DNA from: Saccharibacter floricola DSM 15669
GTDB taxonomy: Bacteria; Pseudomonadota; Alphaproteobacteria; Acetobacterales; Acetobacteraceae
Direction: 5' to 3'
DNA length: 64,000 nt
NCBI RefSeq assembly: GCF_000378165.1
Contig: NZ_KB899343.1
Location: 1 to 64,000, forward strand
The translations under genes and the position numbers were made by a program. Under the pieces are notes generated by a model, which saw nothing but the letters and a program-made list of their open reading frames with translations, made no database searches and had not been told where the DNA came from. Positions 1-64,000 of this stretch are shown here, piece after piece (position 1 is the stretch's first letter; every line of letters starts with the position of its first letter).

Positions 1-519
1 GGAGTAGCGTGCGTTGTGGCGTTGGGTGCTCCGACAGCTATGGCACAGAGTGGTAAGAAGCCCTCAGTTCATAAATTGCCGGGTGGTGCGTCTTCGTTGA
101 ACGAGACCTATCAGGATTGGCAGGTTATGTGTCAGCAAGGGTCAGCTGGTGCGCGTTGTGCGGCTGTTCAGCAGGCATTTAATAACCAGAATCATCAGCG
201 TATTCTTAGCGTGCAGCTGATGCCAGAAAATGGCCGAACGACTGGTATCATCGTCGCTCCGTTGGGAGTTGCCCTCGTTAAGGGGGTGACGCTTCAATCT
301 GATGGACAGAAGATTGGAGAACCAATGGGTTTTACAGCCTGTGTTGCCGATGGTTGTCTTGCTCCGGCGTCTTTTAATGAGGCGCAGTTTAATAAGCTTC
401 AAAATGCGAAGAAAGCGACTGTGAAGCTGACGGCGCTGACGGGGCAAGATATTGTTTTGCCTTTCTCAACGAAGGGACTGAGTGATGCCGTTGCACGTGT
501 TAATGCATTAATGCACTAA
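1..519 (+). CDS. IalB-family (invasion associated locus B) exported protein, 5' partial
   Basis: The reading frame is open from the first base, so the true start and the beginning of the signal peptide lie upstream of the window. The first visible residues are hydrophobic and end in an AMA-like cleavage site. The mature part matches the IalB family: a YQDWQVMC opening, a second Cys followed by AAVQQ, and a later Cys pair (TACVADGCLA) likely to form disulfides in the periplasm. Family members in alphaproteobacteria are small periplasmic proteins first linked to host-cell invasion in Bartonella; in free-living species the role is unclear. A bidirectional-looking terminator follows the stop. The family call is fairly sure; the function is not. 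Confidence 0.8.
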   Translation, partial: GVACVVALGAPTAMAQSGKKPSVHKLPGGASSLNETYQDWQVMCQQGSAGARCAAVQQAFNNQNHQRILSVQLMPENGRTTGIIVAPLGVALVKGVTLQSDGQKIGEPMGFTACVADGCLAPASFNEAQFNKLQNAKKATVKLTALTGQDIVLPFSTKGLSDAVARVNALMH

Positions 520-537
520 GATGGTGTGATGGAATCA

Positions 538-570
538 GAAAAAAAGCCCTCCAGATGGAGGGCCTTTTTT
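538..570. terminator. Intrinsic terminator, A-tract/T-tract flanked
   Basis: A 7-bp GC-rich stem (GCCCTCC/GGAGGGC, 546-552 with 557-563) has an AGAT loop. It is preceded by seven A and followed by six T, so it can end transcription from both the IalB-like gene on the plus strand and the minus-strand gene ending at 583. Confidence 0.9.
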
Positions 571-582
571 GTAGGAAATGTA

Positions 583-1098
583 TTAAAACCCAGCAGCAAT
601 AGCGTTAATTGAGATCGTGCCTGAGAAATATTTATTGGTCGGTAACGTTACCTGGCCATTGCCATTATGAAGAGGGATTGTACCGCGCGTATGAGGGAGA
701 ATACTTGAGGTATGCGAACCAACAGTATGCTCAATAGCAGCAGAAAGAGAATAAACGAGCGTTCCGTTGTCGTTACTCTCATCTTTGTTGGGTTTTAGGC
801 GGACGCGAAGCGTATAAGCACTGATCTTATAGGCATTATCGCCCTGATCGACACCAACATGTGTCATATTTTTTCGATTATTAGGAGCAACTTTTGTTTG
901 CAGGGCGGTGGCTGATACGGGGTTTTTCGTAACAAGTGCCGTTGGTGTTACCATCGCTTGCACTTGATATACGCGATCAAGCCCTTCTGCATGAAGGGGG
1001 GTGCTCGCTAGGGGGAGGAAGCCACCAAAAGTCGCGCATACCATAAGAAAAGCCCGACGAGATGATAAGCGGGGGGAGGGGGTGGTACGGAAAAACAC
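583..1098 (-). CDS. Small exported protein of unknown function with Tat-like signal
   Basis: 171 residues starting at GTG, with AAGGAA seven bases upstream as ribosome binding site. The N-terminus carries SRRAFLM followed by a hydrophobic stretch and an LHA cleavage site near residue 37, which resembles a twin-arginine signal; Sec export is also possible. The mature part (about 130 residues) is polar and predicted to be beta-rich, with alternating segments such as TLRVRLKP and TLVYSLSAAIEH. It has no Cys and no catalytic motif I recognise. It stands alone between the shared terminator and a divergent SDR gene. I do not recognise the family. Confidence 0.7.
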   Translation of the reverse strand: MFFRTTPSPRLSSRRAFLMVCATFGGFLPLASTPLHAEGLDRVYQVQAMVTPTALVTKNPVSATALQTKVAPNNRKNMTHVGVDQGDNAYKISAYTLRVRLKPNKDESNDNGTLVYSLSAAIEHTVGSHTSSILPHTRGTIPLHNGNGQVTLPTNKYFSGTISINAIAAGF

Positions 1099-1311
1099 AA
1101 TGCGTTCCTTAAGAAACCTATAAAGATGACTTGCACTAAACCGAACAAGCTTTGCTAAACTGTTTCTACGTCATAACAAACTATCGAGCAAGAATAAGGC
1201 TATGAGCTAAGAGATGGTCTCCTGTGCAGAGCCGTTGACCGTTCTATGGTTGATCAAGCGACCAAGGTTTCTTACCTCCAGCGCTATAGAGATCGGAAGA
1301 TGGAGATTACG

Positions 1312-1965
1312 ATGGCATCCAGTATTTTTGTAATTGGTGCGGCAGGGAAAGTTGGGAGGCGCCTTGTCCCTCGACTTATCAAAGAGGGGCATCGCGTTAC
1401 GGCGCTTTATCGTCGACCTGAGCAGGAGGAAGATCTTAAGAAGCTCGGGGCAGTCCCAGTGTTCGGGTCTCTAACGGAATTATCCGTTGAGGAATTAGCC
1501 CAGAAGATGAAGGGCAGTGACGAAATCGTCTTCTCTGCAGGTGCTGGGGGAGCGAGCATTGAGCTTACAACAGCCATTGACAAGGATGGGCTAGAAAAAG
1601 CTGTGCAGGCTGCTCAACAGGCAGATGTAAAACGGTTTATATTGGTTTCAGCCTATCCTAAATCCTGGCGTGAAGAGCTGTATGCGCAGGTTTTTGAGCA
1701 TTATATGCATGTCAAAAAAGAGGCGGATACCTATTTGGCAGAAAGCTCATTAGATTGGGTGATCCTCCGTCCTGTTGCGTTAACAGACGAGCCCGGTGTG
1801 GGGCGTGTACATGCGGGATTGTCCGTCCCTAATGGGAGCATTCGACGTGATGATGTTGCGGACTTTATCGTTGCTGTGATCGGCAAAGCAACGCTTTCTC
1901 ATCGGATCATTGAGTTGGTCGGAGGTGATACGCCGATTGATGTTGCTCTGCAACGTATTCCGTAA
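1312..1965 (+). CDS. NAD(P)-binding SDR-family protein (NmrA/YwnB-like)
   Basis: 217 residues. The open frame extends to 1246, but the ATG at 1312 has GGAG six bases upstream and begins directly before the Rossmann strand (MASSIFVIGAAGKVGRR), so I take it as the start. The GxxGxxG dinucleotide motif is at residues 8-14. HRVTALYRRPEQ follows the second strand, as in atypical extended SDRs that sense or reduce NAD(P)H substrates. FILVSAY in the centre replaces the usual Ser-Tyr-Lys region, and there is no clear YxxxK at the expected site. The substrate is unknown. Related acetic acid bacterial and Bacillus proteins are annotated as NAD(P)H-binding oxidoreductases. Confidence 0.8.
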   Translation: MASSIFVIGAAGKVGRRLVPRLIKEGHRVTALYRRPEQEEDLKKLGAVPVFGSLTELSVEELAQKMKGSDEIVFSAGAGGASIELTTAIDKDGLEKAVQAAQQADVKRFILVSAYPKSWREELYAQVFEHYMHVKKEADTYLAESSLDWVILRPVALTDEPGVGRVHAGLSVPNGSIRRDDVADFIVAVIGKATLSHRIIELVGGDTPIDVALQRIP

Positions 1966-1972
1966 CTGTGCT

Positions 1973-2003
1973 GGAAAGGTGGAGTTTTATACTCTACCTT
2001 TCC
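1973..2003. terminator. Hairpin after the SDR gene
   Basis: A 12-bp stem with one G-T pair (1973-1984 with 1992-2003) and a 7-nt TTTTATA loop directly follows the SDR stop codon. There is no long T tract after it. It is likely a terminator or a 3'-end protecting hairpin. Confidence 0.55.
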
Positions 2004-2085
2004 TCCGTAATGATCTATTTGCATATGTAATATTCCGGTTGATTATCCGGTGGCTATGGACATGCTGTTTGTATAGACCGTTTTA

Positions 2086-3129
2086 TTAATCATTTTGCTC
2101 TTTCTTTTCGGCTTCATCGATGGCGTGCTGTTGAGCGGTGATTTCACCAACTGTTTCTTGAGCGGATGCTCCATGATGAATTTTCGCAGCGCTATCAATG
2201 ATGATGTTTGTTAAGTCAGGGCCAAGTTCTTCAGCTTTCCCTTCTTCCTCTTGATGGTGATGCTCGGCGATCAATGTGCTTAAATCCCCAAGAGTGAATT
2301 TATGGTCATTTAATGCATCCACAATTGAGTGAATATTGTTAAAAAATTCGGGATTATCTGTGTCTTTATGATGGGGGTTTGAAATGGTTTGTTCAAAGAT
2401 ATGATTGAGAGAAGCAGCAGTGTGCCCGTCTCTAACGCCAATCCCGACCCAGCTTTTTTCATCATTGGCAGGGATTCCCGCATCTGTAAAACTCTGCGTA
2501 TCAATAACCGGTGCAGCTTGAGGTGCTGTCTTATTCTGATTGCTAGCAGCAGCTGCCGCCGCTGTATGAGAGCCCTGAGCACTCTCTTCTGAAGACGAGC
2601 TTCCTTTCGTAGGAGCGTTTTTATCTACGGCAGGATGCGCGCTCTGCGTGGAGGCCGGTGCGTTTGGCTGAGGGGCAGCTGTCTGAGCAGCGGTTGGTGT
2701 ATTTCCTTTCGTAGAAGCGTTTTTATCTACGGCAGGAGGCGCGCTCTGCGTGGAGGCCGGTGCATTTTGCTGAGGGGTGGCTGTTTGCGCAGCGGTTGGT
2801 GTGCTTCCTGTATGAGAATTTTTATCTACGGTAGGAGGCGCGCTCTGCGTGGAGGCTGGCGCGTTTTTCTGAGGCGAGGCTGTCTGCGCAGCGGTTGGCG
2901 TATTGCCTGTATGAGCGTTTTTATCCACGGCAGGAGGAGCGCTCTGCGTGGAGGTTGCCGCATTCTCTGTATGAGGAATGGAGGATGCTGGAGCGTTCTG
3001 TCCTGCTACGGATGTAGTATTTTGGGAAGCTTGTGAGCCGGTTGGAGAAGAGACGTTTGAAGCGTAAACCGGACCAGCTAGGCTGGACGTTAAAAGAGCA
3101 ACCGAAGCAACGCGAGTGAGCGTGGTCAT
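2086..3129 (-). CDS. Exported protein with Pro/Ala/Thr/Gln-rich tandem repeats
   Basis: 347 residues. A signal peptide (residues 1-24, ending VYA-SN) leads into a low-complexity region to about residue 200, made of near-identical 33-34 residue units built from APASTQSAPPAVDKNA and TPTAAQTA. A C-terminal region (about 205-347) looks folded and acidic, with SWVGIGVRDGH, many His (a run HHHQEEE), and a Lys/Glu-rich helical tail. Its layout resembles a stalk plus domain, as in surface or periplasm-spanning proteins. There is no LPxTG motif, no TonB box and no lipobox. The family is unknown. Repeat number may vary between strains. It stands alone with its own promoter region (3130-3395). Confidence 0.75.
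   Translation of the reverse strand: MTTLTRVASVALLTSSLAGPVYASNVSSPTGSQASQNTTSVAGQNAPASSIPHTENAATSTQSAPPAVDKNAHTGNTPTAAQTASPQKNAPASTQSAPPTVDKNSHTGSTPTAAQTATPQQNAPASTQSAPPAVDKNASTKGNTPTAAQTAAPQPNAPASTQSAHPAVDKNAPTKGSSSSEESAQGSHTAAAAAASNQNKTAPQAAPVIDTQSFTDAGIPANDEKSWVGIGVRDGHTAASLNHIFEQTISNPHHKDTDNPEFFNNIHSIVDALNDHKFTLGDLSTLIAEHHHQEEEGKAEELGPDLTNIIIDSAAKIHHGASAQETVGEITAQQHAIDEAEKKEQND
2615..2914 (-). repeat. Three in-frame tandem repeats of 102, 99 and 99 bp
   Basis: The units run 2615-2716, 2717-2815 and 2816-2914, with a degenerate partial copy continuing to about 2990. Each encodes VDKNAxT(K)GxTPTAAQTAxPQxNAPASTQSAPPA. All unit lengths are multiples of three, so gain or loss of units keeps the frame. 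Identity between units is high at the DNA level, which suggests recent expansion or gene conversion. Confidence 0.85.
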
Positions 3130-3395
3130 ACAGGCAATGGGTCCTTGAGCTGGTGGGATCGTCTCAAAAAAGGAAAAGTGGTCGTCAGAGGGTATACGAA
3201 TTCGTGATATTTTCTACGATAAAGACACTAACTTTTTGTCATCCTCAGGTAAGGAAAGAGATGGGTGATGATTGTGTTGTGCGTTAAAAAGCGTTTACCT
3301 TTTGATGAGCTTGGGATTTATGGCGGTGAGCACGGTCATAATACTGAGTTGTTGCCTATCGCCGTTGGCATGTTACGAGATTAGGATGAAGCTAT

Positions 3396-6029
3396 ATGAA
3401 TAAAAGATATTACTATGCGGCAACAGCTTTGCTTGGGGCTTTATGTCTTACGCCTGCGCGAGCTGAGGCGCCTTTTTCGTTTAAAACCACGCCGGGGCAG
3501 CTTTCAAAAAATACGATCCCTTCTGCTTATGCGCTTAATGTGAATCTTGATCCGGATTCGCTTGTGTTAAAAGGGCACGAGGCGATTACCGTTACTGTTG
3601 TTGCGCCCATGCGGAGCGTGACATTGAACCAAGCCGGGTTGCATGTCACGCGCGCTGCTATCGATGATAATGCGGTTCAGGCGATTGTTCATGATGAGAA
3701 GAAACAAACAGTTACGCTCTTTATGCGCCGCGCGCTTAAAGTGGGGCAGCATCGTATAACGCTCGATTATGATGGGGCGATTTTAACGACCCCGAACGGG
3801 CTCTATAGTAATGATTACCGTGGGGAAGATGGCCGGACGCATCGTATGCTGGTTACTCAATTTGAGGTGGCGGATGCGCGGCGAATGTTCCCTGTTTGGG
3901 ATGAGCCCGCTTTCAAAGCGACTTTTAGGCTGAAGGTGACGTTGCCTGCCGATTATGTGGGTGTAAGCAACATGCCTGTTGAGAAGACACGCCGCGTTGG
4001 TGCGGGCTGGAAGACGCTGACCTTCCAAAAAACACCGAAGATGTCGAGTTATCTCCTCGCTTTCATTGCTGGTGATATGGGCTTTCTGCAGGCACGGTCA
4101 GGTGCGACAGATATTGGGGTTTATACCCCTAAGGGTAAGCAAGAGCAGGGGCGTTACGCTCTGCAAGCAGCTCAGTCGTTGCTGCCTTATTATAATAGCT
4201 ATTTTGGGACATCTTATCCGCTTCCCAAGATGGATATGATTGCCGTTCCTGGGAATTATCAGGCAGGTGCAATGGAGAATTGGGGTGCCCTGACCTACAT
4301 TGATAATGATCTTCTCTTTGACCCGAAAAGCAGCACGTTATCGACTAAGGAGCTGATTTACGAAGTTGTTGCCCATGAGATGGCCCATCAATGGTCGGGT
4401 GATCTCGTAACGATGGGTTGGTGGAATGATTTATGGCTCAATGAAGGTTTCGCAAGCTGGATGGAGGTGAAGGCTACGGCGGCCTTTAACCCAGAGTGGG
4501 ACTTCTGGACACGGCAGCATCAAACGCGAGAAGCAACGATGGCCCGTGATGCTCTGCCCAGCACACACCCCATTCAACAGGTGATCCATAATGTCGCTGA
4601 AGCGGAATCCGTCTTTGATGCGATCAGCTACGGCAAGGGAGAGCTGGTGATTCGTATGTTGGAAGGCTGGCTTGGTGAGGACAGATTCCGCGATGGGATG
4701 CGTCATTATATGCAGGCTCATGCTTATTCTAACGCGACAAGCCAAGATTTATGGAATGCTCTGTCGAAAGCCTCTGGGCAAGATGTTTCTCGTGTCGCGA
4801 AAAGCTTTACAGAGCAAAAAGGTCTTCCTCAACTGAATGTCGCTCTGCGCTGTGTCGGGGGGAAGGCGTCTTATACGCTGACTCAGCGGCGCTTCGTTGT
4901 TCATGATCCAAAAGCGAGCGCCTCTATATGGAGTATTCCCGTCGTGGTGGGCGGGCCGAATCAAGCTGTGCAAAAATTGGTGGTGGGAACGCGCCCTGTA
5001 ACGGTGATGGGGGCTTCGTGCCAAACGCCTTTGGCTTTTAACTGGGGAGAAAGCGGGTATTACCGCGTTAATTATGATGCTGCTTCCCTTGCCTTGTTGG
5101 AAGATCATGCTGCAGCGTTGCCTGCTGTGGAGCGGGCCACTTTATTGGGAGACCGTTACGCCTTGTTTGAAGCTGGGAGGGCTCCGCTTTCGCAGTATCT
5201 CAATGGGGTGATCCGTCTTGTTGGTGCTCAAGAACGCAATAGTACGGTGGTGGAGGAAGTTCTATCTCGCTTCACGCTGCTGAATGGTTATGAGCAAGGG
5301 CAAGCAGATCAAGAGGTGTTTCAACAGCGGGTGCGTCCTGTGTTGCAACCGCAGCTTGCTCGCTTGGGGTGGGACGCTCAGGAAGGTGAAAGCGTCTTAG
5401 ATAGCTTACTTCGTCCACAGGTCATTGAGGCTTTAGGGTTACTCAATGACCCGCAAACGCTCAAAGAGGCCAACCCCCGCTTTACAGCATGGCTTGCAGA
5501 CGCGAATGCCCTGCGGCCTGAACTGGTCGCGCCAGTGACGGCTGTGATGATGCGTCATGCTGACCAAAACACGTGGAACCGCGTGGCTCAGCGTATCCAG
5601 CATGCCGATAGTACAGAAGTGAAGCTACGTCTCTTTAATGCGCTGTCTTATGTTTCTGATCCATCATTGATTGAGCAAACGGTTCAGTTTGCCTATAGCG
5701 GGGCGATTCCTAATGGGCGTATTAACCGTGTTCTCGTGATGATGGCGCGACATAGCGCTCATCCTGAGCAGGTCTGGCAGAGCGTTTTGGCGCATAAAGA
5801 CGAGATCCGTGTGCATTTAACGCCCGGATCACAAGATACATTCCTTGCTGATATAGCCTCTTGTTTGCTGGGCGTGCCAACGCGTGAAGCGCTGGAGGCG
5901 GATGTTAAAGCTCGTCCGACACATGGGGCACAATTAGCTTTAAAACGGGCTTTGGAGCAAAGCGCTGCGCAAGAAGATAACCGTCATCGTGCTGTGATGC
6001 AGATACATGATTGGTTGCACGCTCCATAA
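3396..6029 (+). CDS. M1-family zinc metallo-aminopeptidase, exported
   Basis: 877 residues. A signal peptide (about 1-23, ending ARA) suggests a periplasmic enzyme that removes N-terminal residues from peptides. The M1 exopeptidase motif GAMENWG is at about residues 290-296. The zinc site HEMAH is at 327-331, with the third ligand Glu350 in LWLNEGF, giving the HEXXH-X18-E spacing. The long C-terminal half is the alpha-helical ERAP1/PepN-type domain. Length is normal for the family. It is followed by about 170 bp of non-coding sequence before the dioxygenase gene. The exact subfamily (puromycin-sensitive-like versus PepN) is not resolved. Confidence 0.93.
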   Translation: MNKRYYYAATALLGALCLTPARAEAPFSFKTTPGQLSKNTIPSAYALNVNLDPDSLVLKGHEAITVTVVAPMRSVTLNQAGLHVTRAAIDDNAVQAIVHDEKKQTVTLFMRRALKVGQHRITLDYDGAILTTPNGLYSNDYRGEDGRTHRMLVTQFEVADARRMFPVWDEPAFKATFRLKVTLPADYVGVSNMPVEKTRRVGAGWKTLTFQKTPKMSSYLLAFIAGDMGFLQARSGATDIGVYTPKGKQEQGRYALQAAQSLLPYYNSYFGTSYPLPKMDMIAVPGNYQAGAMENWGALTYIDNDLLFDPKSSTLSTKELIYEVVAHEMAHQWSGDLVTMGWWNDLWLNEGFASWMEVKATAAFNPEWDFWTRQHQTREATMARDALPSTHPIQQVIHNVAEAESVFDAISYGKGELVIRMLEGWLGEDRFRDGMRHYMQAHAYSNATSQDLWNALSKASGQDVSRVAKSFTEQKGLPQLNVALRCVGGKASYTLTQRRFVVHDPKASASIWSIPVVVGGPNQAVQKLVVGTRPVTVMGASCQTPLAFNWGESGYYRVNYDAASLALLEDHAAALPAVERATLLGDRYALFEAGRAPLSQYLNGVIRLVGAQERNSTVVEEVLSRFTLLNGYEQGQADQEVFQQRVRPVLQPQLARLGWDAQEGESVLDSLLRPQVIEALGLLNDPQTLKEANPRFTAWLADANALRPELVAPVTAVMMRHADQNTWNRVAQRIQHADSTEVKLRLFNALSYVSDPSLIEQTVQFAYSGAIPNGRINRVLVMMARHSAHPEQVWQSVLAHKDEIRVHLTPGSQDTFLADIASCLLGVPTREALEADVKARPTHGAQLALKRALEQSAAQEDNRHRAVMQIHDWLHAP

Positions 6030-6199
6030 GTCATGCAGGCAAGACTTTCTTCACTCTCTGTTCATGGTGTCTGTGTAGAAAAGGCGGCGATATAAATGAT
6101 GCTGTGCATGGCCTCAGGAAAGAGTGTGCCCTTGATATAAGGACGTGATGAACGTTGGGATTGGGGGCCTCTTTCTTGCCAGAAAGGGAGGGAGTCTCA

Positions 6200-7087
6200 A
6201 TGCCTGATACGTTGAAAGCGCCAGGGCTTCATGTGACTAAAATCGGCGCCCGCTTGGGCGTCGTTGTGCATGGAATTAACGCGAAGGACGCCTTGACGGA
6301 CAGTCAATGTCAGTTCTTGCGAGAGGCATTACGTCTTTACAAAGTACTGTTTCTCAAACGTCAATTTCTTGATAGCGACCAACATGAAAAGCTTGCCTCT
6401 GTTTTTGGGGAGCCGATTTTACATCCAACGATCAAAGCGCCTCATGGGCCACGCTATCGTTTTGATGCGGCGGCAGATTATGAAGCGCCGACTGATACAG
6501 GACATACGGATGTCACTTTTATACCGGCCTATCCAAAAGTGTCTGTGCTTCGTGCATTGGAGATCCCCCCAGTAGGTGGGGCAACCGTATGGGGGAATAC
6601 AGCAACGGCCTATCAGGATCTTCCGAGAGCGTTAAAACATTTTGCGGAAGTCGCCTGGGGCATTCATTCTAATAATTGTGGATGTAATGAAAAGCGATTT
6701 GATGCCGATGCTCAGATTGAGCAGCAAGCATTTGAAGGTAAATTGCCTTGCTATATTACCCGACATCCTGTGGTGCAGGTGCATCCTGAGACAAAAGAGC
6801 GCAATCTCTTGTTAGGGGATTTTATTAGTGGCCTAGACGGGTTTTCAAGACGTGAATCAAATGTTCTTATAGAGCTGCTTCAACGTTATGTGACTCGTAT
6901 TGATAATACGGTGTCATGGCATTGGGAGGAGGGTGATGTGGCGATTTGGGATACCCGCGCAACCCAACATTATGCTCCTGCCAATTTTGAGAGCCATCCG
7001 CGGTTACTGCGACGCATCACGGTAAAGGGTGATGTTTCAATGAGTTGTGATGGTCGCCCCGGTCAGGCGCTTGTTCAGCCTAAGTAA
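6200..7087 (+). CDS. TauD/TfdA-family Fe(II)/2-oxoglutarate dioxygenase
   Basis: 295 residues from the ATG at 6200, which has GGGAGGGAG six bases upstream; an earlier in-frame start at 6155 lacks this. The facial triad is visible: His102-x-Asp104 in GHTDVTF, and His257 in TRATQHYAP, followed by Arg residues in RLLRRITV that bind 2-oxoglutarate. Family members hydroxylate small molecules such as taurine, releasing sulfite, or other sulfonates, sulfates and aryloxy acids. I cannot assign the substrate: no tauABC transporter is adjacent. The neighbour is a convergent TonB-dependent receptor, so substrate uptake through the outer membrane is a possible link, but they do not share a promoter. Confidence 0.88.
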   Translation: MPDTLKAPGLHVTKIGARLGVVVHGINAKDALTDSQCQFLREALRLYKVLFLKRQFLDSDQHEKLASVFGEPILHPTIKAPHGPRYRFDAAADYEAPTDTGHTDVTFIPAYPKVSVLRALEIPPVGGATVWGNTATAYQDLPRALKHFAEVAWGIHSNNCGCNEKRFDADAQIEQQAFEGKLPCYITRHPVVQVHPETKERNLLLGDFISGLDGFSRRESNVLIELLQRYVTRIDNTVSWHWEEGDVAIWDTRATQHYAPANFESHPRLLRRITVKGDVSMSCDGRPGQALVQPK

Positions 7088-7139
7088 AGAGGGGTAGAAA
7101 AGATTTGCTTTTTGGTGAAAGGCTCGTCATTGTAATTTT

Positions 7140-7158
7140 GATAATGATAATCATTATC
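7140..7158. promoter_or_regulatory. Perfect 19-bp Fur-box consensus
   Basis: The 19 bases GATAATGATAATCATTATC equal the classical Fur operator consensus with no mismatch. The site is 52 bases after the dioxygenase stop and 114 bases beyond the 3' end of the minus-strand TonB receptor, so it is not upstream of either annotated gene. It may control an unannotated transcript on either strand (see findings). Confidence 0.75.
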
Positions 7159-7182
7159 ACACAGTCATCCGCACATAACGCT

Positions 7183-7218
7183 ACACCGTCGGCAGGGGCC
7201 AGAGCCTTCCGGCGGTGT
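7183..7218. other. Strong hairpin in the convergent gap beside the Fur box
   Basis: A 10-bp stem (7183-7192 with 7209-7218, one G-U pair when read as plus-strand RNA) encloses a loop with an inner GGC/GCC pairing. Neither strand has a T tract after it, so it is not a textbook terminator. It may close the receptor mRNA, or it may be part of a small RNA starting near the Fur box. Confidence 0.5.
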
Positions 7219-7271
7219 GGTGTATTGAGGGCGAGCGTTCTGACAGTGTTGTGTGTGCAGGGGCAAGGCGC

Positions 7272-10052
7272 CTAAAAAGTAACGCCTGCTTGTGCAAAGA
7301 CGGATCGTCCCGCAATAAATCCGCTATAAAGAGAAGAGGCCGTGTTAAAGGCTCCGTCTGCGACAAAAGGCGGACGGCGGTTGAAAAGATTATTGATTCC
7401 CACATTCGCTTGCCATTGGCGGTTTTGGTAGCTCAGGGTGATATCCTGTAAAAAAATACCAGCCGTACGCGTGCGGCCCGCAGTTGCGGCTGTGAGATCA
7501 TGCGTGCCGTCATTCCAGCGAAGCGAGCCCGTATAATTGACGAGATAGGTGAGGCTAAAATGGTTATGCCGCCACGTTACTGTTGTGTAGCTACGGTGGC
7601 GAGGCATGCCGCTGCCACTAAGATACAGCATCCGTCCGGTGAAATTATGCCATGCACCGCTTTGGCTGTAGCGCTGGCGGTAGCTTAGAAGATATTGGAA
7701 ATTTTCGCTTAAAGAGAGCACATCCTGCTGGGTCAGTGTGAGATGATAGTTCAGGGTCATATCCACACCATCAGTTTTCATTCCCCCTGTATTTTGAGGA
7801 ATGGCAGAGATTGCCGTTAGCTGGTTACTGGCTGAACGTGGTGCAATAAGCGAGCAAAATTCAGGATTGCTCCCTGTATAGCACCCATCAAGAAGAGTTT
7901 GTGTGGCCAAGGTAGTGATCATGTGGCGGAGGCTATAATGCCAATAATCAACAGAGAGGTGGAAAGCAGGGGCAAAGCGTGGTGTGAGATCCATCCCTAG
8001 GGTAAAAGCACGTCCATTTTCAGGGCGTAAGGCTTCGTTGCCGCCAGAAAGTGTGGGCAGTTGTCCGACAAAGGCGGAGCTAAAATTATTGGGATCAATC
8101 TGCTCTTTTCGGCAGCGAGCTATGACATTACTGGCTGCTGCGCCATAGCTTGTAGCACGGGTGCAGGGGTCAGAAGCGGAGGGGTATCCTAGAGTTCGTC
8201 CACTATAGAGACTGTAAAGATCAGGCTGGCGGTAAGACGTTCCCCATGTTGTGCGAAAAGCAATATCGCGTGTGGGGGCCCAATGCGCGCCGATTTTCCA
8301 GTTTTTGGTCAGGCCGAAACGGTTATAGGCTGAGAGGCGTCCTTGTAGATTGAGGCTCAGATCATGCGCGAAGGGGGCTTTTTGCAACAAAGGGAGGCGG
8401 GTTTCTGCGTAGCCCTCGCTTACGGTGAAGCCTCCTCCCGTATAGGCCCCTGTTGTGCCAGCGGAGTCACCGCGTGCAACGACATCATCGGGTGCGTAGC
8501 TTAGCTGCTCTCCACGATGTTCCATCCCTAAAGAAAGTCCGATTGGCCCACCATAACGGTAGGGGAGGCTGACAAGATGAGGGTTGCGGAGGCGAAAATT
8601 AACGTCACGCATTTGGTAAATAGCATGGTCTTTTTGCGTAAAGCGGATGTAATCCGCCGCTTTCCCCTGATAGGGCGCAAAAGGGTTCTGTAAAACACAC
8701 CCAGAAGCGCTGGAACAGAGGCTTGGGTTATACTGGACGGCACTGCTCGATGAGGTGGGATCAAGCGCTTGTGTACCCGTGCTGTTGAGCAGATGGCGGT
8801 AATTGACCATATTTGCGGTGCGTGCGGCGAGGCGGCTTCGTCCATAGGTCATAGAGAGGTCATAGTCCCAATGCGCACCGAGCTTTCCGTGCAGGCCACC
8901 TAGAAGCGTGAGTGTGTTGGTTGAAATAGATTGGCGGCGTGGCCCGAGCTCGGCCATGCGTTTTGTGATGCTGGCCTCTTGTCCCCACGGATTATAGGGG
9001 TTCCCAGCTGGGAGAACCCACGAAGAGGGCAGCGTTGAGGGAGGTACGCTGCCTTGCACCGGGGCTGGTGACATATCACGCGAGGCGACGGTGCGGCTAA
9101 AGCGTGTTGTGCCATAGAGGGTGATAAAGCGTGAGAGTGTTTCGTGAGCATCAAGTGAGAGCGCTGCATTTTGATGAGCATTGGCAATGGTGGAGTTCCG
9201 CCCAAAATTATACGCATCACGCGAGGCATTATAGGCTCTGAATGTGCCATCGCCATTGGGGACAAGCCGCTTTCGCGTTCCTGGTTCAAATGCCACGCCT
9301 GATGGGATGATGGATGAGCCGAAACTTGGTGCGCCTTTAGCGGGGTTATCGTTTTGGGGAAGGGCTGCCCAGTCGCGATTGCGAGAATAGATCGGCCCTG
9401 TTGTGTCATATTGTCCAAAGAGCGTGATATTGCCGCGTCCTTGGTCAAGGCTGAAACCTTTATAGGCAGCGATTTGACCAGCGCGTTGGTCACCTTCTTG
9501 GCTAAGACCGCCCTTGAGGGTAATGCCACCGGTGGTGAGGTCATGTTTGAGATGAATGTTAATCACCCCTGCCACAGCATCAGCCCCGTAAAGGCTGGAT
9601 CCGCCATCTTTGAGGAGTTCGACACGCTCAATTTGTTGCAGTGGAATGCTGTTGAGATCCACACATTCTGATCCGGCATTCAAGGTTGTGCGTTTCCCGT
9701 CAATAAGAACTAAAACGCGTTGTGAACCAAGATTACGTAGATCCGTGCAGACGGCTCCCTTCCCGCTATTGGTGGTGCTGTTCGTGGTGCCAGAAGAACC
9801 AATGGACGGAAGGCGGGAAAGATAATCCCCAAGTGAGGTTGCGGAGGTTTTTTGGATGTCTCGTGCTGTAATGGTCTGCACAGGGTTAGGAGAGCTTCCT
9901 TTGCGCCCGCCAAGAGAGGAGCCTGTGACGAGTAAACGCTCAGATGAGGAAGCGAGCGCCGTATCCTCTCCATCTGCTGCGGAGGCGGGAGAGATGAAAA
10001 ACGGGCTTGCAGACAAGCTCAGACTGACAAGAGCAAACTTGTAGACGGACAA
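7272..10052 (-). CDS. TonB-dependent outer membrane receptor
   Basis: 926 residues. A signal peptide (about 1-26, ending ASA) is followed by a plug domain beginning NPVQTITARDIQKTSATSLGD and containing VLVLIDGKR and VERVELLKDGGSSLYGADAVAGVINI, all classic receptor-plug motifs. The rest is a 22-strand barrel ending in AGVTF with the expected terminal Phe. It imports a large or scarce ligand (siderophore, haem, cobalamin or oligosaccharide) using TonB energy; the ligand is not readable. The start is TTG with no clear ribosome binding site, preceded by a very AT-rich stretch (10070-10110). No Fur box lies upstream; the perfect one is beyond its 3' end. There is no TonB/ExbBD neighbour. Confidence 0.92.
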   Translation of the reverse strand: MSVYKFALVSLSLSASPFFISPASAADGEDTALASSSERLLVTGSSLGGRKGSSPNPVQTITARDIQKTSATSLGDYLSRLPSIGSSGTTNSTTNSGKGAVCTDLRNLGSQRVLVLIDGKRTTLNAGSECVDLNSIPLQQIERVELLKDGGSSLYGADAVAGVINIHLKHDLTTGGITLKGGLSQEGDQRAGQIAAYKGFSLDQGRGNITLFGQYDTTGPIYSRNRDWAALPQNDNPAKGAPSFGSSIIPSGVAFEPGTRKRLVPNGDGTFRAYNASRDAYNFGRNSTIANAHQNAALSLDAHETLSRFITLYGTTRFSRTVASRDMSPAPVQGSVPPSTLPSSWVLPAGNPYNPWGQEASITKRMAELGPRRQSISTNTLTLLGGLHGKLGAHWDYDLSMTYGRSRLAARTANMVNYRHLLNSTGTQALDPTSSSSAVQYNPSLCSSASGCVLQNPFAPYQGKAADYIRFTQKDHAIYQMRDVNFRLRNPHLVSLPYRYGGPIGLSLGMEHRGEQLSYAPDDVVARGDSAGTTGAYTGGGFTVSEGYAETRLPLLQKAPFAHDLSLNLQGRLSAYNRFGLTKNWKIGAHWAPTRDIAFRTTWGTSYRQPDLYSLYSGRTLGYPSASDPCTRATSYGAAASNVIARCRKEQIDPNNFSSAFVGQLPTLSGGNEALRPENGRAFTLGMDLTPRFAPAFHLSVDYWHYSLRHMITTLATQTLLDGCYTGSNPEFCSLIAPRSASNQLTAISAIPQNTGGMKTDGVDMTLNYHLTLTQQDVLSLSENFQYLLSYRQRYSQSGAWHNFTGRMLYLSGSGMPRHRSYTTVTWRHNHFSLTYLVNYTGSLRWNDGTHDLTAATAGRTRTAGIFLQDITLSYQNRQWQANVGINNLFNRRPPFVADGAFNTASSLYSGFIAGRSVFAQAGVTF

Positions 10053-10141
10053 GGCAGTGGCTCGCGAAAGAATTAAATAATATTTTATGATATATTATAA
10101 CATATTCGCTATCTGCAAGCATTTCCGTCATGGCGGTGTAA

Positions 10142-10177
10142 AAAACGGGCCACTACAGGGAGGTAGAGGCCCGTTTT
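10142..10177 (-). terminator. Intrinsic terminator of fumC
   Basis: AAAACGGGCC pairs with GGCCCGTTTT (10142-10151 with 10168-10177). On the minus strand the stem is followed by a T run, placing it directly after the fumarase stop codon. Confidence 0.85.
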
Positions 10178-10182
10178 GTGCG

Positions 10183-11580
10183 TTATGGTGTGATATTAGG
10201 AGAGAGCATGGTGGTTGGATCAGCGATGTTGTCATACTCTTCAGCTGTCATAAAACCGAGGTCTAACGCGCTCTGCTTTGGAGAAAGGCCGTTTTTGACC
10301 GCATGATGAGCGACTTGTGAAGCCCGATCATAACCAATGCTGGGTGATAAGGCGGTGACAAGCACAAGCGAATGGTCAAGCTGTTGTTTAATATGCTCTT
10401 CATTGGCGACAATGCCTTCAATCATAAAGCGACGGAAATTTTCCATCCCATCATGAAGAAGGGTGAGGCTTTGCATGATGTTATGAATCATGAGGGGCTT
10501 GTAAGCGTTCATATCCAGCATGCCACCAGCGCCGCCCATGCCAACAGCCACATCATTGCTCATGACTTGCGTGCAGAGCATGGTCAGGGCTTCAGCCTGT
10601 GTGGGGTTAATCTTTCCCGGCATAATAGAAGAGCCTGGCTCATTAGTCGGGAGGGTGATTTCCCCAATCCCAGCACGCGGGCCACAGGCGAGCAAGCGAA
10701 GGTCATTGGCGATTTTGAAGAGACTTCCTGCTAAGCCACGCAACGTGCTGGAGAGATGAACGAGCCCGTCATGCGCCCCTTGTAAGGCGAATTTGTTTGT
10801 TGCGCTGCTGAACTCTAGCTGTGTTAGGCGGGCAATTTCACTGCAAGCGCGTTTGGCAAAGCCTTGGTCTGTATTGACCCCTGTGCCCAGCGCGGTTCCA
10901 CCTAACGCCAGCGGGAGCAGGCCATCGCGGGCTTGTTCAAGGCGGGTGATATGCTCATCCAACATCCCGACATACCCGCACCATTCTTGCCCGAGGGTGA
11001 TGGGCACGGCATCTTGAAGATGGGTGCGGCCAACCTTGACGATGTCTTTCCATTGCCGTGCTTTTTGTTCAATCGTACGGCGCAGACGCGCTAATGCAGG
11101 GAGGAGTTGCCGATCCACCGTGAGCGCGCTTGCAATATGCATGGCACTGGGGAATGTGTCATTGGTGGATTGGGCCATGTTGACATGGTCATTGGGATGG
11201 AGCGGTTCTTTGCTTCCCAATGCATAACCAGTAATCTGACTAGCGCGGTTCGCGATGACCTCATTGACGTTCATGTTAAACTGCGTGCCCGAGCCCGTCA
11301 TCCACACATGGAGGGGGAACATGCGATTATGCATACCGCTCATGATTTCATCACAAACGGTGAAGATAAGATCACGCCGTTTGTCAGACAGGCGCCCGCT
11401 GGCATTGTTGGCTGTGGCACAGGCGCGTTTAAGGATCGCGTAAGCCTCAATCATTTCATGAGGCATCCGCTCCTTACCAATACTGAAATAGCGGAGGGAG
11501 CGTTGGGTCTGCGCGCCCCATAACACGTCGTTAGAGACGTCAATATCTCCAAGCCCATCGGTTTCAATACGGGTACTCAT
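10183..11580 (-). CDS. fumC: Fumarate hydratase, class II
   Basis: 465 residues, the usual FumC length. It catalyses reversible hydration of fumarate to L-malate without an iron-sulfur cluster. The superfamily signature [11 protein letters not shown] is present at about residues 315-325, with [19 protein letters not shown] in the N-terminal half and ATNKF before the central helix bundle. Aspartase and adenylosuccinate lyase share the fold, but the [12 protein letters not shown] and PLMIHN regions favour FumC. It lies 36 bases downstream of malic enzyme on the same strand, so malate made or used by one is next to the other, and both may be read from the ccm operon. A strong terminator follows. 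Confidence 0.93.
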
Positions 11581-11616
11581 GGGGTCATTCCTTGACTAAA
11601 AAGAGAGGAAGTAGGG

Positions 11617-13275
11617 TTAAGTGGGTTGATAGTCTTGGTATGTCGGGGTCCAGCTGAGACGGTCTAAGGCGTTCTGGAAATCCTCGTCGGTAAAGTCTGG
11701 GCATAGTTTTTCATCACGGGCATGATAGGCGACGGCACGTGCAACCGTGCGGGCAATCGATGCACTATCTTCTAATGGAGGCAGCAAATTGTCCCCGTCC
11801 TGAAGGAGTGGGGAAAGCTCTGCCACAGCTTGCGCTGACGCCATGAGCATCCCGTCACTAATGCGCTGGGCCCCGCAGGCGAGGGCGCCTAACCCAAGAC
11901 CTGGGAAGATGTAGGAATTATTGGTCTGATCTATGGCGATTGTGCGCCCATTGATCGTGACAGGGGCAAAGGGGCTGCCTGTGCTGACAATCGCCTGACC
12001 ATTCGTCCATGTTAGAATATCTTGTGGGGTGGCTTCCACATGACTGGTTGGGTTGGACAGAGGGAAAATCAGTGGGCGCTGGCAATGCGTGCTCATGGAC
12101 GTCATGAGAGATTGCGTAAAGAGCCCCGCTTGCCCTGAAACACCGATAAGAATGGTGGGGTGCTCCGTCGTCACGACGTCTTCCAATGTGCGGCCGACAC
12201 CGTCGCGTGATGCTTCAGGACGGGCAAAGCGTTTTTGCCCTTCGGTGAGGTTCGGCATATCGTTTGTGAGCAGGCCGGGACGATCCAGCATGAAGAAACG
12301 CGCGCGGGCGTCGCTTTCACTCGTGCCTTCTGCCAGCATGGCTTGGAAGAGTTGGTCAGCAATACCGCAGCCCGCTGACCCGCCGCCTACAATCGTGATG
12401 GTTTGTTGGGAGAGACGTTCTTTCTTCGCTTTAACGCCCGCTAAAATCGCAGCGGTGGCGATGGCAGCGGTGCCTTGAATATCGTCGTTAAAGCTCAGCA
12501 GTTGGTTGCGATAACGTGCAAGGAGTGGGGCGGCATTAAGGCCGGCGAAATCTTCCCAATGGAGGAGGAGATGCGGCCAGCGTGCGGTAATGGCTGTGAT
12601 GAACTCATCGACAAATGCGCTATAAGCGTCTCCACGTAAGCGCGGGGTACGGCTGCCGATATAGGAGGGGTCGTTGCGCAATGTTTCGTTGTTTGTGCCG
12701 ACATCTAAGGTGATCGGCAGCATCATGTCGGGGTTGAGACCAGCACAGGCGGTGTAAAGCGAAAGCTTCCCAATGGGAATGCCCATGCCGTTGGCTCCGA
12801 GGTCTCCAAGGCCCAAAATCCGTTCACCATCGGTGACAATAATCAGCTTAACCTTATCGTAATCGGGCGAAGCGATGAGGTCAGCAATATGGCCTTTATG
12901 CTCTGCTGCGATAAAGAGCCCACGCGGCCTTTGCCAGATATGGGAAAATTCAAGGCAAGCTTGCCCCACGCCGGGTGTATAAACGAGGGGCATCATCTCT
13001 GTTAAATGGCGCTCAAGCAGAGCGTAAAAGAGTGTTTCGTTACTGTCTTGTAGAGAGCGTACATAAATATGACGGCTGAGCGTATCTGGCTTGGCCTTCA
13101 CGGTTTCGTACGCTTGGGCGACTTGCTCATCTAAGCTGTGAATAGCAGCGGGAAGACGTCCGTGCAGGCCAAAGGCGGTGCGTTCTTCATGAGAAAAAGC
13201 CGTACCTTTATTGAGCAGTGGCGTATCAAGAAGGGCCTGACCTTTTAGAGAAACAGTGCGAGGTGAAGAAGTCAT
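11617..13275 (-). CDS. maeA: NAD-dependent malic enzyme (oxaloacetate-decarboxylating)
   Basis: 552 residues, the length of the E. coli SfcA/MaeA type. It converts L-malate and NAD+ to pyruvate, CO2 and NADH. Visible signatures: YTPGVGQACLEFS near residue 104, the metal/active-site stretch HWEDFAGLNA and FNDDIQGTAAI, and a dinucleotide fold VGGGSAGCGIADQL. The start codon overlaps the stop of the upstream zinc-ribbon gene (TGATG), so it is translationally coupled to the ccm-type operon. NAD rather than NADP specificity is inferred from overall similarity to the large-subunit MaeA group, not from a diagnostic residue. Confidence 0.92.
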   Translation of the reverse strand: MTSSPRTVSLKGQALLDTPLLNKGTAFSHEERTAFGLHGRLPAAIHSLDEQVAQAYETVKAKPDTLSRHIYVRSLQDSNETLFYALLERHLTEMMPLVYTPGVGQACLEFSHIWQRPRGLFIAAEHKGHIADLIASPDYDKVKLIIVTDGERILGLGDLGANGMGIPIGKLSLYTACAGLNPDMMLPITLDVGTNNETLRNDPSYIGSRTPRLRGDAYSAFVDEFITAITARWPHLLLHWEDFAGLNAAPLLARYRNQLLSFNDDIQGTAAIATAAILAGVKAKKERLSQQTITIVGGGSAGCGIADQLFQAMLAEGTSESDARARFFMLDRPGLLTNDMPNLTEGQKRFARPEASRDGVGRTLEDVVTTEHPTILIGVSGQAGLFTQSLMTSMSTHCQRPLIFPLSNPTSHVEATPQDILTWTNGQAIVSTGSPFAPVTINGRTIAIDQTNNSYIFPGLGLGALACGAQRISDGMLMASAQAVAELSPLLQDGDNLLPPLEDSASIARTVARAVAYHARDEKLCPDFTDEDFQNALDRLSWTPTYQDYQPT

Positions 13276-13589
13276 CAGTCAGTCTCCTTGATGTGGGGGC
13301 TCTGTTTAGAACAGATCCAGCGGTCTGTATTGAAGCGATATTGAGCGAAGGCAAAGCCTAAAAATAGGCCCCCAGCAGCGATAAGCACAAACCAGAAGGA
13401 GAGTGGGATGAGTAAAAACGCAACGCTGGGCGCAAGTAAAAAGCCGATGAGAGAAGACAGAATGATTTCACGTGAAACAGGGCCAAAATGTTTCTCAGCA
13501 TGGCAGTTAGGGCAGGTGGTTGCTGTGCCGCCAATGGTGTGGTGGCAGCAGGGGCAGCTCATGACACCTTGAGAGGAGGGAGTCATCAT
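13275..13589 (-). CDS. Small zinc-ribbon membrane protein
   Basis: 104 residues. The N-terminus has two CxxC pairs (CPCCHHT and CPNCHAEK), giving a zinc-ribbon of about 25 residues. Two adjacent hydrophobic segments follow (about residues 40-60 and 63-83) with a short basic tail. It overlaps ccmI by ATGA and malic enzyme by TGATG, so it is made with both. I do not recognise a named family. The position at the end of the ccm cluster suggests, but does not prove, a role in membrane or cytochrome assembly. Confidence 0.75.
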   Translation of the reverse strand: MMTPSSQGVMSCPCCHHTIGGTATTCPNCHAEKHFGPVSREIILSSLIGFLLAPSVAFLLIPLSFWFVLIAAGGLFLGFAFAQYRFNTDRWICSKQSPHIKETD

Positions 13590-14329
13590 GGATGATCTTG
13601 GTCCTTATCATGTTCGCCCGAAGCAATACGTGCTTCGACGGCCATCCGCCACGGAGCTTCAGGTGGGGACGCATCAAGGGCGCGATGATACAGTGCTAGG
13701 GCCTCTTTTGTCACATGGCCTGCATTGCGGGTTTCAAGCTCGGCAATTTGGAGGGCAAGCTCTGGGGTGAAATGACTGTTAAGAGCGATCGTCCAATCGG
13801 CCACAGTTTGTGTCGGCATGCCCATTTGGGCTTCTAACTCGCCACGACGAATATGCAAATTGGCCATAGCGGGATCCGTTGCAGGACGTGTAGCCAGTTG
13901 TGCATTGATCATATTGAGCTGCGTTTGAGCCGATTGTTCTGGCACAGGGAGGGGTTTGCGTTCATCGGCTGATTGCGCTGATAGCAGCGGAAAGCCGTTA
14001 ATGCTGTAGAGAAAGAGTGCTAAAATAGGGATAAGAAAGACGGTTGCTACGCCGATGAGGATATGGAGCCGCCCGAGCGAAGCCGTGGCCTCTGGTGGGC
14101 TGGTGATGAGGTCATCAAGCTTGCGCTGCATCGTGAAACGGGCGGCCTCATAATCGCTATCGTCCAGCCGATGGGCATTATGGTCTTTATGGAGACGGTC
14201 TAGCTCTGTGCGATACTGGTCTTCTACGGGATTATAGGTTTCACGCTTTACTAAGGTTGAACGCCAAAGGCTGAGACCGATGGGGATGAAGATAAACAGC
14301 GTAAAGATTAGAAAGCCAAAGAGAAACAT
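13586..14329 (-). CDS. ccmI: Cytochrome c-type biogenesis protein CcmI
   Basis: 247 residues. An N-terminal membrane helix (1-20) is followed by the CcmI-type cytoplasmic coiled segment YRTELDRLHKDHNAHRLDDSDYEAAR, then a second membrane helix (about 90-110), then a periplasmic part with TPR-like helices. CcmI holds the C-terminus of apocytochrome c and delivers it to the CcmF/CcmH haem lyase. It sits four bases after ccmH and overlaps the next gene by ATGA. The periplasmic TPR part is short compared with longer proteobacterial versions. Confidence 0.85.
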   Translation of the reverse strand: MFLFGFLIFTLFIFIPIGLSLWRSTLVKRETYNPVEDQYRTELDRLHKDHNAHRLDDSDYEAARFTMQRKLDDLITSPPEATASLGRLHILIGVATVFLIPILALFLYSINGFPLLSAQSADERKPLPVPEQSAQTQLNMINAQLATRPATDPAMANLHIRRGELEAQMGMPTQTVADWTIALNSHFTPELALQIAELETRNAGHVTKEALALYHRALDASPPEAPWRMAVEARIASGEHDKDQDHP

Positions 14330-14333
14330 AATG

Positions 14334-14771
14334 TCAGTCCTTCTTTAACGCTGTGTCTTGGGGGGAGCGGGCTTGCATGGGGCGTTTGAACCAGAGGCGA
14401 TAGCTCAATGCACACGCGCTGCCCAGAGCCAGAAAAGGCATGAGCCATAATAAAGCGGTCTCGCCATTGAAAACAGGTTTAAGCTGGATAAAATTCCCGT
14501 AACGGTGAGACATCCACGCAAGAATGTCGCTTTTTTGGCGTCCTTGCGTCAGTTGTTGACGCACAATTTTGCGGAGATCACGCGCTAAAGGCGCGCTGCT
14601 TTCCTCAATGCTTTCATTTTGACACACAAGACAGCGGAGTTGTTGGCCAATCTGTTCGGCTTCCTGCTCTTGCTGTGGGTTAGGTAGAAGTTCTTTAGGG
14701 TCATCCACCGCATATGAGGTGGCAGGGCTCAACAAGAGGACAGTGAGAAAAAAAGAGTGGGAGAATCTCAT
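14334..14771 (-). CDS. ccmH: Cytochrome c-type biogenesis protein CcmH
   Basis: 145 residues. A signal peptide (about 1-21) is followed by the family motif LRCLVCQNESIEESSAPLA with redox Cys47 and Cys50, and a single C-terminal membrane helix (LLWLMPFLALGSACALSY). CcmH reduces the CxxCH disulfide of apocytochrome c in the periplasm and works with CcmF in haem ligation. Its start overlaps the ccmG stop (ATGA). This is the short CcmH form; the TPR part is the separate ccmI gene. Confidence 0.93.
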   Translation of the reverse strand: MRFSHSFFLTVLLLSPATSYAVDDPKELLPNPQQEQEAEQIGQQLRCLVCQNESIEESSAPLARDLRKIVRQQLTQGRQKSDILAWMSHRYGNFIQLKPVFNGETALLWLMPFLALGSACALSYRLWFKRPMQARSPQDTALKKD

Positions 14772-15331
14772 AAAAATGGCCGAAGGAGCGGAAGGAGGTC
14801 ATGGGTAATGACCTCATGAGTGAGGGCCGCTCGATGATGCCAGACAACATGGCCGCCGGGAAGAATGAGAATGCTTTCGGGCACACCCGTAATGCCCCAT
14901 TCAATGGCGGCAGACCCGTCCTTGTCCTGTCCAACGCGTTCAAATGGTTGGCCATTACGGGCGAGGAAAGCGCTCGCGCGTTCGGGGCGGTCTTTATACG
15001 CGATGCCCCAAAGGGTGAGAGAGGGAGCTAACGCGCTCAAAAGCGGAAGTTCTGTGACACAGGGAATGCACCAAGAAGCCCAGAAGTTGAGTAAAATCGG
15101 TTTGTTCTGCTGAGTAAGGCTGGTGCACTCAATGCCCTCTATCGCGCCCTGAAGGCCCGGTAAAGGCGAAAGGGGCGGAAACTGCGGTACTGTGCCCCCG
15201 GAGGTGCGGATAGCGCGTGGGTCAAACTGCCCCGTCCTCATGGATGAGAGAATATGCTGGAAGCCCAGCCCGAGGGCTGCGGCTCCTGTGAGGGGTAAGG
15301 CAGCAAGGATATGGCGGCGGGTGAGCGTCAT
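14768..15331 (-). CDS. ccmG: Thiol:disulfide interchange protein CcmG/DsbE
   Basis: 187 residues from the ATG at 15331, which overlaps the ccmF stop codon (ATGA); the open frame reaches 15418 but those codons lie inside ccmF. The N-terminus MTLTRRHILAALPL is a membrane anchor or signal. The thioredoxin fold carries WASWCIPC with Cys88 and Cys91, and the cis-Pro loop ITGVPES. CcmG keeps the haem-binding cysteines of apocytochrome c reduced, taking electrons from CcdA/DsbD. It is part of the ccm run in the canonical order F-G-H-I. Confidence 0.93.
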   Translation of the reverse strand: MTLTRRHILAALPLTGAAALGLGFQHILSSMRTGQFDPRAIRTSGGTVPQFPPLSPLPGLQGAIEGIECTSLTQQNKPILLNFWASWCIPCVTELPLLSALAPSLTLWGIAYKDRPERASAFLARNGQPFERVGQDKDGSAAIEWGITGVPESILILPGGHVVWHHRAALTHEVITHDLLPLLRPFL

Positions 15332-17274
15332 GAGGGCGTCCCTTGGGTGCGTTTCCTGCCGAACGGGCAGGCCATGAGTCCGCCACCTGCCATGATGAGC
15401 CCACCGAGCCAGATCCATGGTGCAAGGGGATTGTGATGAAGGCGTAGGATATAGCGCGTTTCCTGTCCTTCATGTTCTGTTGAACCTAAAACAGCGTAGA
15501 GGTCTCCTGTCAAAAAGCTGCGGATAGCCACTTGAGAAATCGTCTGGTGAGGATGGGAGAAGACGCGTAGGGCTGGATGGAGCTGTGCGATAGGATGGCC
15601 ATGACGGCTGACGCGTAGTTCAGCAACCCGGGCATCATAATTAGGGCCGGGATGGTCGGTGACGGAGACAAGCTGCCAGTCAAGGCCATCAAGGGATTGG
15701 TGCTCCCCAAGGCGAGACGCAACGATGGTATGGTGGGCCGCACTCATTCCGCACAGACCGAGGATCGCTACCCCAACGCCAATATGAGCCAGCGTCATGC
15801 CCCAGATTTTGCGTGAGGGGCGGAAGGGATGTGTAGCGACACGAAGCTGATGGAATAGGGCGAGCACACTAGAGTATATAACCCAGACAGCGAGCACAGC
15901 GCAGAGGGCAGCCATGCGGTCAGGTAGAAAGACAAAAGCCGGGATACAGGCGGCACAGGTGCAGAGAAAGGCTGGATAAAGACGCTTGCATGTTGTGCGA
16001 AGAGAGCCGTGGAGCCAAGGCAGGGCGGGGCCAATCCCCATTGCGATGAGAAGCGGGATGGTGAGCGGAATGGTGGTGCTGTCGAAAAATGGCTTCCCAA
16101 CAGAAAGCGTATGGCCGAGGAGAAGCTGGATAAAGGGTGGGTAAAGTGTGCCGGTGAGCACGACGGCGCACAGGGTGCAGAGGAAAAGAGTGTTGAGCAC
16201 CAAGGCGCTCTCACGTGAGAGAGGCGTAAAAGAGCTCTCATCATGGAGGGAAGGCGCACGCCATGCAAAAAGCGTGAGGGCTCCGCCAACCACGAGGGCT
16301 AACAGGGTGAGAATAAAAACGCCGCGCGTGGGGTCATTGGCGAAGCTATGGACGGAGTTGAGGATGCCTGAGCGCACCAAGAAGGTGCCAGAGAGGGAGA
16401 ATGAAAAAGTGGCAAGAGCGAGCAGAGCTGTCCAGATACGCAGGCTCTGACGTTTTTCGACAACAAGGATGCTGTGGAGAAGGGCGGTGCCGCTCAGCCA
16501 TGGGATGAGTGAGGCATTTTCCACAGGGTCCCAAAACCAATACCCCCCCCAGCCCAGCACGTAATATGACCACCAAGATCCAAGAGCGATTCCGCAGGTG
16601 AGGAGTGCCCATGCCACAAGCACCCAAGGGCGGACGAGCGTTGCCCAAAGGCGCGTCAGCTGTCCGTCTATGAGGGCAGCAATGGCAAACGCAAACGGGA
16701 CGACAAACCCCACATAGCCAGCGTAGAGGAGAGGCGGATGAACCGCTAAACCTGGGTCTTGGAGGAGGGGATTCATGCCCATCCCATCAGCGGGCATCGG
16801 GAAGAGGCGGGCAAAGGGGTTGGAGGTGAGGAGACAAAACAGGTCAAAACCGGCGGAGATCAGCCCGAGCACCCCCAAAGCGTGGCGTTTTAGGCGGGAG
16901 AGGGTGTTTTGATGCCGTGTGTGAATAAACGACACACAGGCACTGCATAAGCCCAGCAGAACAATCCAGAGCAGGATAGACCCTTCATGATTGCCCCAAA
17001 TACCCGTTATTTTATAGAAAAGCGGTTTCGCGAGTGCGGAGTTTTCTGCGATATTTTGCACAGAAAAATCATCACGCAGTGCGGCAAGCATGAGGCACAT
17101 AAACGCGAGGAGGAGTGCGAGAGCATGTGCCCAAGCGAAGCCCGGTGTTAATGGGCTGAAAAAAGAAGGGCGACCTTGCCGTTTGAGAAAGGGAGCGATG
17201 CCTTGGAAGAGGGCGAGAACACACGCTAAAGCCAGAGCGTAATGGCCTTCTTCCGGCCCGAAAAAATCCATCAT
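15328..17274 (-). CDS. ccmF: Haem lyase subunit CcmF
   Basis: 648 residues with about 14-15 membrane helices. The tryptophan-rich haem-handling motif is visible as WGGYWFWDPVENASL, and flanking His residues in transmembrane loops are present. CcmF takes haem from holo-CcmE and, with CcmH/I, attaches it to the CxxCH of apocytochrome c on the periplasmic side. It overlaps ccmE (stop of ccmE at 17271 inside the ccmF start) and ccmG, showing tight translational coupling. Confidence 0.95.
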   Translation of the reverse strand: MMDFFGPEEGHYALALACVLALFQGIAPFLKRQGRPSFFSPLTPGFAWAHALALLLAFMCLMLAALRDDFSVQNIAENSALAKPLFYKITGIWGNHEGSILLWIVLLGLCSACVSFIHTRHQNTLSRLKRHALGVLGLISAGFDLFCLLTSNPFARLFPMPADGMGMNPLLQDPGLAVHPPLLYAGYVGFVVPFAFAIAALIDGQLTRLWATLVRPWVLVAWALLTCGIALGSWWSYYVLGWGGYWFWDPVENASLIPWLSGTALLHSILVVEKRQSLRIWTALLALATFSFSLSGTFLVRSGILNSVHSFANDPTRGVFILTLLALVVGGALTLFAWRAPSLHDESSFTPLSRESALVLNTLFLCTLCAVVLTGTLYPPFIQLLLGHTLSVGKPFFDSTTIPLTIPLLIAMGIGPALPWLHGSLRTTCKRLYPAFLCTCAACIPAFVFLPDRMAALCAVLAVWVIYSSVLALFHQLRVATHPFRPSRKIWGMTLAHIGVGVAILGLCGMSAAHHTIVASRLGEHQSLDGLDWQLVSVTDHPGPNYDARVAELRVSRHGHPIAQLHPALRVFSHPHQTISQVAIRSFLTGDLYAVLGSTEHEGQETRYILRLHHNPLAPWIWLGGLIMAGGGLMACPFGRKRTQGTPS

Positions 17275-17810
17275 GGGTGGGTCTCTTTAGGGGTGGCCGT
17301 CATCGCGTTCCAGCTGGCTGCGTTGGGTGGTGGGCCAAAGCGCGGGTCCCATTTCCCGCTGCGTTGGAGGGCATCGGCTACGTCCTTGGGCATATAGGTT
17401 TCGTCATGTTTGGCAAGAACATCATCGGCGAGGAAAACACCGTCAGTCTGAGGATGCCCGATCGCGACGATGCTCTGCCCTTCACGAAATAAATCCGGCA
17501 CAATGCCATAATAATGCACGGTGATAGCTGCTTGGCCGTCTGTGACATCAAAGCGAATTTCGGGTTGTGCGGAGGAGAGGTTTTTATGCACAGACCCAGC
17601 TACGACCATCCCACCGAGGCGAATGGTGCGATCGGGAGGGGGAGGGTGGTTGAGGAGCTGCGACGGAGCCATGAAAAAGACAAGGCTGTTCGATAGCCCG
17701 TAGAGGGTGAGAGCTGCAGCCCCGCTCAAGCAAAACAAACAGACCATAACGATCCAGAGCCGGCCTATGGAACGTGACGAGGACAGGCGACGTGAACGTG
17801 TCATTGTCAT
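17271..17810 (-). CDS. ccmE: Haem chaperone CcmE
   Basis: 179 residues. A single N-terminal membrane anchor (about 18-40) is followed by a periplasmic beta-barrel (OB fold). The haem-binding motif LAKHDETYMP contains His135, which forms the covalent bond to haem, and the following Tyr. CcmE accepts haem from CcmC and passes it to CcmF. The start overlaps the ccmD stop (ATGA). The C-terminal tail is flexible and Pro-rich, as usual. Confidence 0.94.
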   Translation of the reverse strand: MTMTRSRRLSSSRSIGRLWIVMVCLFCLSGAAALTLYGLSNSLVFFMAPSQLLNHPPPPDRTIRLGGMVVAGSVHKNLSSAQPEIRFDVTDGQAAITVHYYGIVPDLFREGQSIVAIGHPQTDGVFLADDVLAKHDETYMPKDVADALQRSGKWDPRFGPPPNAASWNAMTATPKETHP

Positions 17811-17950
17811 ACGGAGCGGTCAGTCTGTTGGTCAGACGTGAATTGCCGGACAGCGCGCCGATAGCGATAGATAGCGCCGATGGTGAGCGAGCCGAGGCAA
17901 AGACAGGCGATCCCATAACTGGCGAGTACAAAAGTCCACGCAGTGTTCAT
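17807..17950 (-). CDS. ccmD: Haem exporter small subunit CcmD
   Basis: 47 residues from the ATG at 17950, which overlaps the ccmC stop (ATGA); the longer open frame upstream lies inside ccmC. It has one membrane helix (SYGIACLCLGSLTIGAIYRY) and a charged cytoplasmic tail (YRRAVRQ), the typical CcmD layout. CcmD stabilises CcmC-CcmE and helps release holo-CcmE. Identification rests on size, topology and position between ccmC and ccmE. Confidence 0.88.
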   Translation of the reverse strand: MNTAWTFVLASYGIACLCLGSLTIGAIYRYRRAVRQFTSDQQTDRSV

Positions 17951-18678
17951 GGCTGTCCCTGTCGATGAGGGAGGGACGCTAAACGGCGCTCTAAAATGGC
18001 CGTACAGATACGGGTGCCGATAAGGGCAACGGCCCCTAATGAGTAGCCAATGGCGCATAGTAGGAGTGGCCAGAGCATAGAGAGCGACATGGCTGGAGCT
18101 CCGCTTAAAGAAAGCGTGTTGGGCTGGTGAAGCGTGTTCCACCATTGCACGCTGAATGTGATGATGGGGAGGTCAATCACCCCAGCGAGGGCGAGAAGAG
18201 CGGCGGCTTTTTGCCCGCGGGCGGGGCGGTCAAACGCGCGGATGACGGCCATATGACCGCAATAGAGAAAGAACAGAACCAGCATTGACGTTAAGCGTGC
18301 ATCCCAGACCCACCATGTGCCCCATGTGGGTTTTCCCCAAAAAGACCCGCTGATGAGACAGAGCAAAGCAGCACAGGCACCGATAGGGCCAATTTCGAGG
18401 GCGGCAAGGTCAGCAAGGGGATGACGCCATATGAGAGAACAGGCACCACATAACGCTAACCCCACGTAGCAAGCAGAGGCAAGCCACGCCATCGGTACAT
18501 GAAGATACATGATGCGTACGGTCTCGCCCTGCTGCCAATCAGCTGGAGAGAAGAAGAGCCCCCAGACGAGTCCGACAAGTAAGATCACGGCTCCTAGCCC
18601 CCCAATGATAGGGAGGCATGGACGCGTAAAACGTAGGAAAACGCCCGGATTGGCAAGGCGGTGAAACCAAAGAGACAC
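17947..18678 (-). CDS. ccmC: Haem transporter CcmC
   Basis: 243 residues if started at the GTG at 18678, which opens VSLWFHRLANPGVF, the usual CcmC N-terminus. The open frame reaches 18792 but overlaps the divergent EVE gene there, so the longer version is unlikely. Six membrane helices and the motif GTWWVWDARLTS are visible; this motif and two periplasmic His present haem to CcmE. It is the first gene of the ccm run. ccmA and ccmB, the ABC subunits usually just upstream, are not in this window. GGAG lies 13 bases before the GTG, a wide spacing, so the start is not fully certain. Confidence 0.92.
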   Translation of the reverse strand: MSLWFHRLANPGVFLRFTRPCLPIIGGLGAVILLVGLVWGLFFSPADWQQGETVRIMYLHVPMAWLASACYVGLALCGACSLIWRHPLADLAALEIGPIGACAALLCLISGSFWGKPTWGTWWVWDARLTSMLVLFFLYCGHMAVIRAFDRPARGQKAAALLALAGVIDLPIITFSVQWWNTLHQPNTLSLSGAPAMSLSMLWPLLLCAIGYSLGAVALIGTRICTAILERRLASLPHRQGQP

Positions 18679-18790
18679 GGTAAGAGACGGGCTCCTTTTG
18701 GGAGGACATTGTTCTCCATAATCTGAACCTTCTATACTCGCCAAGAGATAACGCGTTTGCAACGTCAAAGTCGGAAAAGGAAGTCCAAGC

Positions 18791-19207
18791 ATGGCCTATT
18801 GGCTGATCAAGTCAGAACCAGCCTCTTTCTCGTGGGAAGAGCAGGTTCGTAACGATGTTGAGCCGTGGAATGGGGTGCGCAATTATCAGGCGCGCAATAA
18901 TCTTTCAGCCATGCGGTGCGGTGACCGGGCGCTCTTCTATCATTCTGTGACTGAAAAGCGTATCGTGGGGGTCGTTGAGGTGGTGAAAGAGGCCTATCCA
19001 GACCCGACGACCGAGGATCAGCGCTGGGTGTGTGTTGATGTTAAAGCAGATGGGGCTTTTAAGAAGCCGATTAGCTTGGCAGACATTAAAGCAGACCCCA
19101 ATTTAACGGAGATGGCGTTGCTCAAACAGTCGCGGCTGTCTGTTGCCCCTGTGACAGAGGCTGAATTTGCTTATCTGACTCGCCGTGGCGAGTGGGAACA
19201 AGGTTAA
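18791..19207 (+). CDS. EVE domain-containing protein
   Basis: 138 residues, almost exactly one EVE domain. Family landmarks are MAYWLIKSEP at the N-terminus, WNGVRNYQARN, and GDRALFYHS. EVE domains share the PUA fold and bind modified bases in RNA or DNA; stand-alone bacterial members are conserved but poorly understood. The gene diverges from ccmC, and its stop lies 47 bases before the next start. The family call is secure; the function is not known. Confidence 0.9.
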   Translation: MAYWLIKSEPASFSWEEQVRNDVEPWNGVRNYQARNNLSAMRCGDRALFYHSVTEKRIVGVVEVVKEAYPDPTTEDQRWVCVDVKADGAFKKPISLADIKADPNLTEMALLKQSRLSVAPVTEAEFAYLTRRGEWEQG

Positions 19208-19254
19208 ATGATGGTGTCGCCGTTTCTGGCGTAGACAAAACGGAGAAAAACCCC

Positions 19255-20094
19255 ATGAACGCAGATCACGATACACAGTTACCCAGCACGTCTTTTATGT
19301 CGCGCGATATGGATGGTGAAGACCTCGCACAGCTTCATCAGGTCTTAGAGCAAGTTGAACAAGGGCGCGGCACGTTGGTTCGTTTGGCGGACTTGATGGG
19401 GGGCGCTGTTGGCCGGGCAACTCAGCTTGGTCTGCAAGGCTTGTCTATGGCGCCGGGCTTCAAAGCGAAGATACAGCGCGTGACAGAAACGGCGATTGAA
19501 CAAGCTTTTCGGATTGCGATTTTAGGCGTTGAACGTGAAGGAATGGCCGTTTCGCGTAAAGTGCGGGAAAATATGATGCAGGCCGCTGTGGCTGTGTCCG
19601 GAGCTGCGGGTGGCTTTGGCGGGTTTGCAGGCATGGCGCCTGATATTGGCTTTACGACGCTTGCGATCATGCGTGAAATCGCGATGATTGCGCGTGAAAA
19701 TGGCGAAGACCTGAACGACGAAGAGACGCGTCGTGCATGTTTGGAAGTCTTTGCTCTGCGTTCTGTCGCGACGGGACGTCGTGAGGGTGACGATGAAAAC
19801 GAGCTTGGCTTTTTTGCGGCACGTGGTTTGATGCGCGGTCAGCCTCTTGTGATGTTGATGGCTGAAGTCGCTGGGCATTATGGGATTGCGCTGTCACGCA
19901 AGCTTGCTGCTCAGATGGTGCCTGTTGCTGGCGCCTTATGCGGTGCTGCGCTTAATTCTGCTTTTCTAGCGCATTATCGTGCGGTAGCGCGGGCCCATTT
20001 TACGATACGGCGGTTAGAGCGTACGCATGGGACGGCTGTGCAAGAGGCCGCTCAAGCTTATCAGGGGCGTGCGACGGGCGATGAATCTTTGTGA
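19255..20094 (+). CDS. EcsC-family protein
   Basis: 279 residues from the ATG at 19255, with GGAG nine bases upstream; the open frame begins earlier at 19192, inside the EVE gene. Features of the EcsC family: helical N-terminus with glycine-rich amphipathic segments (FGGFAGMAPDIGFTT), a conserved REIAMIARENGEDL stretch, and a second glycine/alanine-rich segment (VAGALCGAALNSAFLAHY). EcsC of Bacillus sits in an ABC transporter operon, but most proteobacterial homologues have no defined role. Its end overlaps the convergent 75-residue membrane protein by 34 bases. Confidence 0.82.
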   Translation: MNADHDTQLPSTSFMSRDMDGEDLAQLHQVLEQVEQGRGTLVRLADLMGGAVGRATQLGLQGLSMAPGFKAKIQRVTETAIEQAFRIAILGVEREGMAVSRKVRENMMQAAVAVSGAAGGFGGFAGMAPDIGFTTLAIMREIAMIARENGEDLNDEETRRACLEVFALRSVATGRREGDDENELGFFAARGLMRGQPLVMLMAEVAGHYGIALSRKLAAQMVPVAGALCGAALNSAFLAHYRAVARAHFTIRRLERTHGTAVQEAAQAYQGRATGDESL

Positions 20095-20288
20095 TGTTTG
20101 GCTGAAAACTCTGCTTTAGCGCGGTGGGCTTTCTGGATGTCTTGATACGTCTCGAGCACCCCAAAGCCCACAATACCGAGCAGGCAAACGCATTCAAGCA
20201 CATGCAGAATACGCGTCGTTTCTGGATAGAAGAGCTGAGTAAGTGCGCATATGACAAAAGCGATGACGTAAATAAAGGTTTGGGGCAT
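20061..20288 (-). CDS. Small membrane protein of unknown function
   Basis: 75 residues from the ATG at 20288, with GAAGAAGAG just upstream; an earlier start at 20315 lacks this. Two hydrophobic segments (TFIYVIAFVICALTQLFY and ILHVLECVCLLGIVGFGVL) are followed by a charged tail. It is convergent with and overlaps the EcsC-like gene, and diverges from aat. No known family is recognised; it is real if the ribosome binding site is used. Confidence 0.6.
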   Translation of the reverse strand: MPQTFIYVIAFVICALTQLFYPETTRILHVLECVCLLGIVGFGVLETYQDIQKAHRAKAEFSAKHHKDSSPVARP

Positions 20289-20326
20289 GGTCTCTTCTTC
20301 CAAAGTAAGGTTCATGTCGTAGCACG

Positions 20327-21013
20327 ATGATGATGGATATAACAGCAGAGCAGCTTTTGCGTGCCTATAGCCTTGGTCTTTTCCCGATGGCGCCAGACCG
20401 CGAGAGTGATGAACTGGAATGGTTTAGCCCTCAGGAGCGTGGGATTATTCCCCTTGAGGGCTTTCATGTACCGCGCCGGTTAATGCGTACCGTTCTTTCG
20501 GGCCGCTATCAGGTTTGTGCAGATCATGATTTTGCGGGGATGATGAACGCGTGCGCTGCCCCCGCGCCAGGGCGGGAGGAAACATGGATTAGCCCTCGTA
20601 TTTGCACATTATATGAAGAGCTTTATCAGCATGGTTTTGCGCATTCTATCGAGGTGCGCCGCACAGATGGCAGTCTTGCTGGTGGGCTCTATGGGGTGGC
20701 CCTTGGGGGGGCTTTCTTTGGGGAAAGCATGGTCTCTCATGAACGCGACGTGTCCAAAATTGCCTTAGTTCACCTCGTTGCAGCCTTGCGCAAGGGGGGC
20801 TATCGTCTGCTGGATACACAGTATGTCACCCCTCATTTGAGTCGCTTGGGGGGAAGAGCTGTACCATTGTCTGATTATCAAAGGCGACTCAGTGAAGCGT
20901 TGACTGTACAGGCTATTTGGCCTGGGGACGTTGATTTATCTGCACTGCATAGTGAGATTATTGCGCTGCGGTTGCCTAAAGGGGGAGGAGATTATCATGT
21001 CTCATTATCGTAA
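20327..21013 (+). CDS. aat: Leucyl/phenylalanyl-tRNA--protein transferase
   Basis: 228 residues. It transfers Leu or Phe from aminoacyl-tRNA to N-terminal Arg or Lys of proteins, marking them for ClpAPS degradation (N-end rule). Typical stretches are AYSLGLFPM, WFSPQERGIIPL, ggLYGVALGGAFFGESM and LLDTQYVTPHLSRLG. There are three consecutive Met codons, so the exact start (20327, 20330 or 20333) is open. The last 17 bases overlap the next exported-protein gene, suggesting coupled translation. Confidence 0.93.
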   Translation: MMMDITAEQLLRAYSLGLFPMAPDRESDELEWFSPQERGIIPLEGFHVPRRLMRTVLSGRYQVCADHDFAGMMNACAAPAPGREETWISPRICTLYEELYQHGFAHSIEVRRTDGSLAGGLYGVALGGAFFGESMVSHERDVSKIALVHLVAALRKGGYRLLDTQYVTPHLSRLGGRAVPLSDYQRRLSEALTVQAIWPGDVDLSALHSEIIALRLPKGGGDYHVSLS

Positions 21014-21764
21014 ACTCGGCTTAGTGGGTGGTGCTTTTGCTGCTATATTGGCTGCTGCACCAGCACATGCGGAGGCCCCGGCTGATCATCCAGCATTAGC
21101 ACCAACGCGCGATGTTGTGGTGACTTATCGTTTCTGGGCAGGAGGGAATGCAGCGGCACCTGAGAAGAAGGTGATGGTGTCTTTTGCTGCAGATGGCAAT
21201 CAGCTGCGCATTGATCCGATTGGGGTGCAGGGTATTACGATTTTGGATCGCTTAAAGCAACGTGTGACCTTAATCAGCACTGAGAAGAAGAGCTACATCC
21301 AGTTCCTCCCGGTTAATGGCCTCAGCAACCCCTTCATGCTGAGCTTGAATATGACCTATCACGCAGAGGGAATGGGGACTGTTGCCGGTCATGAATGCCG
21401 TCGTTGGTCGATTGAAAGCCCCAAAGGGAAGGCGCAGGCTTGCGTTACTGATGATGGGGTTATCTTGGCAGAAGCAGGCGTTGATTCAGACGGTGTAAGC
21501 GGGAAGATGGAAGCGCAGAATGTCACCTATCGTGATTTGCCTGCCAGTACGTTTGAGCCACCAGAAGGCTACCAAAAGATCCAACGGAACACACCTTCTC
21601 AAAAAGTACGCCAAGGTGAGCCTGTTCCGGGTGCTAATGTGGTGCACCATCATGCCGAGACAGGCCATCAGGTTGATACGACCCAGCCTGCTGCATCTAA
21701 TGATTCAGCGGGTGATGGCAGCGTGTATCATTCAGACCAGCCGTCCCACGGGGCGGGCCAGTAA
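20997..21764 (+). CDS. Exported protein, possibly DUF4412-like
   Basis: 255 residues from the ATG at 20997, with GGGGGAGGAG seven bases upstream, overlapping the aat stop. A signal peptide (about 1-25, AHA-EA) precedes a beta-rich domain (about 38-190) with YRFWAGG, ITILDRLKQRVTLIST and a HECRRWSIES...KAQACVTDDGVIL stretch; two Cys here probably form a disulfide. The last 60 residues are polar, Gln/Pro/His-rich and disordered. The domain resembles DUF4412-type proteins that report a charged or metal-bound periplasmic state, but I am not sure. Confidence 0.75.
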   Translation: MSHYRKLGLVGGAFAAILAAAPAHAEAPADHPALAPTRDVVVTYRFWAGGNAAAPEKKVMVSFAADGNQLRIDPIGVQGITILDRLKQRVTLISTEKKSYIQFLPVNGLSNPFMLSLNMTYHAEGMGTVAGHECRRWSIESPKGKAQACVTDDGVILAEAGVDSDGVSGKMEAQNVTYRDLPASTFEPPEGYQKIQRNTPSQKVRQGEPVPGANVVHHHAETGHQVDTTQPAASNDSAGDGSVYHSDQPSHGAGQ

Positions 21765-21797
21765 TCGTAACGAATGTATCAATAAGGATTGGCAAGC

Positions 21798-22295
21798 GTG
21801 ACAGATAAAGTGATTGAGGTTGGTGACCAAGGGCCGGCATTTTCGTTGCCTGCCCTCACCCCTGAAGGGGAGAGTACGGTGAGTAGTGAGTCCCTTAAGG
21901 GGGCTCCTTACGTGCTGTATTTTTACCCAAGAGCCTCCACGCCGGGCTGTACGACACAGGCTTGTGCGTTGCGTGATGCTTTGTCTGATTTGCGTTTGCC
22001 CAATGGGGAGACGCTCAAAGTTTTGGGTGTGAGCCCTGATCCCCTTAAAAAGCTTGAACGATTTTCACAGAAACAAGGGCTGAATTTTCCACTCCTGTCT
22101 GATGAAGAGCACATATTGGCCGAGGCCTACGGTGTGTGGGTGCAAAAGAAGCTGTATGGGCGGCAATTTATGGGGATTGAACGCAGCTCGTTCCTCCTTG
22201 ATGGTCAAGGCCGTGTCTGTGCGATGAAACGTCGCGTTCGCCCTGCTGAACATGTGAGCTGGGTGCAGGGGGCGCTTGCTCATTTACCTGAATAA
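21798..22295 (+). CDS. bcp: Bcp/PrxQ-type peroxiredoxin
   Basis: 165 residues from the GTG at 21798, preceded by AAGG ten bases upstream; a TTG at 21789 is less likely. The active site is STPGCTTQAC, with peroxidatic Cys51 and resolving Cys56 five residues apart, which defines the Bcp/PrxQ class. It reduces H2O2 and organic peroxides using thioredoxin, probably in the cytoplasm. That suits an aerobe with a high respiratory rate. The AsmA/YhdP-like gene follows closely. Confidence 0.92.
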   Translation: MTDKVIEVGDQGPAFSLPALTPEGESTVSSESLKGAPYVLYFYPRASTPGCTTQACALRDALSDLRLPNGETLKVLGVSPDPLKKLERFSQKQGLNFPLLSDEEHILAEAYGVWVQKKLYGRQFMGIERSSFLLDGQGRVCAMKRRVRPAEHVSWVQGALAHLPE

Positions 22296-22319
22296 TTGCG
22301 TAAGACGGACTGCCCTGCC

Positions 22320-25300
22320 ATGAGTGATACGGATAGGCCAGCCCAACAACGTTCTGGTGCGTGGCGGTGGCTGCGTTGGTGCGTTATCGGTCTCTTTCTT
22401 CCGCTGGCTATTATCGCTGTTCTGCTTTGTTTTGTACTGTGGCGTTTAGCGCAAAGCCCGTTGGATGTTACGGCGTTGTCTCAACGGTGGGAGCCGGTGG
22501 CAGTGCAGCTGACGGCTGGGCAGCCGCCTGTTGGGTATGTCCATTGGGGGAAGATCCTTCTAGGCTGGAGCCCGCATAGACAGCATATTCCTGCAGGTTT
22601 ATTGCTCCGGGTGGAGCATGTGAATCTTGTTCAAGGTGATGGCCGTGTGCTGAACCAGCTTGAGCATGTGGCTGCTGTGCTTAATTTGGCGGCTCTTTTG
22701 CGGGGGCATGTCGCTTTTCGGGCTGTGCGTGTGTCGGGTGCCCAATTCGCATTAAAACATTATGAAGATGGGACAATTGCTCCTGATATCATCGGTTTTC
22801 CACGTAAGTCTTTGACTTCTCGCAAAAAAGGGAACTCTTTAGCTTTTCTGGATGCTGACGCGCTTCGTGATGTTGAGATCAGTAATCTTTCTGTCACGAT
22901 GCGTGATGCGCAGCGTGCTGATGCGGTCATGCATTTTCACATGCCTGCATTAGCGGTGCATTACCGGCGTCATTTTGGGTGGCAGGGGCACATTGAAGGA
23001 GCATTTCATTGGGGGCAGGAGGATGTGCCCTTCCAGCTCAATGCCCAATCAGTTCGGGAAGGGCTTACTCATCTTAGCTTAGATGTTCATCCTTTTGTGC
23101 CTGCGCGTTTAGCGGGGTGGCTCCCTCAAGTTGATGCACATGATATGAAACGGTGGCAGCTGCCTGTACAGCTTCATGCAGAAGGTGACGTGCAACCTAA
23201 AGGAATGGGTGGGCGGCCTTTAAATCTGCAAGCAGAGTTTTCTTTAGGGGCGGGAGATATTTTACAAACAGATCATGATCCTCTTCATCTGCAAGAGGGG
23301 CATGGGCGTTTTGATGTCAGATGGCAAGGCAATCAGCCTTTGCAGCATGTCGTGCTGGATCAAGGGCGTATTCGCTTAGTGATGCGTGATGGCCATCATC
23401 AGCTGGTGCCTGTCATGCTGTCATCACATGTGCAGATTGATGATATGGTGCATCCTTCTGCTGTCGATATTGCTGTGCAAGCCCGCATTCCAGCCTTTGA
23501 TTTTGCGACTTTGGGCTCTATTTGGCCTTATGGCATGGCCAAAGGGGCGCGCCGTTGGATCACGACCAACATGACAGAAGGGCGAGGTGATGGGTTGGCC
23601 ATTGATGCGCAGCTTCATAGTGCGACAGGGTTGAAGGGTTTGAGCGTTCAGCGCCTAGAGGGGCAGTTGAAAGGGCATGCGCTCTCTGTCTCATGGTTAC
23701 GTCCTGTTCAACCTGTGACGAATGTGGAAGCCTCAGCACGTTTTCTTGACCCCAATACGCTGCAGATTGATGTTGCTCATGGTCAGCTTTCAGATGGGCA
23801 GCATGCGACGATTGCGGTGCCACGAGGGCGGATTACCCTATCGGGTATTTTGCGACGGCATAGCCAATTTGCTCATATCCAACTGGGTTTAGATGGTGCT
23901 TTCCCGTCATTTTTAAATGTGCTCTCTCATCCAAGGCTTCATCTGTTATCGAATCATCCGTTGTCGTTACGTCAACAGGCAGGAAAGATTGCGGGTGAAC
24001 TGTCAGTAAGTTTGCCGCTCGATAAATCAGTGAAGATGGGCGATATTCATTTTGATGCTCAGGCGCAGTGTCAAAATATTACGTTTGACTCACCTGCCCT
24101 TGGTGCTGTGAAGGGGGGGAAAGGGCAGCTTCAGGTGACGTCGCAGGCAATTCGTTTCCAAGGCAAGGCAGATATTCGCCATATTCCTGTTGATGTGGTT
24201 GCAGAAGAACGTTTTCAAGCCAACGAACCAGGGCGCGTGTTGCGGTCTGTCAGGGCACAGACAGCGCTTGATACGGTGCTCTTGCGTAAGATGGGGCTGT
24301 CTCTTCCTGCTGGGATGATGAGCGGTGCTGCCCCGGTCACGGCTGTTTATGTGCAAAAAGGTCTGGGCCATAAGCACCGTCAAGGAGAGGTGCAGATCAA
24401 TGCAGACTTTACCCCCGTTGCGTTGCGTGTGCCGTCTTGGGTTAAGCCGGCGGGTGTGCGGACATCGTTGAGCGCGCATATTCGCACTCTTGATGCTCGT
24501 ATTCAAGCAGTCACAAATTTGCGTGCACAGGGGCCTGGGCTCTCTCTCGTTGGCGGTGCTATGGTGAAAAAGGGCCGCGTCTTTGGGGTGCGTGTGGATC
24601 ATATGACCCTCGGGCGCAATGTGGGGCGTCTGCAGGCGTCTTGGCCAATAGGGGCAAAGGACAACACGCCCTATCATATTGATGTGACAGCAGAGAGTTT
24701 GGATGTGAGCCCGTGGTTTCAAGCTCATCAGTCTTCCACCGGGGCGCCGCGTTCTTCACATCTCCCGCACCGGGGTTATGCCAAGCCTCTTCTTCCTTCA
24801 GGGGAATGGGCTGTTTCTCTTCAGTCTGGGCGTGTGTTCTACCGGCAGGATAAAGCGCTGACGGATATGTCTGCGACTGTCGCATGGAAAGGACGCCGGT
24901 TGGAGCAGGCTGTTTTTCATGCGAAAGGGCCGCATGTTCTTTCTGTGCAGCTAGAGCCCGACTCTCAAGAGAAGCAAAGCCATGTGCTTAAGGCCGATAT
25001 CGGTAATTTGAGTTCTCTTGTTAAAGAGCTTGAGGGCTATCAACAGCTTGAGGGTGGTCATGTTCATCTGGAAGGGTGGTTTACAGCTTCTTCTCCATCA
25101 TCAAACGATTATGGCATGTGGGGATTGGGATTAGGCCCGTTTACAGGGCATATGCGTGTGCATGATCTTGCGCTGGATCATCCTCCGGCGGCCTTAACGG
25201 CGGCAACAGTGTTTGCGCCGCTTCATTGGGGACAGATTGAGCGCGATCGGTTTGAGAATTTGGCAGGTTCTGCCACGGTTAAAATGCAGCATACGGTTAT

Positions 25301-25589
25301 GACAGTTGAAGATGGGCAGTTGAGCAACGCAATCCTTGGGGCTACCCTTGAGGGGAATGTTGATATTGTTGCCCAGCATCTTTCTCTGCAAGGAACGGTC
25401 TCGCCGCTTTTTGGGTTGAACCATGCGGCTGGGGGCTTGTTTGGTATGCGGTCGTTTTTTGCCCCAGAAAAGGGTAGTGGTGTGATGGCACTGACCTACA
25501 CGTTGGACGGCACTTTTGATAAACCGACCTTTCAGACTTATCCGCTTTCCGTCTTCCTCCCAGGAATGTTACGCCATATCTTGCAGTGA
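22320..25589 (+). CDS. Large AsmA/YhdP-like envelope protein
   Basis: 1089 residues from the ATG at 22320. A membrane anchor (about 24-50) is followed by a long periplasmic region rich in beta-strands. The C-terminal part (about 960-1080) has the AsmA/YhdP features ERDRFENLAGSATVKMQHTVMTVEDGQLSN and LSLQGTVSPLFGLN. Proteins of this group are hydrophobic-groove bridges thought to carry phospholipid between inner and outer membranes (YhdP, TamB, AsmA). A second AsmA-like gene is 2.4 kb downstream. The stop overlaps the possible rarA start (TGATG). YhdP is the nearest named relative in architecture, but exact orthology is not shown. Confidence 0.85.
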   Translation: MSDTDRPAQQRSGAWRWLRWCVIGLFLPLAIIAVLLCFVLWRLAQSPLDVTALSQRWEPVAVQLTAGQPPVGYVHWGKILLGWSPHRQHIPAGLLLRVEHVNLVQGDGRVLNQLEHVAAVLNLAALLRGHVAFRAVRVSGAQFALKHYEDGTIAPDIIGFPRKSLTSRKKGNSLAFLDADALRDVEISNLSVTMRDAQRADAVMHFHMPALAVHYRRHFGWQGHIEGAFHWGQEDVPFQLNAQSVREGLTHLSLDVHPFVPARLAGWLPQVDAHDMKRWQLPVQLHAEGDVQPKGMGGRPLNLQAEFSLGAGDILQTDHDPLHLQEGHGRFDVRWQGNQPLQHVVLDQGRIRLVMRDGHHQLVPVMLSSHVQIDDMVHPSAVDIAVQARIPAFDFATLGSIWPYGMAKGARRWITTNMTEGRGDGLAIDAQLHSATGLKGLSVQRLEGQLKGHALSVSWLRPVQPVTNVEASARFLDPNTLQIDVAHGQLSDGQHATIAVPRGRITLSGILRRHSQFAHIQLGLDGAFPSFLNVLSHPRLHLLSNHPLSLRQQAGKIAGELSVSLPLDKSVKMGDIHFDAQAQCQNITFDSPALGAVKGGKGQLQVTSQAIRFQGKADIRHIPVDVVAEERFQANEPGRVLRSVRAQTALDTVLLRKMGLSLPAGMMSGAAPVTAVYVQKGLGHKHRQGEVQINADFTPVALRVPSWVKPAGVRTSLSAHIRTLDARIQAVTNLRAQGPGLSLVGGAMVKKGRVFGVRVDHMTLGRNVGRLQASWPIGAKDNTPYHIDVTAESLDVSPWFQAHQSSTGAPRSSHLPHRGYAKPLLPSGEWAVSLQSGRVFYRQDKALTDMSATVAWKGRRLEQAVFHAKGPHVLSVQLEPDSQEKQSHVLKADIGNLSSLVKELEGYQQLEGGHVHLEGWFTASSPSSNDYGMWGLGLGPFTGHMRVHDLALDHPPAALTAATVFAPLHWGQIERDRFENLAGSATVKMQHTVMTVEDGQLSNAILGATLEGNVDIVAQHLSLQGTVSPLFGLNHAAGGLFGMRSFFAPEKGSGVMALTYTLDGTFDKPTFQTYPLSVFLPGMLRHILQ

Positions 25590-27019
25590 TGGGCGATAAC
25601 GATGGAATGCCGATAGGTCAGGATGGTGAGAAGAATATGGATATGACAGCCGATACGTCTGATCTTTTTGGGGCTTCCTCTCCTTCGTCAGACATAGCTC
25701 CTCGTCAGACCTCCTCGGGTCAGGGGCGTCGTTCTGCCCCTCGGACGCAACCGTTGGCTGATCGTCTCCGTCCGACACGGCTGGAAGATGTGCGTGGGCA
25801 AGAGCATCTTCTTGCAGAAGACGGCACGCTGACACGTATGCTCTCGCGTGGTACGCTGCCGAGCTTGATTTTATGGGGCGGCCCCGGCTGTGGTAAAACC
25901 ACGATAGCTCGTCTGTTAGCCTCACAGGCCGGGTTGTTTTACGCGCAGCTTTCCGCTGTTTTTTCTGGCGTTGCGGATTTACGGAAGGCGTTTGAAGAAG
26001 CTGATAAACGCCTTGATAGCACCGGCAAGGGTACGCTGCTTTTTGTTGATGAAATCCATCGTTTTAACCGCACGCAGCAAGATAGTTTTCTCCCTTATGT
26101 GGAGCGTGGCACGGTCGTACTGGTTGGTGCCACAACGGAAAACCCTTCTTTTGCGCTAAATTCCGCTTTGTTATCACGTTGTCAGGTGCTTGTTCTCAAT
26201 CGCCTTGATGATGCAGCCCTTGAAGGGCTTCTGACCCATGCAGAACAGCTTACGGAACGAACTCTCCCCTTAACGCGTGAAGGGCGAGCATCTTTACGGG
26301 CGATGGCCGATGGGGATGGGCGTTATTTGCTTAATATGGTGGAGCAGCTCCTCACACTCACCACGCAAGAGGATGCGCGTCATCTAGGGCCGCAAGAGCT
26401 GGCGAAAGTGCTTGCGCGACGCCCTGTCCTTTATGACCGAGATCGCGAAGAACATTATAATCTGATCTCTGCTCTCCATAAATCGCTCCGTGGGAGTGAC
26501 CCAGACGCGGCCCTGTATTGGTTTGCGCGTATGTTAGAAGGTGGGGAAGACCCGCGCTATATTGCGCGCCGCTTGGTGCGCTTTGCAGCAGAAGATATTG
26601 GAGAGGCCGACCCGTCGTCTTTGCCTCTCGCGCAAGCAGCAGCGCAGGCTTATGAGCGTTTGGGCTCGCCAGAAGGAGAGGTTCCTCTTGCACAAGCGGT
26701 GGTGCATATGGCCGTCGCCTCAAAATCGAATGGGGTGTATGCGGGCTATAAAGCGGCGCGAGCTTTGGCCAAAAAGACGGGGAGCCTTATTCCACCAGCT
26801 CATATTCGTAATGCGCCGACGGGGTTGATGAAAGACCTCGGTTATGGGGAAGGGTACGAATACGATCATAATCATGAAGACGGCGTTTCGGGGCAAAATT
26901 ACTTCCCTGATGGGATGGAACGCGTCCAACTTTACCACCCTGTTAATCGTGGATTTGAAGAAAGGATCATAAAACGTCTGGACATGTTGGCTCAGAAACG
27001 GGCATCTCGCCAATCATGA
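25589..27019 (+). CDS. rarA: Replication-associated recombination protein A (AAA+ ATPase)
   Basis: 476 residues from the ATG at 25589 overlapping the previous stop; an ATG at 25637 (MDMTADTSD) is an equally possible start. RarA (MgsA) acts at stalled forks and interacts with SSB. Visible parts: PLADRLRPTRLEDVRGQEHLL, Walker A GGPGCGKTT, Walker B LLFVDEIHRFN, sensor 1 GATTENPSF, and the C-terminal tetramerisation region ending YHPVNRGFEERI. The N-terminal 45 residues are unstructured and Ser/Gln-rich. It overlaps the rluC-like gene by ATGA. Confidence 0.94.
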   Translation: MGDNDGMPIGQDGEKNMDMTADTSDLFGASSPSSDIAPRQTSSGQGRRSAPRTQPLADRLRPTRLEDVRGQEHLLAEDGTLTRMLSRGTLPSLILWGGPGCGKTTIARLLASQAGLFYAQLSAVFSGVADLRKAFEEADKRLDSTGKGTLLFVDEIHRFNRTQQDSFLPYVERGTVVLVGATTENPSFALNSALLSRCQVLVLNRLDDAALEGLLTHAEQLTERTLPLTREGRASLRAMADGDGRYLLNMVEQLLTLTTQEDARHLGPQELAKVLARRPVLYDRDREEHYNLISALHKSLRGSDPDAALYWFARMLEGGEDPRYIARRLVRFAAEDIGEADPSSLPLAQAAAQAYERLGSPEGEVPLAQAVVHMAVASKSNGVYAGYKAARALAKKTGSLIPPAHIRNAPTGLMKDLGYGEGYEYDHNHEDGVSGQNYFPDGMERVQLYHPVNRGFEERIIKRLDMLAQKRASRQS

Positions 27020-27987
27020 GTGTTGAAAACCGTATCATAAGCGAAGATGAGGCTGACCTACGCCTTGATCGTTGGTTCCGTCGTCATTACCCGAATTTGA
27101 CGCAAGGAGCTTTGCAGAAGCTGTGCCGTAAAGGGCAAGTGCGTGTTGATGGGAAGCGTGTTCAGGCGAATCATCGTCTTTTCCCGGGGCAGACTGTGCG
27201 TGTTCCGCCGCTGCCTGACCAAAGCCGTCCGGCTCCACCGCCACCGCCCGATCCAAATTTAACGCGGCGAATCGAGTCGATGATCTTGTATCAAGATGAT
27301 CAACTTATTGTGCTCAATAAACCTTCTGGTCTGGCGACACAGGGTGGGCCGGGTATTCATGAACATATTGATATGATGCTTGATGGGCTCCGTCCGCCGG
27401 GCGGGGATCGTCCACGTTTGGTGCATCGGATCGACCGTGACACGTCGGGCTTGCTGCTTTTAGCACGCACACCGGGGATTGCTGCAAAGTTGGCTGCTGC
27501 ATTTCGTAGCCGTTCGGTAGAGAAGACGTACTGGGCTATTGTAGTTGGGCGTCCGATGCCCGGTGATGGGGTGATTGATCAACCTCTTGCAAAGGTTGGT
27601 GCGGGTGGGGCAGCGCTCGTTGTGCCAGCAGACCGCCGCGATGAGGATGCGCAATCGGCCAAAAGTGCGTATGAGACGCTTGATGCCGCTGGGAAGCGCT
27701 TTAGCTGGCTGGCTTTGTCTCCGCTGACAGGGCGCACCCATCAGCTCCGTGTGCATTGTGAAAGCCTCGGGACGCCTATTTTAGGAGACCCTCGCTATGG
27801 CGCGAAGACGCCACACCCCACTGGTTTTGCAAAGCGGCTGCATCTTCATGCCCGCACGCTAACATTCCCGCATCCAGCGGGGGGAACACTGAGTGTGACA
27901 GCGCCGTTGCCAAAGCATATGGTGGACACATTCCGGATGCTTGGTTTTGTGGTGCAGGCGGCTCCTAAACCCAAACGCATTTCCTAA
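27016..27987 (+). CDS. RluC/RluD-family 23S rRNA pseudouridine synthase
   Basis: 323 residues. An N-terminal S4 RNA-binding domain (about 1-70: DLRLDRWFRRHYPNLTQGALQKLCRKGQVRVDG in outline) is followed by the RluA-type catalytic domain with HRIDRDTSGLLLLA, whose Asp is the catalytic nucleophile, and the LTGRTHQLRVH motif. It converts specific uridines in 23S rRNA to pseudouridine. The proline-rich linker after the S4 domain resembles RluC (positions 955/2504/2580), but RluD cannot be excluded from sequence alone. It is coupled to rarA by ATGA overlap. Confidence 0.9.
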   Translation: MSVENRIISEDEADLRLDRWFRRHYPNLTQGALQKLCRKGQVRVDGKRVQANHRLFPGQTVRVPPLPDQSRPAPPPPPDPNLTRRIESMILYQDDQLIVLNKPSGLATQGGPGIHEHIDMMLDGLRPPGGDRPRLVHRIDRDTSGLLLLARTPGIAAKLAAAFRSRSVEKTYWAIVVGRPMPGDGVIDQPLAKVGAGGAALVVPADRRDEDAQSAKSAYETLDAAGKRFSWLALSPLTGRTHQLRVHCESLGTPILGDPRYGAKTPHPTGFAKRLHLHARTLTFPHPAGGTLSVTAPLPKHMVDTFRMLGFVVQAAPKPKRIS

Positions 27988-28014
27988 TTTTTAAGACGCG
28001 AAAGGTCGCAGCTG

Positions 28015-30585
28015 ATGAAAAAGCTGGTCGGAATTTTGATCATGTTGGTCGTGATGCTTTTGGGCATCAGTATCGGAACCTATATGCTGATTGACCAAAA
28101 GGCTGTGCGTGACCATGTCACGCAGGCTTTTCATGAACAAACCGGCCTTGACCTCAAGATGGAAACGGCTTCGTTCCAGGTGTTCCCGTGGCCGTCCTTC
28201 CATGCAGGTCAGGTGGTCTTAACGCGTTCTGGTTGCACGCCTTTTGTGCAAGCTCGATCTGTTCATGCGGATATTTCTCTTCTGGCGTTGCTGCATCGGG
28301 AAGTATCGTTTCAGGACTTCACTGTAGAGAATGCTCAGATTACCCTGCATCGTACGCATGATGGTGTCTGTTCTTCTTGGCTCCCTTTCACGGCGGATGA
28401 CAAACCTGCAGCACGGAAAATGGGTGATGCTCCCTCAACAATCACTCCACATGCGCACTGGAAAGTCTCTTTTGACGCGCTCCATGTGACGAGCGCTCAG
28501 CTGTCTTGGCGTGATGATCATTCCAGCAAAGGGGAGGAACGCAGCGGCGGTTTCACGATTGCGTCGTTGGATTTACAGGGCATGCATAGTGTGAGCCCGT
28601 GGATTGACCTTCATGCGTATCATGGAGAAACGCCTTTCAATTTTAAGGGGCGTATGGGCTCTTTCCATCGCGTTCTTTCAGCGTCTACGCCTCAAGGTGA
28701 GCCATGGGGCTTTAGTCTTGGGCTGACGTTTGGAAAAGAAGGCCAGCAGGATCAGATGGTGATGGATGGTTCTTTTACAGACCCTCATCGTTTGAAAGGT
28801 TTACGCCTCAGCATGCAAGGCCATTGGGCAGATTTGCGCGATATAGAGCAATTATTCCCTCATATCGGGGTGCCAGCGGTGCAGTCTGTTGGTGGCATGG
28901 TAGATGTGCGTGAGCGTGATGAACCAGAGTTACCAGCGGGCGGGTTTCTTGAACGATTAGCGGCCCTACCGGGGAAGCTTTACCCAGTCCAGATGCATGT
29001 TCAGCTTGGTAGTGTCGATTTCCCACAAGGCACGCTCGGCATTGAAGCACCGTTGCATTTACGGCAATTACAAATGGATGCTGACGCGTCTCTTGCGCCA
29101 CTTACCATTCATGGAGACGCGGATTGGGGGCGCTTTTCGTGGGGGGTTCGCGCTCAGCTTGGCACGTTGGAAAAAAGCGTGGCAGCGTGGAAACAGCCGG
29201 ATCAGCCCACCGTTCCCCTGGAAGCAACCTTGCAAGGGCGTGATCGTAACCTCATGATGTTATTGAATCACCGTGAGCATAAAACAGCGGCCGAGCAAGA
29301 TGGTGTGCAGTTTCATGCTCAAGGGACATTGGGGCGACAGGCGAGTCAGCTGAGTTTTGATGGACAAGCCGATATGTTGCAGGCACCCGAGCTTCCGGGG
29401 ATTGAACAAGGGCTTTCTGGCACCATTGTACATGGCTTATCGCTAAACGGGCAGCTATCCGCAGGGGCGTTTTCACCTCAAGGGCTTAAACAGCTTGATG
29501 TGCATGATCTGCGTTTCGATAGTCGTGAAGTTGGGGGAGATGGGCGCTTTTCTATTACACGCCCCGTTGCCTCCCAACCGGCTTCTATTGAGGCTCATCT
29601 CCATTTAACGCATGCGGACGGAGACGCTCTCCTTCCTGCTTCTGTGCAAGGAGATGGAGAGGAGGCTTCCCCTTCGGCACAAGGATCGCAAGACCATTCT
29701 GATCGCCTTCAGGCCGTGCGTACCTTTCTTGATACGCATCATATCTTGCTGGATCTAACAGCTGATCAATTAGCGTTTTATGGAATGGATTACCGCGACG
29801 CTCATATAACCTTAGCTCTTGGGGACCGCCGCCTGTTGGTTGATCCATTAAAGGCCAGTGTTGGTGGGGTAGCGCTCTCAGCGAAAGTCGAGATTGATAA
29901 CACCACGCATCCGACGACGGTGCGTGTGCAAGCAAGCCCATGGATGATGCCGTCAACGCAGTTCTTCCAACTTATTGGGCAATCTCCTGTCTTTGAGGGG
30001 CCTGTGCAGCTTGATGGTGCGCTTGAGACCCAAGGGGACACGCAAGAGGCTCTTCTCTCATCCCTAGAAGGCGCGATGGGACTTTCTGTGGTGAAGGGGC
30101 AGATTCATACTTCTGTTCTTGCTCCTCTGGCAGGTCCCGCCGCAGCATTCTTAAAGCTGGGGAATGGAACGATGGGCCTGCGTTGTGCGGCTGTTCGGGT
30201 TAATCTCCATCATGGGCAGGGCGTGTTGGAAGCGCTCGGTGCACAGACAAAGCATTTCCTCGTGAAGGGGCATGGGCAGGTCAAACTTGATGATGGTGCT
30301 TTGTCATTGCAGCTCCTGCCACATGTCAGCTTGGCCGGGAATGAGATGAGCATGCCGATACGTGTTGCTGGGACGATCACAGCACCGCAAATAACATCGC
30401 TCCGCACAGAAGGTGGGCAAAACCAGCTTGATATTGGCCAAGGCACGGAAGCGGAGGATCTTTGCCAAGAGGTGATTAGTAAAGCGCGTGATGGCCACGA
30501 TGGTTTGCCTATTCCGGCTTTGTCAGGGGAGCATTCTCGCACCAGTGATATTCTCAAAGCCCTTGGGATTGGAGGAAAGCCGTGA
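28015..30585 (+). CDS. AsmA-family envelope protein
   Basis: 856 residues. An N-terminal membrane anchor (MKKLVGILIMLVVMLLGISI) is followed by the AsmA N-terminal signature: short helix RDHVTQAFHEQTGLDLKM, then FQVFPWPSFHAGQVVLT. The C-terminal part contains LSSLEGAMGLSVVKGQIH and LNLHHGQG-like features of the AsmA_2 region. AsmA proteins are inner-membrane anchored and affect outer membrane lipid and protein assembly. Its stop overlaps the ATP12 start (GTGA). It is the second AsmA-like protein in this block. Confidence 0.88.
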   Translation: MKKLVGILIMLVVMLLGISIGTYMLIDQKAVRDHVTQAFHEQTGLDLKMETASFQVFPWPSFHAGQVVLTRSGCTPFVQARSVHADISLLALLHREVSFQDFTVENAQITLHRTHDGVCSSWLPFTADDKPAARKMGDAPSTITPHAHWKVSFDALHVTSAQLSWRDDHSSKGEERSGGFTIASLDLQGMHSVSPWIDLHAYHGETPFNFKGRMGSFHRVLSASTPQGEPWGFSLGLTFGKEGQQDQMVMDGSFTDPHRLKGLRLSMQGHWADLRDIEQLFPHIGVPAVQSVGGMVDVRERDEPELPAGGFLERLAALPGKLYPVQMHVQLGSVDFPQGTLGIEAPLHLRQLQMDADASLAPLTIHGDADWGRFSWGVRAQLGTLEKSVAAWKQPDQPTVPLEATLQGRDRNLMMLLNHREHKTAAEQDGVQFHAQGTLGRQASQLSFDGQADMLQAPELPGIEQGLSGTIVHGLSLNGQLSAGAFSPQGLKQLDVHDLRFDSREVGGDGRFSITRPVASQPASIEAHLHLTHADGDALLPASVQGDGEEASPSAQGSQDHSDRLQAVRTFLDTHHILLDLTADQLAFYGMDYRDAHITLALGDRRLLVDPLKASVGGVALSAKVEIDNTTHPTTVRVQASPWMMPSTQFFQLIGQSPVFEGPVQLDGALETQGDTQEALLSSLEGAMGLSVVKGQIHTSVLAPLAGPAAAFLKLGNGTMGLRCAAVRVNLHHGQGVLEALGAQTKHFLVKGHGQVKLDDGALSLQLLPHVSLAGNEMSMPIRVAGTITAPQITSLRTEGGQNQLDIGQGTEAEDLCQEVISKARDGHDGLPIPALSGEHSRTSDILKALGIGGKP

Positions 30586-31283
30586 GCCAGCCACGTAAAC
30601 GTTTTTGGAAAGAGGTTACTTTAGACACGCAGAAGGGCGGTTTATACGCGCCGGCCTTGGATGGCCGTCCTGTCAAACTTCCTAAAGGCACGACACTGGC
30701 AGTGGCCTCTAAGGCTTTAGGGCAGGCTTTAGTGAAGGAGTGGCAGGCGATCGAGCCTAAAGCGCCCTTTACGCCAGAGGAACTGCCTCTCACGCGTATG
30801 AGTGGCACACGGATTGAGCGTGTGGCACCATATATGGACGAGATGCGGGAGCAGCTCTTGGCCTATGGATTGGATGACGCGTTATGTTATCGCTCTGCTG
30901 CGCAGGATGAACAGCTTGTCGGGCGGGTGCTGGCATGGGCGAAGCATCATCATGCTTTGTCCCCCGATGCCACAACAGGGATTATGCCGCTCTCTCATCC
31001 CCAAGCGTATCAAGACGGGCTAGCCCGTTTATTAGGCACGCTCGATGCAGATACGCTGGCGGCATTAGGTGTTATTGCCCCTGTTTTTGGGAGCTTGTTG
31101 CTAGCTTTTGCGGTTATATATGACGTGTTGAGCTTGGAAGAGGCGGTAGCACTTGGACAAGCGGATGAGCGCTATCAGCTTAAGAAATGGGGGCATGACG
31201 CGGAAATGGCCCAAACGCTTGAGCGCAAAGAGCACGATATTCGTGAGGCGATGCAGTTTCTTTCGCTCGTGCGGCAAGGCTGA
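30582..31283 (+). CDS. ATP12-family F1-ATPase assembly chaperone
   Basis: 233 residues from a GTG overlapping the AsmA stop. It matches the ATP12 family, which binds the F1 alpha subunit before assembly of the ATP synthase and is shared by alphaproteobacteria and mitochondria. Landmarks: RKRFWKEVTLD, LDGRPVKLPKGT, and YGLDDALCYRS(A)AQDEQLV. Like most alphaproteobacterial members it lacks an export signal. The gene ends the plus-strand run, facing ispDF. Confidence 0.9.
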   Translation: MSQPRKRFWKEVTLDTQKGGLYAPALDGRPVKLPKGTTLAVASKALGQALVKEWQAIEPKAPFTPEELPLTRMSGTRIERVAPYMDEMREQLLAYGLDDALCYRSAAQDEQLVGRVLAWAKHHHALSPDATTGIMPLSHPQAYQDGLARLLGTLDADTLAALGVIAPVFGSLLLAFAVIYDVLSLEEAVALGQADERYQLKKWGHDAEMAQTLERKEHDIREAMQFLSLVRQG

Positions 31284-31290
31284 ATAGTCT

Positions 31291-31324
31291 CAAAAGAAAA
31301 AGCCCCCTTTTGGAAAAGGGGGCT
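31291..31324 (-). terminator. Intrinsic terminator of ispDF
   Basis: An 11-bp stem (31301-31311 with 31314-31324: AGCCCCCTTTT/AAAAGGGGGCT) is followed on the minus strand by TTTTTCTTTTG. It sits between convergent ATP12 and ispDF and may block read-through both ways. Confidence 0.9.
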
Positions 31325-31337
31325 GACGTGAGAGGGA

Positions 31338-32561
31338 TTATTCTCCGCTATCAGGCACCATAAGGCTGACAGCAGCTGTCGCGGCAATGCCTTCTTCCCG
31401 TCCTGTAAAGCCCAGACGTTCTGACGTTGTAGCCTTGACAGAAATACGGCTGACATTGACCTTAAGAAGCTCCGCGAGGCGTTCGCGCATAGCTTGGGCA
31501 TGAGGGCCGATCTTGGGGCGTTCGCAAATGATGGTGATATCAGCATTGACTAACATGCCACCCTTGGAGCGGATAAGGTCTCCGGCATGGACAAGGAAAC
31601 GTGCGGAATCCATGTCGCGCCATTTATCATCACTGGGGGGGAAATGCCGTCCAATGTCCCCTTCAGCGAGGGCCCCATAGATAGCATCACAGAGTGTATG
31701 AATGCCCACATCAGCGTCAGAATGCCCGGCGAGGCCGCGTTCATGGGGGATATCAATCCCACAAAGAATAAGCTTACGATTTTCGGCAAAAGCGTGGACA
31801 TCGTAGCCCAGCCCAACGCGGGGCAGCATAGGGGGTTGGTTTTGGTCCATGACACGGTCGAGACGCATCAAATCCTCCGAAACAGTCAGTTTAATAATAT
31901 CTTCTGAGCCCATAACAATGGCGACATGATGCCCAGCATGTTCCAGTAGCCCTGCATCGTCTGTCAGCGCGGTGCGATGGCGATGATGGAGCTCACGCAG
32001 AAGAGGGAAGGAGAAACCTTGTGGGGTTTGTGCGCGCCAGAGCCCTGCACGGGAAACGGTGCCTGTAATGAGGTCGTTCTCGACCTTCTTAAGTGTGTCG
32101 CTCACTGGAAGGGCGGGAATGACCCCCTTATGCTGCTCTAAAGCCGCGATCGTGTCGGTTATGACGCGGGCTGGGACGTAGGGGCGTGCCCCATCATGGA
32201 CAAGAACGAGGTCTGGTGGTTCGGGTAGTTGAGCGAGCGCGTCCAGACCGGCCCTGACACTATCATGGCGTTCTGCACCACCATCGACGGGAGGGAGCAC
32301 GTCGAGTCCCTTAAGCGCTTCAGCGAGCAGAGGATCACTCCCGACAGGTTGAACGACGTCAACATGGGGCAGCAAGCTTAGGGCTGCATGGCGAATAACA
32401 GGAAGGCCACGAAGCGTATGGAACTGTTTGCTGATTGGCTGTGATGCGCCTTTTTCGTGCGTAGTTGCCGGGGCGCTCGCAGCAAAACGGCGCCCACGAC
32501 CAGCGGCCAAGAGGAGGGCTGCAACACGTTTACGACGATAGGGTGCAGAAGAGGCGTTCAA
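31338..32561 (-). CDS. ispDF: Bifunctional IspD/IspF isoprenoid biosynthesis enzyme
   Basis: 407 residues joining two enzymes of the non-mevalonate (MEP) pathway. The N-terminal IspD domain (1-240) has the nucleotide-binding [20 protein letters not shown] and a TPQGF motif; it makes CDP-methylerythritol. The C-terminal IspF domain (from [13 protein letters not shown] to the end) has the metal ligands Asp and His in DVH, HSDADVG, and [21 protein letters not shown]; it makes the 2,4-cyclodiphosphate. This fusion is common in alphaproteobacteria. The IspD part carries a small insertion ([14 protein letters not shown]) after the first loop. It is followed by a strong terminator. Confidence 0.95.
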
Positions 32562-32579
32562 GGCAGCAAAGTCCTTTTC

Positions 32580-33053
32580 TTAATGGATGAGGCCGCCATG
32601 ATGGGGGCTATCAAGACTGACAGTGGGGATGGTGATGTCAAAATGTTGCCGACTATCGGGTGCGATCATATGAAAGAGCCCTTTCATAAACCCGGTTGGG
32701 GTTTTGAGCTCGGCACCTGACGTATATTGGTACTGTCCTTTGGCGGCAATAAAGGGCTGTTCCCCGACCACACCAAGCCCCTGCGTGTCTTCCCGTTGGC
32801 CGTTTGCGTCAAGTGTTGTCCAGCTGCGTGACAAGAGTTGCAGATTTTCAGAGCTGCCATTGTCAATAACGACATGGTACAGCCACGCATACTCGCCGTC
32901 TTCTGGTGTGGAATGCTCTTCCAGCCAAAAGGTGCGTACGCTGACGACAACATCATGTGTTGTCGCCGTATAGCAAGGAGGGGCCTTGAACTCTTCAGCT
33001 GTATCTAGGTCAAAGCGCGTTGTTGTGGCTGTATGGGATGAATCGTCAGACAT
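32580..33053 (-). CDS. apaG: ApaG protein
   Basis: 157 residues. The single ApaG domain (about 30-150) is an all-beta, immunoglobulin-like fold with AWLYHVVIDNGS, LLSRSWTTLDANG, GLGVVGEQPFIAAKGQYQYTSGAELKTP in outline, and a G-rich C-terminal end. ApaG is linked to Co2+/Mg2+ resistance and, from structure, to phosphate or nucleotide binding. The first 25 residues are a polar extension. It is downstream of metZ and upstream of ispDF on the same strand, with short gaps, so co-transcription is possible. Confidence 0.92.
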   Translation of the reverse strand: MSDDSSHTATTTRFDLDTAEEFKAPPCYTATTHDVVVSVRTFWLEEHSTPEDGEYAWLYHVVIDNGSSENLQLLSRSWTTLDANGQREDTQGLGVVGEQPFIAAKGQYQYTSGAELKTPTGFMKGLFHMIAPDSRQHFDITIPTVSLDSPHHGGLIH

Positions 33054-33104
33054 GACGCCTTTCTAGAATCATCCCAGCCATTTGTCAGGTTCTTCTTCGT
33101 GCTC

Positions 33105-34316
33105 TTAGCCGGCTTTTATGGCTAAAGCAGCCTGAGCACCCCGTGTTAATTCATCAATAAGGTCTGCTGGGTCTTCTAATCCGACGGAGAAGCGGATGGA
33201 ACCATCGGTAATACGAAGCTGTGCGCGTTCTTCTTCCGTCAGTTTTTTATGTGTTGTGGTGGCAGGATGAGTGACCAAGCTTCGTGCATCACCAAGATTG
33301 TTTGAAATGGCGATAATAGAGAAGGCATTCATGCAGGCAAAAGCGCCCTCTTTGCCATTGGCGACTTCAAAAGCGATCATAGAACCGCCATCGCGCATTT
33401 GACGCTGGGCAATGGACGCTTGGGGATGATCTTTCCGGCCTGGGTAAAAGACTTTTGTCACACCGGGGAGTTCAGCGAGCGCATCAGCAACACGGGCTGC
33501 ATTACTGGCCATTTTTTGAGCGCGAAGATCCAGTGTTTCCATCCCCTTGAGGAGAACCCATGCATTAAAGGGGGAGAGCGTATTACCGGTATTGCGGGCA
33601 AAGGGCTGTAACTTTTCAGTGACCCATTCTTTGCTTCCCAAAACAGCGCCCCCCATTACGCGTCCTTGGCCGTCTAGGTGCTTGGTACAGGAGTAGATCA
33701 CAACGTCCGCTCCTAGCTCTAGCGGGCGTTGACCAACAGGGGTGGCAAAGACGTTATCGACCATAAAAACGGCCCCAGCCTTATGAGCACGTTCAGCAAT
33801 ACGCTGAATATCAAGCACATCCAGCATAGGGTTGGAGGGTGTTTCAATCAGCACAACAGATGTCGGTTGAGAGAGGGCTTCCTCCCATGCCTTATCATCG
33901 CGTCCATCAAGTAAGACGGTGTCGATGCCGTAGCTTGGGAGTAAATGGCTGAGCAGCCAGTGGGTGGAGCCAAACAGCGCGGAGGAGGCAACGACGCGGT
34001 CACCGGCTTTGAGCCCGGCTAATAGAGCGCAAGAAACGGCCCCCATGCCTGTTGAGGTCATCAAGCAGGCTTCTGCCCCTTCAAGCAGAGCGAGGCGCTC
34101 TTGCAACGTATCTACGGTTGGGTTGCCGTAGCGGGAATATTGCAGGTGATCAATGGTGCCTTCAAAAGTAGCCGCAGCTTGCTCGGCATTGTCATATACA
34201 AAGCCAGAGGTCAGGAAGAGCCCATCGGACGTTTCACCGTGAGGCGTGCGGTTACGGGCATCATGGAGTAGATGGGTCGCTGTGCGCCATGAAGATGAGT
34301 GTGTGTGAGATGACAT
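33105..34316 (-). CDS. metZ: O-succinylhomoserine sulfhydrylase
   Basis: 403 residues from the ATG at 34316, with GGAGGGATCCTCT before it; an in-frame start at 34334 is less likely. It is a PLP enzyme of the Cys/Met metabolism family that makes homocysteine directly from O-succinylhomoserine and sulfide. Visible: SRYGNPTV, STGMGAVS, ETPSNPMLDV, DNVFATPV and the PLP lysine K212 in SCTKHLDGQGRVMGG. Choice of MetZ over cystathionine gamma-synthase rests on overall pattern (FLTSGFVY, HLQYSRYGNP) and on the SAM-II riboswitch in its leader, a known methionine-gene context in alphaproteobacteria. Confidence 0.92.
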   Translation of the reverse strand: MSSHTHSSSWRTATHLLHDARNRTPHGETSDGLFLTSGFVYDNAEQAAATFEGTIDHLQYSRYGNPTVDTLQERLALLEGAEACLMTSTGMGAVSCALLAGLKAGDRVVASSALFGSTHWLLSHLLPSYGIDTVLLDGRDDKAWEEALSQPTSVVLIETPSNPMLDVLDIQRIAERAHKAGAVFMVDNVFATPVGQRPLELGADVVIYSCTKHLDGQGRVMGGAVLGSKEWVTEKLQPFARNTGNTLSPFNAWVLLKGMETLDLRAQKMASNAARVADALAELPGVTKVFYPGRKDHPQASIAQRQMRDGGSMIAFEVANGKEGAFACMNAFSIIAISNNLGDARSLVTHPATTTHKKLTEEERAQLRITDGSIRFSVGLEDPADLIDELTRGAQAALAIKAG

Positions 34317-34402
34317 AGAGGATCCCTCCATCAATATCTGCGCATTGCCAAGCGCAAACGCTGTGGTGGGCCGTGGAAGTCCTGCTCTTTTAAGGGGAGA
34401 AA

Positions 34403-34465
34403 CAGGGCCTCTTTAGCGCAATTTTTTAACCTCGCCGCAAGCCGGCCGCCCAAATCACGAGGTCT
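34403..34465 (-). ncRNA. SAM-II riboswitch in the metZ leader
   Basis: Read on the minus strand, this stretch has the SAM-II (metA motif, SAM_alpha) pattern. P1 is ACCTCG pairing with CGAGGT. Conserved TGATTTG, then GGCCGGCTTGCGGC, follow in the loop; then TTAAAAAA and GCTAAAGAGG after P1; GGGC in the loop can pair with GCCC at the 3' end to form the pseudoknot. The element is about 87-149 bases before the metZ ATG. When S-adenosylmethionine binds, expression of the methionine gene should fall. The match is to the known consensus by eye; a covariance-model search would settle it. Confidence 0.85.
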
Positions 34466-34607
34466 CCTCCAAAAACTTTAGAGGAAAGATAGGGCTTCAC
34501 TATGAAGCTCCATAGGAAAGCCGTCAAGAAAAGCAGTACGGTTTTTCTCCCAATGGAGGGCTTGCATGACGCGGGAAGGGAGGGTAAGAAAAGGGCACAT
34601 AAGAGAT

Positions 34608-34681
34608 GCGGGTGTAGTTCAATGGTAGAACGGCAGCTTCCCAAGCTGCATACGGGGGTTCGATTCCCCTCATCCGCTCCA
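34608..34681 (+). tRNA. tRNA-Gly (anticodon CCC)
   Basis: 74 bases folding as a cloverleaf. The acceptor stem is GCGGGTG/CATCCGC. The D arm contains TTCAATGGTAGAA. The anticodon arm is GCAGC-TTCCCAA-GCTGC with anticodon CCC. The T arm is GGGGG-TTCGATT-CCCCT. Discriminator T is followed by an encoded CCA. It reads GGG codons. It stands alone between metZ and the 2OG dioxygenase, which are both on the other strand. Confidence 0.95.
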
Positions 34682-34766
34682 ATGTTTCCCCAAAATAATA
34701 TACTGTTCGTGGTGCGTATGGCACCGAGTCTCAGATTGATGAAACTGAAACCCGGTGAACCTGTAT

Positions 34767-35564
34767 TTACTCGTAGCGTAAGGTGACGACTAAGACATCA
34801 CGATGGGCAGGTTTGGTGGGGTCTTCAGGCTCCACAGCGGTCACACCGTGATATACGCGGTGATCATTGACAATGGCGGCATCCATCGGTTGAGCCAAGG
34901 TGAATGATCCAAGTGTGGTTTTTTGGTCGAGAGTATGAATGCTGGTGACCCCTTCGCGGATATTGTCGCGATCTACCATGAAGACAAAAACCCAATCGAC
35001 ACCATCACGGTGCATTCCTTCAGGTGTGGGTTTCGCTTGTGTCTGAGGGTCAGCTTCAATACGAAATTGGTGCACCTCTGCATGCCATTTATAAGGATGC
35101 TGTGAGGTCGGTGTCAGTGATGACGCCATGTCTGCGCTCATAGCGAGGATAGCGCGTAAGGTCGGGTGCTCGACAATCTCGTCTTTGATGGGACTAAACC
35201 AGCGCTCAATTCCGCCATTGAGCAGATTATAGTCGCGGCTTTGATAATGAGGCTGGTGTTGCTTCGGGGTGATATGGCCATCGGCGAGTGAGAAGGTTGC
35301 ATAGCGTCGCCGCCGATAGCGCCCCCCATCGGCCATGTAGCGATCCACGCCGAGGTCATTCCAACTATCTGCAAAGCTTTCCCAATCAGCGGCATGTTGC
35401 TGCTGAAGGAGGGCTCGCGTCTGTTGGGCAGGGAGGAACATGAAGCCCTCTGCCTGGAGCCGGTTTTTAATAGCATCCAGCGAGATAGGGCCGGATGACG
35501 AGGTGGAGGAAGAGGTCATGGTCATCATGAGACTCATATGAAAAAGAAACGGCCCTTTCTGCAA
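34767..35564 (-). CDS. 2OG-Fe(II) dioxygenase (PF10014-type, free amino acid hydroxylase-like)
   Basis: 265 residues in the longest form; Met residues at 10, 13, 14 and 16 are alternative starts and no clear ribosome binding site decides. The family pattern is seen in GMHRDGVDW (His185, Asp187), the distal His239 in DHRVYHGVTAV and Arg263 near the C-terminus in VTLRYE. Characterised members hydroxylate free L-isoleucine, leucine or methionine. No amino-acid export or biosynthetic gene in the same operon shows the substrate here. The region between this stop and the tRNA is short and plain. Confidence 0.82.
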   Translation of the reverse strand: MQKGPFLFHMSLMMTMTSSSTSSSGPISLDAIKNRLQAEGFMFLPAQQTRALLQQQHAADWESFADSWNDLGVDRYMADGGRYRRRRYATFSLADGHITPKQHQPHYQSRDYNLLNGGIERWFSPIKDEIVEHPTLRAILAMSADMASSLTPTSQHPYKWHAEVHQFRIEADPQTQAKPTPEGMHRDGVDWVFVFMVDRDNIREGVTSIHTLDQKTTLGSFTLAQPMDAAIVNDHRVYHGVTAVEPEDPTKPAHRDVLVVTLRYE

Positions 35565-35608
35565 GAGGAAAGCGTCGTTCTTTATAGGCCATTCATGATG
35601 AAGAAAGC

Positions 35609-35637
35609 CTATGGAGCGCTTATGAGGCGCTCCATAG
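35609..35637 (-). terminator. Hairpin terminator after ndh
   Basis: An 11-bp perfect stem (CTATGGAGCGC/GCGCTCCATAG, 35609-35619 with 35627-35637, 7-nt loop) is followed on the minus strand by GCTTTCTTC. It ends the NADH dehydrogenase transcript. Confidence 0.75.
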
Positions 35638-35644
35638 AGATATA

Positions 35645-36898
35645 TTAAGAATTCTTTTTAGAGGGTTTATCGGCCAAGTCTGGACGATTTGGGGAAAGAT
35701 GCTCGCGCAGAGTGACAAAAGCCGTTTTGACAATACCGCTCAGGCAAAGCTGGTGTTGTCGAAATAGTCCTTCATGAACAAAGCGTGCAAAACATGCACC
35801 GATACCATGTCCACCAAAGGCTTTTTTCGATGGCCACATGCCCCATGCATTATAGTTTGCTAGAGCCACAACAGCGCCGCGATCGTGATAAGCGAAAGGC
35901 GGTGGGGTCTGCCCTTTAAGAAGGCGGGGTAGGGCGATGCGTCCTATATATTGCCCTTCTTGACGGGCTGCTTGTGCTGTCGGGGCGACTGGGTTGGTGT
36001 TAATATGTGAGCAATCACCTAGAGCGATAATATTCTCATCATCGACTGATTGAAGCGTCGATGTCACGATAAGTTGACCGCTTCGACTCCGCTCTAGCCC
36101 ATCGAATAGATCGGTTGCTTGCCCAGCTTTAACGCCTGCTGCCCAGATGCGCATAGCGGCGGGAATTGAGCGTCCGTCTTTGAGGGTAACAGTCTGCGCA
36201 TCAATGGAGCTGACCATCCCTTCAGTGATGACATCGAAGCCGATTTTCTCGAGCTCTTTTTTCGCTTCTTCAGAGACACTTTCGGGGAAAGCGGGCAGAA
36301 GGCGCGGCATTGCTTCAATCAATGTTGGTTTAAGCAAATGACGGCGCGCATGTTCCCCAAGTTCAGGCGTGCTATCAATCGCACGGCATAGCTCGGCGGC
36401 AAGTTGAACACCCGTTGCTCCACCACCAACAATGCTTAACGTGAGAGGCTCTCCCGTTTTTTGAGCCATGATGAGGGCGTTGCGGAAGCGCTCATGAAGG
36501 GCGTTGGCATCATTGAGGGTGTTTAGGAAAAGGCAGTGCTCCTGTGCGCCCGGTGTACCAAAGTCATTTGCGCGGGCCCCAATAGCCACCACGAGGCGGT
36601 CATAAGGGAGATGCTGACCATTATTGAGGTGCACAATTTTCTTATCGCGCTCAACTTTTTCCGGTGAACTTTGAATGAAATCAAAGCCAAAGCGTTTGGA
36701 GAGTTCTATAAAAGAAAAGAGGTTCCCGCCATGCTCAATCGTGCCAGAGGCGAACTCATGAAGCGAGGGCTTCCAGATGTGAACTGGGTTGGGGTCTACT
36801 AGGGTGACAGACGCTGTGTTTTGGCGGCAAAGAGTAATAGCGGCTTCTAGGCCGCCAATACCTCCGCCGAGAATGATGACATGTTTGTCAGCAGACAT
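35645..36898 (-). CDS. ndh: Type II NADH:quinone oxidoreductase (NDH-2)
   Basis: 417 residues. Two dinucleotide-binding folds are present: FAD site HVIILGGGIGGLEAA (about 7-20) and NADH site LSIVGGGATGVQLAAEL (about 165). IWAAGVKAG and ALGDCSH (FAD ribityl contact) follow. It oxidises NADH and reduces quinone without pumping protons, bound to the inner face of the membrane by amphipathic C-terminal helices. In acetic acid bacteria this enzyme keeps NADH low while periplasmic dehydrogenases feed the same quinone pool. A perfect inverted repeat lies 80 bases upstream of the start. Confidence 0.92.
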   Translation of the reverse strand: MSADKHVIILGGGIGGLEAAITLCRQNTASVTLVDPNPVHIWKPSLHEFASGTIEHGGNLFSFIELSKRFGFDFIQSSPEKVERDKKIVHLNNGQHLPYDRLVVAIGARANDFGTPGAQEHCLFLNTLNDANALHERFRNALIMAQKTGEPLTLSIVGGGATGVQLAAELCRAIDSTPELGEHARRHLLKPTLIEAMPRLLPAFPESVSEEAKKELEKIGFDVITEGMVSSIDAQTVTLKDGRSIPAAMRIWAAGVKAGQATDLFDGLERSRSGQLIVTSTLQSVDDENIIALGDCSHINTNPVAPTAQAARQEGQYIGRIALPRLLKGQTPPPFAYHDRGAVVALANYNAWGMWPSKKAFGGHGIGACFARFVHEGLFRQHQLCLSGIVKTAFVTLREHLSPNRPDLADKPSKKNS

Positions 36899-36977
36899 GG
36901 ACCGCTCCTCAATTCTTTTGAGTGTAACAAATTACGAAAAAAGAATATCTCTGCTACCGGGGAGCGCTGCTACATAC

Positions 36978-37002
36978 AAGCCCTATTAGAGTAATAGGGC
37001 TT
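36978..37002. promoter_or_regulatory. Inverted repeat upstream of ndh
   Basis: An 11-bp perfect inverted repeat AAGCCCTATTA-GAG-TAATAGGGCTT lies 80 bases before the ndh ATG, in the gap between argJ and ndh. It may be an operator or a leader hairpin; there is no T tract on the minus-strand side. Confidence 0.5.
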
Positions 37003-37063
37003 ATTTGCTGGGTTTTTCCTCCTGCTAACCGAGGAAAAATAGGATGTTAGTTGTTACTCGTTT

Positions 37064-37104
37064 GTAAAGAAACGGCAAGGGGGAAAGGCCTTTCCCTCTT
37101 GCCG
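37064..37104 (-). terminator. Intrinsic terminator of argJ
   Basis: A near-perfect inverted repeat (CGGCAAGGGGGAAAGG with CCTTTCCCTCTTGCCG, 37073-37104) lies 22 bases after the argJ stop and is followed on the minus strand by TTTCTTT. Confidence 0.85.
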
Positions 37105-37125
37105 ATGAGCTAAATACGTACGGTA

Positions 37126-38364
37126 TCAGCTGCGATAGGAGCCGTTGATGTCAATATAGCCGTGGGTAAGATCGCAGGTCCACACATGGGAGCGACCTTT
37201 GCCAATCCCGAGATCTGCTGTGAGCGTGATTTCCTGCTCACGCATATAGCGAGAAAGCGCTTCTTCATCGCACTCTTCTGCGACTGCGCCGTTACGGGCA
37301 ACCCAATAATCACCAACAGCGATAGAGAGTTTGTCGCGGTCGGCAGGTTCACCACTTTTCCCCACAGCCATGACAATTCGGCCCCAATTCGCATCTTCCC
37401 CAGCAATAGCGGTTTTTACCAATGGTGAGTTAGCGATAGAAAACGCGACGTTACGAGCCGACTCGTTGCTTTCTGCACCTTGCACTTCCACCTGGATAAG
37501 CTTCGTGGCGCCTTCACCATCACGAATAACGAGCTGAGCAAGCTCTTTCATCAGGTCGTGGAACGCATCGCGGAAGTCATCAAGAGCATTATCATCAGCT
37601 TCCGTAATCTCAGCATGGTCGGCTTGTCCCGTTGCAAAGGCCATGACCATGTCAGAGGTTGAGGTGTCCGAATCGACCGTGATTGCATTGAAGCTGGGAC
37701 CGACGCCCTCTTGAAGAAGGGACTGTAAAACAGGTTGAGGTAATTTTGCATCGGTTGCGATATAGGCCAGCATCGTCGCCATATCAGGCGCGATCATGCC
37801 GGAGCCTTTAGCGATACCCTGAATTTTGACGGTCGTCTCACCAATGGAGACTTCACGACAGGCCGCTTTGGGGAAGGTGTCTGTCGTCATAATGGCGGTG
37901 AGTGCATCTTCCCACCCATCTTCAGATAAAGCCTCAATGGCTTCTGGTAGGGCTTTTAAGATGCGCTGATAGGGTAGAATTTCACCGACAACGCCAGTTG
38001 AGCCGAGGAAAATATCTTCGACGGGGCATTCTAGTTGGTCTGCTAATTCAGTTGCACAAGCCACCACCGCTTCATCGCCAGCGCGGCCTGTAAACACGTT
38101 GGCATTGCCAGAGTTTACCAGTAGGGCGCGTGCTTCGGTCGTGTTGGCCAGAGCCTGACGACACCAGGGGATAGGTGCCCCTGGGCAGGTATTCTTCGTA
38201 AAAACGCCGGCTGCTGTCGTTCCGGGCGCAAATTCGAACAAAGCGAGGTCTTTGCGCCCCTCATAACGGATATGCGCCGCCACACCGCTGAGGCGCACTC
38301 CAGCGACCTGCATCAGGTTTGGTAAAGACCGTGCTAGAGGGGAACGAGGATGTGACGTCGCCAT
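37126..38364 (-). CDS. argJ: Bifunctional ornithine acetyltransferase / N-acetylglutamate synthase
   Basis: 412 residues. ArgJ moves the acetyl group from N-acetylornithine to glutamate, recycling it for arginine biosynthesis; some members also use acetyl-CoA. The self-cleavage site is KGSGMIAPDMATML, with cleavage between Ala196 and Thr197 to give alpha and beta chains; Thr197 is the nucleophile. NSGNANVFTG and the C-terminal DLTHGYIDINGSYRS are also typical. It is separated by three bases from the upstream PPIase gene, so the two are probably co-transcribed. Confidence 0.95.
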   Translation of the reverse strand: MATSHPRSPLARSLPNLMQVAGVRLSGVAAHIRYEGRKDLALFEFAPGTTAAGVFTKNTCPGAPIPWCRQALANTTEARALLVNSGNANVFTGRAGDEAVVACATELADQLECPVEDIFLGSTGVVGEILPYQRILKALPEAIEALSEDGWEDALTAIMTTDTFPKAACREVSIGETTVKIQGIAKGSGMIAPDMATMLAYIATDAKLPQPVLQSLLQEGVGPSFNAITVDSDTSTSDMVMAFATGQADHAEITEADDNALDDFRDAFHDLMKELAQLVIRDGEGATKLIQVEVQGAESNESARNVAFSIANSPLVKTAIAGEDANWGRIVMAVGKSGEPADRDKLSIAVGDYWVARNGAVAEECDEEALSRYMREQEITLTADLGIGKGRSHVWTCDLTHGYIDINGSYRS

Positions 38365-38367
38365 GAG

Positions 38368-39267
38368 TTAGTGAGCTCCGTGTTGCATAGGGGCCGCCGC
38401 ATTGGAGATCGGCTTCCCGTTGTTATCGTAATGCGTGACCTTGACCTGCTTTTCAGCAGCTTCAACGACCTTGCGGACTTCTTCACGCACCATATCACGG
38501 CGAATGGTAGTCTGCACTTCTTCAAGGGTTGGAACGGGCGCCATACGTGTGCCAAGCACCTGAACGATGTGCCAACCATATTCCGTATGAATGGGTTTTT
38601 GTGCGACAGGGCCTGGTTTTAGCGAGAAGGCTGCATTGGAGAAAGCAGGGTTCATGTCACCACGCTTGAACCAGCCAAGATCGCCACCGGCAGCAGCAGA
38701 CGCCTTGTCTGTTGATGACAGGGATGAAAGCTTTGCGAAATCTTCACCCTTGTCGAGCTTCTTGATCAGATCTTGGGCCTGCGCTTCTGTGCTGACGAGG
38801 ATATGGCGTGCATGCACTTCCTCTTCAGGTTTTTGGTTGGCGTAGTGAGCCTGATAGTAGCTTTTAACGGATGCATCGGTAATTCTAGGAGCAACTTGCT
38901 GCTCAAGATATGCATTTTGAAGCACATTGCCTGCAGCTGAATCCATCGCAGACTTTACTTCTGGCTTGGTGCTCAATCCCTCTTTTTCTGCCAGAATCTG
39001 GATCGCTTTTTGGTCAATTAATTGGTTAATGAGTAGAGGAATAAGGACTTTAGGTTGGATCTGACGTGCTTGCTGTGGCAGGGCACTAGCGGCGCGTTGA
39101 ATGTCAGAGATGGTAATTTTTTGGTTATCAACCGTTGCAATGACTGAATCGGGGCTTGGTGTTTTTGCCACCGGTGCTGCTGGCATTGGAGCTGCGAAGG
39201 ATGCTGTACCAAACGCCAAGCCGCTCAGAAGAGTAGTGCAGGCGAATAAGGAGCGGGGGAGCCGCAT
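38368..39267 (-). CDS. Periplasmic parvulin-type peptidyl-prolyl isomerase
   Basis: 299 residues. A signal peptide (about 1-25, ending SFA) is followed by a SurA-like N-terminal helical region (about 40-140: VIATVDNQKITISDIQRA and LINQLIDQKAI) and a parvulin domain (about 150-245: EEVHARHILVSTEAQA, GGDLGWFKRGDMNPAFSNAAFSL, GWHIVQVLG). It folds outer membrane and periplasmic proteins at proline bonds. The short C-terminal tail is Lys/Glu-rich. PrsA/PpiD/SurA subgroups are not separable here; it has one parvulin domain and no lipobox. Confidence 0.9.
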   Translation of the reverse strand: MRLPRSLFACTTLLSGLAFGTASFAAPMPAAPVAKTPSPDSVIATVDNQKITISDIQRAASALPQQARQIQPKVLIPLLINQLIDQKAIQILAEKEGLSTKPEVKSAMDSAAGNVLQNAYLEQQVAPRITDASVKSYYQAHYANQKPEEEVHARHILVSTEAQAQDLIKKLDKGEDFAKLSSLSSTDKASAAAGGDLGWFKRGDMNPAFSNAAFSLKPGPVAQKPIHTEYGWHIVQVLGTRMAPVPTLEEVQTTIRRDMVREEVRKVVEAAEKQVKVTHYDNNGKPISNAAAPMQHGAH

Positions 39268-39643
39268 AGAATTACCTCAAACATTTAGATCAATGAGAAT
39301 TATCTCAGTACCATGACAAAGCCTGACTAGACCTGCAAGGGGTGAGAAGCGCTCGTACGTGAGTATTTTCCTACAATTTTGTCATAAAATTCTGTGAAGA
39401 GGGGTTGGAAGCGATAAATAAGGGTTTTAGAGCCTCTACCCTTTGATGTTTAGCCATAATTTTGGCATATTTGATCCCCGTCGCGAGGGAAGAAATATGG
39501 GTTTTCCATTGACCCCTTGTGGAGGGATGCTTATTTCCAGCATTTACATGAAAAATCGTGACTACCTGCGGTAGCAATGCCGGGTCCTCGATGATGGGGG
39601 TTTTGGATGATGTTACAGTGGGGTCAGCATTTCAGGGTTCATC
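39268..39643. other. Non-coding gap between divergent PPIase and secA
   Basis: 376 bases hold the promoters for both divergent genes. An AT-rich imperfect inverted repeat AATTTT-GTCAT-AAAATT is at 39375-39391. A 68-codon minus-strand frame (39371-39577) has no ribosome binding site and unusual composition, so I do not call it. I see no other feature. Confidence 0.6.
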
Positions 39644-42334
39644 ATGATTGCACGCCTTGCTCGCGCCCTCTTCGGCTTCGCTAATGATCGCTCTCTTAAG
39701 CGCTATCAAAAACGCGTACCAGAGATTAACGCTCTTGAGCCTGACGTTAAGGCGCTGAGTGACGGGCAGTTGCGCCAAAAGACGCAAGAATTTCGTCAGC
39801 GTATTGCTGATGGTGCAAGCCTTGATAGCCTGCTGCCGGAAGCCTTTGCTGTCTGCCGGGAGGCATCGCGTCGTGTTTTAGGGATGCGCCATTTTGATGT
39901 GCAGCTCATTGGCGGCATGGTGCTTCATGACGGGCGTATTTCTGAAATGCGAACCGGTGAGGGGAAAACGCTCGTCGCAACGTTAGCCGTGTATCTCAAT
40001 GCCTTAGCGGGCAAGGGTGTGCATGTTGTTACCGTTAACGATTATCTGGCGAGCCGTGATGCGGCAGAGATGTCCGTCTTATACGGTTTCTTAGGGTTGA
40101 GCACCGGTGTCATTGTCCCCAACCTCTCTGATGATCAGCGCCGGGAAGCATACCAGTCCGATATTACGTACGGCACGAATAACGAATTTGGCTTCGATTA
40201 TCTGCGCGATAATATGAAATACACGCTGGAGGAAATGGTTCAGCGTCCCTTCAATTTCGCCATTGTTGATGAGGTTGATAGCATCCTCATTGATGAAGCA
40301 CGCACCCCATTGATTATCTCTGGGCCTGCTGATGATAGTTCAGACCTGTATCGTCATGTTGATGTCGTTATTGCACGTTTGGTGAACGAGCCGGATATGT
40401 ATGACAAAGACGAGAAGATGCGCACGGTCACCCTGACAGAAGAGGGGTCTGACCGTGTGGAAGAGCTGTTGCGTGAAGCAGGTGTCTTAAAAGAAGGTGG
40501 ACTGTACGACATCAACAATGTCGCGGTGGTTCATCATGTGCAGCAATCATTGCGTGCCCATACGCTCTTTTCGCGTGATGTGGACTATATGGTGCGCGAT
40601 GGGAAGCTTATTCTCGTTGATGAATTCACCGGTCGTATGATGGATGGGCGCCGCTATTCCGACGGGCTTCATCAAGCGTTGGAAGCGAAAGAAGGGGTCG
40701 AGATCCAGCAAGAGAACCAGACGCTGGCTTCTATCACCTTCCAGAATTATTTCCGCCTCTATCCAAAACTGTCTGGTATGACTGGCACGGCCATGACCGA
40801 GGCTGATGAGTTTGCTGAAATTTATAAGCTGGATGTTGTCGAGATCCCCACCAACCTCCCTGTAAGGCGGGTGGATACGGATGATGAGGTCTATCTGACC
40901 GCTGCTGAAAAATACAAAGCCGTTGCGGATTTGATTGAACAAGTGCGTGCGACACAGCAGCCTATTTTGGTTGGAACGGCGTCGATTGAGAAAAGTGAGT
41001 ATCTCTCAAACTTGCTGACACAGCGCCGCATCCCTCACAATGTGCTTAACGCACGCCAGCATGAGCGTGAGGCGAGTATTATTGCCCAAGCGGGGGCGCC
41101 GGGAGCGATTACCATTGCGACCAATATGGCTGGCCGTGGGACGGATATTAAGCTTGGTGGTAATGTCGATATGCTTATCGATGAACGTCTTGCTCAATTG
41201 CCGGAGGATGATGAGGCAGGGCGCGAGAAGGCGGCTGCTGAAGTGCGTGCTCAAGTCGAACGTGATCACGATATCGTCTATAAGGCTGGCGGTTTGTATG
41301 TGATCGGCACAGAACGTCATGAAAGTCGCCGCGTAGATAATCAGCTTCGTGGGCGTGCCGGTCGTCAGGGTGACCCCGGTAATTCACGCTTCTTCCTATC
41401 GCTAGAAGATGACCTGATCCGTATTTTTGGCACGAACCGCATGGGCGGGATGATGCAGAAAATGGGGCTTAAGGAAGGGGAGGCCATTGTTCATCCATGG
41501 CTTAACCGTGCTCTTGAAAAGGCCCAAAAGAAGGTCGAAGCGCGTAACTTCGACATGCGTAAAAACACGTTGAAATATGATGATGTCATGAATGACCAGC
41601 GCCGCGAGGTGTATTCCCAACGTCGGGAATATATGGCGGCAACAGACGTGTCTTCTGTCGTGAATGACCTTCGTCTGAATGTCGTTGATGAAGTGGTTCA
41701 GACACACATTCCTGAAAAGTCCTTTGTGGAAGCATGGGATGTGGATGGCTTACAGCGCGAAATGAAGGATAATTTGGCGCTTGATCTGCCTATCGCTCAA
41801 TGGGCGGAGGAAGATGGTGTGGATGAAGAAACCATCATTGAGCGTATTGATAGCGAAGCGGTCAAAGCTCATGCTGCGAAGGCGGCAACGATGGGGCCGG
41901 ATATGATGCGGATGGTCGAGAAGCATATCTTGCTGACCTCACTTGATGCGTCATGGAAGGAGCATCTGCACGCTTTGGATCAGATGCGTCAGGGGATTGG
42001 TCTGCGCGCTTATGGGCAGCGTGATCCGCTCAACGAATATAAGCATGAAGCATTCCAGATGTTTGGGGCTATGCTGGCGGATATGCGCTTGCGTGTGGTG
42101 CAGACTTTATCGCATCTACAAACAACGGCGGAACCACCGCCAGCCTCAGAAGAGCCTGCTGCTGCCCCTCGTGAAGAAGAGCACGTCGTTGAAGCGCCTC
42201 AGCAGTCATCACAACAAGAGGGGGTCATTGATGCAGAGACCTTGGCGCGCTGGCGGGCAGAAGTGCCCCGTAATGCGCCATGCCCCTGCGGATCGGTTCA
42301 CAAATTCAAACATTGTCATGGTAAGCTGCTCTAA
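39644..42334 (+). CDS. secA: Preprotein translocase ATPase SecA
   Basis: 896 residues, full length. SecA drives post-translational export through SecYEG using ATP. The DEAD motor is visible: [11 protein letters not shown] (Walker A, about 103-110), [20 protein letters not shown] (Walker B), and [12 protein letters not shown] in the second motor domain. The C-terminus is Pro/Glu-rich, then ends in the zinc-binding tail [17 protein letters not shown], which binds SecB or ribosomes. It is preceded by a 376-base gap with its promoter and followed 40 bases later by yebC. Confidence 0.97.
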
Positions 42335-42374
42335 GTGTAGCAAGCCGTAAACGAACGAAGGAGAAGGGGAGTCC

Positions 42375-43124
42375 ATGGCAGGACATTCACAATTTAAAAA
42401 TATTATGCATCGTAAAGGCGCGCAGGATGCGCGTCGTGCTAAGCAATTTGCTAAAGTTATTCGTGAAATTACGGTGGCAACGCGTTCTGGTCTGCCTGAC
42501 CCAGCCATGAATCCACGGTTACGTGCGGCTATTCTCGCTGCTCGTGAAGTGAACATGCCAAAGGACACGGTTGAGCGCGCGATCCGAAAAGCGTCAGGGG
42601 CTGCTGGCGGTGAAGATTATGTGGAAGTGCGTTACGAAGGCTATGGCCCAGCCGGGGTTGCCATCATCATCGAAGGGTTGACCGATAACCGTAACCGCAC
42701 GGCTGCTGAAGTGCGTTCATCCTTTTCTAAACATGGCGGCTCTCTTGGAGAGACAAACTCTGTCTCCTTTGGTTTCGATCATATTGGTGTGATCAGGTAT
42801 CCCGCTGAAGCGGCGTCAGAAGATGAGATGCTGGAAGTGGCGATTGAGGCAGGGGCGGATGATGTGCAGATGACCGAGGACGGTCATGAGATTGTGACCT
42901 CTATGCAGGATCTCATGAGCGTGCGTGATGCACTGGAAGCGCGTTTCGGTGAGCCACGCTCTGCCAAGCTAGATTGGCGCCCTCAAACGACCGTGTCATT
43001 GGATGAGGAAAAAGCACGCTCCGTGCTCAAGCTCATTGATGTTCTGGAAGAGAACGACGACGTTCAGGCTGTTTATGCCAACTTTGACCTCTCTGATGAG
43101 GTTGCGCAGGCACTGAGCGCTTGA
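42375..43124 (+). CDS. YebC/PmpR-family protein
   Basis: 249 residues, normal length. The family start [23 protein letters not shown] and the conserved [19 protein letters not shown] are present. Members act either as transcription regulators or, like mitochondrial TACO1 and recent bacterial examples, as translation factors that help ribosomes through proline stretches. Ahead of ruvC it is in its usual place in many bacteria. Its stop codon overlaps the ruvC TTG start (TTGA). GGAG is a few bases upstream of the ATG. Confidence 0.93.
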
Positions 43125-43627
43125 TTCGTCTGTTAGGCCTTGACCCCGGCCTGCGTTTTATGGGCTGGGGTGTCATAGATGTGGACGGCAATCGGTTGCG
43201 TCATGTTGCTGATGGCGTGTTGGCGACAGATGCGAAAGACGATGTGCCTCGTCGCCTTTGTGTGCTTCATGACGGGCTGCAAGAGCTGATAACGCGCTAC
43301 GGCCCTGCTGAAGCGGCTGTGGAAGAGACCTACGTTAATCGCAATGGCTCTTCCACGTTAAAGCTTGGCTATGCGCGTGGTGTCGCATTGCTCGTGCCTG
43401 CTTTGGCGGGGGTTGCGGTGCATGAATATGGGGCACGTGCTGTTAAGCGGGCCGTGGTGGGTACAGGTGCTGCGACAAAAGACCAAATTACGATGATGGT
43501 GCGCCGGCTTCTGCCAGGGGCAGAGTTGCGTCGTGCTGATGCTGCTGATGCCTTAGCGATGGCTATTTGTCATGCTCATCATCGTGCGAGTGCTCAGCAG
43601 ATAGCCAGAGGGATCTCAATGGCATGA
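43121..43627 (+). CDS. ruvC: Holliday junction resolvase RuvC
   Basis: 168 residues from a TTG start overlapping the yebC stop. RuvC cuts four-way DNA junctions moved by RuvAB. Catalytic acidic residues fit the family: Asp7 in LGLDPG, Glu in AVEETYVN, and the C-terminal Asp pair in [16 protein letters not shown]. It overlaps ruvA by ATGA, giving a tight ruvC-ruvA-ruvB unit. Confidence 0.95.
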
Positions 43628-44244
43628 TCGGACAGCTGACAGGCTTAGTTGGGGATATAGAGCCAGATCGTTGCCTCGTTGATGTCAACGGCGTGGGCTA
43701 TGTGGTGTTTGCCTCAACACGGACGTTAGAACAGCTGCCTCATCCGCCAGAGGTTGCGCGTGTTTTGATTGAAACCATCGTGCGTGAAGATGCGATCCAG
43801 CTTTTCGGTTTTGCAGATGCTGAAGAGCGGTCATGGTTTCGTTTGCTGACAACGGTGCAAGGGGTTGGGTCACGCGTGGCGTTGGGGATTTTGTCCGTCA
43901 ACACACCATCATCGCTTTGGCAGGCTGTGACGGTTGAGGATAAGCTTCCATTCACGCAAGCCAGTGGGGTTGGCCCACGTTTGGCAACGCGACTTCTGAC
44001 AGAGCTTAAAAGTAAAGTCGCAAAAATGCCTGTTCCTGTTGGCACTGTGGCCTCGGCTACGCAGGGTGTTGGCAAGAAGGGTGGCTCCGCTGTAGCTGGG
44101 GTGGAAAGTGATGCCTTGCTGGCTCTCGAAGGGCTGGGCTTTAAGCGAGCTGAAAGTTGGCCCATTGTGAGCCGCCTTCTCGCTGAGAATAAGGGTGCGG
44201 CGTTGGATCTTATTTTGCGCCTCGCTCTTAAGGAGCTTGCGTGA
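43624..44244 (+). CDS. ruvA: Holliday junction DNA helicase subunit RuvA
   Basis: 206 residues from the ATG at 43624 ([12 protein letters not shown]), which overlaps the ruvC stop by ATGA; the frame is open further upstream but inside ruvC. RuvA binds the four-way junction as a tetramer and loads RuvB. The OB-fold N-terminus is followed by two helix-hairpin-helix motifs ([16 protein letters not shown] and [17 protein letters not shown]) and the C-terminal RuvB-binding domain ([11 protein letters not shown]). Confidence 0.95.
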
Positions 44245-45290
44245 TGATAGATGAATCGCAAGGCTGGACGGATAAAGCACAGGAAACGGATGCAAGCCGT
44301 TATCCCGAAGATGCGGCGGATGTGGGGCTGCGCCCTCAGAGCTTGGCAGATTTTACAGGTCAGAAAGCGAGTCGCGAAAATCTCTCTGTCTTTATTGAAG
44401 CGGCTAAAGCGCGATCGGAAGCCTTAGATCATGTCCTGCTGCATGGGCCGCCAGGGCTTGGGAAGACGACATTAGCGCAGATTGTCTCAAAAGAGCTTGG
44501 GGTTGGCTTTCGGGCAACATCAGGCCCTGTTATCCAACGCTCTGGAGACTTAGCGGCCATTCTGACCAATCTTCAGCCACGTGATGTGTTGTTTATTGAT
44601 GAGATACACCGTCTTCAACCAGCGATTGAGGAAGTGCTTTATCCTGCGATGGAAGATTTCCAGCTTGATCTCGTCATTGGTGAAGGGCCCGCTGCGCGCT
44701 CTGTGCGGATTGATCTTGCTCCCTTCACGCTTGTGGCTGCAACGACTCGTTCTGGCTTGTTGGCCACGCCCTTGCGGGATCGTTTTGGGATTCCGCTACG
44801 GTTAGTCTTTTATACGCCCGATGAGCTGCGTCAGATTGTCACGCGCGGGGCGAAGAAGCTGGGCGTTCATCTGACAGAAGATGGTGCGCAGGAAATTGCG
44901 AAACGCTCACGTGGCACGCCGCGTATCGCTGGGCGCCTTTTGCGCCGTGTGCGTGATTTTGCCCTTGTGGCGAAGAAGGAGAAGATTGACCAGCGCTTGG
45001 CTGATGCAGCCTTGTCACGACTGGAAGTCGATTCGCACGGTTTAGATGCCATGGATCGTCGCTATCTTCGTCGCATTGCAGACCACCATCGCGGGGGGCC
45101 TGTCGGGGTGGAGACATTGGCCGCCGCTTTAGCGGAGGCACGTGATACACTCGAAGATGTCATTGAGCCTTATCTGATCCAAGAAGGGCTGATTTTACGG
45201 ACATCACGAGGCCGTATGCTGGGAGACCCGGGCTGGCGTTATTTAGGGCTAACCCCTCCCTCGCATACGCAGTCTCCAACATTATTTTAG
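44244..45290 (+). CDS. ruvB: Holliday junction branch migration ATPase RuvB
   Basis: 348 residues from the ATG at 44244 (overlap TGATG with ruvA); a GTG three bases earlier is also possible, and AAGGAG serves either. It is an AAA+ motor that pulls DNA through RuvA. Walker A is [11 protein letters not shown], Walker B is [10 protein letters not shown], sensor 1 is ATTRSGLL, and the C-terminal winged helix includes RTSRGRMLG. The N-terminus has a short acidic extension before the AAA+ core ([12 protein letters not shown]). Confidence 0.96.
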
Positions 45291-45297
45291 GGGCATT

Positions 45298-45726
45298 ATG
45301 GCGGCACATACATCGCAGTTTCGTGTGTATTATGAAGATACGGATGCGGGTGGGATTGTCTATCATGCGCGGTATCTTGGTTTTGCTGAACGCGGACGGG
45401 CAGAGGCTTTGCGGTCTTTAGGGATGGAAGTCGGTGCGCTCGCTCAACAAGAAGGGATTGGCTTTGTCGTGCGTCGTTTAGAAGCGCATTATCATGCCCC
45501 TTTGCGCCTTGATGACGTACTCTCTGTCGAGACGGTCTTGTTGAAAAATACAGGTGTGCGGCTGGTGTTAGCGCAGAAGATTTACAACCTCTCGCGCGAT
45601 CATCAGCATGCTGTGTCTTTGACTGTGGAACTCGGTTGTCTGGATATAGAACGGATGAGCCCTGTCCGTATTCCGCCACATTATTGTGATTGTCTTTCCG
45701 CATTGCAGGAAAACGTCTCTCCCTGA
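45298..45726 (+). CDS. ybgC: Tol-Pal-associated acyl-CoA thioesterase YbgC
   Basis: 142 residues, a hot-dog fold thioesterase. The active site stretch is YYEDTDAGGIVYHARYLGFAERGR, with the catalytic Asp. It cleaves short acyl-CoA or acyl carrier thioesters. It stands 138 bases before tolQ, the usual order in proteobacterial tol-pal clusters, where it is co-regulated but not essential for Tol-Pal action. Confidence 0.92.
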   Translation: MAAHTSQFRVYYEDTDAGGIVYHARYLGFAERGRAEALRSLGMEVGALAQQEGIGFVVRRLEAHYHAPLRLDDVLSVETVLLKNTGVRLVLAQKIYNLSRDHQHAVSLTVELGCLDIERMSPVRIPPHYCDCLSALQENVSP

Positions 45727-45864
45727 CTAAACCGTTAGAAAAAACAGGCTTTCGTCATTGGCTCTAGGATGTCATGAAGGAGGGTAAGAAACGCGACACT
45801 CTATGACGTCGTTGAGTGATGCTTGCAAAGAAACAAAGCTGTAACGGAAGCAGGAGAGAGCAGA

Positions 45865-46596
45865 GTGGATCAAGGTGTGACATCAAGTGCTCTGGGCGCT
45901 GTTGGTGCAACGGGATTATCGCCGGTGCATCTGTTTTTGCACGCATCCTTTGTTGTGCAACTCGTCATGATAGGTTTGGTTCTGTGCAGCGTGCTGGTTT
46001 GGGCCATTATTATCGAAAAAATTCTGCTGCTGCATCGCATCAAAAAAGAAGCGAATGCGTTTGAGGATCGTTTTTGGTCAGGGGGTTCACTTGATGAGCT
46101 GTATGATCGCGAAGGGGCGCGTCCTGTCCATCCATTAGCGGCCGTTTTTGGGGCTGCTATGGGGGAATGGCGCCGTTCATCCCGTATTACAGGGATTGAT
46201 ATCCTCCGAGGTGGCACGCAAGAGCGTATTGATCGGGCTATTGGGATTACGATCGGCCGTGAGAGTGACCGTTTAAGTCGTTTTGTGGTGCTGTTGGCGA
46301 CGATTGGGCCAGTCGCTCCTTTTGTAGGATTGTTTGGTACAGTGTGGGGCATTATGCATGCCTTCGCGTCTATCGCGGCGATGCATAATACAAATCTTTC
46401 GGTTGTTGCACCGGGTATTTCTGAAGCTCTCTTTGCGACGGCGATTGGTTTGATCACGGCTATTCCTGCTTATATTGCCTATAACTTGATTAGCCGTGCG
46501 TTGGATAATTTCTCTGACCGCATGGAAGCTTTCGGGACAGAGTTTGCTGCAATTTTGTCTCGTCAATCTGAAGAGCGACATACCGAGAAAGGCTGA
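45865..46596 (+). CDS. tolQ: Tol-Pal motor subunit TolQ
   Basis: 243 residues from the GTG at 45865, with GGAG eight bases upstream; the frame is open from 45823. Three membrane helices are visible: about 20-45 ([20 protein letters not shown]), and two C-terminal ([24 protein letters not shown] and [19 protein letters not shown]). TolQ with TolR forms the proton channel that energises TolA for outer membrane constriction during division. It is five bases before tolR. Confidence 0.95.
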
Positions 46597-46600
46597 GATC

Positions 46601-47038
46601 ATGGCCATTTCTTCAGGAAGAAGAGGCTTGAGGCGGACAGCTCGCCACCGCCCAGCATCTGATATTAATGTGACGCCGCTGGTGGATGTCATGTTGGTGC
46701 TGCTCATCATCTTTATGGTGACAGCTCCGATGATGAGCAGCGGTGTGAATGTTGATTTGCCTAAAACAACGGCATCGCCGGTCAATAGCGATAATCGCCC
46801 GATTACCGTATCACTTAAAAGCGATGGTGGGCTGTATCTGGGTGATGATGCTGTCAGCCGTGATGCGTTGCTGGACCGTTTGCGTCAGTTAGCTGGTAAT
46901 GAAACCGGACGGCGTGTGTTTGTCCGTGCTGATTCCAAAATTGATTATGGGCAGGTCATGCAGCTGATGGGGCAAATTACGGCAGGTGGCTTTAATCATG
47001 TCGCGCTTTTAGCCCAACAACCCCAGAGCAGTCCGTAA
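46601..47038 (+). CDS. tolR: Tol-Pal motor subunit TolR
   Basis: 145 residues from the ATG at 46601. The single membrane helix carries the proton-sensing Asp in [22 protein letters not shown], the ExbD/TolR signature. The periplasmic part (about 50-145) is the usual alpha/beta domain. It lies between tolQ and tolA in the standard order. Confidence 0.96.
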
Positions 47039-47051
47039 GGAGGTCTCCCTC

Positions 47052-48065
47052 GTGGCGTCTTCTCCTCTGTTAGCAGAGACACCTTCGGTTCGGCTTCCTC
47101 GTGACGAGGGCAGTGCGGTCTGGGGCTGTGTCATCCTTTCCTCTCTTATTCACGGGGGGGGGCTTTTTCTGCTTCTTTGGCACTGGAACTCTCCTCCATT
47201 GCCTGAGCCAAAGCCAGAACAGCCGGTTGAGATGGTGTATGAAGCAACACCGTCTTCCAGCGTGTCGGCACGTGCCTCTCAAAAGGCACAGGTGCCGGCC
47301 CCTCCAGCGCCGACGGAGGTCAAAGCGCCTCCAACGCCTGAGCCACCAAAGCCTGCCCCACCTGAACCAACACCTCCGGTTCCTCCTCCTCCGCCAGAGG
47401 CGCAGGCATCGCCTGAGCCAACACCTAAACAGGCTTTAACACCGGTTCAGCAAAAAGCGCCGCCGAGTGAAAAAGGTGAGGTAAGCGAAAAGCCAAAGCC
47501 AGCTCATAAGACGCAGGCAAAACCTGCGCAAATTAAGGCAGCGGAGCATCAGGTTGAAAAACCGCCTGCTAAACCACAGCCATCGCAAACGCACCAAGCC
47601 CACGAGGCGCCGAAACATCAAGCTGATAGTCACTCGCTCCTGGCGACATTGGAGAGCTTCCGTACCGAGCAGAAGCAGGACCATCCACCGCGTGCGCAGG
47701 CCAATCCTCAACAGGGTGGGTCGCGTTTGGGAGGTGGTCGTCCTGATGGGGATACGCGTGCATTAACCAGTGGTGAGCAAAACGCTATTGGAAGCTCCGT
47801 GCAGCGTTGTTATCAAGAAGATACAGCGGCGCGGAATTATGCGCATTTTGAGGCGCATCTTATTGTGACTGTTGATGGAGCGGGTGAGGCGCACCTCGTT
47901 TCCTTTGCGCCAGAGACGGCCACGCGGATGGCGGCAGATCCGTCTTATCGCGTTCAGGCAGAACGGGCTCGTGCGGCTGTCTTGAGCCCCGTCTGTGCAC
48001 GTTTGCCTATTCCGTCCCGTATGTTGGGGCAAAGGCGGCAATTTCGTTTTGTCTTCAAGCCCTGA
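47052..48065 (+). CDS. tolA: TolA-like energy-transducing protein
   Basis: 337 residues from a GTG start with AGGAGGT seven bases upstream. One membrane helix (VWGCVILSSLIHGGGLFLLLW) precedes a long Pro/Glu/Lys/Ala-rich linker (about 55-215) with many PP, PEP and KP units, and a C-terminal TolA/TonB-like domain (about 245-337) with RCYQEDTAARNY and FEAHLIVTVDG. It spans the periplasm to reach TolB and Pal. The linker is Pro-rich rather than a long Ala/Lys helix as in E. coli TolA. The call rests on position and architecture. Confidence 0.9.
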   Translation: MASSPLLAETPSVRLPRDEGSAVWGCVILSSLIHGGGLFLLLWHWNSPPLPEPKPEQPVEMVYEATPSSSVSARASQKAQVPAPPAPTEVKAPPTPEPPKPAPPEPTPPVPPPPPEAQASPEPTPKQALTPVQQKAPPSEKGEVSEKPKPAHKTQAKPAQIKAAEHQVEKPPAKPQPSQTHQAHEAPKHQADSHSLLATLESFRTEQKQDHPPRAQANPQQGGSRLGGGRPDGDTRALTSGEQNAIGSSVQRCYQEDTAARNYAHFEAHLIVTVDGAGEAHLVSFAPETATRMAADPSYRVQAERARAAVLSPVCARLPIPSRMLGQRRQFRFVFKP

Positions 48066-48085
48066 TTTTCAAGAGGTATCTGCAC

Positions 48086-49441
48086 ATGTCCTTTTTTTCT
48101 AACAAGGAAGCTGAAGCGCTTAAGGCACATTTTTCACGGCGTTCTCTATTGGGTGGTTTAGCGGCGGGCGGCGTTATCGCTTCCCCATTGCGCGCTTTAG
48201 CCCAAGGAAACAGTGCTTCGAGCCCTGAGATTACGGTCGCTAATGCGCATCAAGCACCGATCCCCATCATTGTGCCTGACTTCGGGCCGGGCGTGGGGCA
48301 GCGTATTGCGAGCGTGATTGCTGCAGACTTGGGCAATACAGGTCTGTTTCAGATCTTACCGGGCGAGGTGCCCCCCAATGTTCAGCCTGACTTTAGAGCC
48401 TTAAAAGCGCGTGGCGCGCGGGCTGCGGTAGCTGGTACCGTGGTTGAAAGCGGGCAGCTTCGTGTTGAAATGCGCCTTTGGGACGTACTGGTTGGGCAGC
48501 AAATCCAAGGGACGGCCTACACGGCTCCAGTCGCGGATTGGCGCCGTATTGCCCATATCATCGCTGATGTTATTTATCAGCGCTTGATGGGTGAAGAAGG
48601 CTATTTTGATACACGGATCGCCTACGTCGCGCGTACGGGGCCACGGCGGCGCCAGACCACCCGTCTTGCTATTATGGACCAAGACGGGATGAATCCTCAT
48701 ATGTTGACTGATGGGCGCTGGCTGACGTTGGAGCCGCGCTTTAGCCCTGTGAGTGAGGAAATTGCGTTCCTCTCTTACGCGCAAGACCGCCCTCGTGTGT
48801 ATACATACGATATTAACTCTGGCCGTCAGCGCATGTTAGGGGCGTTTGAAGGGATTTCGTTTGCCCCACGTTTTGCGCCTCATGGCAAGGCAATTATTTT
48901 GTCAGCGACGACCTCCGATGGTGGAGCGGATCTGTATCAGGTTGATTTGGCCAGTCAGCAGCGGCGTCGGTTGACGAGCTCCCCGGGGGTGATTGATACA
49001 AGCCCGTGTTATAGTCCAGATGGTCAGCAAATTGTCTTTAACTCTGACCGTGGCGGTAGCCCGCAGCTCTACGTTATGAGTGCTTCAGGTGACGGTGCCC
49101 GTCGTATTTCCTATGGGGCGGGGCGCTATGGATCGCCGGTTTGGTCTCCCCGTGGCGATGTGATTGCGTTTACGCGTATTCATCAAGGACGCTTCTCCCT
49201 GGGGGTGATGAATCCTGATGGCACCGGGGAGCGTATTCTCACAGAAGGCTTTACGGTGGAGAGTCCAAGCTTTGCACCAAATGGTCGTGCGTTGACCTTT
49301 TGTCGGCAGAGTGAAGCAGGCGCTGGAGGTGCTGGCTTTACATCAACGATTGGGGTTATTGATGTTGCTGGGTTTAATGAACATATCTTACCTACGGCGA
49401 CGGGTGCTTCTGACCCAGCATGGTCACCAAAACGGCGTTGA
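48086..49441 (+). CDS. tolB: Periplasmic beta-propeller protein TolB
   Basis: 451 residues. The N-terminus has FSRRSLLGGLAAGG followed by a cleavage region ALA, resembling a Tat signal. The N-terminal domain (about 50-185) is followed by a six-bladed WD40-like propeller with repeated PxFSP/GxxIxFxSxRGGxPQLYVM blades (e.g. SPDGQQIVFNSDRGGSPQLY). TolB links TolA and Pal at the outer membrane. It lies between tolA and pal. Confidence 0.96.
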   Translation: MSFFSNKEAEALKAHFSRRSLLGGLAAGGVIASPLRALAQGNSASSPEITVANAHQAPIPIIVPDFGPGVGQRIASVIAADLGNTGLFQILPGEVPPNVQPDFRALKARGARAAVAGTVVESGQLRVEMRLWDVLVGQQIQGTAYTAPVADWRRIAHIIADVIYQRLMGEEGYFDTRIAYVARTGPRRRQTTRLAIMDQDGMNPHMLTDGRWLTLEPRFSPVSEEIAFLSYAQDRPRVYTYDINSGRQRMLGAFEGISFAPRFAPHGKAIILSATTSDGGADLYQVDLASQQRRRLTSSPGVIDTSPCYSPDGQQIVFNSDRGGSPQLYVMSASGDGARRISYGAGRYGSPVWSPRGDVIAFTRIHQGRFSLGVMNPDGTGERILTEGFTVESPSFAPNGRALTFCRQSEAGAGGAGFTSTIGVIDVAGFNEHILPTATGASDPAWSPKRR

Positions 49442-49512
49442 TTTCGTTCTTGTGTTTTAGGGAAATAAAGCGCAGGTTTTTCTAGTATTTTATAAATACC
49501 GTAGAGGTTGAG

Positions 49513-50001
49513 ATGAAAAGTTTTAAGACATGTGCGGCATTGGGTATTGCTTTAGCTTTGACAGCATGCAGTGGCGATCATGATAAGCATGACGTTGGCG
49601 GGACAGGCCAGGATGTGGCCCCTCAGGTCAATGCCGGCCCTGTTCCAGGTAGTGAAGCAGACCTCGTTGCGAGCGCTGGGGACCGTGTGTACTTTGCTCT
49701 GAATCAGAATCAGATTAGCGGTGAAGCACGCGTGACACTGGATAAGCAGGCTGCTTGGCTGGCCCGTTATCCACAAGTTAATGTGTTGATCGCTGGTAAC
49801 TGCGATGATCGTGGGACGGAGGAATATAACATTGCTCTGGGTCAGCGTCGTGCCAATGCCGCTCGTGAATATCTTGAGTCGAAAGGTGTGAACGCACAGC
49901 GCATCTCAACTATTTCTTATGGTAAGGATCGCCCTGCTGTCGACGGTGATAGCCAGGATGCATGGGCCCAGAATCGTAACGCGATTACATCCGTACGCTG
50001 A
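49513..50001 (+). CDS. pal: Peptidoglycan-associated lipoprotein Pal
   Basis: 162 residues. The lipobox LTAC gives a lipidated Cys19. The OmpA-like C-terminal domain binds diaminopimelate of peptidoglycan: VYFALNQNQIS, GNCDDRGTEEYNIALGQRRANAA and ISTISYGKDRP are typical. Pal tethers the outer membrane to the wall and is the terminal partner of Tol. A strong intrinsic terminator follows the stop. Confidence 0.96.
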   Translation: MKSFKTCAALGIALALTACSGDHDKHDVGGTGQDVAPQVNAGPVPGSEADLVASAGDRVYFALNQNQISGEARVTLDKQAAWLARYPQVNVLIAGNCDDRGTEEYNIALGQRRANAAREYLESKGVNAQRISTISYGKDRPAVDGDSQDAWAQNRNAITSVR

Positions 50002-50044
50002 GTTCATGAGTTCTGATACTCATCTGTTCTGTAAAGGTTGATTG

Positions 50045-50082
50045 GTCGGGTTGAGCAGCTTATTGCTTAACCCGACTTTTTT
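50045..50082 (+). terminator. Intrinsic terminator after pal
   Basis: A 13-bp stem with one G-T pair (GTCGGGTTGAGCA with TGCTTAACCCGAC, loop GCTTAT) is followed by six T. It lies between pal and cpoB, so the downstream gene needs its own promoter or read-through. Confidence 0.93.
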
Positions 50083-50099
50083 ATGTGAGGGAAATGTTC

Positions 50100-50990
50100 A
50101 TGTCCCGTTTAGCTGCGTCTTCTATGCTGCGTTTGGCGGTGCTCTCGGTAGTGCTTGGTGGGTCAATGGCTGGGCCTGTGGCTTCTGCCGATGATGAAGG
50201 GCTGTCGCGTGAAGCGATTATGCGCCAGCACCAGCATCTTGCCCAACAAAATGGCGGGGGAGACGAGCCGGCGAGTGAGAACGTAGATGGGGAAAGCTTG
50301 GCACCACCTCTTGCGGCTTCAGACGAAGGCAATGGCTCTTCCCAAGGGAAGGTGACGAAAAAAGCGGGCGGTGACCTTGTGACGCGTTTATTGGAGCGTG
50401 TCAGTGCTTTAGAGGGGCAAGTGCGAACCTTACGTGGTGATGTTGACCAGCTTACGAATCAAGTTCATCAGGATGAGGCTAATACGAGCAAGCAGCTCAG
50501 TGATATGCAGTTTGCTCAACAAGGGGCGGCTCCACGTCATGCCGCTGCTGTTGCAGCTCCAGCAGTTGTAAATGAGGAGCATAAATCAGCGAACAGTTCC
50601 GTTTCTACGGCTAAGCAAAATCTTCATGATGGTGCTCTTGCGATCAAAGCCCATCATTATGATGAGGCGGAGCGGCTTGCACGGGAGGCGTTGAAAACGG
50701 CCCATAGTAGCTGGGGTAAAACTGAAGCTCAGTTTTTGTTAGCGCAGTCTCTCGCAGGTAAAAAAGCCTATCAAAAAGCAGCACTCGCTTATTATGATAC
50801 GTACAGCAAAGACCCTCAGTCTAAACGTGCTCCTGAAGCCTTGTTAGGTGTGTCAGGTGCGATGCTTGCGCTGAAGGATAAGAACTCAGCGTGCGAAGCA
50901 TTGCAACGTCTGAAACATGAGTTCCCTAATGCACCAGAGCGCGTTAAAGCGTCTGAAAAAGTCTTCCGCGCACGTGCAGCCTGTCAGTGA
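50100..50990 (+). CDS. cpoB: Tol-Pal system protein CpoB (YbgF)
   Basis: 296 residues from the ATG at 50100, with GAGGG eight bases upstream. A signal peptide (to about residue 27, ending ASA) is followed by a trimerising coiled coil (VTRLLERVSALEGQVRTLRG and next heptads) and, after a linker, three TPR repeats (about 185-296: LHDGALAIKAHHYDEAERLA, AALAYYDTYSKDP, ACEALQRLKHEFP). CpoB couples Tol-Pal with septal peptidoglycan synthesis. It is the last gene of the tol-pal group and overlaps the possible tilS starts. Confidence 0.92.
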   Translation: MSRLAASSMLRLAVLSVVLGGSMAGPVASADDEGLSREAIMRQHQHLAQQNGGGDEPASENVDGESLAPPLAASDEGNGSSQGKVTKKAGGDLVTRLLERVSALEGQVRTLRGDVDQLTNQVHQDEANTSKQLSDMQFAQQGAAPRHAAAVAAPAVVNEEHKSANSSVSTAKQNLHDGALAIKAHHYDEAERLAREALKTAHSSWGKTEAQFLLAQSLAGKKAYQKAALAYYDTYSKDPQSKRAPEALLGVSGAMLALKDKNSACEALQRLKHEFPNAPERVKASEKVFRARAACQ

Positions 50991-52212
50991 GAATGAATTT
51001 TTAGCGCTCATTGAGCCGCTGGGGCCATTTCCGCCTGACTGTCCAGAAACGCCCGTTATGCTGGCTGTGTCAGGAGGAGCGGACTCGATGGCGTTGGCTG
51101 TTATGGCACGTCGTTGGCGCCGTTATGTGGTAGCCCTTGTGGTGGATCATGGTTTGCGGGCGGAATCTCCAGCTGAAGCGCAACAAACCTGCGCCCGATT
51201 GGCGGCATTAGATGTGCCATCACAGCTCGTTACGTTGAGAACACTTGCTTCTGGAAGTACGCAAGAACAAGCGCGAATAGCGCGCTTTCAATGTCTGGAA
51301 CGCGCTTGTGTTCAGGCAGGTGGACATGTTCTGCTTGTTGCTCATCACGCAGCGGATCAAGAAGAAACGGTGATGATGCGTCAGGAGCGTGCGAGTGGAT
51401 TTGGTGGGCTGTGTGGTATGGCACCACGAGCTGTACGAGAGCGGATCGCTGTCGTGCGGCCTCTGCTGAGAGTAAGGCCAGAACGTTTGCGAGCAACCTT
51501 GCGAACGGCCGGCGTCAATTGGTGCGAAGACCCGTCTAATCAAAAACGTCATTATCGTCGTGTGCAAATACGTCAAGATATGACGCCGTCTCAGCGGGAA
51601 GAGATGACAGCGTTGAACGGTCAGGCGCTTGCTCGCCAAAAGAAACGCGACCAGCAGGTGGCTCAGTGGCTAGCAGAACAGATAGTCTGGCATCCTGAAG
51701 GCTGGGTGAGCCTTAACCGCTCTGCTTGGGAGATGATGAATAAGGATGGTATGTTAGATGGCCTTGCGCGATTGATAAAACTGATCGGTGGACGGCTTTA
51801 TGAGGCCAATAGAGAGGCCGTTCAGCGTTTATGGCAACAGGGTTGTGGAACGCTTGGTGGTGTGTGTGTCACATGGCGTGAGGCGCATCAGGACATTGTT
51901 CTGTTGCGTGAGCAACGCGGGGTCGCTGCGGGTGTAGCGGCTCAGACGGGCCAGCGATGGGATGGCCGGTGGCGGTATCTGGGCCCTGATCAAACCTCTT
52001 GCCAGATTGCGGCTTTAGGGCAAGCAACATGTTTTTTACGACAGGGGCGAGAAGTGCCGTCTGCTGTGTTACAAACTGTTCCAGCCTTGTGGTGTGAGGA
52101 AGAGGTGGTTGCTGTCCCTGAAGAAGCACGTGGGCTCGATGGTCGTATACCACGCTGTTCTTTTGTGTGGGAGAGCGGTGTTCCGGTGACGGGAGAGCGT
52201 TCTTTTGGTTAA
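50917..52212 (+). CDS. tilS: tRNA(Ile)-lysidine synthase TilS
   Basis: 431 residues in the longest form; a GTG at 50974 overlaps the last codons of cpoB and is an alternative start. TilS attaches lysine to C34 of tRNA-Ile(CAU) so that it reads AUA. The PP-loop motif is LAVSGGADSMALA, and the following VVDHGLRAESPAEAQ is typical. The C-terminal domain (about 330-431) is variable. Its place before ftsH matches many proteobacteria. Confidence 0.93.
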   Translation: MSSLMHQSALKRLKKSSAHVQPVSENEFLALIEPLGPFPPDCPETPVMLAVSGGADSMALAVMARRWRRYVVALVVDHGLRAESPAEAQQTCARLAALDVPSQLVTLRTLASGSTQEQARIARFQCLERACVQAGGHVLLVAHHAADQEETVMMRQERASGFGGLCGMAPRAVRERIAVVRPLLRVRPERLRATLRTAGVNWCEDPSNQKRHYRRVQIRQDMTPSQREEMTALNGQALARQKKRDQQVAQWLAEQIVWHPEGWVSLNRSAWEMMNKDGMLDGLARLIKLIGGRLYEANREAVQRLWQQGCGTLGGVCVTWREAHQDIVLLREQRGVAAGVAAQTGQRWDGRWRYLGPDQTSCQIAALGQATCFLRQGREVPSAVLQTVPALWCEEEVVAVPEEARGLDGRIPRCSFVWESGVPVTGERSFG

Positions 52213-52354
52213 AACAGGCCTTCATAGGGCGATAAAAGCGCTTTTCTCTGATTAAAGGGGTAGGATCATTGCAGGAAATGCCTATCTTTAGAGAGATGAG
52301 TTGTAAGAGAACGGATTGCCGGACATCCGGCTTTCGTGAAATCATGAGAGTAAG

Positions 52355-54229
52355 ATGAACAACATCGGTCGTAATGCCGCGATCTGGGTGGTTATCGTTA
52401 TGGCCGTCATCGTCGTGCTGACAGCGTTTCAGCCTGGTGGCAGCCATAAAGCGGTCCAACAGATTGCCTATTCTGATTTTGTCCACGATGTGGACCAGCA
52501 TGACGTGCGTTCTGTGGCGATCCGTGACCAGAACATCTCAGGTGTCCTGACAAACGGAACGTCTTTTGAGACATACGCTCCGCCAGATCCTTCTTTAGTG
52601 CCACGTTTGACGTCGGCAGGGATTGAGGTGAAGGCGCAGCCTCCACAGAGTGATGAGAGTCCTTTCCTCCGCTATGTCGCTGCTTATCTGCCTATTCTGT
52701 TGATTCTTGGGATTGGCTTCATGATCTTCCGCCAGATGCAAAATGGCGGTGCGGGTGGTCGTGGTGCGATGGGCTTCGGAAAGTCGCGCGCCAAGATGAT
52801 GACCGAGCAAAAAGGTCGTGTGACATTTGATGATGTCGCTGGGGTTGAGGAAGCGAAAGAAGAGCTTGTGGAGATTGTGGATTTTCTGAAAAATCCTCAA
52901 AAATTCACAAAGCTTGGCGGGAGAATTCCCAAAGGGGTGCTGCTGACAGGCCCTCCTGGGACGGGGAAGACCTTGCTCGCACGTTCTGTTGCGGGTGAAG
53001 CGAATGTTCCCTTCTTTAGTGTTTCTGGCTCAGACTTCGTTGAAATGTTCGTGGGTGTCGGGGCATCGCGTGTCCGTGACATGTTCGAGCAAGGTAAGAA
53101 GTCTGCTCCATGCATTATCTTCATTGATGAGATTGATGCTGTTGGGCGGAGCCGTGGCTCAGGAATTGGCGGCGGCAATGATGAGCGCGAACAAACGCTT
53201 AATCAGATGCTGGTCGAAATGGATGGGTTTGAGAGTAATGAGGGCGTGATCCTGATTGCTGCGACGAACCGTCCTGATGTTCTTGATCCTGCCTTACTGC
53301 GTCCCGGTCGTTTTGACCGCCAGGTGGTGGTCTCTAACCCCGATGTGGATGGGCGTGAGAAGATTCTTCAGGTTCATATGAAGAAAGTGCCGCTTTCATC
53401 TGATGTGGATCCACGCATTATTGCGCGTGGAACGCCGGGCTTCTCTGGTGCTGAATTAGCCAATCTGGTGAATGAGGCCGCCTTGTTCGCTGCGCGTCAA
53501 AATGCGCGCTCTGTCACGATGGATCATTTTGAAGAGGCACGCGATAAAGTGCTGATGGGGGCAGAACGCCGCTCCATGGTCATGACAGAAGAAGAGAAGC
53601 GATCCACGGCTTATCATGAAGCGGGGCATGCTTTGGCAGGCTATCATACGCCAGGGAGTGTTCCTATTCATAAGGTGACGATCTTGCCGCGTGGCCCGGC
53701 TTTGGGTGTGACGTTCTTCCTGCCGGAGAAGGATGACATTTCTTATAAGCGTCAACGTTGCATGGCTGACCTTGTTGTGAGTGTTGGTGGGCGTATTGCT
53801 GAAGATGTCATTTACGGGCATGACCAAGTGAGTGCTGGGGCTGCGGGGGATATTCAATCTCTGACAAAGCTTGCGCGCAATATGGTGATGCGCTTCGGGA
53901 TGAGTGATCGCATTGGTATGATTGATTGTGCTGACTTGCGGATGGTCTCTCCTGAGACACATCATCAGATTGATGAAGAAGTGCGTCGCTTGTCCGATAC
54001 TGCTTATGAGCAGTGCCGTCAGCTGATCTTGTCGCATCTGGATGAGTTACACCGTATTACCGATGCCTTGATGGAATATGAGACCATTACGGGAGAAGAA
54101 GTCGGGAAAATCATCCGTGGTGAGCCATTAAACCGCGACGAAGAGACGCACTCTTATAATGGCCGTCGTCCTTCTGTACCTTCAAGTGGGGCTCCTGCAG
54201 GGGGTCTACCGGTGCCACAACCCGGCTGA
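52355..54229 (+). CDS. ftsH: ATP-dependent zinc metalloprotease FtsH
   Basis: 624 residues. Two N-terminal membrane helices (about 6-25 and 104-124) flank a periplasmic loop. The AAA domain has Walker A GPPGTGKT (residues 199-206), Walker [14 protein letters not shown], and the second region of homology with [19 protein letters not shown]. The protease site HEAGH is at residues 421-425. It degrades misassembled membrane proteins and some regulators. The C-terminal tail is Pro/Gly-rich and flexible. A 142-base gap upstream holds its promoter. Confidence 0.97.
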
Positions 54230-54259
54230 TAGGCGTTTTTAAAAAGACGTTTAACGAGG

Positions 54260-54297
54260 CAGGCGTATGACGAGAAGGTTCGTTATACGCCTGTTTT
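54260..54297 (+). terminator. Intrinsic terminator after ftsH
   Basis: A 14-bp stem with one G-T pair (CAGGCGTATGACGA with TCGTTATACGCCTG, loop GAAGGT) is followed by TTTTGTG. It separates ftsH from glmM. Confidence 0.9.
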
Positions 54298-54389
54298 GTG
54301 TTAAAGGCGTCAGATTATTATTGATGCACAGGGTTGCATTCTGAATTGTCGGATCGACGCGATGTGACGGGTGAGAGAGGGACGTATTC

Positions 54390-55751
54390 ATGGCTGGTAA
54401 GCGAGTATTTTTTGGTACAGATGGTATTCGCGGTCAGGCTAATACGTCTCCGATGACCGTAGAGGTCGCCCAAAAGCTTGGCCAAGCGGCGGGAATACAA
54501 TTTACAACGCAGTCTAACCATCGCCATACGGTGATTGTCGGTAAAGATACGCGTCTTTCAGGGTATATGATTGAATGCGCCTTGGTGTCGGGTTTCTTAG
54601 CCGCTGGGATGGATGTCATTCTTGTTGGCCCCCTTCCGACGCCAGCCGTCGCTTTTCTGACCCGTTCTTTGCGGGCGGATTTGGGCGTGATGATTTCTGC
54701 ATCCCATAATCCGTTTACGGATAATGGAATTAAGCTTTTTGGCCCTGATGGTTTTAAGCTGTCCGATGCGATGGAAGCGGATATCGAAGGCCTAATGCAG
54801 CAAGATTTGTCGGGGAAATTGGCAACGCCTGAACATATCGGTAAAGCGTCTCGCCTAACGGATGCTGCGGGGCGGTATGTGGAAAATGTGAAATTCTCCT
54901 TCCCGCGTGGGCTGCGTTTAGATGGGCTTAAAATCGTTCTCGATTGTGCGAATGGTTCTGCTTACCGTGTTGCCCCTGCTGCTTTGTGGGAGCTGGGGGC
55001 TGAGGTGATTTCCATCGGCTGCCATCCAGATGGGGTGAATATTAACGATGGCGTTGGCTCTACACATCCACAGCGTATGTGTGCGGCGGTAAAAGAGCAC
55101 GGCGCGCATTGTGGGATCGCTTTAGATGGCGATGCAGACCGTGTTCTTTTTGCCGATGAAGAAGGACATTTGGTGGATGGAGACCAGATTCTTGGTCTTA
55201 TTGCGGCATCATGGCATGAGCAGGGGCGCCTGAGAGGGCAGGAAGTTGTCGCAACGGTTATGTCCAATATGGGGTTAGAAAAATATCTCCAAACGATGGG
55301 ACTGGCGTTGCATCGTACAGCTGTGGGCGACCGTTATGTGGTGGAGCGTATGCGCCAGGTGGAGGCGAATTTAGGCGGCGAGCAATCTGGCCATATGGTA
55401 TTGTCTGATTACGGCACAACAGGCGATGGTTTGCTGGCGGCACTACAAGTTTTAGCGGTTATGGTCGCGAAAGATCAAACTGCCAGCCAAGTTTGCCGGA
55501 TCTTTAAGCCTTATCCTCAGCTTTTGGAAAATGTGCGCTACACGGGTGAAAATCCACTTAGAAGCTCTGAAGTGGCTGAGATTAGCCAATGGGCTGCGTC
55601 TATTTTAGGCGATCAAGGGCGGCTCGTGCTCCGTGCTAGTGGGACTGAGCCGTTGATCCGTATTATGGTCGAAGCTCAGAATGAGGAGACCGTACGGGAA
55701 GTGGTGCAGCAGGTTCGTGAAAAGATTTGCCGTGTGATTTCTGTAGCGTAA
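54390..55751 (+). CDS. glmM: Phosphoglucosamine mutase
   Basis: 453 residues. GlmM converts glucosamine-6-phosphate to glucosamine-1-phosphate for UDP-GlcNAc, peptidoglycan and lipopolysaccharide. The phosphoserine loop is MISASHNPF with Ser105. The metal-binding loop is [10 protein letters not shown], the sugar loop is GGEQSGHM, and the phosphate-binding loop is [12 protein letters not shown]. Length is normal. It follows ftsH as in many alphaproteobacteria. Confidence 0.96.
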
Positions 55752-55758
55752 CTGACGA

Positions 55759-55808
55759 CAGCAACACGTCTCTTATGTGGCTTTATCAACATAAGAGACG
55801 TGTTGCTG
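55759..55808. terminator. 20-bp perfect inverted repeat between convergent glmM and ctrA-like gene
   Basis: The arms 55759-55778 and 55789-55808 are perfectly complementary over 20 bases, with a 10-base loop GGCTTTATCA. It starts eight bases after the glmM stop and ends 14 bases before the regulator's stop codon. No T tract directly follows either way, so it may work as a bidirectional terminator or an mRNA 3'-end stabiliser. Confidence 0.65.
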
Positions 55809-55821
55809 TAAGAGAACGTTT

Positions 55822-56562
55822 TTAGATCGCTTCACGTAAGTTAGACGCCGTATGTGCCGATGATACTGGTGCTGAGGGAGCAGGCTGTTCTGGTTGTTCA
55901 GACAAAATATAGCCACGACCCCATACGGTTGTGATCATATGACCAGCTCCGAAACGTTGGAGCTTTCGTCTTAGCTTACAGATGAAAACATCAATGATTT
56001 TCATTTCAGGCTCATCAATCCCTCCATAAAGATGGTTCAGGAAGGTATCCTTGGTAAGGATAGCACCACGGCGAACGATCAAAAGTTCCATAATGGCGTA
56101 TTCTTTACTGGTTAGATGTAAGAACTGTCCATCAATGCTGATCATTCGACTGCTGAGATCAAGTTCAAGTGGGCCAACTTTGATACGTGGTTCAGCAAAG
56201 CCATGGGCGCGACGCATGAGAGCCTGAACACGAGCAAGAAGCTCATCATTATCGTAAGGCTTAATCACATAATCATCAGCACCTGCAGCAAAGGCCATGA
56301 CTTTAGCTTGAGGCTGCATGAGTGTGGAGATGACCATAATTGGTGTTGTGATTTGCGCGCGTCTTATTTGACGAATAATGTCATGACCTTCCATATCCTC
56401 AAGAGACATTTCAGTAATGAGGAGGTCATAATCATAGTATTTTAGCATGTTGATCGTATCACTTCCTGAAGTCGCATGATCGACTGTATAGGAAGCATTC
56501 CGCAACATTCTAATAAGAGGGGACGAGATAAAAAGGTCACTTTCCGCGATTAAGACACGCAT
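55822..56562 (-). CDS. ctrA: CtrA-like OmpR/PhoB-family response regulator with Glu at the phospho-acceptor site
   Basis: 246 residues from the ATG at 56562, with AGGAG nine bases upstream; 50 more in-frame codons upstream are not convincing. The C-terminal winged helix (about 130-225) is almost identical in pattern to CtrA: LTSKEYAIMELL, FLNHLYGG, DEPEMKIIDVFICKLRRKL and VWGRGY. The receiver keeps Ser79 and Lys101 (IKPY) but has Glu51 (LLITEMSLEDM) where CtrA has Asp51, and Ser8 for one acidic-pocket Asp (IAESD). CtrA is the cell-cycle master regulator of alphaproteobacteria. Whether this is the sole CtrA or a paralogue cannot be seen here. The C-terminus has an extra Pro/Ala/Ser tail. Confidence 0.88.
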   Translation of the reverse strand: MRVLIAESDLFISSPLIRMLRNASYTVDHATSGSDTINMLKYYDYDLLITEMSLEDMEGHDIIRQIRRAQITTPIMVISTLMQPQAKVMAFAAGADDYVIKPYDNDELLARVQALMRRAHGFAEPRIKVGPLELDLSSRMISIDGQFLHLTSKEYAIMELLIVRRGAILTKDTFLNHLYGGIDEPEMKIIDVFICKLRRKLQRFGAGHMITTVWGRGYILSEQPEQPAPSAPVSSAHTASNLREAI

Positions 56563-56924
56563 AGGTTTTAGCTCCTGTGGTGGAAATACAATTAGAAGCA
56601 GTATCAGCAATAAATGCAACCATAGATTGTTTTTTGTGAATTTTACAACCAGACAGTGTGTTAGTACCACGGTCAATCGCGCATATGATGGAACAAAAAA
56701 GTAGGTAAACATTTAGCTGAAATGCTGATTCATTATAAAAACAATAAAGGTAAAAATAACGTATAAGTAAAAATGGGATAACGTTTCTTGTAGGAATTTT
56801 ATTTCAAAATTTATTTTAAATACCATCAAATTTAGTGAAATAAGGCTATTAAAGAACGTTTATAAAAAACCTCGCCCGAATCGAGACGGGCGAGGGAATA
56901 AGGTTATAGGAAAGTTTCTTCACC
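56563..56924. other. AT-rich regulatory gap upstream of the ctrA-like gene
   Basis: 362 bases. It is clearly more AT-rich than its surroundings (especially 56730-56870). It holds two GANTC sites, the target of CcrM methylation, at 56727-56731 and 56878-56882 (the second is in the terminator loop). A GANTC in the promoter is a known feature of Caulobacter ctrA. I see no convincing CtrA box (TTAA-N7-TTAA). Confidence 0.55.
56862..56895 (-). terminator. Intrinsic terminator of the 142-residue gene
   Basis: The 9-bp stem CCTCGCCCG/CGGGCGAGG (56870-56878 with 56887-56895) is followed on the minus strand by TTTTTTATAAA. It insulates the ctrA-like gene from upstream transcription. Confidence 0.9.
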
Positions 56925-57353
56925 CTATGGCGAAGAAGGGCGTATAATGTCCGAAATTTGATCGGGTGTCCCGATGAGTGCACACGCAACGTGGTGAGAT
57001 GTGTCCTTTACAAAAACGAGGCGTGTTTGCGGGCTACTTGGGAAGAGATCCGTTTCAAGACTATAGAGAGAGGGTGGAGGGCTCTGTTCATGCTCTTGTG
57101 CAGCTTTCGCTGCTTGGGTCATGAGGAGCCCAATACTTTTCTCAAGAGCTGTGAGAACGCGTGTAGCGGTGTCAGCAACCGTTTCTTGTTCTTGAGCGTG
57201 ATGACTAATCAGCTCATTCCATCCTGAGCGTGTAATGAAAGCGGGAATGCCATCTTCTGGTGTTTCGCGCTCTGCTCTCACAATGGACCCAGATTGAGCC
57301 AATGTGAGGATGTTAAGTTCCGGTAGCTGAGCTGGATCAAGCGAAATAGGCAT
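56925..57353 (-). CDS. Hypothetical protein downstream of the M29 aminopeptidase
   Basis: 142 residues from the ATG at 57353, six bases after the aminopeptidase stop; an overlapping GTG at 57374 is possible. It has no signal peptide or membrane helix. The middle (about 55-85) is a likely helix (ETVADTATRVLTALEKSIGLLMTQAAKAAQE in outline), and the C-terminal part reads like an alpha/beta fold (TRLVFVKDTSHHVACALIG). I recognise no family. Tight spacing means it is translated with the peptidase. A terminator follows. Confidence 0.65.
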   Translation of the reverse strand: MPISLDPAQLPELNILTLAQSGSIVRAERETPEDGIPAFITRSGWNELISHHAQEQETVADTATRVLTALEKSIGLLMTQAAKAAQEHEQSPPPSLYSLETDLFPSSPQTRLVFVKDTSHHVACALIGTPDQISDIIRPSSP

Positions 57354-57358
57354 AAATA

Positions 57359-58603
57359 TTAGTCCAGCACCCACTCACCCTGGCGGAGAACAGGCGTGCG
57401 CTCTCCGTTTTTGATGCCATCAACATCAATTTTGTCAGAACCAATCATCCAATCAATATGGATAATGGAATGGTTGGCACCACGAGCAATCAGCTCTTCT
57501 TCACTCAAGCCTTCGGGATCGGTCATGCATTTTGTGTAGGCTTGACCCAAAGCGATATGGCAGGATGCGTTCTCATCAAAAAGCGTGTTGCGATACAGGA
57601 TACCGCTTTGTGAAATAGGGGATGAGTGCGGCACAAGAGCGACTTCGCCAATGCTTCGGGCCCCGTGGTCGCTTTCAAGAATACGGTTGAGGACGTCCTC
57701 GCCTTGGTCAGCATGAGCGTCAACAATACGGCCATTTTCAAAACGAACCGTGATTCCATCAATGAGAGAGCCTTGATGGAACAAAGGCTTAGTAGAGGAA
57801 ACAGTGCCGTTGATATGAGAGCAATGTGGCGTCGTGAAGACTTCTTCCGTTGGAATGTTGGGGTTACAGACTACGCCATTGCCAGCCTTTTCGGCCCCAC
57901 CAGCCCAGAGATGGCCATCAGCAAGACCGATATCAATATCAGTGCCAGGGCCTTTAAAGTGGAGCGAATCGAAACGTAGCTTATTGAGTAGAGTGGAGCG
58001 GTTATGGAGGACACGGTTATGGTCTGCCCATGCCTGAACGGGGTTTTCTGTATCGGCGCGAGACGCACTAAAGATACCCTTCCACAGAGCGTCCATAGCC
58101 TCTTTCTCTGGCATATCCGGAAAGATTTGCTGGGCCCAAGCCGGCGTTGCGCAGGCGATGATGTTCCAGTTGGTTGCAAACTGGGTGATAATCTCCATCG
58201 CGGGGCGGTTTGCGCGTGAAGCGGCCCGGCTGACGCGTGAGACATGGTCGGGATTTTGGCCTTTGAGCAGGGTTGGATTGCCACCAGTAATGGCCATGCG
58301 TGCGGCCCCTTCACGGAAGGCTTTGGCAATACCGTCAGCCATCCAAGTTGCGGCCGTATCGAAGCTCTCTTCAGGCGCATGAGCAAAGCGAGCGAGGAGG
58401 GCTTCATCATCATTGTAGAAAGTTGTGACCAAGGAAGCCCCAGCCTTATAGGCATGGGTGGTGATGCGACGCACGAGCGGTACGGCATCAAGCGGTGCAG
58501 TGATGATGAGCTGTTGCCCTTTTTGGAGGTTTAGTCCAACGCGGACGGACGTTTCAGCAAGACGATCAAGGAGTTGATCGTGTGAAAGAGAGGAATGAGA
58601 CAT
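57359..58603 (-). CDS. M29-family metallo-aminopeptidase (AmpS/PepS-type)
   Basis: 414 residues, the usual M29 length. A two-metal cytoplasmic aminopeptidase. Metal and catalytic residues fit the family: Glu in NIPTEEVFTTPH, Glu and His in IGEVALVPHSSPIS, the YRNTLFDENASCHIALGQAY stretch, and His/Asp in NHSIIHIDWMIGS. The N-terminal domain is the typical alpha/beta cap. It is upstream of an unknown short gene in the same unit. Confidence 0.93.
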   Translation of the reverse strand: MSHSSLSHDQLLDRLAETSVRVGLNLQKGQQLIITAPLDAVPLVRRITTHAYKAGASLVTTFYNDDEALLARFAHAPEESFDTAATWMADGIAKAFREGAARMAITGGNPTLLKGQNPDHVSRVSRAASRANRPAMEIITQFATNWNIIACATPAWAQQIFPDMPEKEAMDALWKGIFSASRADTENPVQAWADHNRVLHNRSTLLNKLRFDSLHFKGPGTDIDIGLADGHLWAGGAEKAGNGVVCNPNIPTEEVFTTPHCSHINGTVSSTKPLFHQGSLIDGITVRFENGRIVDAHADQGEDVLNRILESDHGARSIGEVALVPHSSPISQSGILYRNTLFDENASCHIALGQAYTKCMTDPEGLSEEELIARGANHSIIHIDWMIGSDKIDVDGIKNGERTPVLRQGEWVLD

Positions 58604-58699
58604 AGCCGTTGCACCCTGATGTTAGGAGACAAGAAATTAAGGCTATCGTGACGGCTGAACGCCAGAAGTGCAACGGGTCTAATGATGAGAAAAGTGAGC

Positions 58700-58948
58700 T
58701 TAATCGGCGTGCAAGACGTAGGAGCGGTGTGGACGTTCTTGCGGTGCGGAAGGAGACGTTGGTTTTTGCCGCAAATCTGAGCGTAATTCACGAATGCGGC
58801 GCTCGATGCTTGCGCGTAAAGCCGGCGTTGTCTGCGGGCGTAACCGTAAGGCCGTATTGCAGAGCTCGTTAAGCTGGCGGCGCTTTTCATTGTTGTTACG
58901 CCGAATAGGGCGATGTTCGGCAAGTGTGCGATGAGCGGGACGCATCAT
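58700..58948 (-). CDS. Small basic protein of unknown function
   Basis: 82 residues from the ATG at 58948 with CAGGAGGG six bases upstream. It is Arg-rich (HRTLAEHRPIRRNNNEKRRQ; ASIERRIRELRSDLRQK), with two probable amphipathic helices, no membrane segment and no Cys pair. It may bind nucleic acid, but I recognise no family. The Shine-Dalgarno sequence is inside the long hairpin 58955-59006, so translation may be controlled. An overlapping plus-strand frame (58609-58872) is less convincing because it has no ribosome binding site. Confidence 0.5.
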   Translation of the reverse strand: MMRPAHRTLAEHRPIRRNNNEKRRQLNELCNTALRLRPQTTPALRASIERRIRELRSDLRQKPTSPSAPQERPHRSYVLHAD

Positions 58949-58954
58949 GAAACC

Positions 58955-59006
58955 CTCCTGCTGGTTGTGAAGGTCTACAGCTGTAGAACCTCCAACAACC
59001 ATGCAG
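58955..59006 (-). promoter_or_regulatory. Long leader hairpin that pairs the Shine-Dalgarno of the small basic ORF
   Basis: On the minus strand CCTCCTGC pairs with GCAGGAGG, GGTTGT with ACAACC, AGG with CCT, and TCTAC with GTAGA around an AGCT loop, about 22 pairs with small bulges. The 3' arm of the outer stem contains the AGGAGG used by the 82-residue ORF. It directly follows hisC and has no T tract, so it is not a simple terminator. Confidence 0.6.
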
Positions 59007-59026
59007 GAGGAAAGCTTACGAGGCCG

Positions 59027-60100
59027 TTAACGGCGTGTATTTTTCTCTATAAGATCAAGGGCTTCTAGAAGGCGTTTGCTATCGTGGTCTGTGCCAATCG
59101 TAATACGTAGCCAGTCCTTAATGCGTGGTGAAGAGCCTTGATAGCGCACAATGATCGCCTGATCTCGCAATGCTTGGGCCAGCTTGCCGGCATCATGCTG
59201 TGGATGATGCGCCAAAATAAAATTCGCATAAGAAGGGAGAACGGTGAGCCCACGTTGGCGCAAATCAGCGATCAAGGCATCACGGGTTTTGATGATTTTC
59301 CGTGTCGTGTCTTCAAGCCATGCTGTATCGCGGATGGAGGCTTCAGCACCAGCTTGGGCTGGGCGGGAGAGCGGGTAGGAGTTAAAGCTATCTTTGACGC
59401 GGGTGAGCCCATCAATGAGTTCTTCAGAACCGATAGCATACCCTACGCGAAGCCCAGCGAGGCCAGATGATTTTGAGAAAGTGCGTACAATAAGTAGGTT
59501 ATCGTAACGCTTGATGAGAGGGATGGCACTTTGACCGCCAAACTCGACATAGGCCTCATCAACGACGACGGTTCGGTCTGGGTGGCGTTTAACGAGAGCT
59601 TCAATGTCTTCAACAGGAAGAAGCATTCCCGTATTGGCGTTCGGGTTAGCGAGAATGATACCGCCGCATGGCCCGGTATAGTCTTCTTGATGAATGGAGA
59701 AGTCTTCTCGCAAGGGGATCATCCGATACGGCAGATCGAACATCTGACAGTAAATAGGATAGAAGCCATAGGTGACATCGCTGAAGAGAACGGGTTCATC
59801 AGGATGGAACAGAGCACGGAAGACATGAGCAAGCACTTCATCGGAGCCATTGCCGGGGAAGATATTCTCAACGCCAACGTCATAGCACTCAGCAATCGCT
59901 TGGCGGAGCCCTTGTGAGGTTGGGTCGGGATACAGACGAAGCGTGTCTGAAGCCGCGTCTTTAATAGCCTCAATCGCCTTTGGGCTAGGGCCATAAGGAG
60001 ATTCGTTCGTGTTGAGCTTTGTTAAATTGGTGAGTTTAGGCTGCTCACCTGGCGTGTAAGGCTGAAGTGCGCGAACGCTCGGGTTCCACAAACGGCTCAT
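59027..60100 (-). CDS. hisC: Histidinol-phosphate aminotransferase
   Basis: 357 residues, a class I/II PLP aminotransferase. It forms histidinol phosphate from imidazole-acetol phosphate and glutamate. Visible: LNTNESPYGPSP, LRLYPDPTSQGLRQAIA, ANPNANTG, VVDEAYVEF, and PLP lysine K210 in RTFSKSSGLAGLRVGYAIG. Aromatic aminotransferase activity is an alternative in this family. No other his genes are adjacent. Its start overlaps the stop of the ankyrin gene (ATGA). Confidence 0.92.
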   Translation of the reverse strand: MSRLWNPSVRALQPYTPGEQPKLTNLTKLNTNESPYGPSPKAIEAIKDAASDTLRLYPDPTSQGLRQAIAECYDVGVENIFPGNGSDEVLAHVFRALFHPDEPVLFSDVTYGFYPIYCQMFDLPYRMIPLREDFSIHQEDYTGPCGGIILANPNANTGMLLPVEDIEALVKRHPDRTVVVDEAYVEFGGQSAIPLIKRYDNLLIVRTFSKSSGLAGLRVGYAIGSEELIDGLTRVKDSFNSYPLSRPAQAGAEASIRDTAWLEDTTRKIIKTRDALIADLRQRGLTVLPSYANFILAHHPQHDAGKLAQALRDQAIIVRYQGSSPRIKDWLRITIGTDHDSKRLLEALDLIEKNTRR

Positions 60101-60600
60101 GACGGAGTGCTTTCATCGAAGAGGGTAAGGCCTTGATGGGTGGCCATTTCGCGGGCGGACATGCCTTCTGCGTCGCGGAGTTCAGGGTTTGCACCATGGC
60201 GTAGGAGAAGGCGGGCCATATTCTCGCGCCCGAACATAACAGCGAACATTAAAGGCGTGCGCCCTGCATGGTTGGGCTTATCAACCACCGCACCTTTGTC
60301 GATCAACAATGTGGCGATGTCTTCAAACCCCTTAAAGGCCACGCCAGAGAGGGCGGTGGCTCCTTTTTCGTCGATCTCATTAGGGTCTGCCCCATGTTCG
60401 AGAAGGAGACGAGCCGCTTCAATCTGCTCATTGTAAGTGGCAACGATCAGTGGAGTATAACCCCGGCTGTCCGTGCAGTTTATTGGCATGCCAGCGTCCA
60501 AAAACTGCTTCAATAAGGAGCACTCGCCCGAGCGAGCAGCGTCAATGAACAGAGCGGTGATCTGTTCTGGTGTGAAATGCATAGCGTCGGCTTGCGTCAT
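60097..60600 (-). CDS. Ankyrin repeat protein
   Basis: 167 residues. Four to five ankyrin repeats are visible: RGYTPLIVATYNEQIEAARLLLEHGADPN in outline, then KGATALSGVAFKGFEDIATLLIDKGAVVD and AGRTPLMFAVMFGRENMARLLLRHGANPE in outline, each with the TPLxxA and LLL..GA hallmarks. There is no signal peptide. Such small ankyrin proteins are common in acetic acid bacteria and bind partner proteins; the target is unknown. It overlaps hisC by ATGA, so the two are made together. Confidence 0.9.
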   Translation of the reverse strand: MTQADAMHFTPEQITALFIDAARSGECSLLKQFLDAGMPINCTDSRGYTPLIVATYNEQIEAARLLLEHGADPNEIDEKGATALSGVAFKGFEDIATLLIDKGAVVDKPNHAGRTPLMFAVMFGRENMARLLLRHGANPELRDAEGMSAREMATHQGLTLFDESTPS

Positions 60601-60859
60601 GATTGATGCTCATCCGTGTAAATGGCCGGTAATAATCGTCAGGCTAGCCTGTTGCGCGTGGGAGGGAAAGACGAGGGCTGTGCTTTCTGAGACAGGGAAA
60701 AACGATCATCATGTCGAAAATGCACAGTTTCTTTACAGAAGGCATTGCGTCAGACGAAGGATCGCGCCACTTGTGGGGGCGTCATTCCCAGAAGATGGAG
60801 AGGTTAGGGGTGATCTCTTCAGCCTTCGGGAGATTCTGAGCATAAAGGACTGTAAAAAA

Positions 60860-62932
60860 GTGACCAGTACGCTGTCAAAACTCTGTATTGACACCATTCG
60901 CACCTTGTCGATGGATGGTGTTGAGCGCGCAAAATCCGGGCATCCAGGAACCGCTATGGCTCTCGCACCGGCAATGTACGCTTTTTGGCAGTATGATATG
61001 CTCTATTATCCGGCAAACCCCCTCTGGCCGGCACGCGATCGATTCGTACTATCAGGCGGCCATGCGGCTATTTTGCTGTATTCTGTTCTGCATCTCGCTG
61101 ATGTTCATGATGTTGAAGACGGGAAAGTGGTTGATCGTCCTGCTTTAACGCTAGAGGATTTACGCTCTTTCCGGCGCTTAGATTCGCGCACGCCCGGGCA
61201 TCCTGAATATGGGCTTACCGCTGGGGTGGAGGTTACGACCGGCCCGTTGGGTCAAGGCTGTGCGAATACAATCGGTATGGCCATGGCACAGCGCTGGCTG
61301 TCAGCCACGTATAACCGTCCGGGATTTTCCTTGTTCGATTATCATATCACCGCCTTCTGTGGGGATGGTGACTTGATGGAAGGTGTGACGGGTGAGGCCG
61401 CGGCCATGGCGGGGCATTTGCAGCTCGGTAATGTCACATGGGTGTATGATTCCAACCGTATTTCCATCGAAGGGGGGACAGACCTCGCTCATACGGAAGA
61501 TGTCGGTAAGCGTTTTGAAGCGTATGGCTGGCAGGTTCTTTATGTCGCTGATGGCAATGACGTGGGGGCCATCATGCAGGCCCTTAAAGAAGGGAAAGAG
61601 GATAAAGAGCGGCCAACACTGATCATTCTCACAACAGTGATTGGCTACGGCGCTCCTAATAAAGCTGGCAAGGCCTCAGCCCATGGAGAGCCTCTGGGGG
61701 AAAATGAAATTATCGGTGCGAAAGCGGCCTATGGCTGGCCAGAAGATGCGCCTAATTTTATGATCCCGGATGGTGTGAAAGAGCATTTTGCTGAAGAATC
61801 TGGCGCGCGAGGAAAACAGGCTTATGCAAAATGGCAAGAGCTCTTTGCTCGCTATCATGAGGAATACCCTCAAGAGGCTAAGGAGCTCGATACGCTTTTT
61901 GCTCATGAGTTACCGCAGGGTTGGGATAAAGACATTCCGATCTATCCTGCCGATGATAAAGGAATGGCCTCACGTCAAAGCTCGGGTGAGGTTCTCAATG
62001 CAGTGGCGAAGAATATCCCGTGGATGATTGGCGGGGCGGCGGATTTATCCCCTTCGACACGGACAACGATCAAAGGATCAGGGGCTTTTCAAGCACCGGG
62101 CATACGAGGTGTGATGGGGTCTTACAAAGGCCGCAATATCCATTTTGGTGTGCGTGAGCATGCGATGGGTGCTGTCTGTAATGGTATGGCTCTGACAGGA
62201 TTGCGTGTCTTTGGTGCCGGCTTCTTGATCTTTTCTGATTATATGAAGGCTCCTATTCGTCTTGCCGCGCTGATGCATCTTCCTGTGGTGTATGTGTTTA
62301 CCCATGACTCCATTGGTGTGGGAGAGGATGGGCCTACCCATCAGCCGATCGAACAATTTGCACAGTTGCGAGCAACGCCGGGCTTGACGCTTTTACGTCC
62401 ATCCGATGCGAATGAAGTTGCTGAAAGCTGGCGTGTGGCGATGAATGTCTCACGTCGTGGCCCGGTTGCGTTAGCATTGAGTCGCCAAAACCTACCGACG
62501 ATTGATCGGACGCATTATGCACCTGCTGCTGGCGTCGCACGGGGTGCGTACGTGCTGGCAAGCTGTGAGGGAACGCCAGAAATCATTTTGATCGCTTCGG
62601 GTTCTGAGGTTTCTTTAGCGGTTAAGGCGTATGAGCGTTTGACGGACGAAGGTGTGAAAGCGCGCGTCGTTTCAATGCCGAGTATGGATTTGTTTGAAGA
62701 GCAGGATAAAGCGTATCGTGATACGGTGCTTCCTCCTTCAGTAGCGAACCGCGTTGGCATTGAGATGGCGTCTGGCTTCGGTTGGGATCGCTATCTTGGC
62801 CTCAAGGGTGCCATGATTTCGTTGAATGGTTTTGGTGCATCCGGAGCGGCCGGTGCCTTGATGGAGCGTTTTGGCTTTACCGAAAATGCTGTGTATCAAG
62901 TGGCACAGGAACAGCTGAAAGATCAGCATTAA
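60860..62932 (+). CDS. tkt: Transketolase
   Basis: 690 residues from a GTG at 60860, with AAAGGA ten bases upstream. The open frame extends to 60473 but those codons lie over the ankyrin gene and promoter. It moves two-carbon units between sugar phosphates in the pentose-phosphate pathway using thiamine diphosphate. The diphosphate/metal motif is CGDGDLMEGVTGEAA...NVTWVYDSNRISIEG, the central domain has FGVREHAMGAVCNGMAL and the C-terminal domain has GSEVSLAVKAYE. It is 24 bases before the transaldolase gene, so both pentose-phosphate enzymes are likely co-transcribed. Confidence 0.96.
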   Translation: MTSTLSKLCIDTIRTLSMDGVERAKSGHPGTAMALAPAMYAFWQYDMLYYPANPLWPARDRFVLSGGHAAILLYSVLHLADVHDVEDGKVVDRPALTLEDLRSFRRLDSRTPGHPEYGLTAGVEVTTGPLGQGCANTIGMAMAQRWLSATYNRPGFSLFDYHITAFCGDGDLMEGVTGEAAAMAGHLQLGNVTWVYDSNRISIEGGTDLAHTEDVGKRFEAYGWQVLYVADGNDVGAIMQALKEGKEDKERPTLIILTTVIGYGAPNKAGKASAHGEPLGENEIIGAKAAYGWPEDAPNFMIPDGVKEHFAEESGARGKQAYAKWQELFARYHEEYPQEAKELDTLFAHELPQGWDKDIPIYPADDKGMASRQSSGEVLNAVAKNIPWMIGGAADLSPSTRTTIKGSGAFQAPGIRGVMGSYKGRNIHFGVREHAMGAVCNGMALTGLRVFGAGFLIFSDYMKAPIRLAALMHLPVVYVFTHDSIGVGEDGPTHQPIEQFAQLRATPGLTLLRPSDANEVAESWRVAMNVSRRGPVALALSRQNLPTIDRTHYAPAAGVARGAYVLASCEGTPEIILIASGSEVSLAVKAYERLTDEGVKARVVSMPSMDLFEEQDKAYRDTVLPPSVANRVGIEMASGFGWDRYLGLKGAMISLNGFGASGAAGALMERFGFTENAVYQVAQEQLKDQH

Positions 62933-62956
62933 AGGGTAAAAACGGGGAGAGAAAAC

Positions 62957-64000
62957 ATGGCCAATGATACAGAGAAAAGTCCCCTAAATCAGCTTGCTCG
63001 TTGTGGTCAGTCGATTTGGCTTGACTTCATTCGTCGTGATTTCACGACGAATGGGTCGCTCAAAGAGCTGGTTGACCATAATGTTGTGCGAGGGGTGACC
63101 TCTAACCCCTCCATTTTTGAGAAGGCGATTGGCCATGGGGCGGAGTATGAAGAGGAAACACGCGCGCTTTTGGCTCAAAAATCGCTTTCAGCAGGGGAGC
63201 TGTACGAGCATTTAGCCGTTGAGGACATTCAACACGCTTGTGACGTTTTAGCGCCTGTTTTTAATGCGACGAATAAGCGTGACGGTTATGTAAGCTTTGA
63301 GGTCTCTCCTTACATTGCTCATGATCAGGACGCGACTCTTCATGAAGCGCGGCGCTTATGGCGGGCTGTCGCTCGTGATAATCTCATGATTAAAATCCCA
63401 GCAACGGTTGAGGCTGTTGGTGCTGTTCGTCAGGCGATTGCTGAGGGTATCAATGTTAATGTGACGCTGCTTTTCTCCATTGAGCTTTATAAGGACATTT
63501 TAGAGGCTTATATCGCTGGGCTAGAAGCGCGGGTTGCTCAGGGAAAAGCCATTGACCACGTTGCGAGTGTGGCTTCCTTCTTCGTTAGTCGTATCGATAC
63601 AAAAATTGATGCCGAGATTGATCGCCGTGTTGCGGATGGCGATCTGCAGGCAGGGGCTCTTCAAGCGTTGCGTGGTAAGGTGGCCATTGCAAATGCTACT
63701 TGTGCTTACCATTATTATAAAGAGGTGACGGAGAGTGAGCGTTGGAAGGCGCTGGCCGCTCAGGGTGCTCAGACGCAGCGTCTCCTTTGGGCAAGCACGA
63801 GCACGAAAGATAAAGCTTATCGCGACGTGCTTTATGTCGAGGAGCTCATTGGTGATGCTACAGTTAATACGCTGCCTCCAATAACGTTAGAGGCGTTTCG
63901 TGATCATGGTGTTGCGCAGCCTCGCCTAGCAGAAGGAGCTGAGGAGGCACGTCATGTTTTGACACAAGCTGACCGGCTTGGTTTAAAACTGGATGATATA
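62957..64000 (+). CDS. tal: Transaldolase, 3' partial (possible transaldolase/glucose-6-phosphate isomerase fusion)
   Basis: At least 348 residues from the ATG at 62957, with GGGGAGAG seven bases upstream; the frame is open to the last base. It is the long (about 370-residue domain) class of transaldolase: QSIWLDFIRRDF, GVTSNPSIFEKAI, the Schiff-base lysine in LMIKIPAT, INVNVTLLFSI and RLLWASTSTKDKAY. In acetic acid bacteria this type is often fused to a C-terminal glucose-6-phosphate isomerase; the fusion cannot be seen because the window ends. Confidence 0.93.
   Translation, partial: MANDTEKSPLNQLARCGQSIWLDFIRRDFTTNGSLKELVDHNVVRGVTSNPSIFEKAIGHGAEYEEETRALLAQKSLSAGELYEHLAVEDIQHACDVLAPVFNATNKRDGYVSFEVSPYIAHDQDATLHEARRLWRAVARDNLMIKIPATVEAVGAVRQAIAEGINVNVTLLFSIELYKDILEAYIAGLEARVAQGKAIDHVASVASFFVSRIDTKIDAEIDRRVADGDLQAGALQALRGKVAIANATCAYHYYKEVTESERWKALAAQGAQTQRLLWASTSTKDKAYRDVLYVEELIGDATVNTLPPITLEAFRDHGVAQPRLAEGAEEARHVLTQADRLGLKLDDI

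Follow-up and report, generated by a model that had tools for sequence, protein, structure and literature searches.

CtrA is the standard example of a cell cycle controlled through phosphorylation. The 64,000-nucleotide stretch of Saccharibacter floricola DSM 15669 analysed here (hereafter "the window") carries a ctrA gene in which the codon for the phospho-acceptor Asp51 reads as glutamate. This raises the question of what kind of regulator such a CtrA is, and how it might be controlled.

The window encodes a CtrA orthologue without Asp51 and Asp8

The gene and its main features are as follows.

55822-56562, minus strand: ctrA orthologue, 246 amino acids, receiver plus winged-helix DNA-binding domain (from the open reading frame, Pfam, the CtrA NCBIfam model and the tree)
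56572-56576, minus strand: Shine-Dalgarno-like AGGAG ahead of the ctrA ATG, read from the sequence
56206-56562, minus strand: receiver domain, residues 1-119, (beta-alpha)5 fold intact in the predicted structure
55900-56187, minus strand: DNA-binding domain, about residues 126-221, OmpR-type, with a conserved recognition region
56539-56541, minus strand: codon of Ser8, replacing the metal-binding Asp8
56410-56412, minus strand: codon GAA (ttc on the plus strand) of Glu51, replacing the phospho-acceptor Asp51
56326-56328, minus strand: codon of Ser79, a retained switch residue (Ser in 62 and Thr in 2 of the 64 distinct rows of the Glu51 clade described below)
56260-56262, minus strand: codon of Lys101, the retained basic switch residue (Lys in 47, Arg in 16 and Leu in 1 of the same 64 rows)

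The reading frame starts at the ATG at 56562-56560, the one that agrees with relatives, and ends at 55822. Both domains score above their Pfam cut-offs, and CtrA is the best NCBIfam family for the protein at 288 bits, the next family reaching 163 bits. The cut-off of the CtrA model, 350 bits, is not reached; as the name of the model (RespRegCtrARhodob) suggests that it was built for Rhodobacter-type CtrA, we do not hold this against orthology. In a tree with four CtrA-like paralogues as outgroup, the protein clusters with CtrA and apart from these paralogues.

An earlier note, made from the letters of this DNA alone, had proposed that Asp51 is changed to Glu, that one acidic-pocket Asp is now Ser8, and that Ser79 and Lys101 remain. 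With the Asp51 relatives as the reference for the canonical state, all of this was confirmed: the minus-strand codon at 56410-56412 is GAA, residues 7-9 are E-S-D where the Asp51 relatives have E-D-D, and comparison with relatives shows both switch residues in place. A sequencing error in a single genome was ruled out, Glu51 and Ser8 being present in both congeners, Saccharibacter sp. EH611 (CtrA 96% identical) and Saccharibacter sp. 17.LH.SD, and Glu51 across most of a large clade. The protein therefore lacks the phospho-acceptor and an intact metal-binding acidic pair, the residues by which a phosphorelay regulator is recognised. A pseudo-receiver is defined by the loss of at least one of five conserved residues, and the aspartate-less subset by the loss of the Asp itself (accessible part of PMC12632262); the window CtrA, without Asp51 and Asp8, falls under both definitions as given there.

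The predicted structure (mean pLDDT 91, pTM 0.75) is confident inside the domains. The receiver model superposes at 1.1 Å over 118 columns on 4qpj_C, a CtrA receiver solved with its phosphotransferase, and the full-length model at 2.1 Å on DNA-bound PmrA and at 2.8-2.9 Å on DNA-bound CosR (one chain each from two entries). Many other full-length matches, other CosR chains among them, superpose poorly, and the relative domain orientation in the model is therefore not to be relied on.

The phosphorelay is absent from the Saccharibacter genome

The genome assembly is a draft of 42 contigs with a completeness of 100. All 16 receiver and all ten HATPase candidates were scored. Eleven receiver-domain matches were obtained, none of them inside a kinase reading frame: CtrA, two CheY-like proteins, CheB, NtrX, five OmpR-type regulators and one degenerate CtrA-like paralogue. 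The two single-domain receivers are encoded within the chemotaxis cluster and, from their sequence and neighbours, are read as CheY. Of the ten HATPase matches, five are kinases that each adjoin a regulator (three HisKA kinases, one ChvG-like and one NtrY-like), and the other five are CheA, GyrB, ParE, MutL and Hsp90. The names CheY, CheB, CheA, NtrX, NtrY, ChvG, GyrB and ParE were assigned from sequence and neighbouring genes. ChpT has no match in this genome, and no hybrid, CckA-type kinase occurs among its receiver and HATPase matches. A CckA profile scores no higher than 69 bits in this genome, with the NtrY/NtrX pair, whereas its top scores in five relatives are 340-390 bits. Other Acetobacteraceae have cckA directly 3' of flhB in 13 of 19 loci; here, flhB (G000:C12:50165-51256) has no adjoining kinase, and what reads as a flagellar hook protein comes next. 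Thus, the pairing of ChpT and CckA in one genome, the mark of a phosphorelay, is not found in this one.

A second canonical CtrA, with Asp51, was looked for throughout the genome and not found. If one did the cell-cycle work, the window gene could be a specialised paralogue, and a CtrA-like paralogue does exist in the flagellar cluster, just upstream of genes read as fliL and fliM (G000:C12:7435-8274; L036, L081). Its receiver, however, is more degenerate than that of the window CtrA: the first half has decayed, by eye there is no Asp at 51, and the Pfam match covers 60-110 only and stays below the cut-off. The remaining matched regulators are 24-34% identical to the window CtrA. We regard this alternative as extremely improbable. 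Proteins related to the flagellar-cluster paralogue are also present in other Acetobacteraceae (L315, L318, L319). The earlier note's proposal that the CckA-ChpT relay would no longer control this CtrA, an unusual case if it is the only one, is supported to this extent: the genome-wide search for a second ctrA, cckA and chpT returned one CtrA, neither ChpT nor a CckA-type hybrid kinase, and a single paralogue that also lacks the acceptor.

Residue 51 and ChpT across the Acetobacteraceae

Residue 51 was determined in 139 genomes out of 397 in the family; these were not a random draw but consisted mostly of the best matches together with 65 matching genomes from a chosen set of 80. In the other 15 of these 80 (G031, G117 and 13 more) the search for CtrA returned nothing at E 1e-42, which may reflect loss of the gene or too great a divergence. 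Exclusion of four genomes with a missing or cut receiver (G034, G064, G088, G280) and of two represented by paralogues (G006, G091) left 133 genomes from 59 genera, with Asp at position 51 in 47, Glu in 64 and another residue in 22.

ChpT was found in 33 of the 47 Asp51 genomes and in none of the 86 without Asp51 (Fisher p=2e-20, a value that ignores kinship). ChpT was also scored as absent where its match had an E value of 1e-4 to 1e-3, which applied to ten genomes (G003, G011, G029, G131, G192, G223, G231, G362, G389 and the dropped G091). A phylogenetic pair test of ChpT against Asp51 yielded 6 independent pairs (median p=1), too few to decide. A ChpT match is missing from 14 of the 47 Asp51 genomes as well, which indicates that loss of ChpT does not force a change at residue 51. 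Every residue-51 change in this sample occurs where no ChpT was found.

CckA gave no such clean split. With three candidates scored per genome, best E values ranged from 2.5e-64 to 1.6e-185 in ChpT-bearing Asp51 genomes and reached 6.8e-82 in genomes without Asp51; the absence of CckA is accordingly less firm beyond the window's genus. One hybrid kinase, L253, was dropped as a CckA after its sequence was read; L243, L246 and L252 were read as CckA and kept out of the CckA alignment.

The alignment with many Acetobacteraceae CtrA proteins thus shows Glu51 recurring in a large clade and Asp51 as the state of relatives. This qualifies the earlier description of the locus as an unusual rewiring: this CtrA is the only one found and the relay is absent, but the state is clade-wide and no one-off.

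The CtrA tree suggests successive stages of receiver decay

A tree was computed from CtrA alone by a quick method (138 rows, LG+G4, several long branches, column 51 included); ten truncated, paralogous or duplicate loci were left out, and the paralogues were restored as outgroup. One clade of 65 rows (SH-aLRT 96) contains 57 sequences with Glu51, 4 with Asp and 4 with Ala. Its members include Saccharibacter, Bombella, Asaia, Swaminathania, Tanticharoenia, Brytella, Acidomonas, Gluconobacter, Neokomagataea and others. Glu51 is found in both Gluconobacter and Bombella, and Ala51 in three Bombella or Parasaccharibacter records; G068, inside the clade, combines Ala51 with Leu101. Seven of the 64 Glu rows lie outside, and over the whole tree Glu must have been gained or lost 9 times, so that it also arose or was lost elsewhere (g31, g41, g82). 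Further lineages without ChpT have Arg, Ser, His, Thr, Asn or Ala at residue 51. Taken with Ala51 in 4 of the 65 clade rows, this means that Glu is not indispensable.

Four clade sequences (L101-L103, L106) have E-D-D together with Glu51, which fits a loss of Asp51 ahead of Asp8 there. At the far end lie the CtrA proteins of g69 and g97 (L297-L300, L304-L305, L307-L309, L311-L313), with Arg51, Ala79 and Asp, Ser or Asn at 101 and a strongly conserved recognition region; judged by these residues, they are complete pseudo-receiver CtrA proteins. The living relatives could thus represent stages, from ChpT gone with Asp51 kept, through Glu51 with Asp8 and then the loss of both aspartates, to the later dropping of Glu. 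We propose this order tentatively, and jointly with the reading of a fixed D51E discussed below.

In some genomes the ctrA receiver is missing, cut or out of frame relative to the DNA-binding part (L290/L208, from Bombella dulcis, L289, L316 and L317, the last additionally at a contig end), which is either draft error or real loss.

Selection on the receiver is uneven

Receiver dN/dS was usable for nine pairs out of ten, one being saturated, and ranged from 0 to 0.17. Seven of the nine usable pairs are without Asp51; among them, one Ala51 pair gave 0.056 and one Arg51 pair 0.030. Purifying selection therefore acts on the receiver in all nine usable pairs, most of which have no acceptor.

Rates in the Glu51 clade (64 distinct rows) were then compared with those in ChpT-bearing Asp51 genera (31 rows), relative to the DNA-binding domain. 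In receivers of this family, alpha1 and the loops near the pocket generally serve the docking of kinases and ChpT, and alpha4-beta5-alpha5 forms the dimer face. The relative rate rose 10.7-fold at residues 7-9 and at 51, 3.9-fold at residues 52-58, 3.1-fold at 80-83 and 101-104, and 2.5-fold in alpha1. It was 1.6 to 2.9 in beta1, alpha2, beta3, alpha3 and beta4, and 0.8 in beta2. On the dimer face it was 1.1 in alpha4, 0.7 at 93-96, 0.9 in beta5 (0.7-1.1 over 84-100) and 1.6 in alpha5, and in the DNA-recognition region 0.7. The docking and pocket face differs from the dimer face with p=8e-6 (p=1e-4 without the pocket residues) and from the rest of the receiver with p=8e-4. Relaxation is thus uneven, being greatest at the pocket and the kinase-docking face and absent from the dimer face, apart from the 1.6 of alpha5, and from the DNA-recognition region.

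Site 51 itself has an intermediate rate in the clade, with 37% of receiver sites slower, and is acidic in 61 of 65 rows. Among the 64 distinct rows, Ser or Thr79 is present in 64 and Lys or Arg101 in 63, and Asp8 has been lost in 60; Asp46 and Asp56 are invariant. Changes of the pseudo-receiver type comprise a missing Pro at D+4 (residue 55), an altered T+1 (residue 80) and Arg for Lys at 101, all of which are among those listed in the accessible sections of a recent review (PMC12632262).

Promoter sites and surrounding DNA

Two further features flank the gene.

56615-56634, minus strand: upstream block AAAAACAATCTATGGTTGCA, conserved across three Saccharibacter genomes, with similar blocks in three related genera (g33, g62, g71)
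55758-55809, no strand assigned: perfect 21-nucleotide inverted repeat in the gap between glmM and ctrA, which run towards each other; putative terminator

Many other Glu51 genera have stretches resembling CAACC-TTAGG-TAGTAAC close to the ctrA start in place of the AAAAACAATCTATGGTTGCA block. The inverted repeat is probably a terminator common to glmM and ctrA.

Exact CtrA boxes (TTAA-N7-TTAA) number 0 in the window against 0.44 by chance; as fewer than one is expected, their absence says little. Intergenic sites with one mismatch show no enrichment on the flagellar contig (1 against 4.9 in shuffles). Exact KTAAC-N6-TYAAC sites within 200 bases before ctrA occur in 7 of 18 Glu51 genera, 0 of 35 Asp51 genera and 1 of 6 others (0.1 in shuffles), counted on one genome per genus and with a pattern partly derived from these same promoters; two of the seven fit the published R. 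capsulatus form GTAAC-N6-TTAAC. No CtrA-box-like site precedes ctrA in the window's genus, so the promoter pattern says nothing for the window itself.

GANTC is the target of CcrM. GANTC sites before ctrA are not conserved in the window's genus, and the transcriptional control suggested earlier is, in its CcrM-dependent form, not borne out there. Over the whole window GANTC is under-represented, with 89 seen against 140 expected from tetranucleotides (the highest-order Markov model) or 244 from order 1; another expectation, 242, may not be comparable with the count, the palindromic motif being listed on one strand.

The stretch 56220-56640 (receiver half of ctrA plus leader) is 97-100% identical to Saccharibacter sp. 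EH611, and the surrounding 16 kb average 94%. Between the two ctrA genes, dS is 0.04 in the receiver half and 0.47 in the DNA-binding half. This high identity may reflect a recombination tract or extra constraint.

Comparison with known systems

The window CtrA resembles canonical alphaproteobacterial CtrA in domain layout, recognition region, receiver fold (as in 4qpj_C) and orthology by tree, but it is without Asp51 and Asp8, in a genome without ChpT or a hybrid kinase. It carries the same substitution, at the same residue, as the laboratory D51E alleles of Caulobacter and R. capsulatus. Those alleles belong to relay-bearing species (PMC6363796 and PMC12186491, as excerpted), whereas the Glu51 described here is native, clade-wide, accompanied by the loss of Asp8 and found where the relay is absent. 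In R. capsulatus, Asp51Glu serves as the CtrA phosphomimetic and bound the ctrA promoter weakly, the wild type not at all; the unphosphorylatable D51A protein is functional too, and unphosphorylated CtrA is active at some promoters (PMC6363796, in the passages seen). HP1043, CosR and ChxR, aspartate-less or atypical members of the OmpR family, share the OmpR/PhoB fold and, in the aspartate-less kind, the missing acceptor (PMC12632262, available portion). At the level of family features they are set apart from the window protein, which is derived from CtrA, retains Ser79 and Lys101 and has Asp51 relatives within its own family.

Degraded relays have been reported before. In Rhodospirillales, relay members and DivJ-PleC-DivK are missing (PMC2877005, 2010), and chpT, cckA and divL are present in only 27-36% of genomes (PMC8116508, 2021), according to the portions of the two papers available. 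Unlike the present case, neither of these portions reports Glu51 or a change in the receiver: "D51" is absent from the main text of the former and "phosphorylation site" from that of the latter. The main text of PMC13214618 makes no mention of CtrA.

A pseudo-receiver CtrA and its alternatives

We consider it likely that the sole CtrA of this genome is a pseudo-receiver regulator that arose as follows. The lineage would have lost ChpT and CckA-type input, and the acceptor Asp51 would have become Glu in the ancestor of a large clade of acetic acid bacteria, most of which then lost the metal-binding Asp8. The protein would still fold, dimerise through alpha4-beta5-alpha5 and bind DNA without phosphorylation; within the Glu51 clade, Glu51, together with Ser79 and Lys or Arg101, would be the likely source of the on-state, and the amount of CtrA made and degraded, or a partner, would set its activity. 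With the acceptor lost and the upstream relay missing, CtrA here probably works permanently switched on.

Whether Glu51 itself supplies the active state is the point at which readings diverge. It plausibly does: the clade conserves an acid at 51 together with Ser or Thr at 79 and a base at 101, although most of its members have lost the metal site, and this combination is the one that a built-in mimic would require. In its strongest form, this reading has a D51E fixed after loss of the phosphorelay, CtrA permanently on and the clade running on a native phosphomimetic controlled by amount alone, to which we give somewhat less than an even chance. The Glu51 described in the earlier note is real; its being a phosphomimetic is one reading only, since some Bombella-type genomes and G068 have Ala at this position, two other genera have Arg, and their DNA-binding domains are nevertheless conserved. 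These Ala51 and Arg51 relatives indicate that the family can manage without an acidic mimic. A rival reading, also with somewhat less than an even chance, is that the receiver was released from its old job, Glu51 being inherited and near-neutral, and that it persists as a dimerisation module, with dimerisation and DNA binding independent of Glu51. Ala51, Arg51, Asn51, His51 and Thr51 in ChpT-less relatives, purifying selection in one Ala51 and one Arg51 pair, and the middling rate of site 51 all point that way. So do published findings, in the parts accessible: unphosphorylated R. capsulatus CtrA shows strong binding at the gafA promoter, and gene transfer rose twofold with D51A (PMC6363796); aspartate-less receivers most often have Glu at this position, although in some cases a role for it has been disproved (PMC12632262). 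Against such a release, the parts that read the mimic persist in the clade (acid at 51, Ser/Thr79, Lys/Arg101, in the proportions given above) and one part needed for phosphotransfer, Asp8, goes.

Alternatively, the pseudo-receiver could have become a switch of another kind, in which a small molecule or a protein partner controls CtrA by binding the altered pocket or the alpha1 face. Purifying selection on a receiver that cannot be phosphorylated and the concentration of change on one face are consistent with this, and pseudo-receivers have a precedent for ligand binding in ShkA and c-di-GMP (PMC7010744, as far as excerpted); the altered face, however, is variable within the clade and has no settled new consensus, and we think this unlikely. 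Phosphorylation control maintained by another residue or another kinase would draw on the invariant Asp46 and Asp56 and on the five histidine kinases that remain besides CheA. Asp8, however, is gone, and each remaining kinase adjoins another regulator or is CheA, so that we rate this as very unlikely; Asp56 in particular was ruled out as a new acceptor, because the Asp51 relatives have it too (LPDM).

The preferred reading, a pseudo-receiver CtrA, joins two things already known, missing relay genes in Rhodospirillales and aspartate-less receivers with Glu, to one for which we found no description in the open-access literature searched, most subscription papers lying outside that scope: a native Glu51 receiver change in the CtrA of acetic acid bacteria. 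As a single family still contains the ancestral Asp51 form alongside a number of later stages, the path from receiver to pseudo-receiver can be followed by comparison. A group that includes the culturable and industrial Gluconobacter keeps CtrA under purifying selection without its phosphorylation switch, which opens the question of the role of a CtrA that has no off state.
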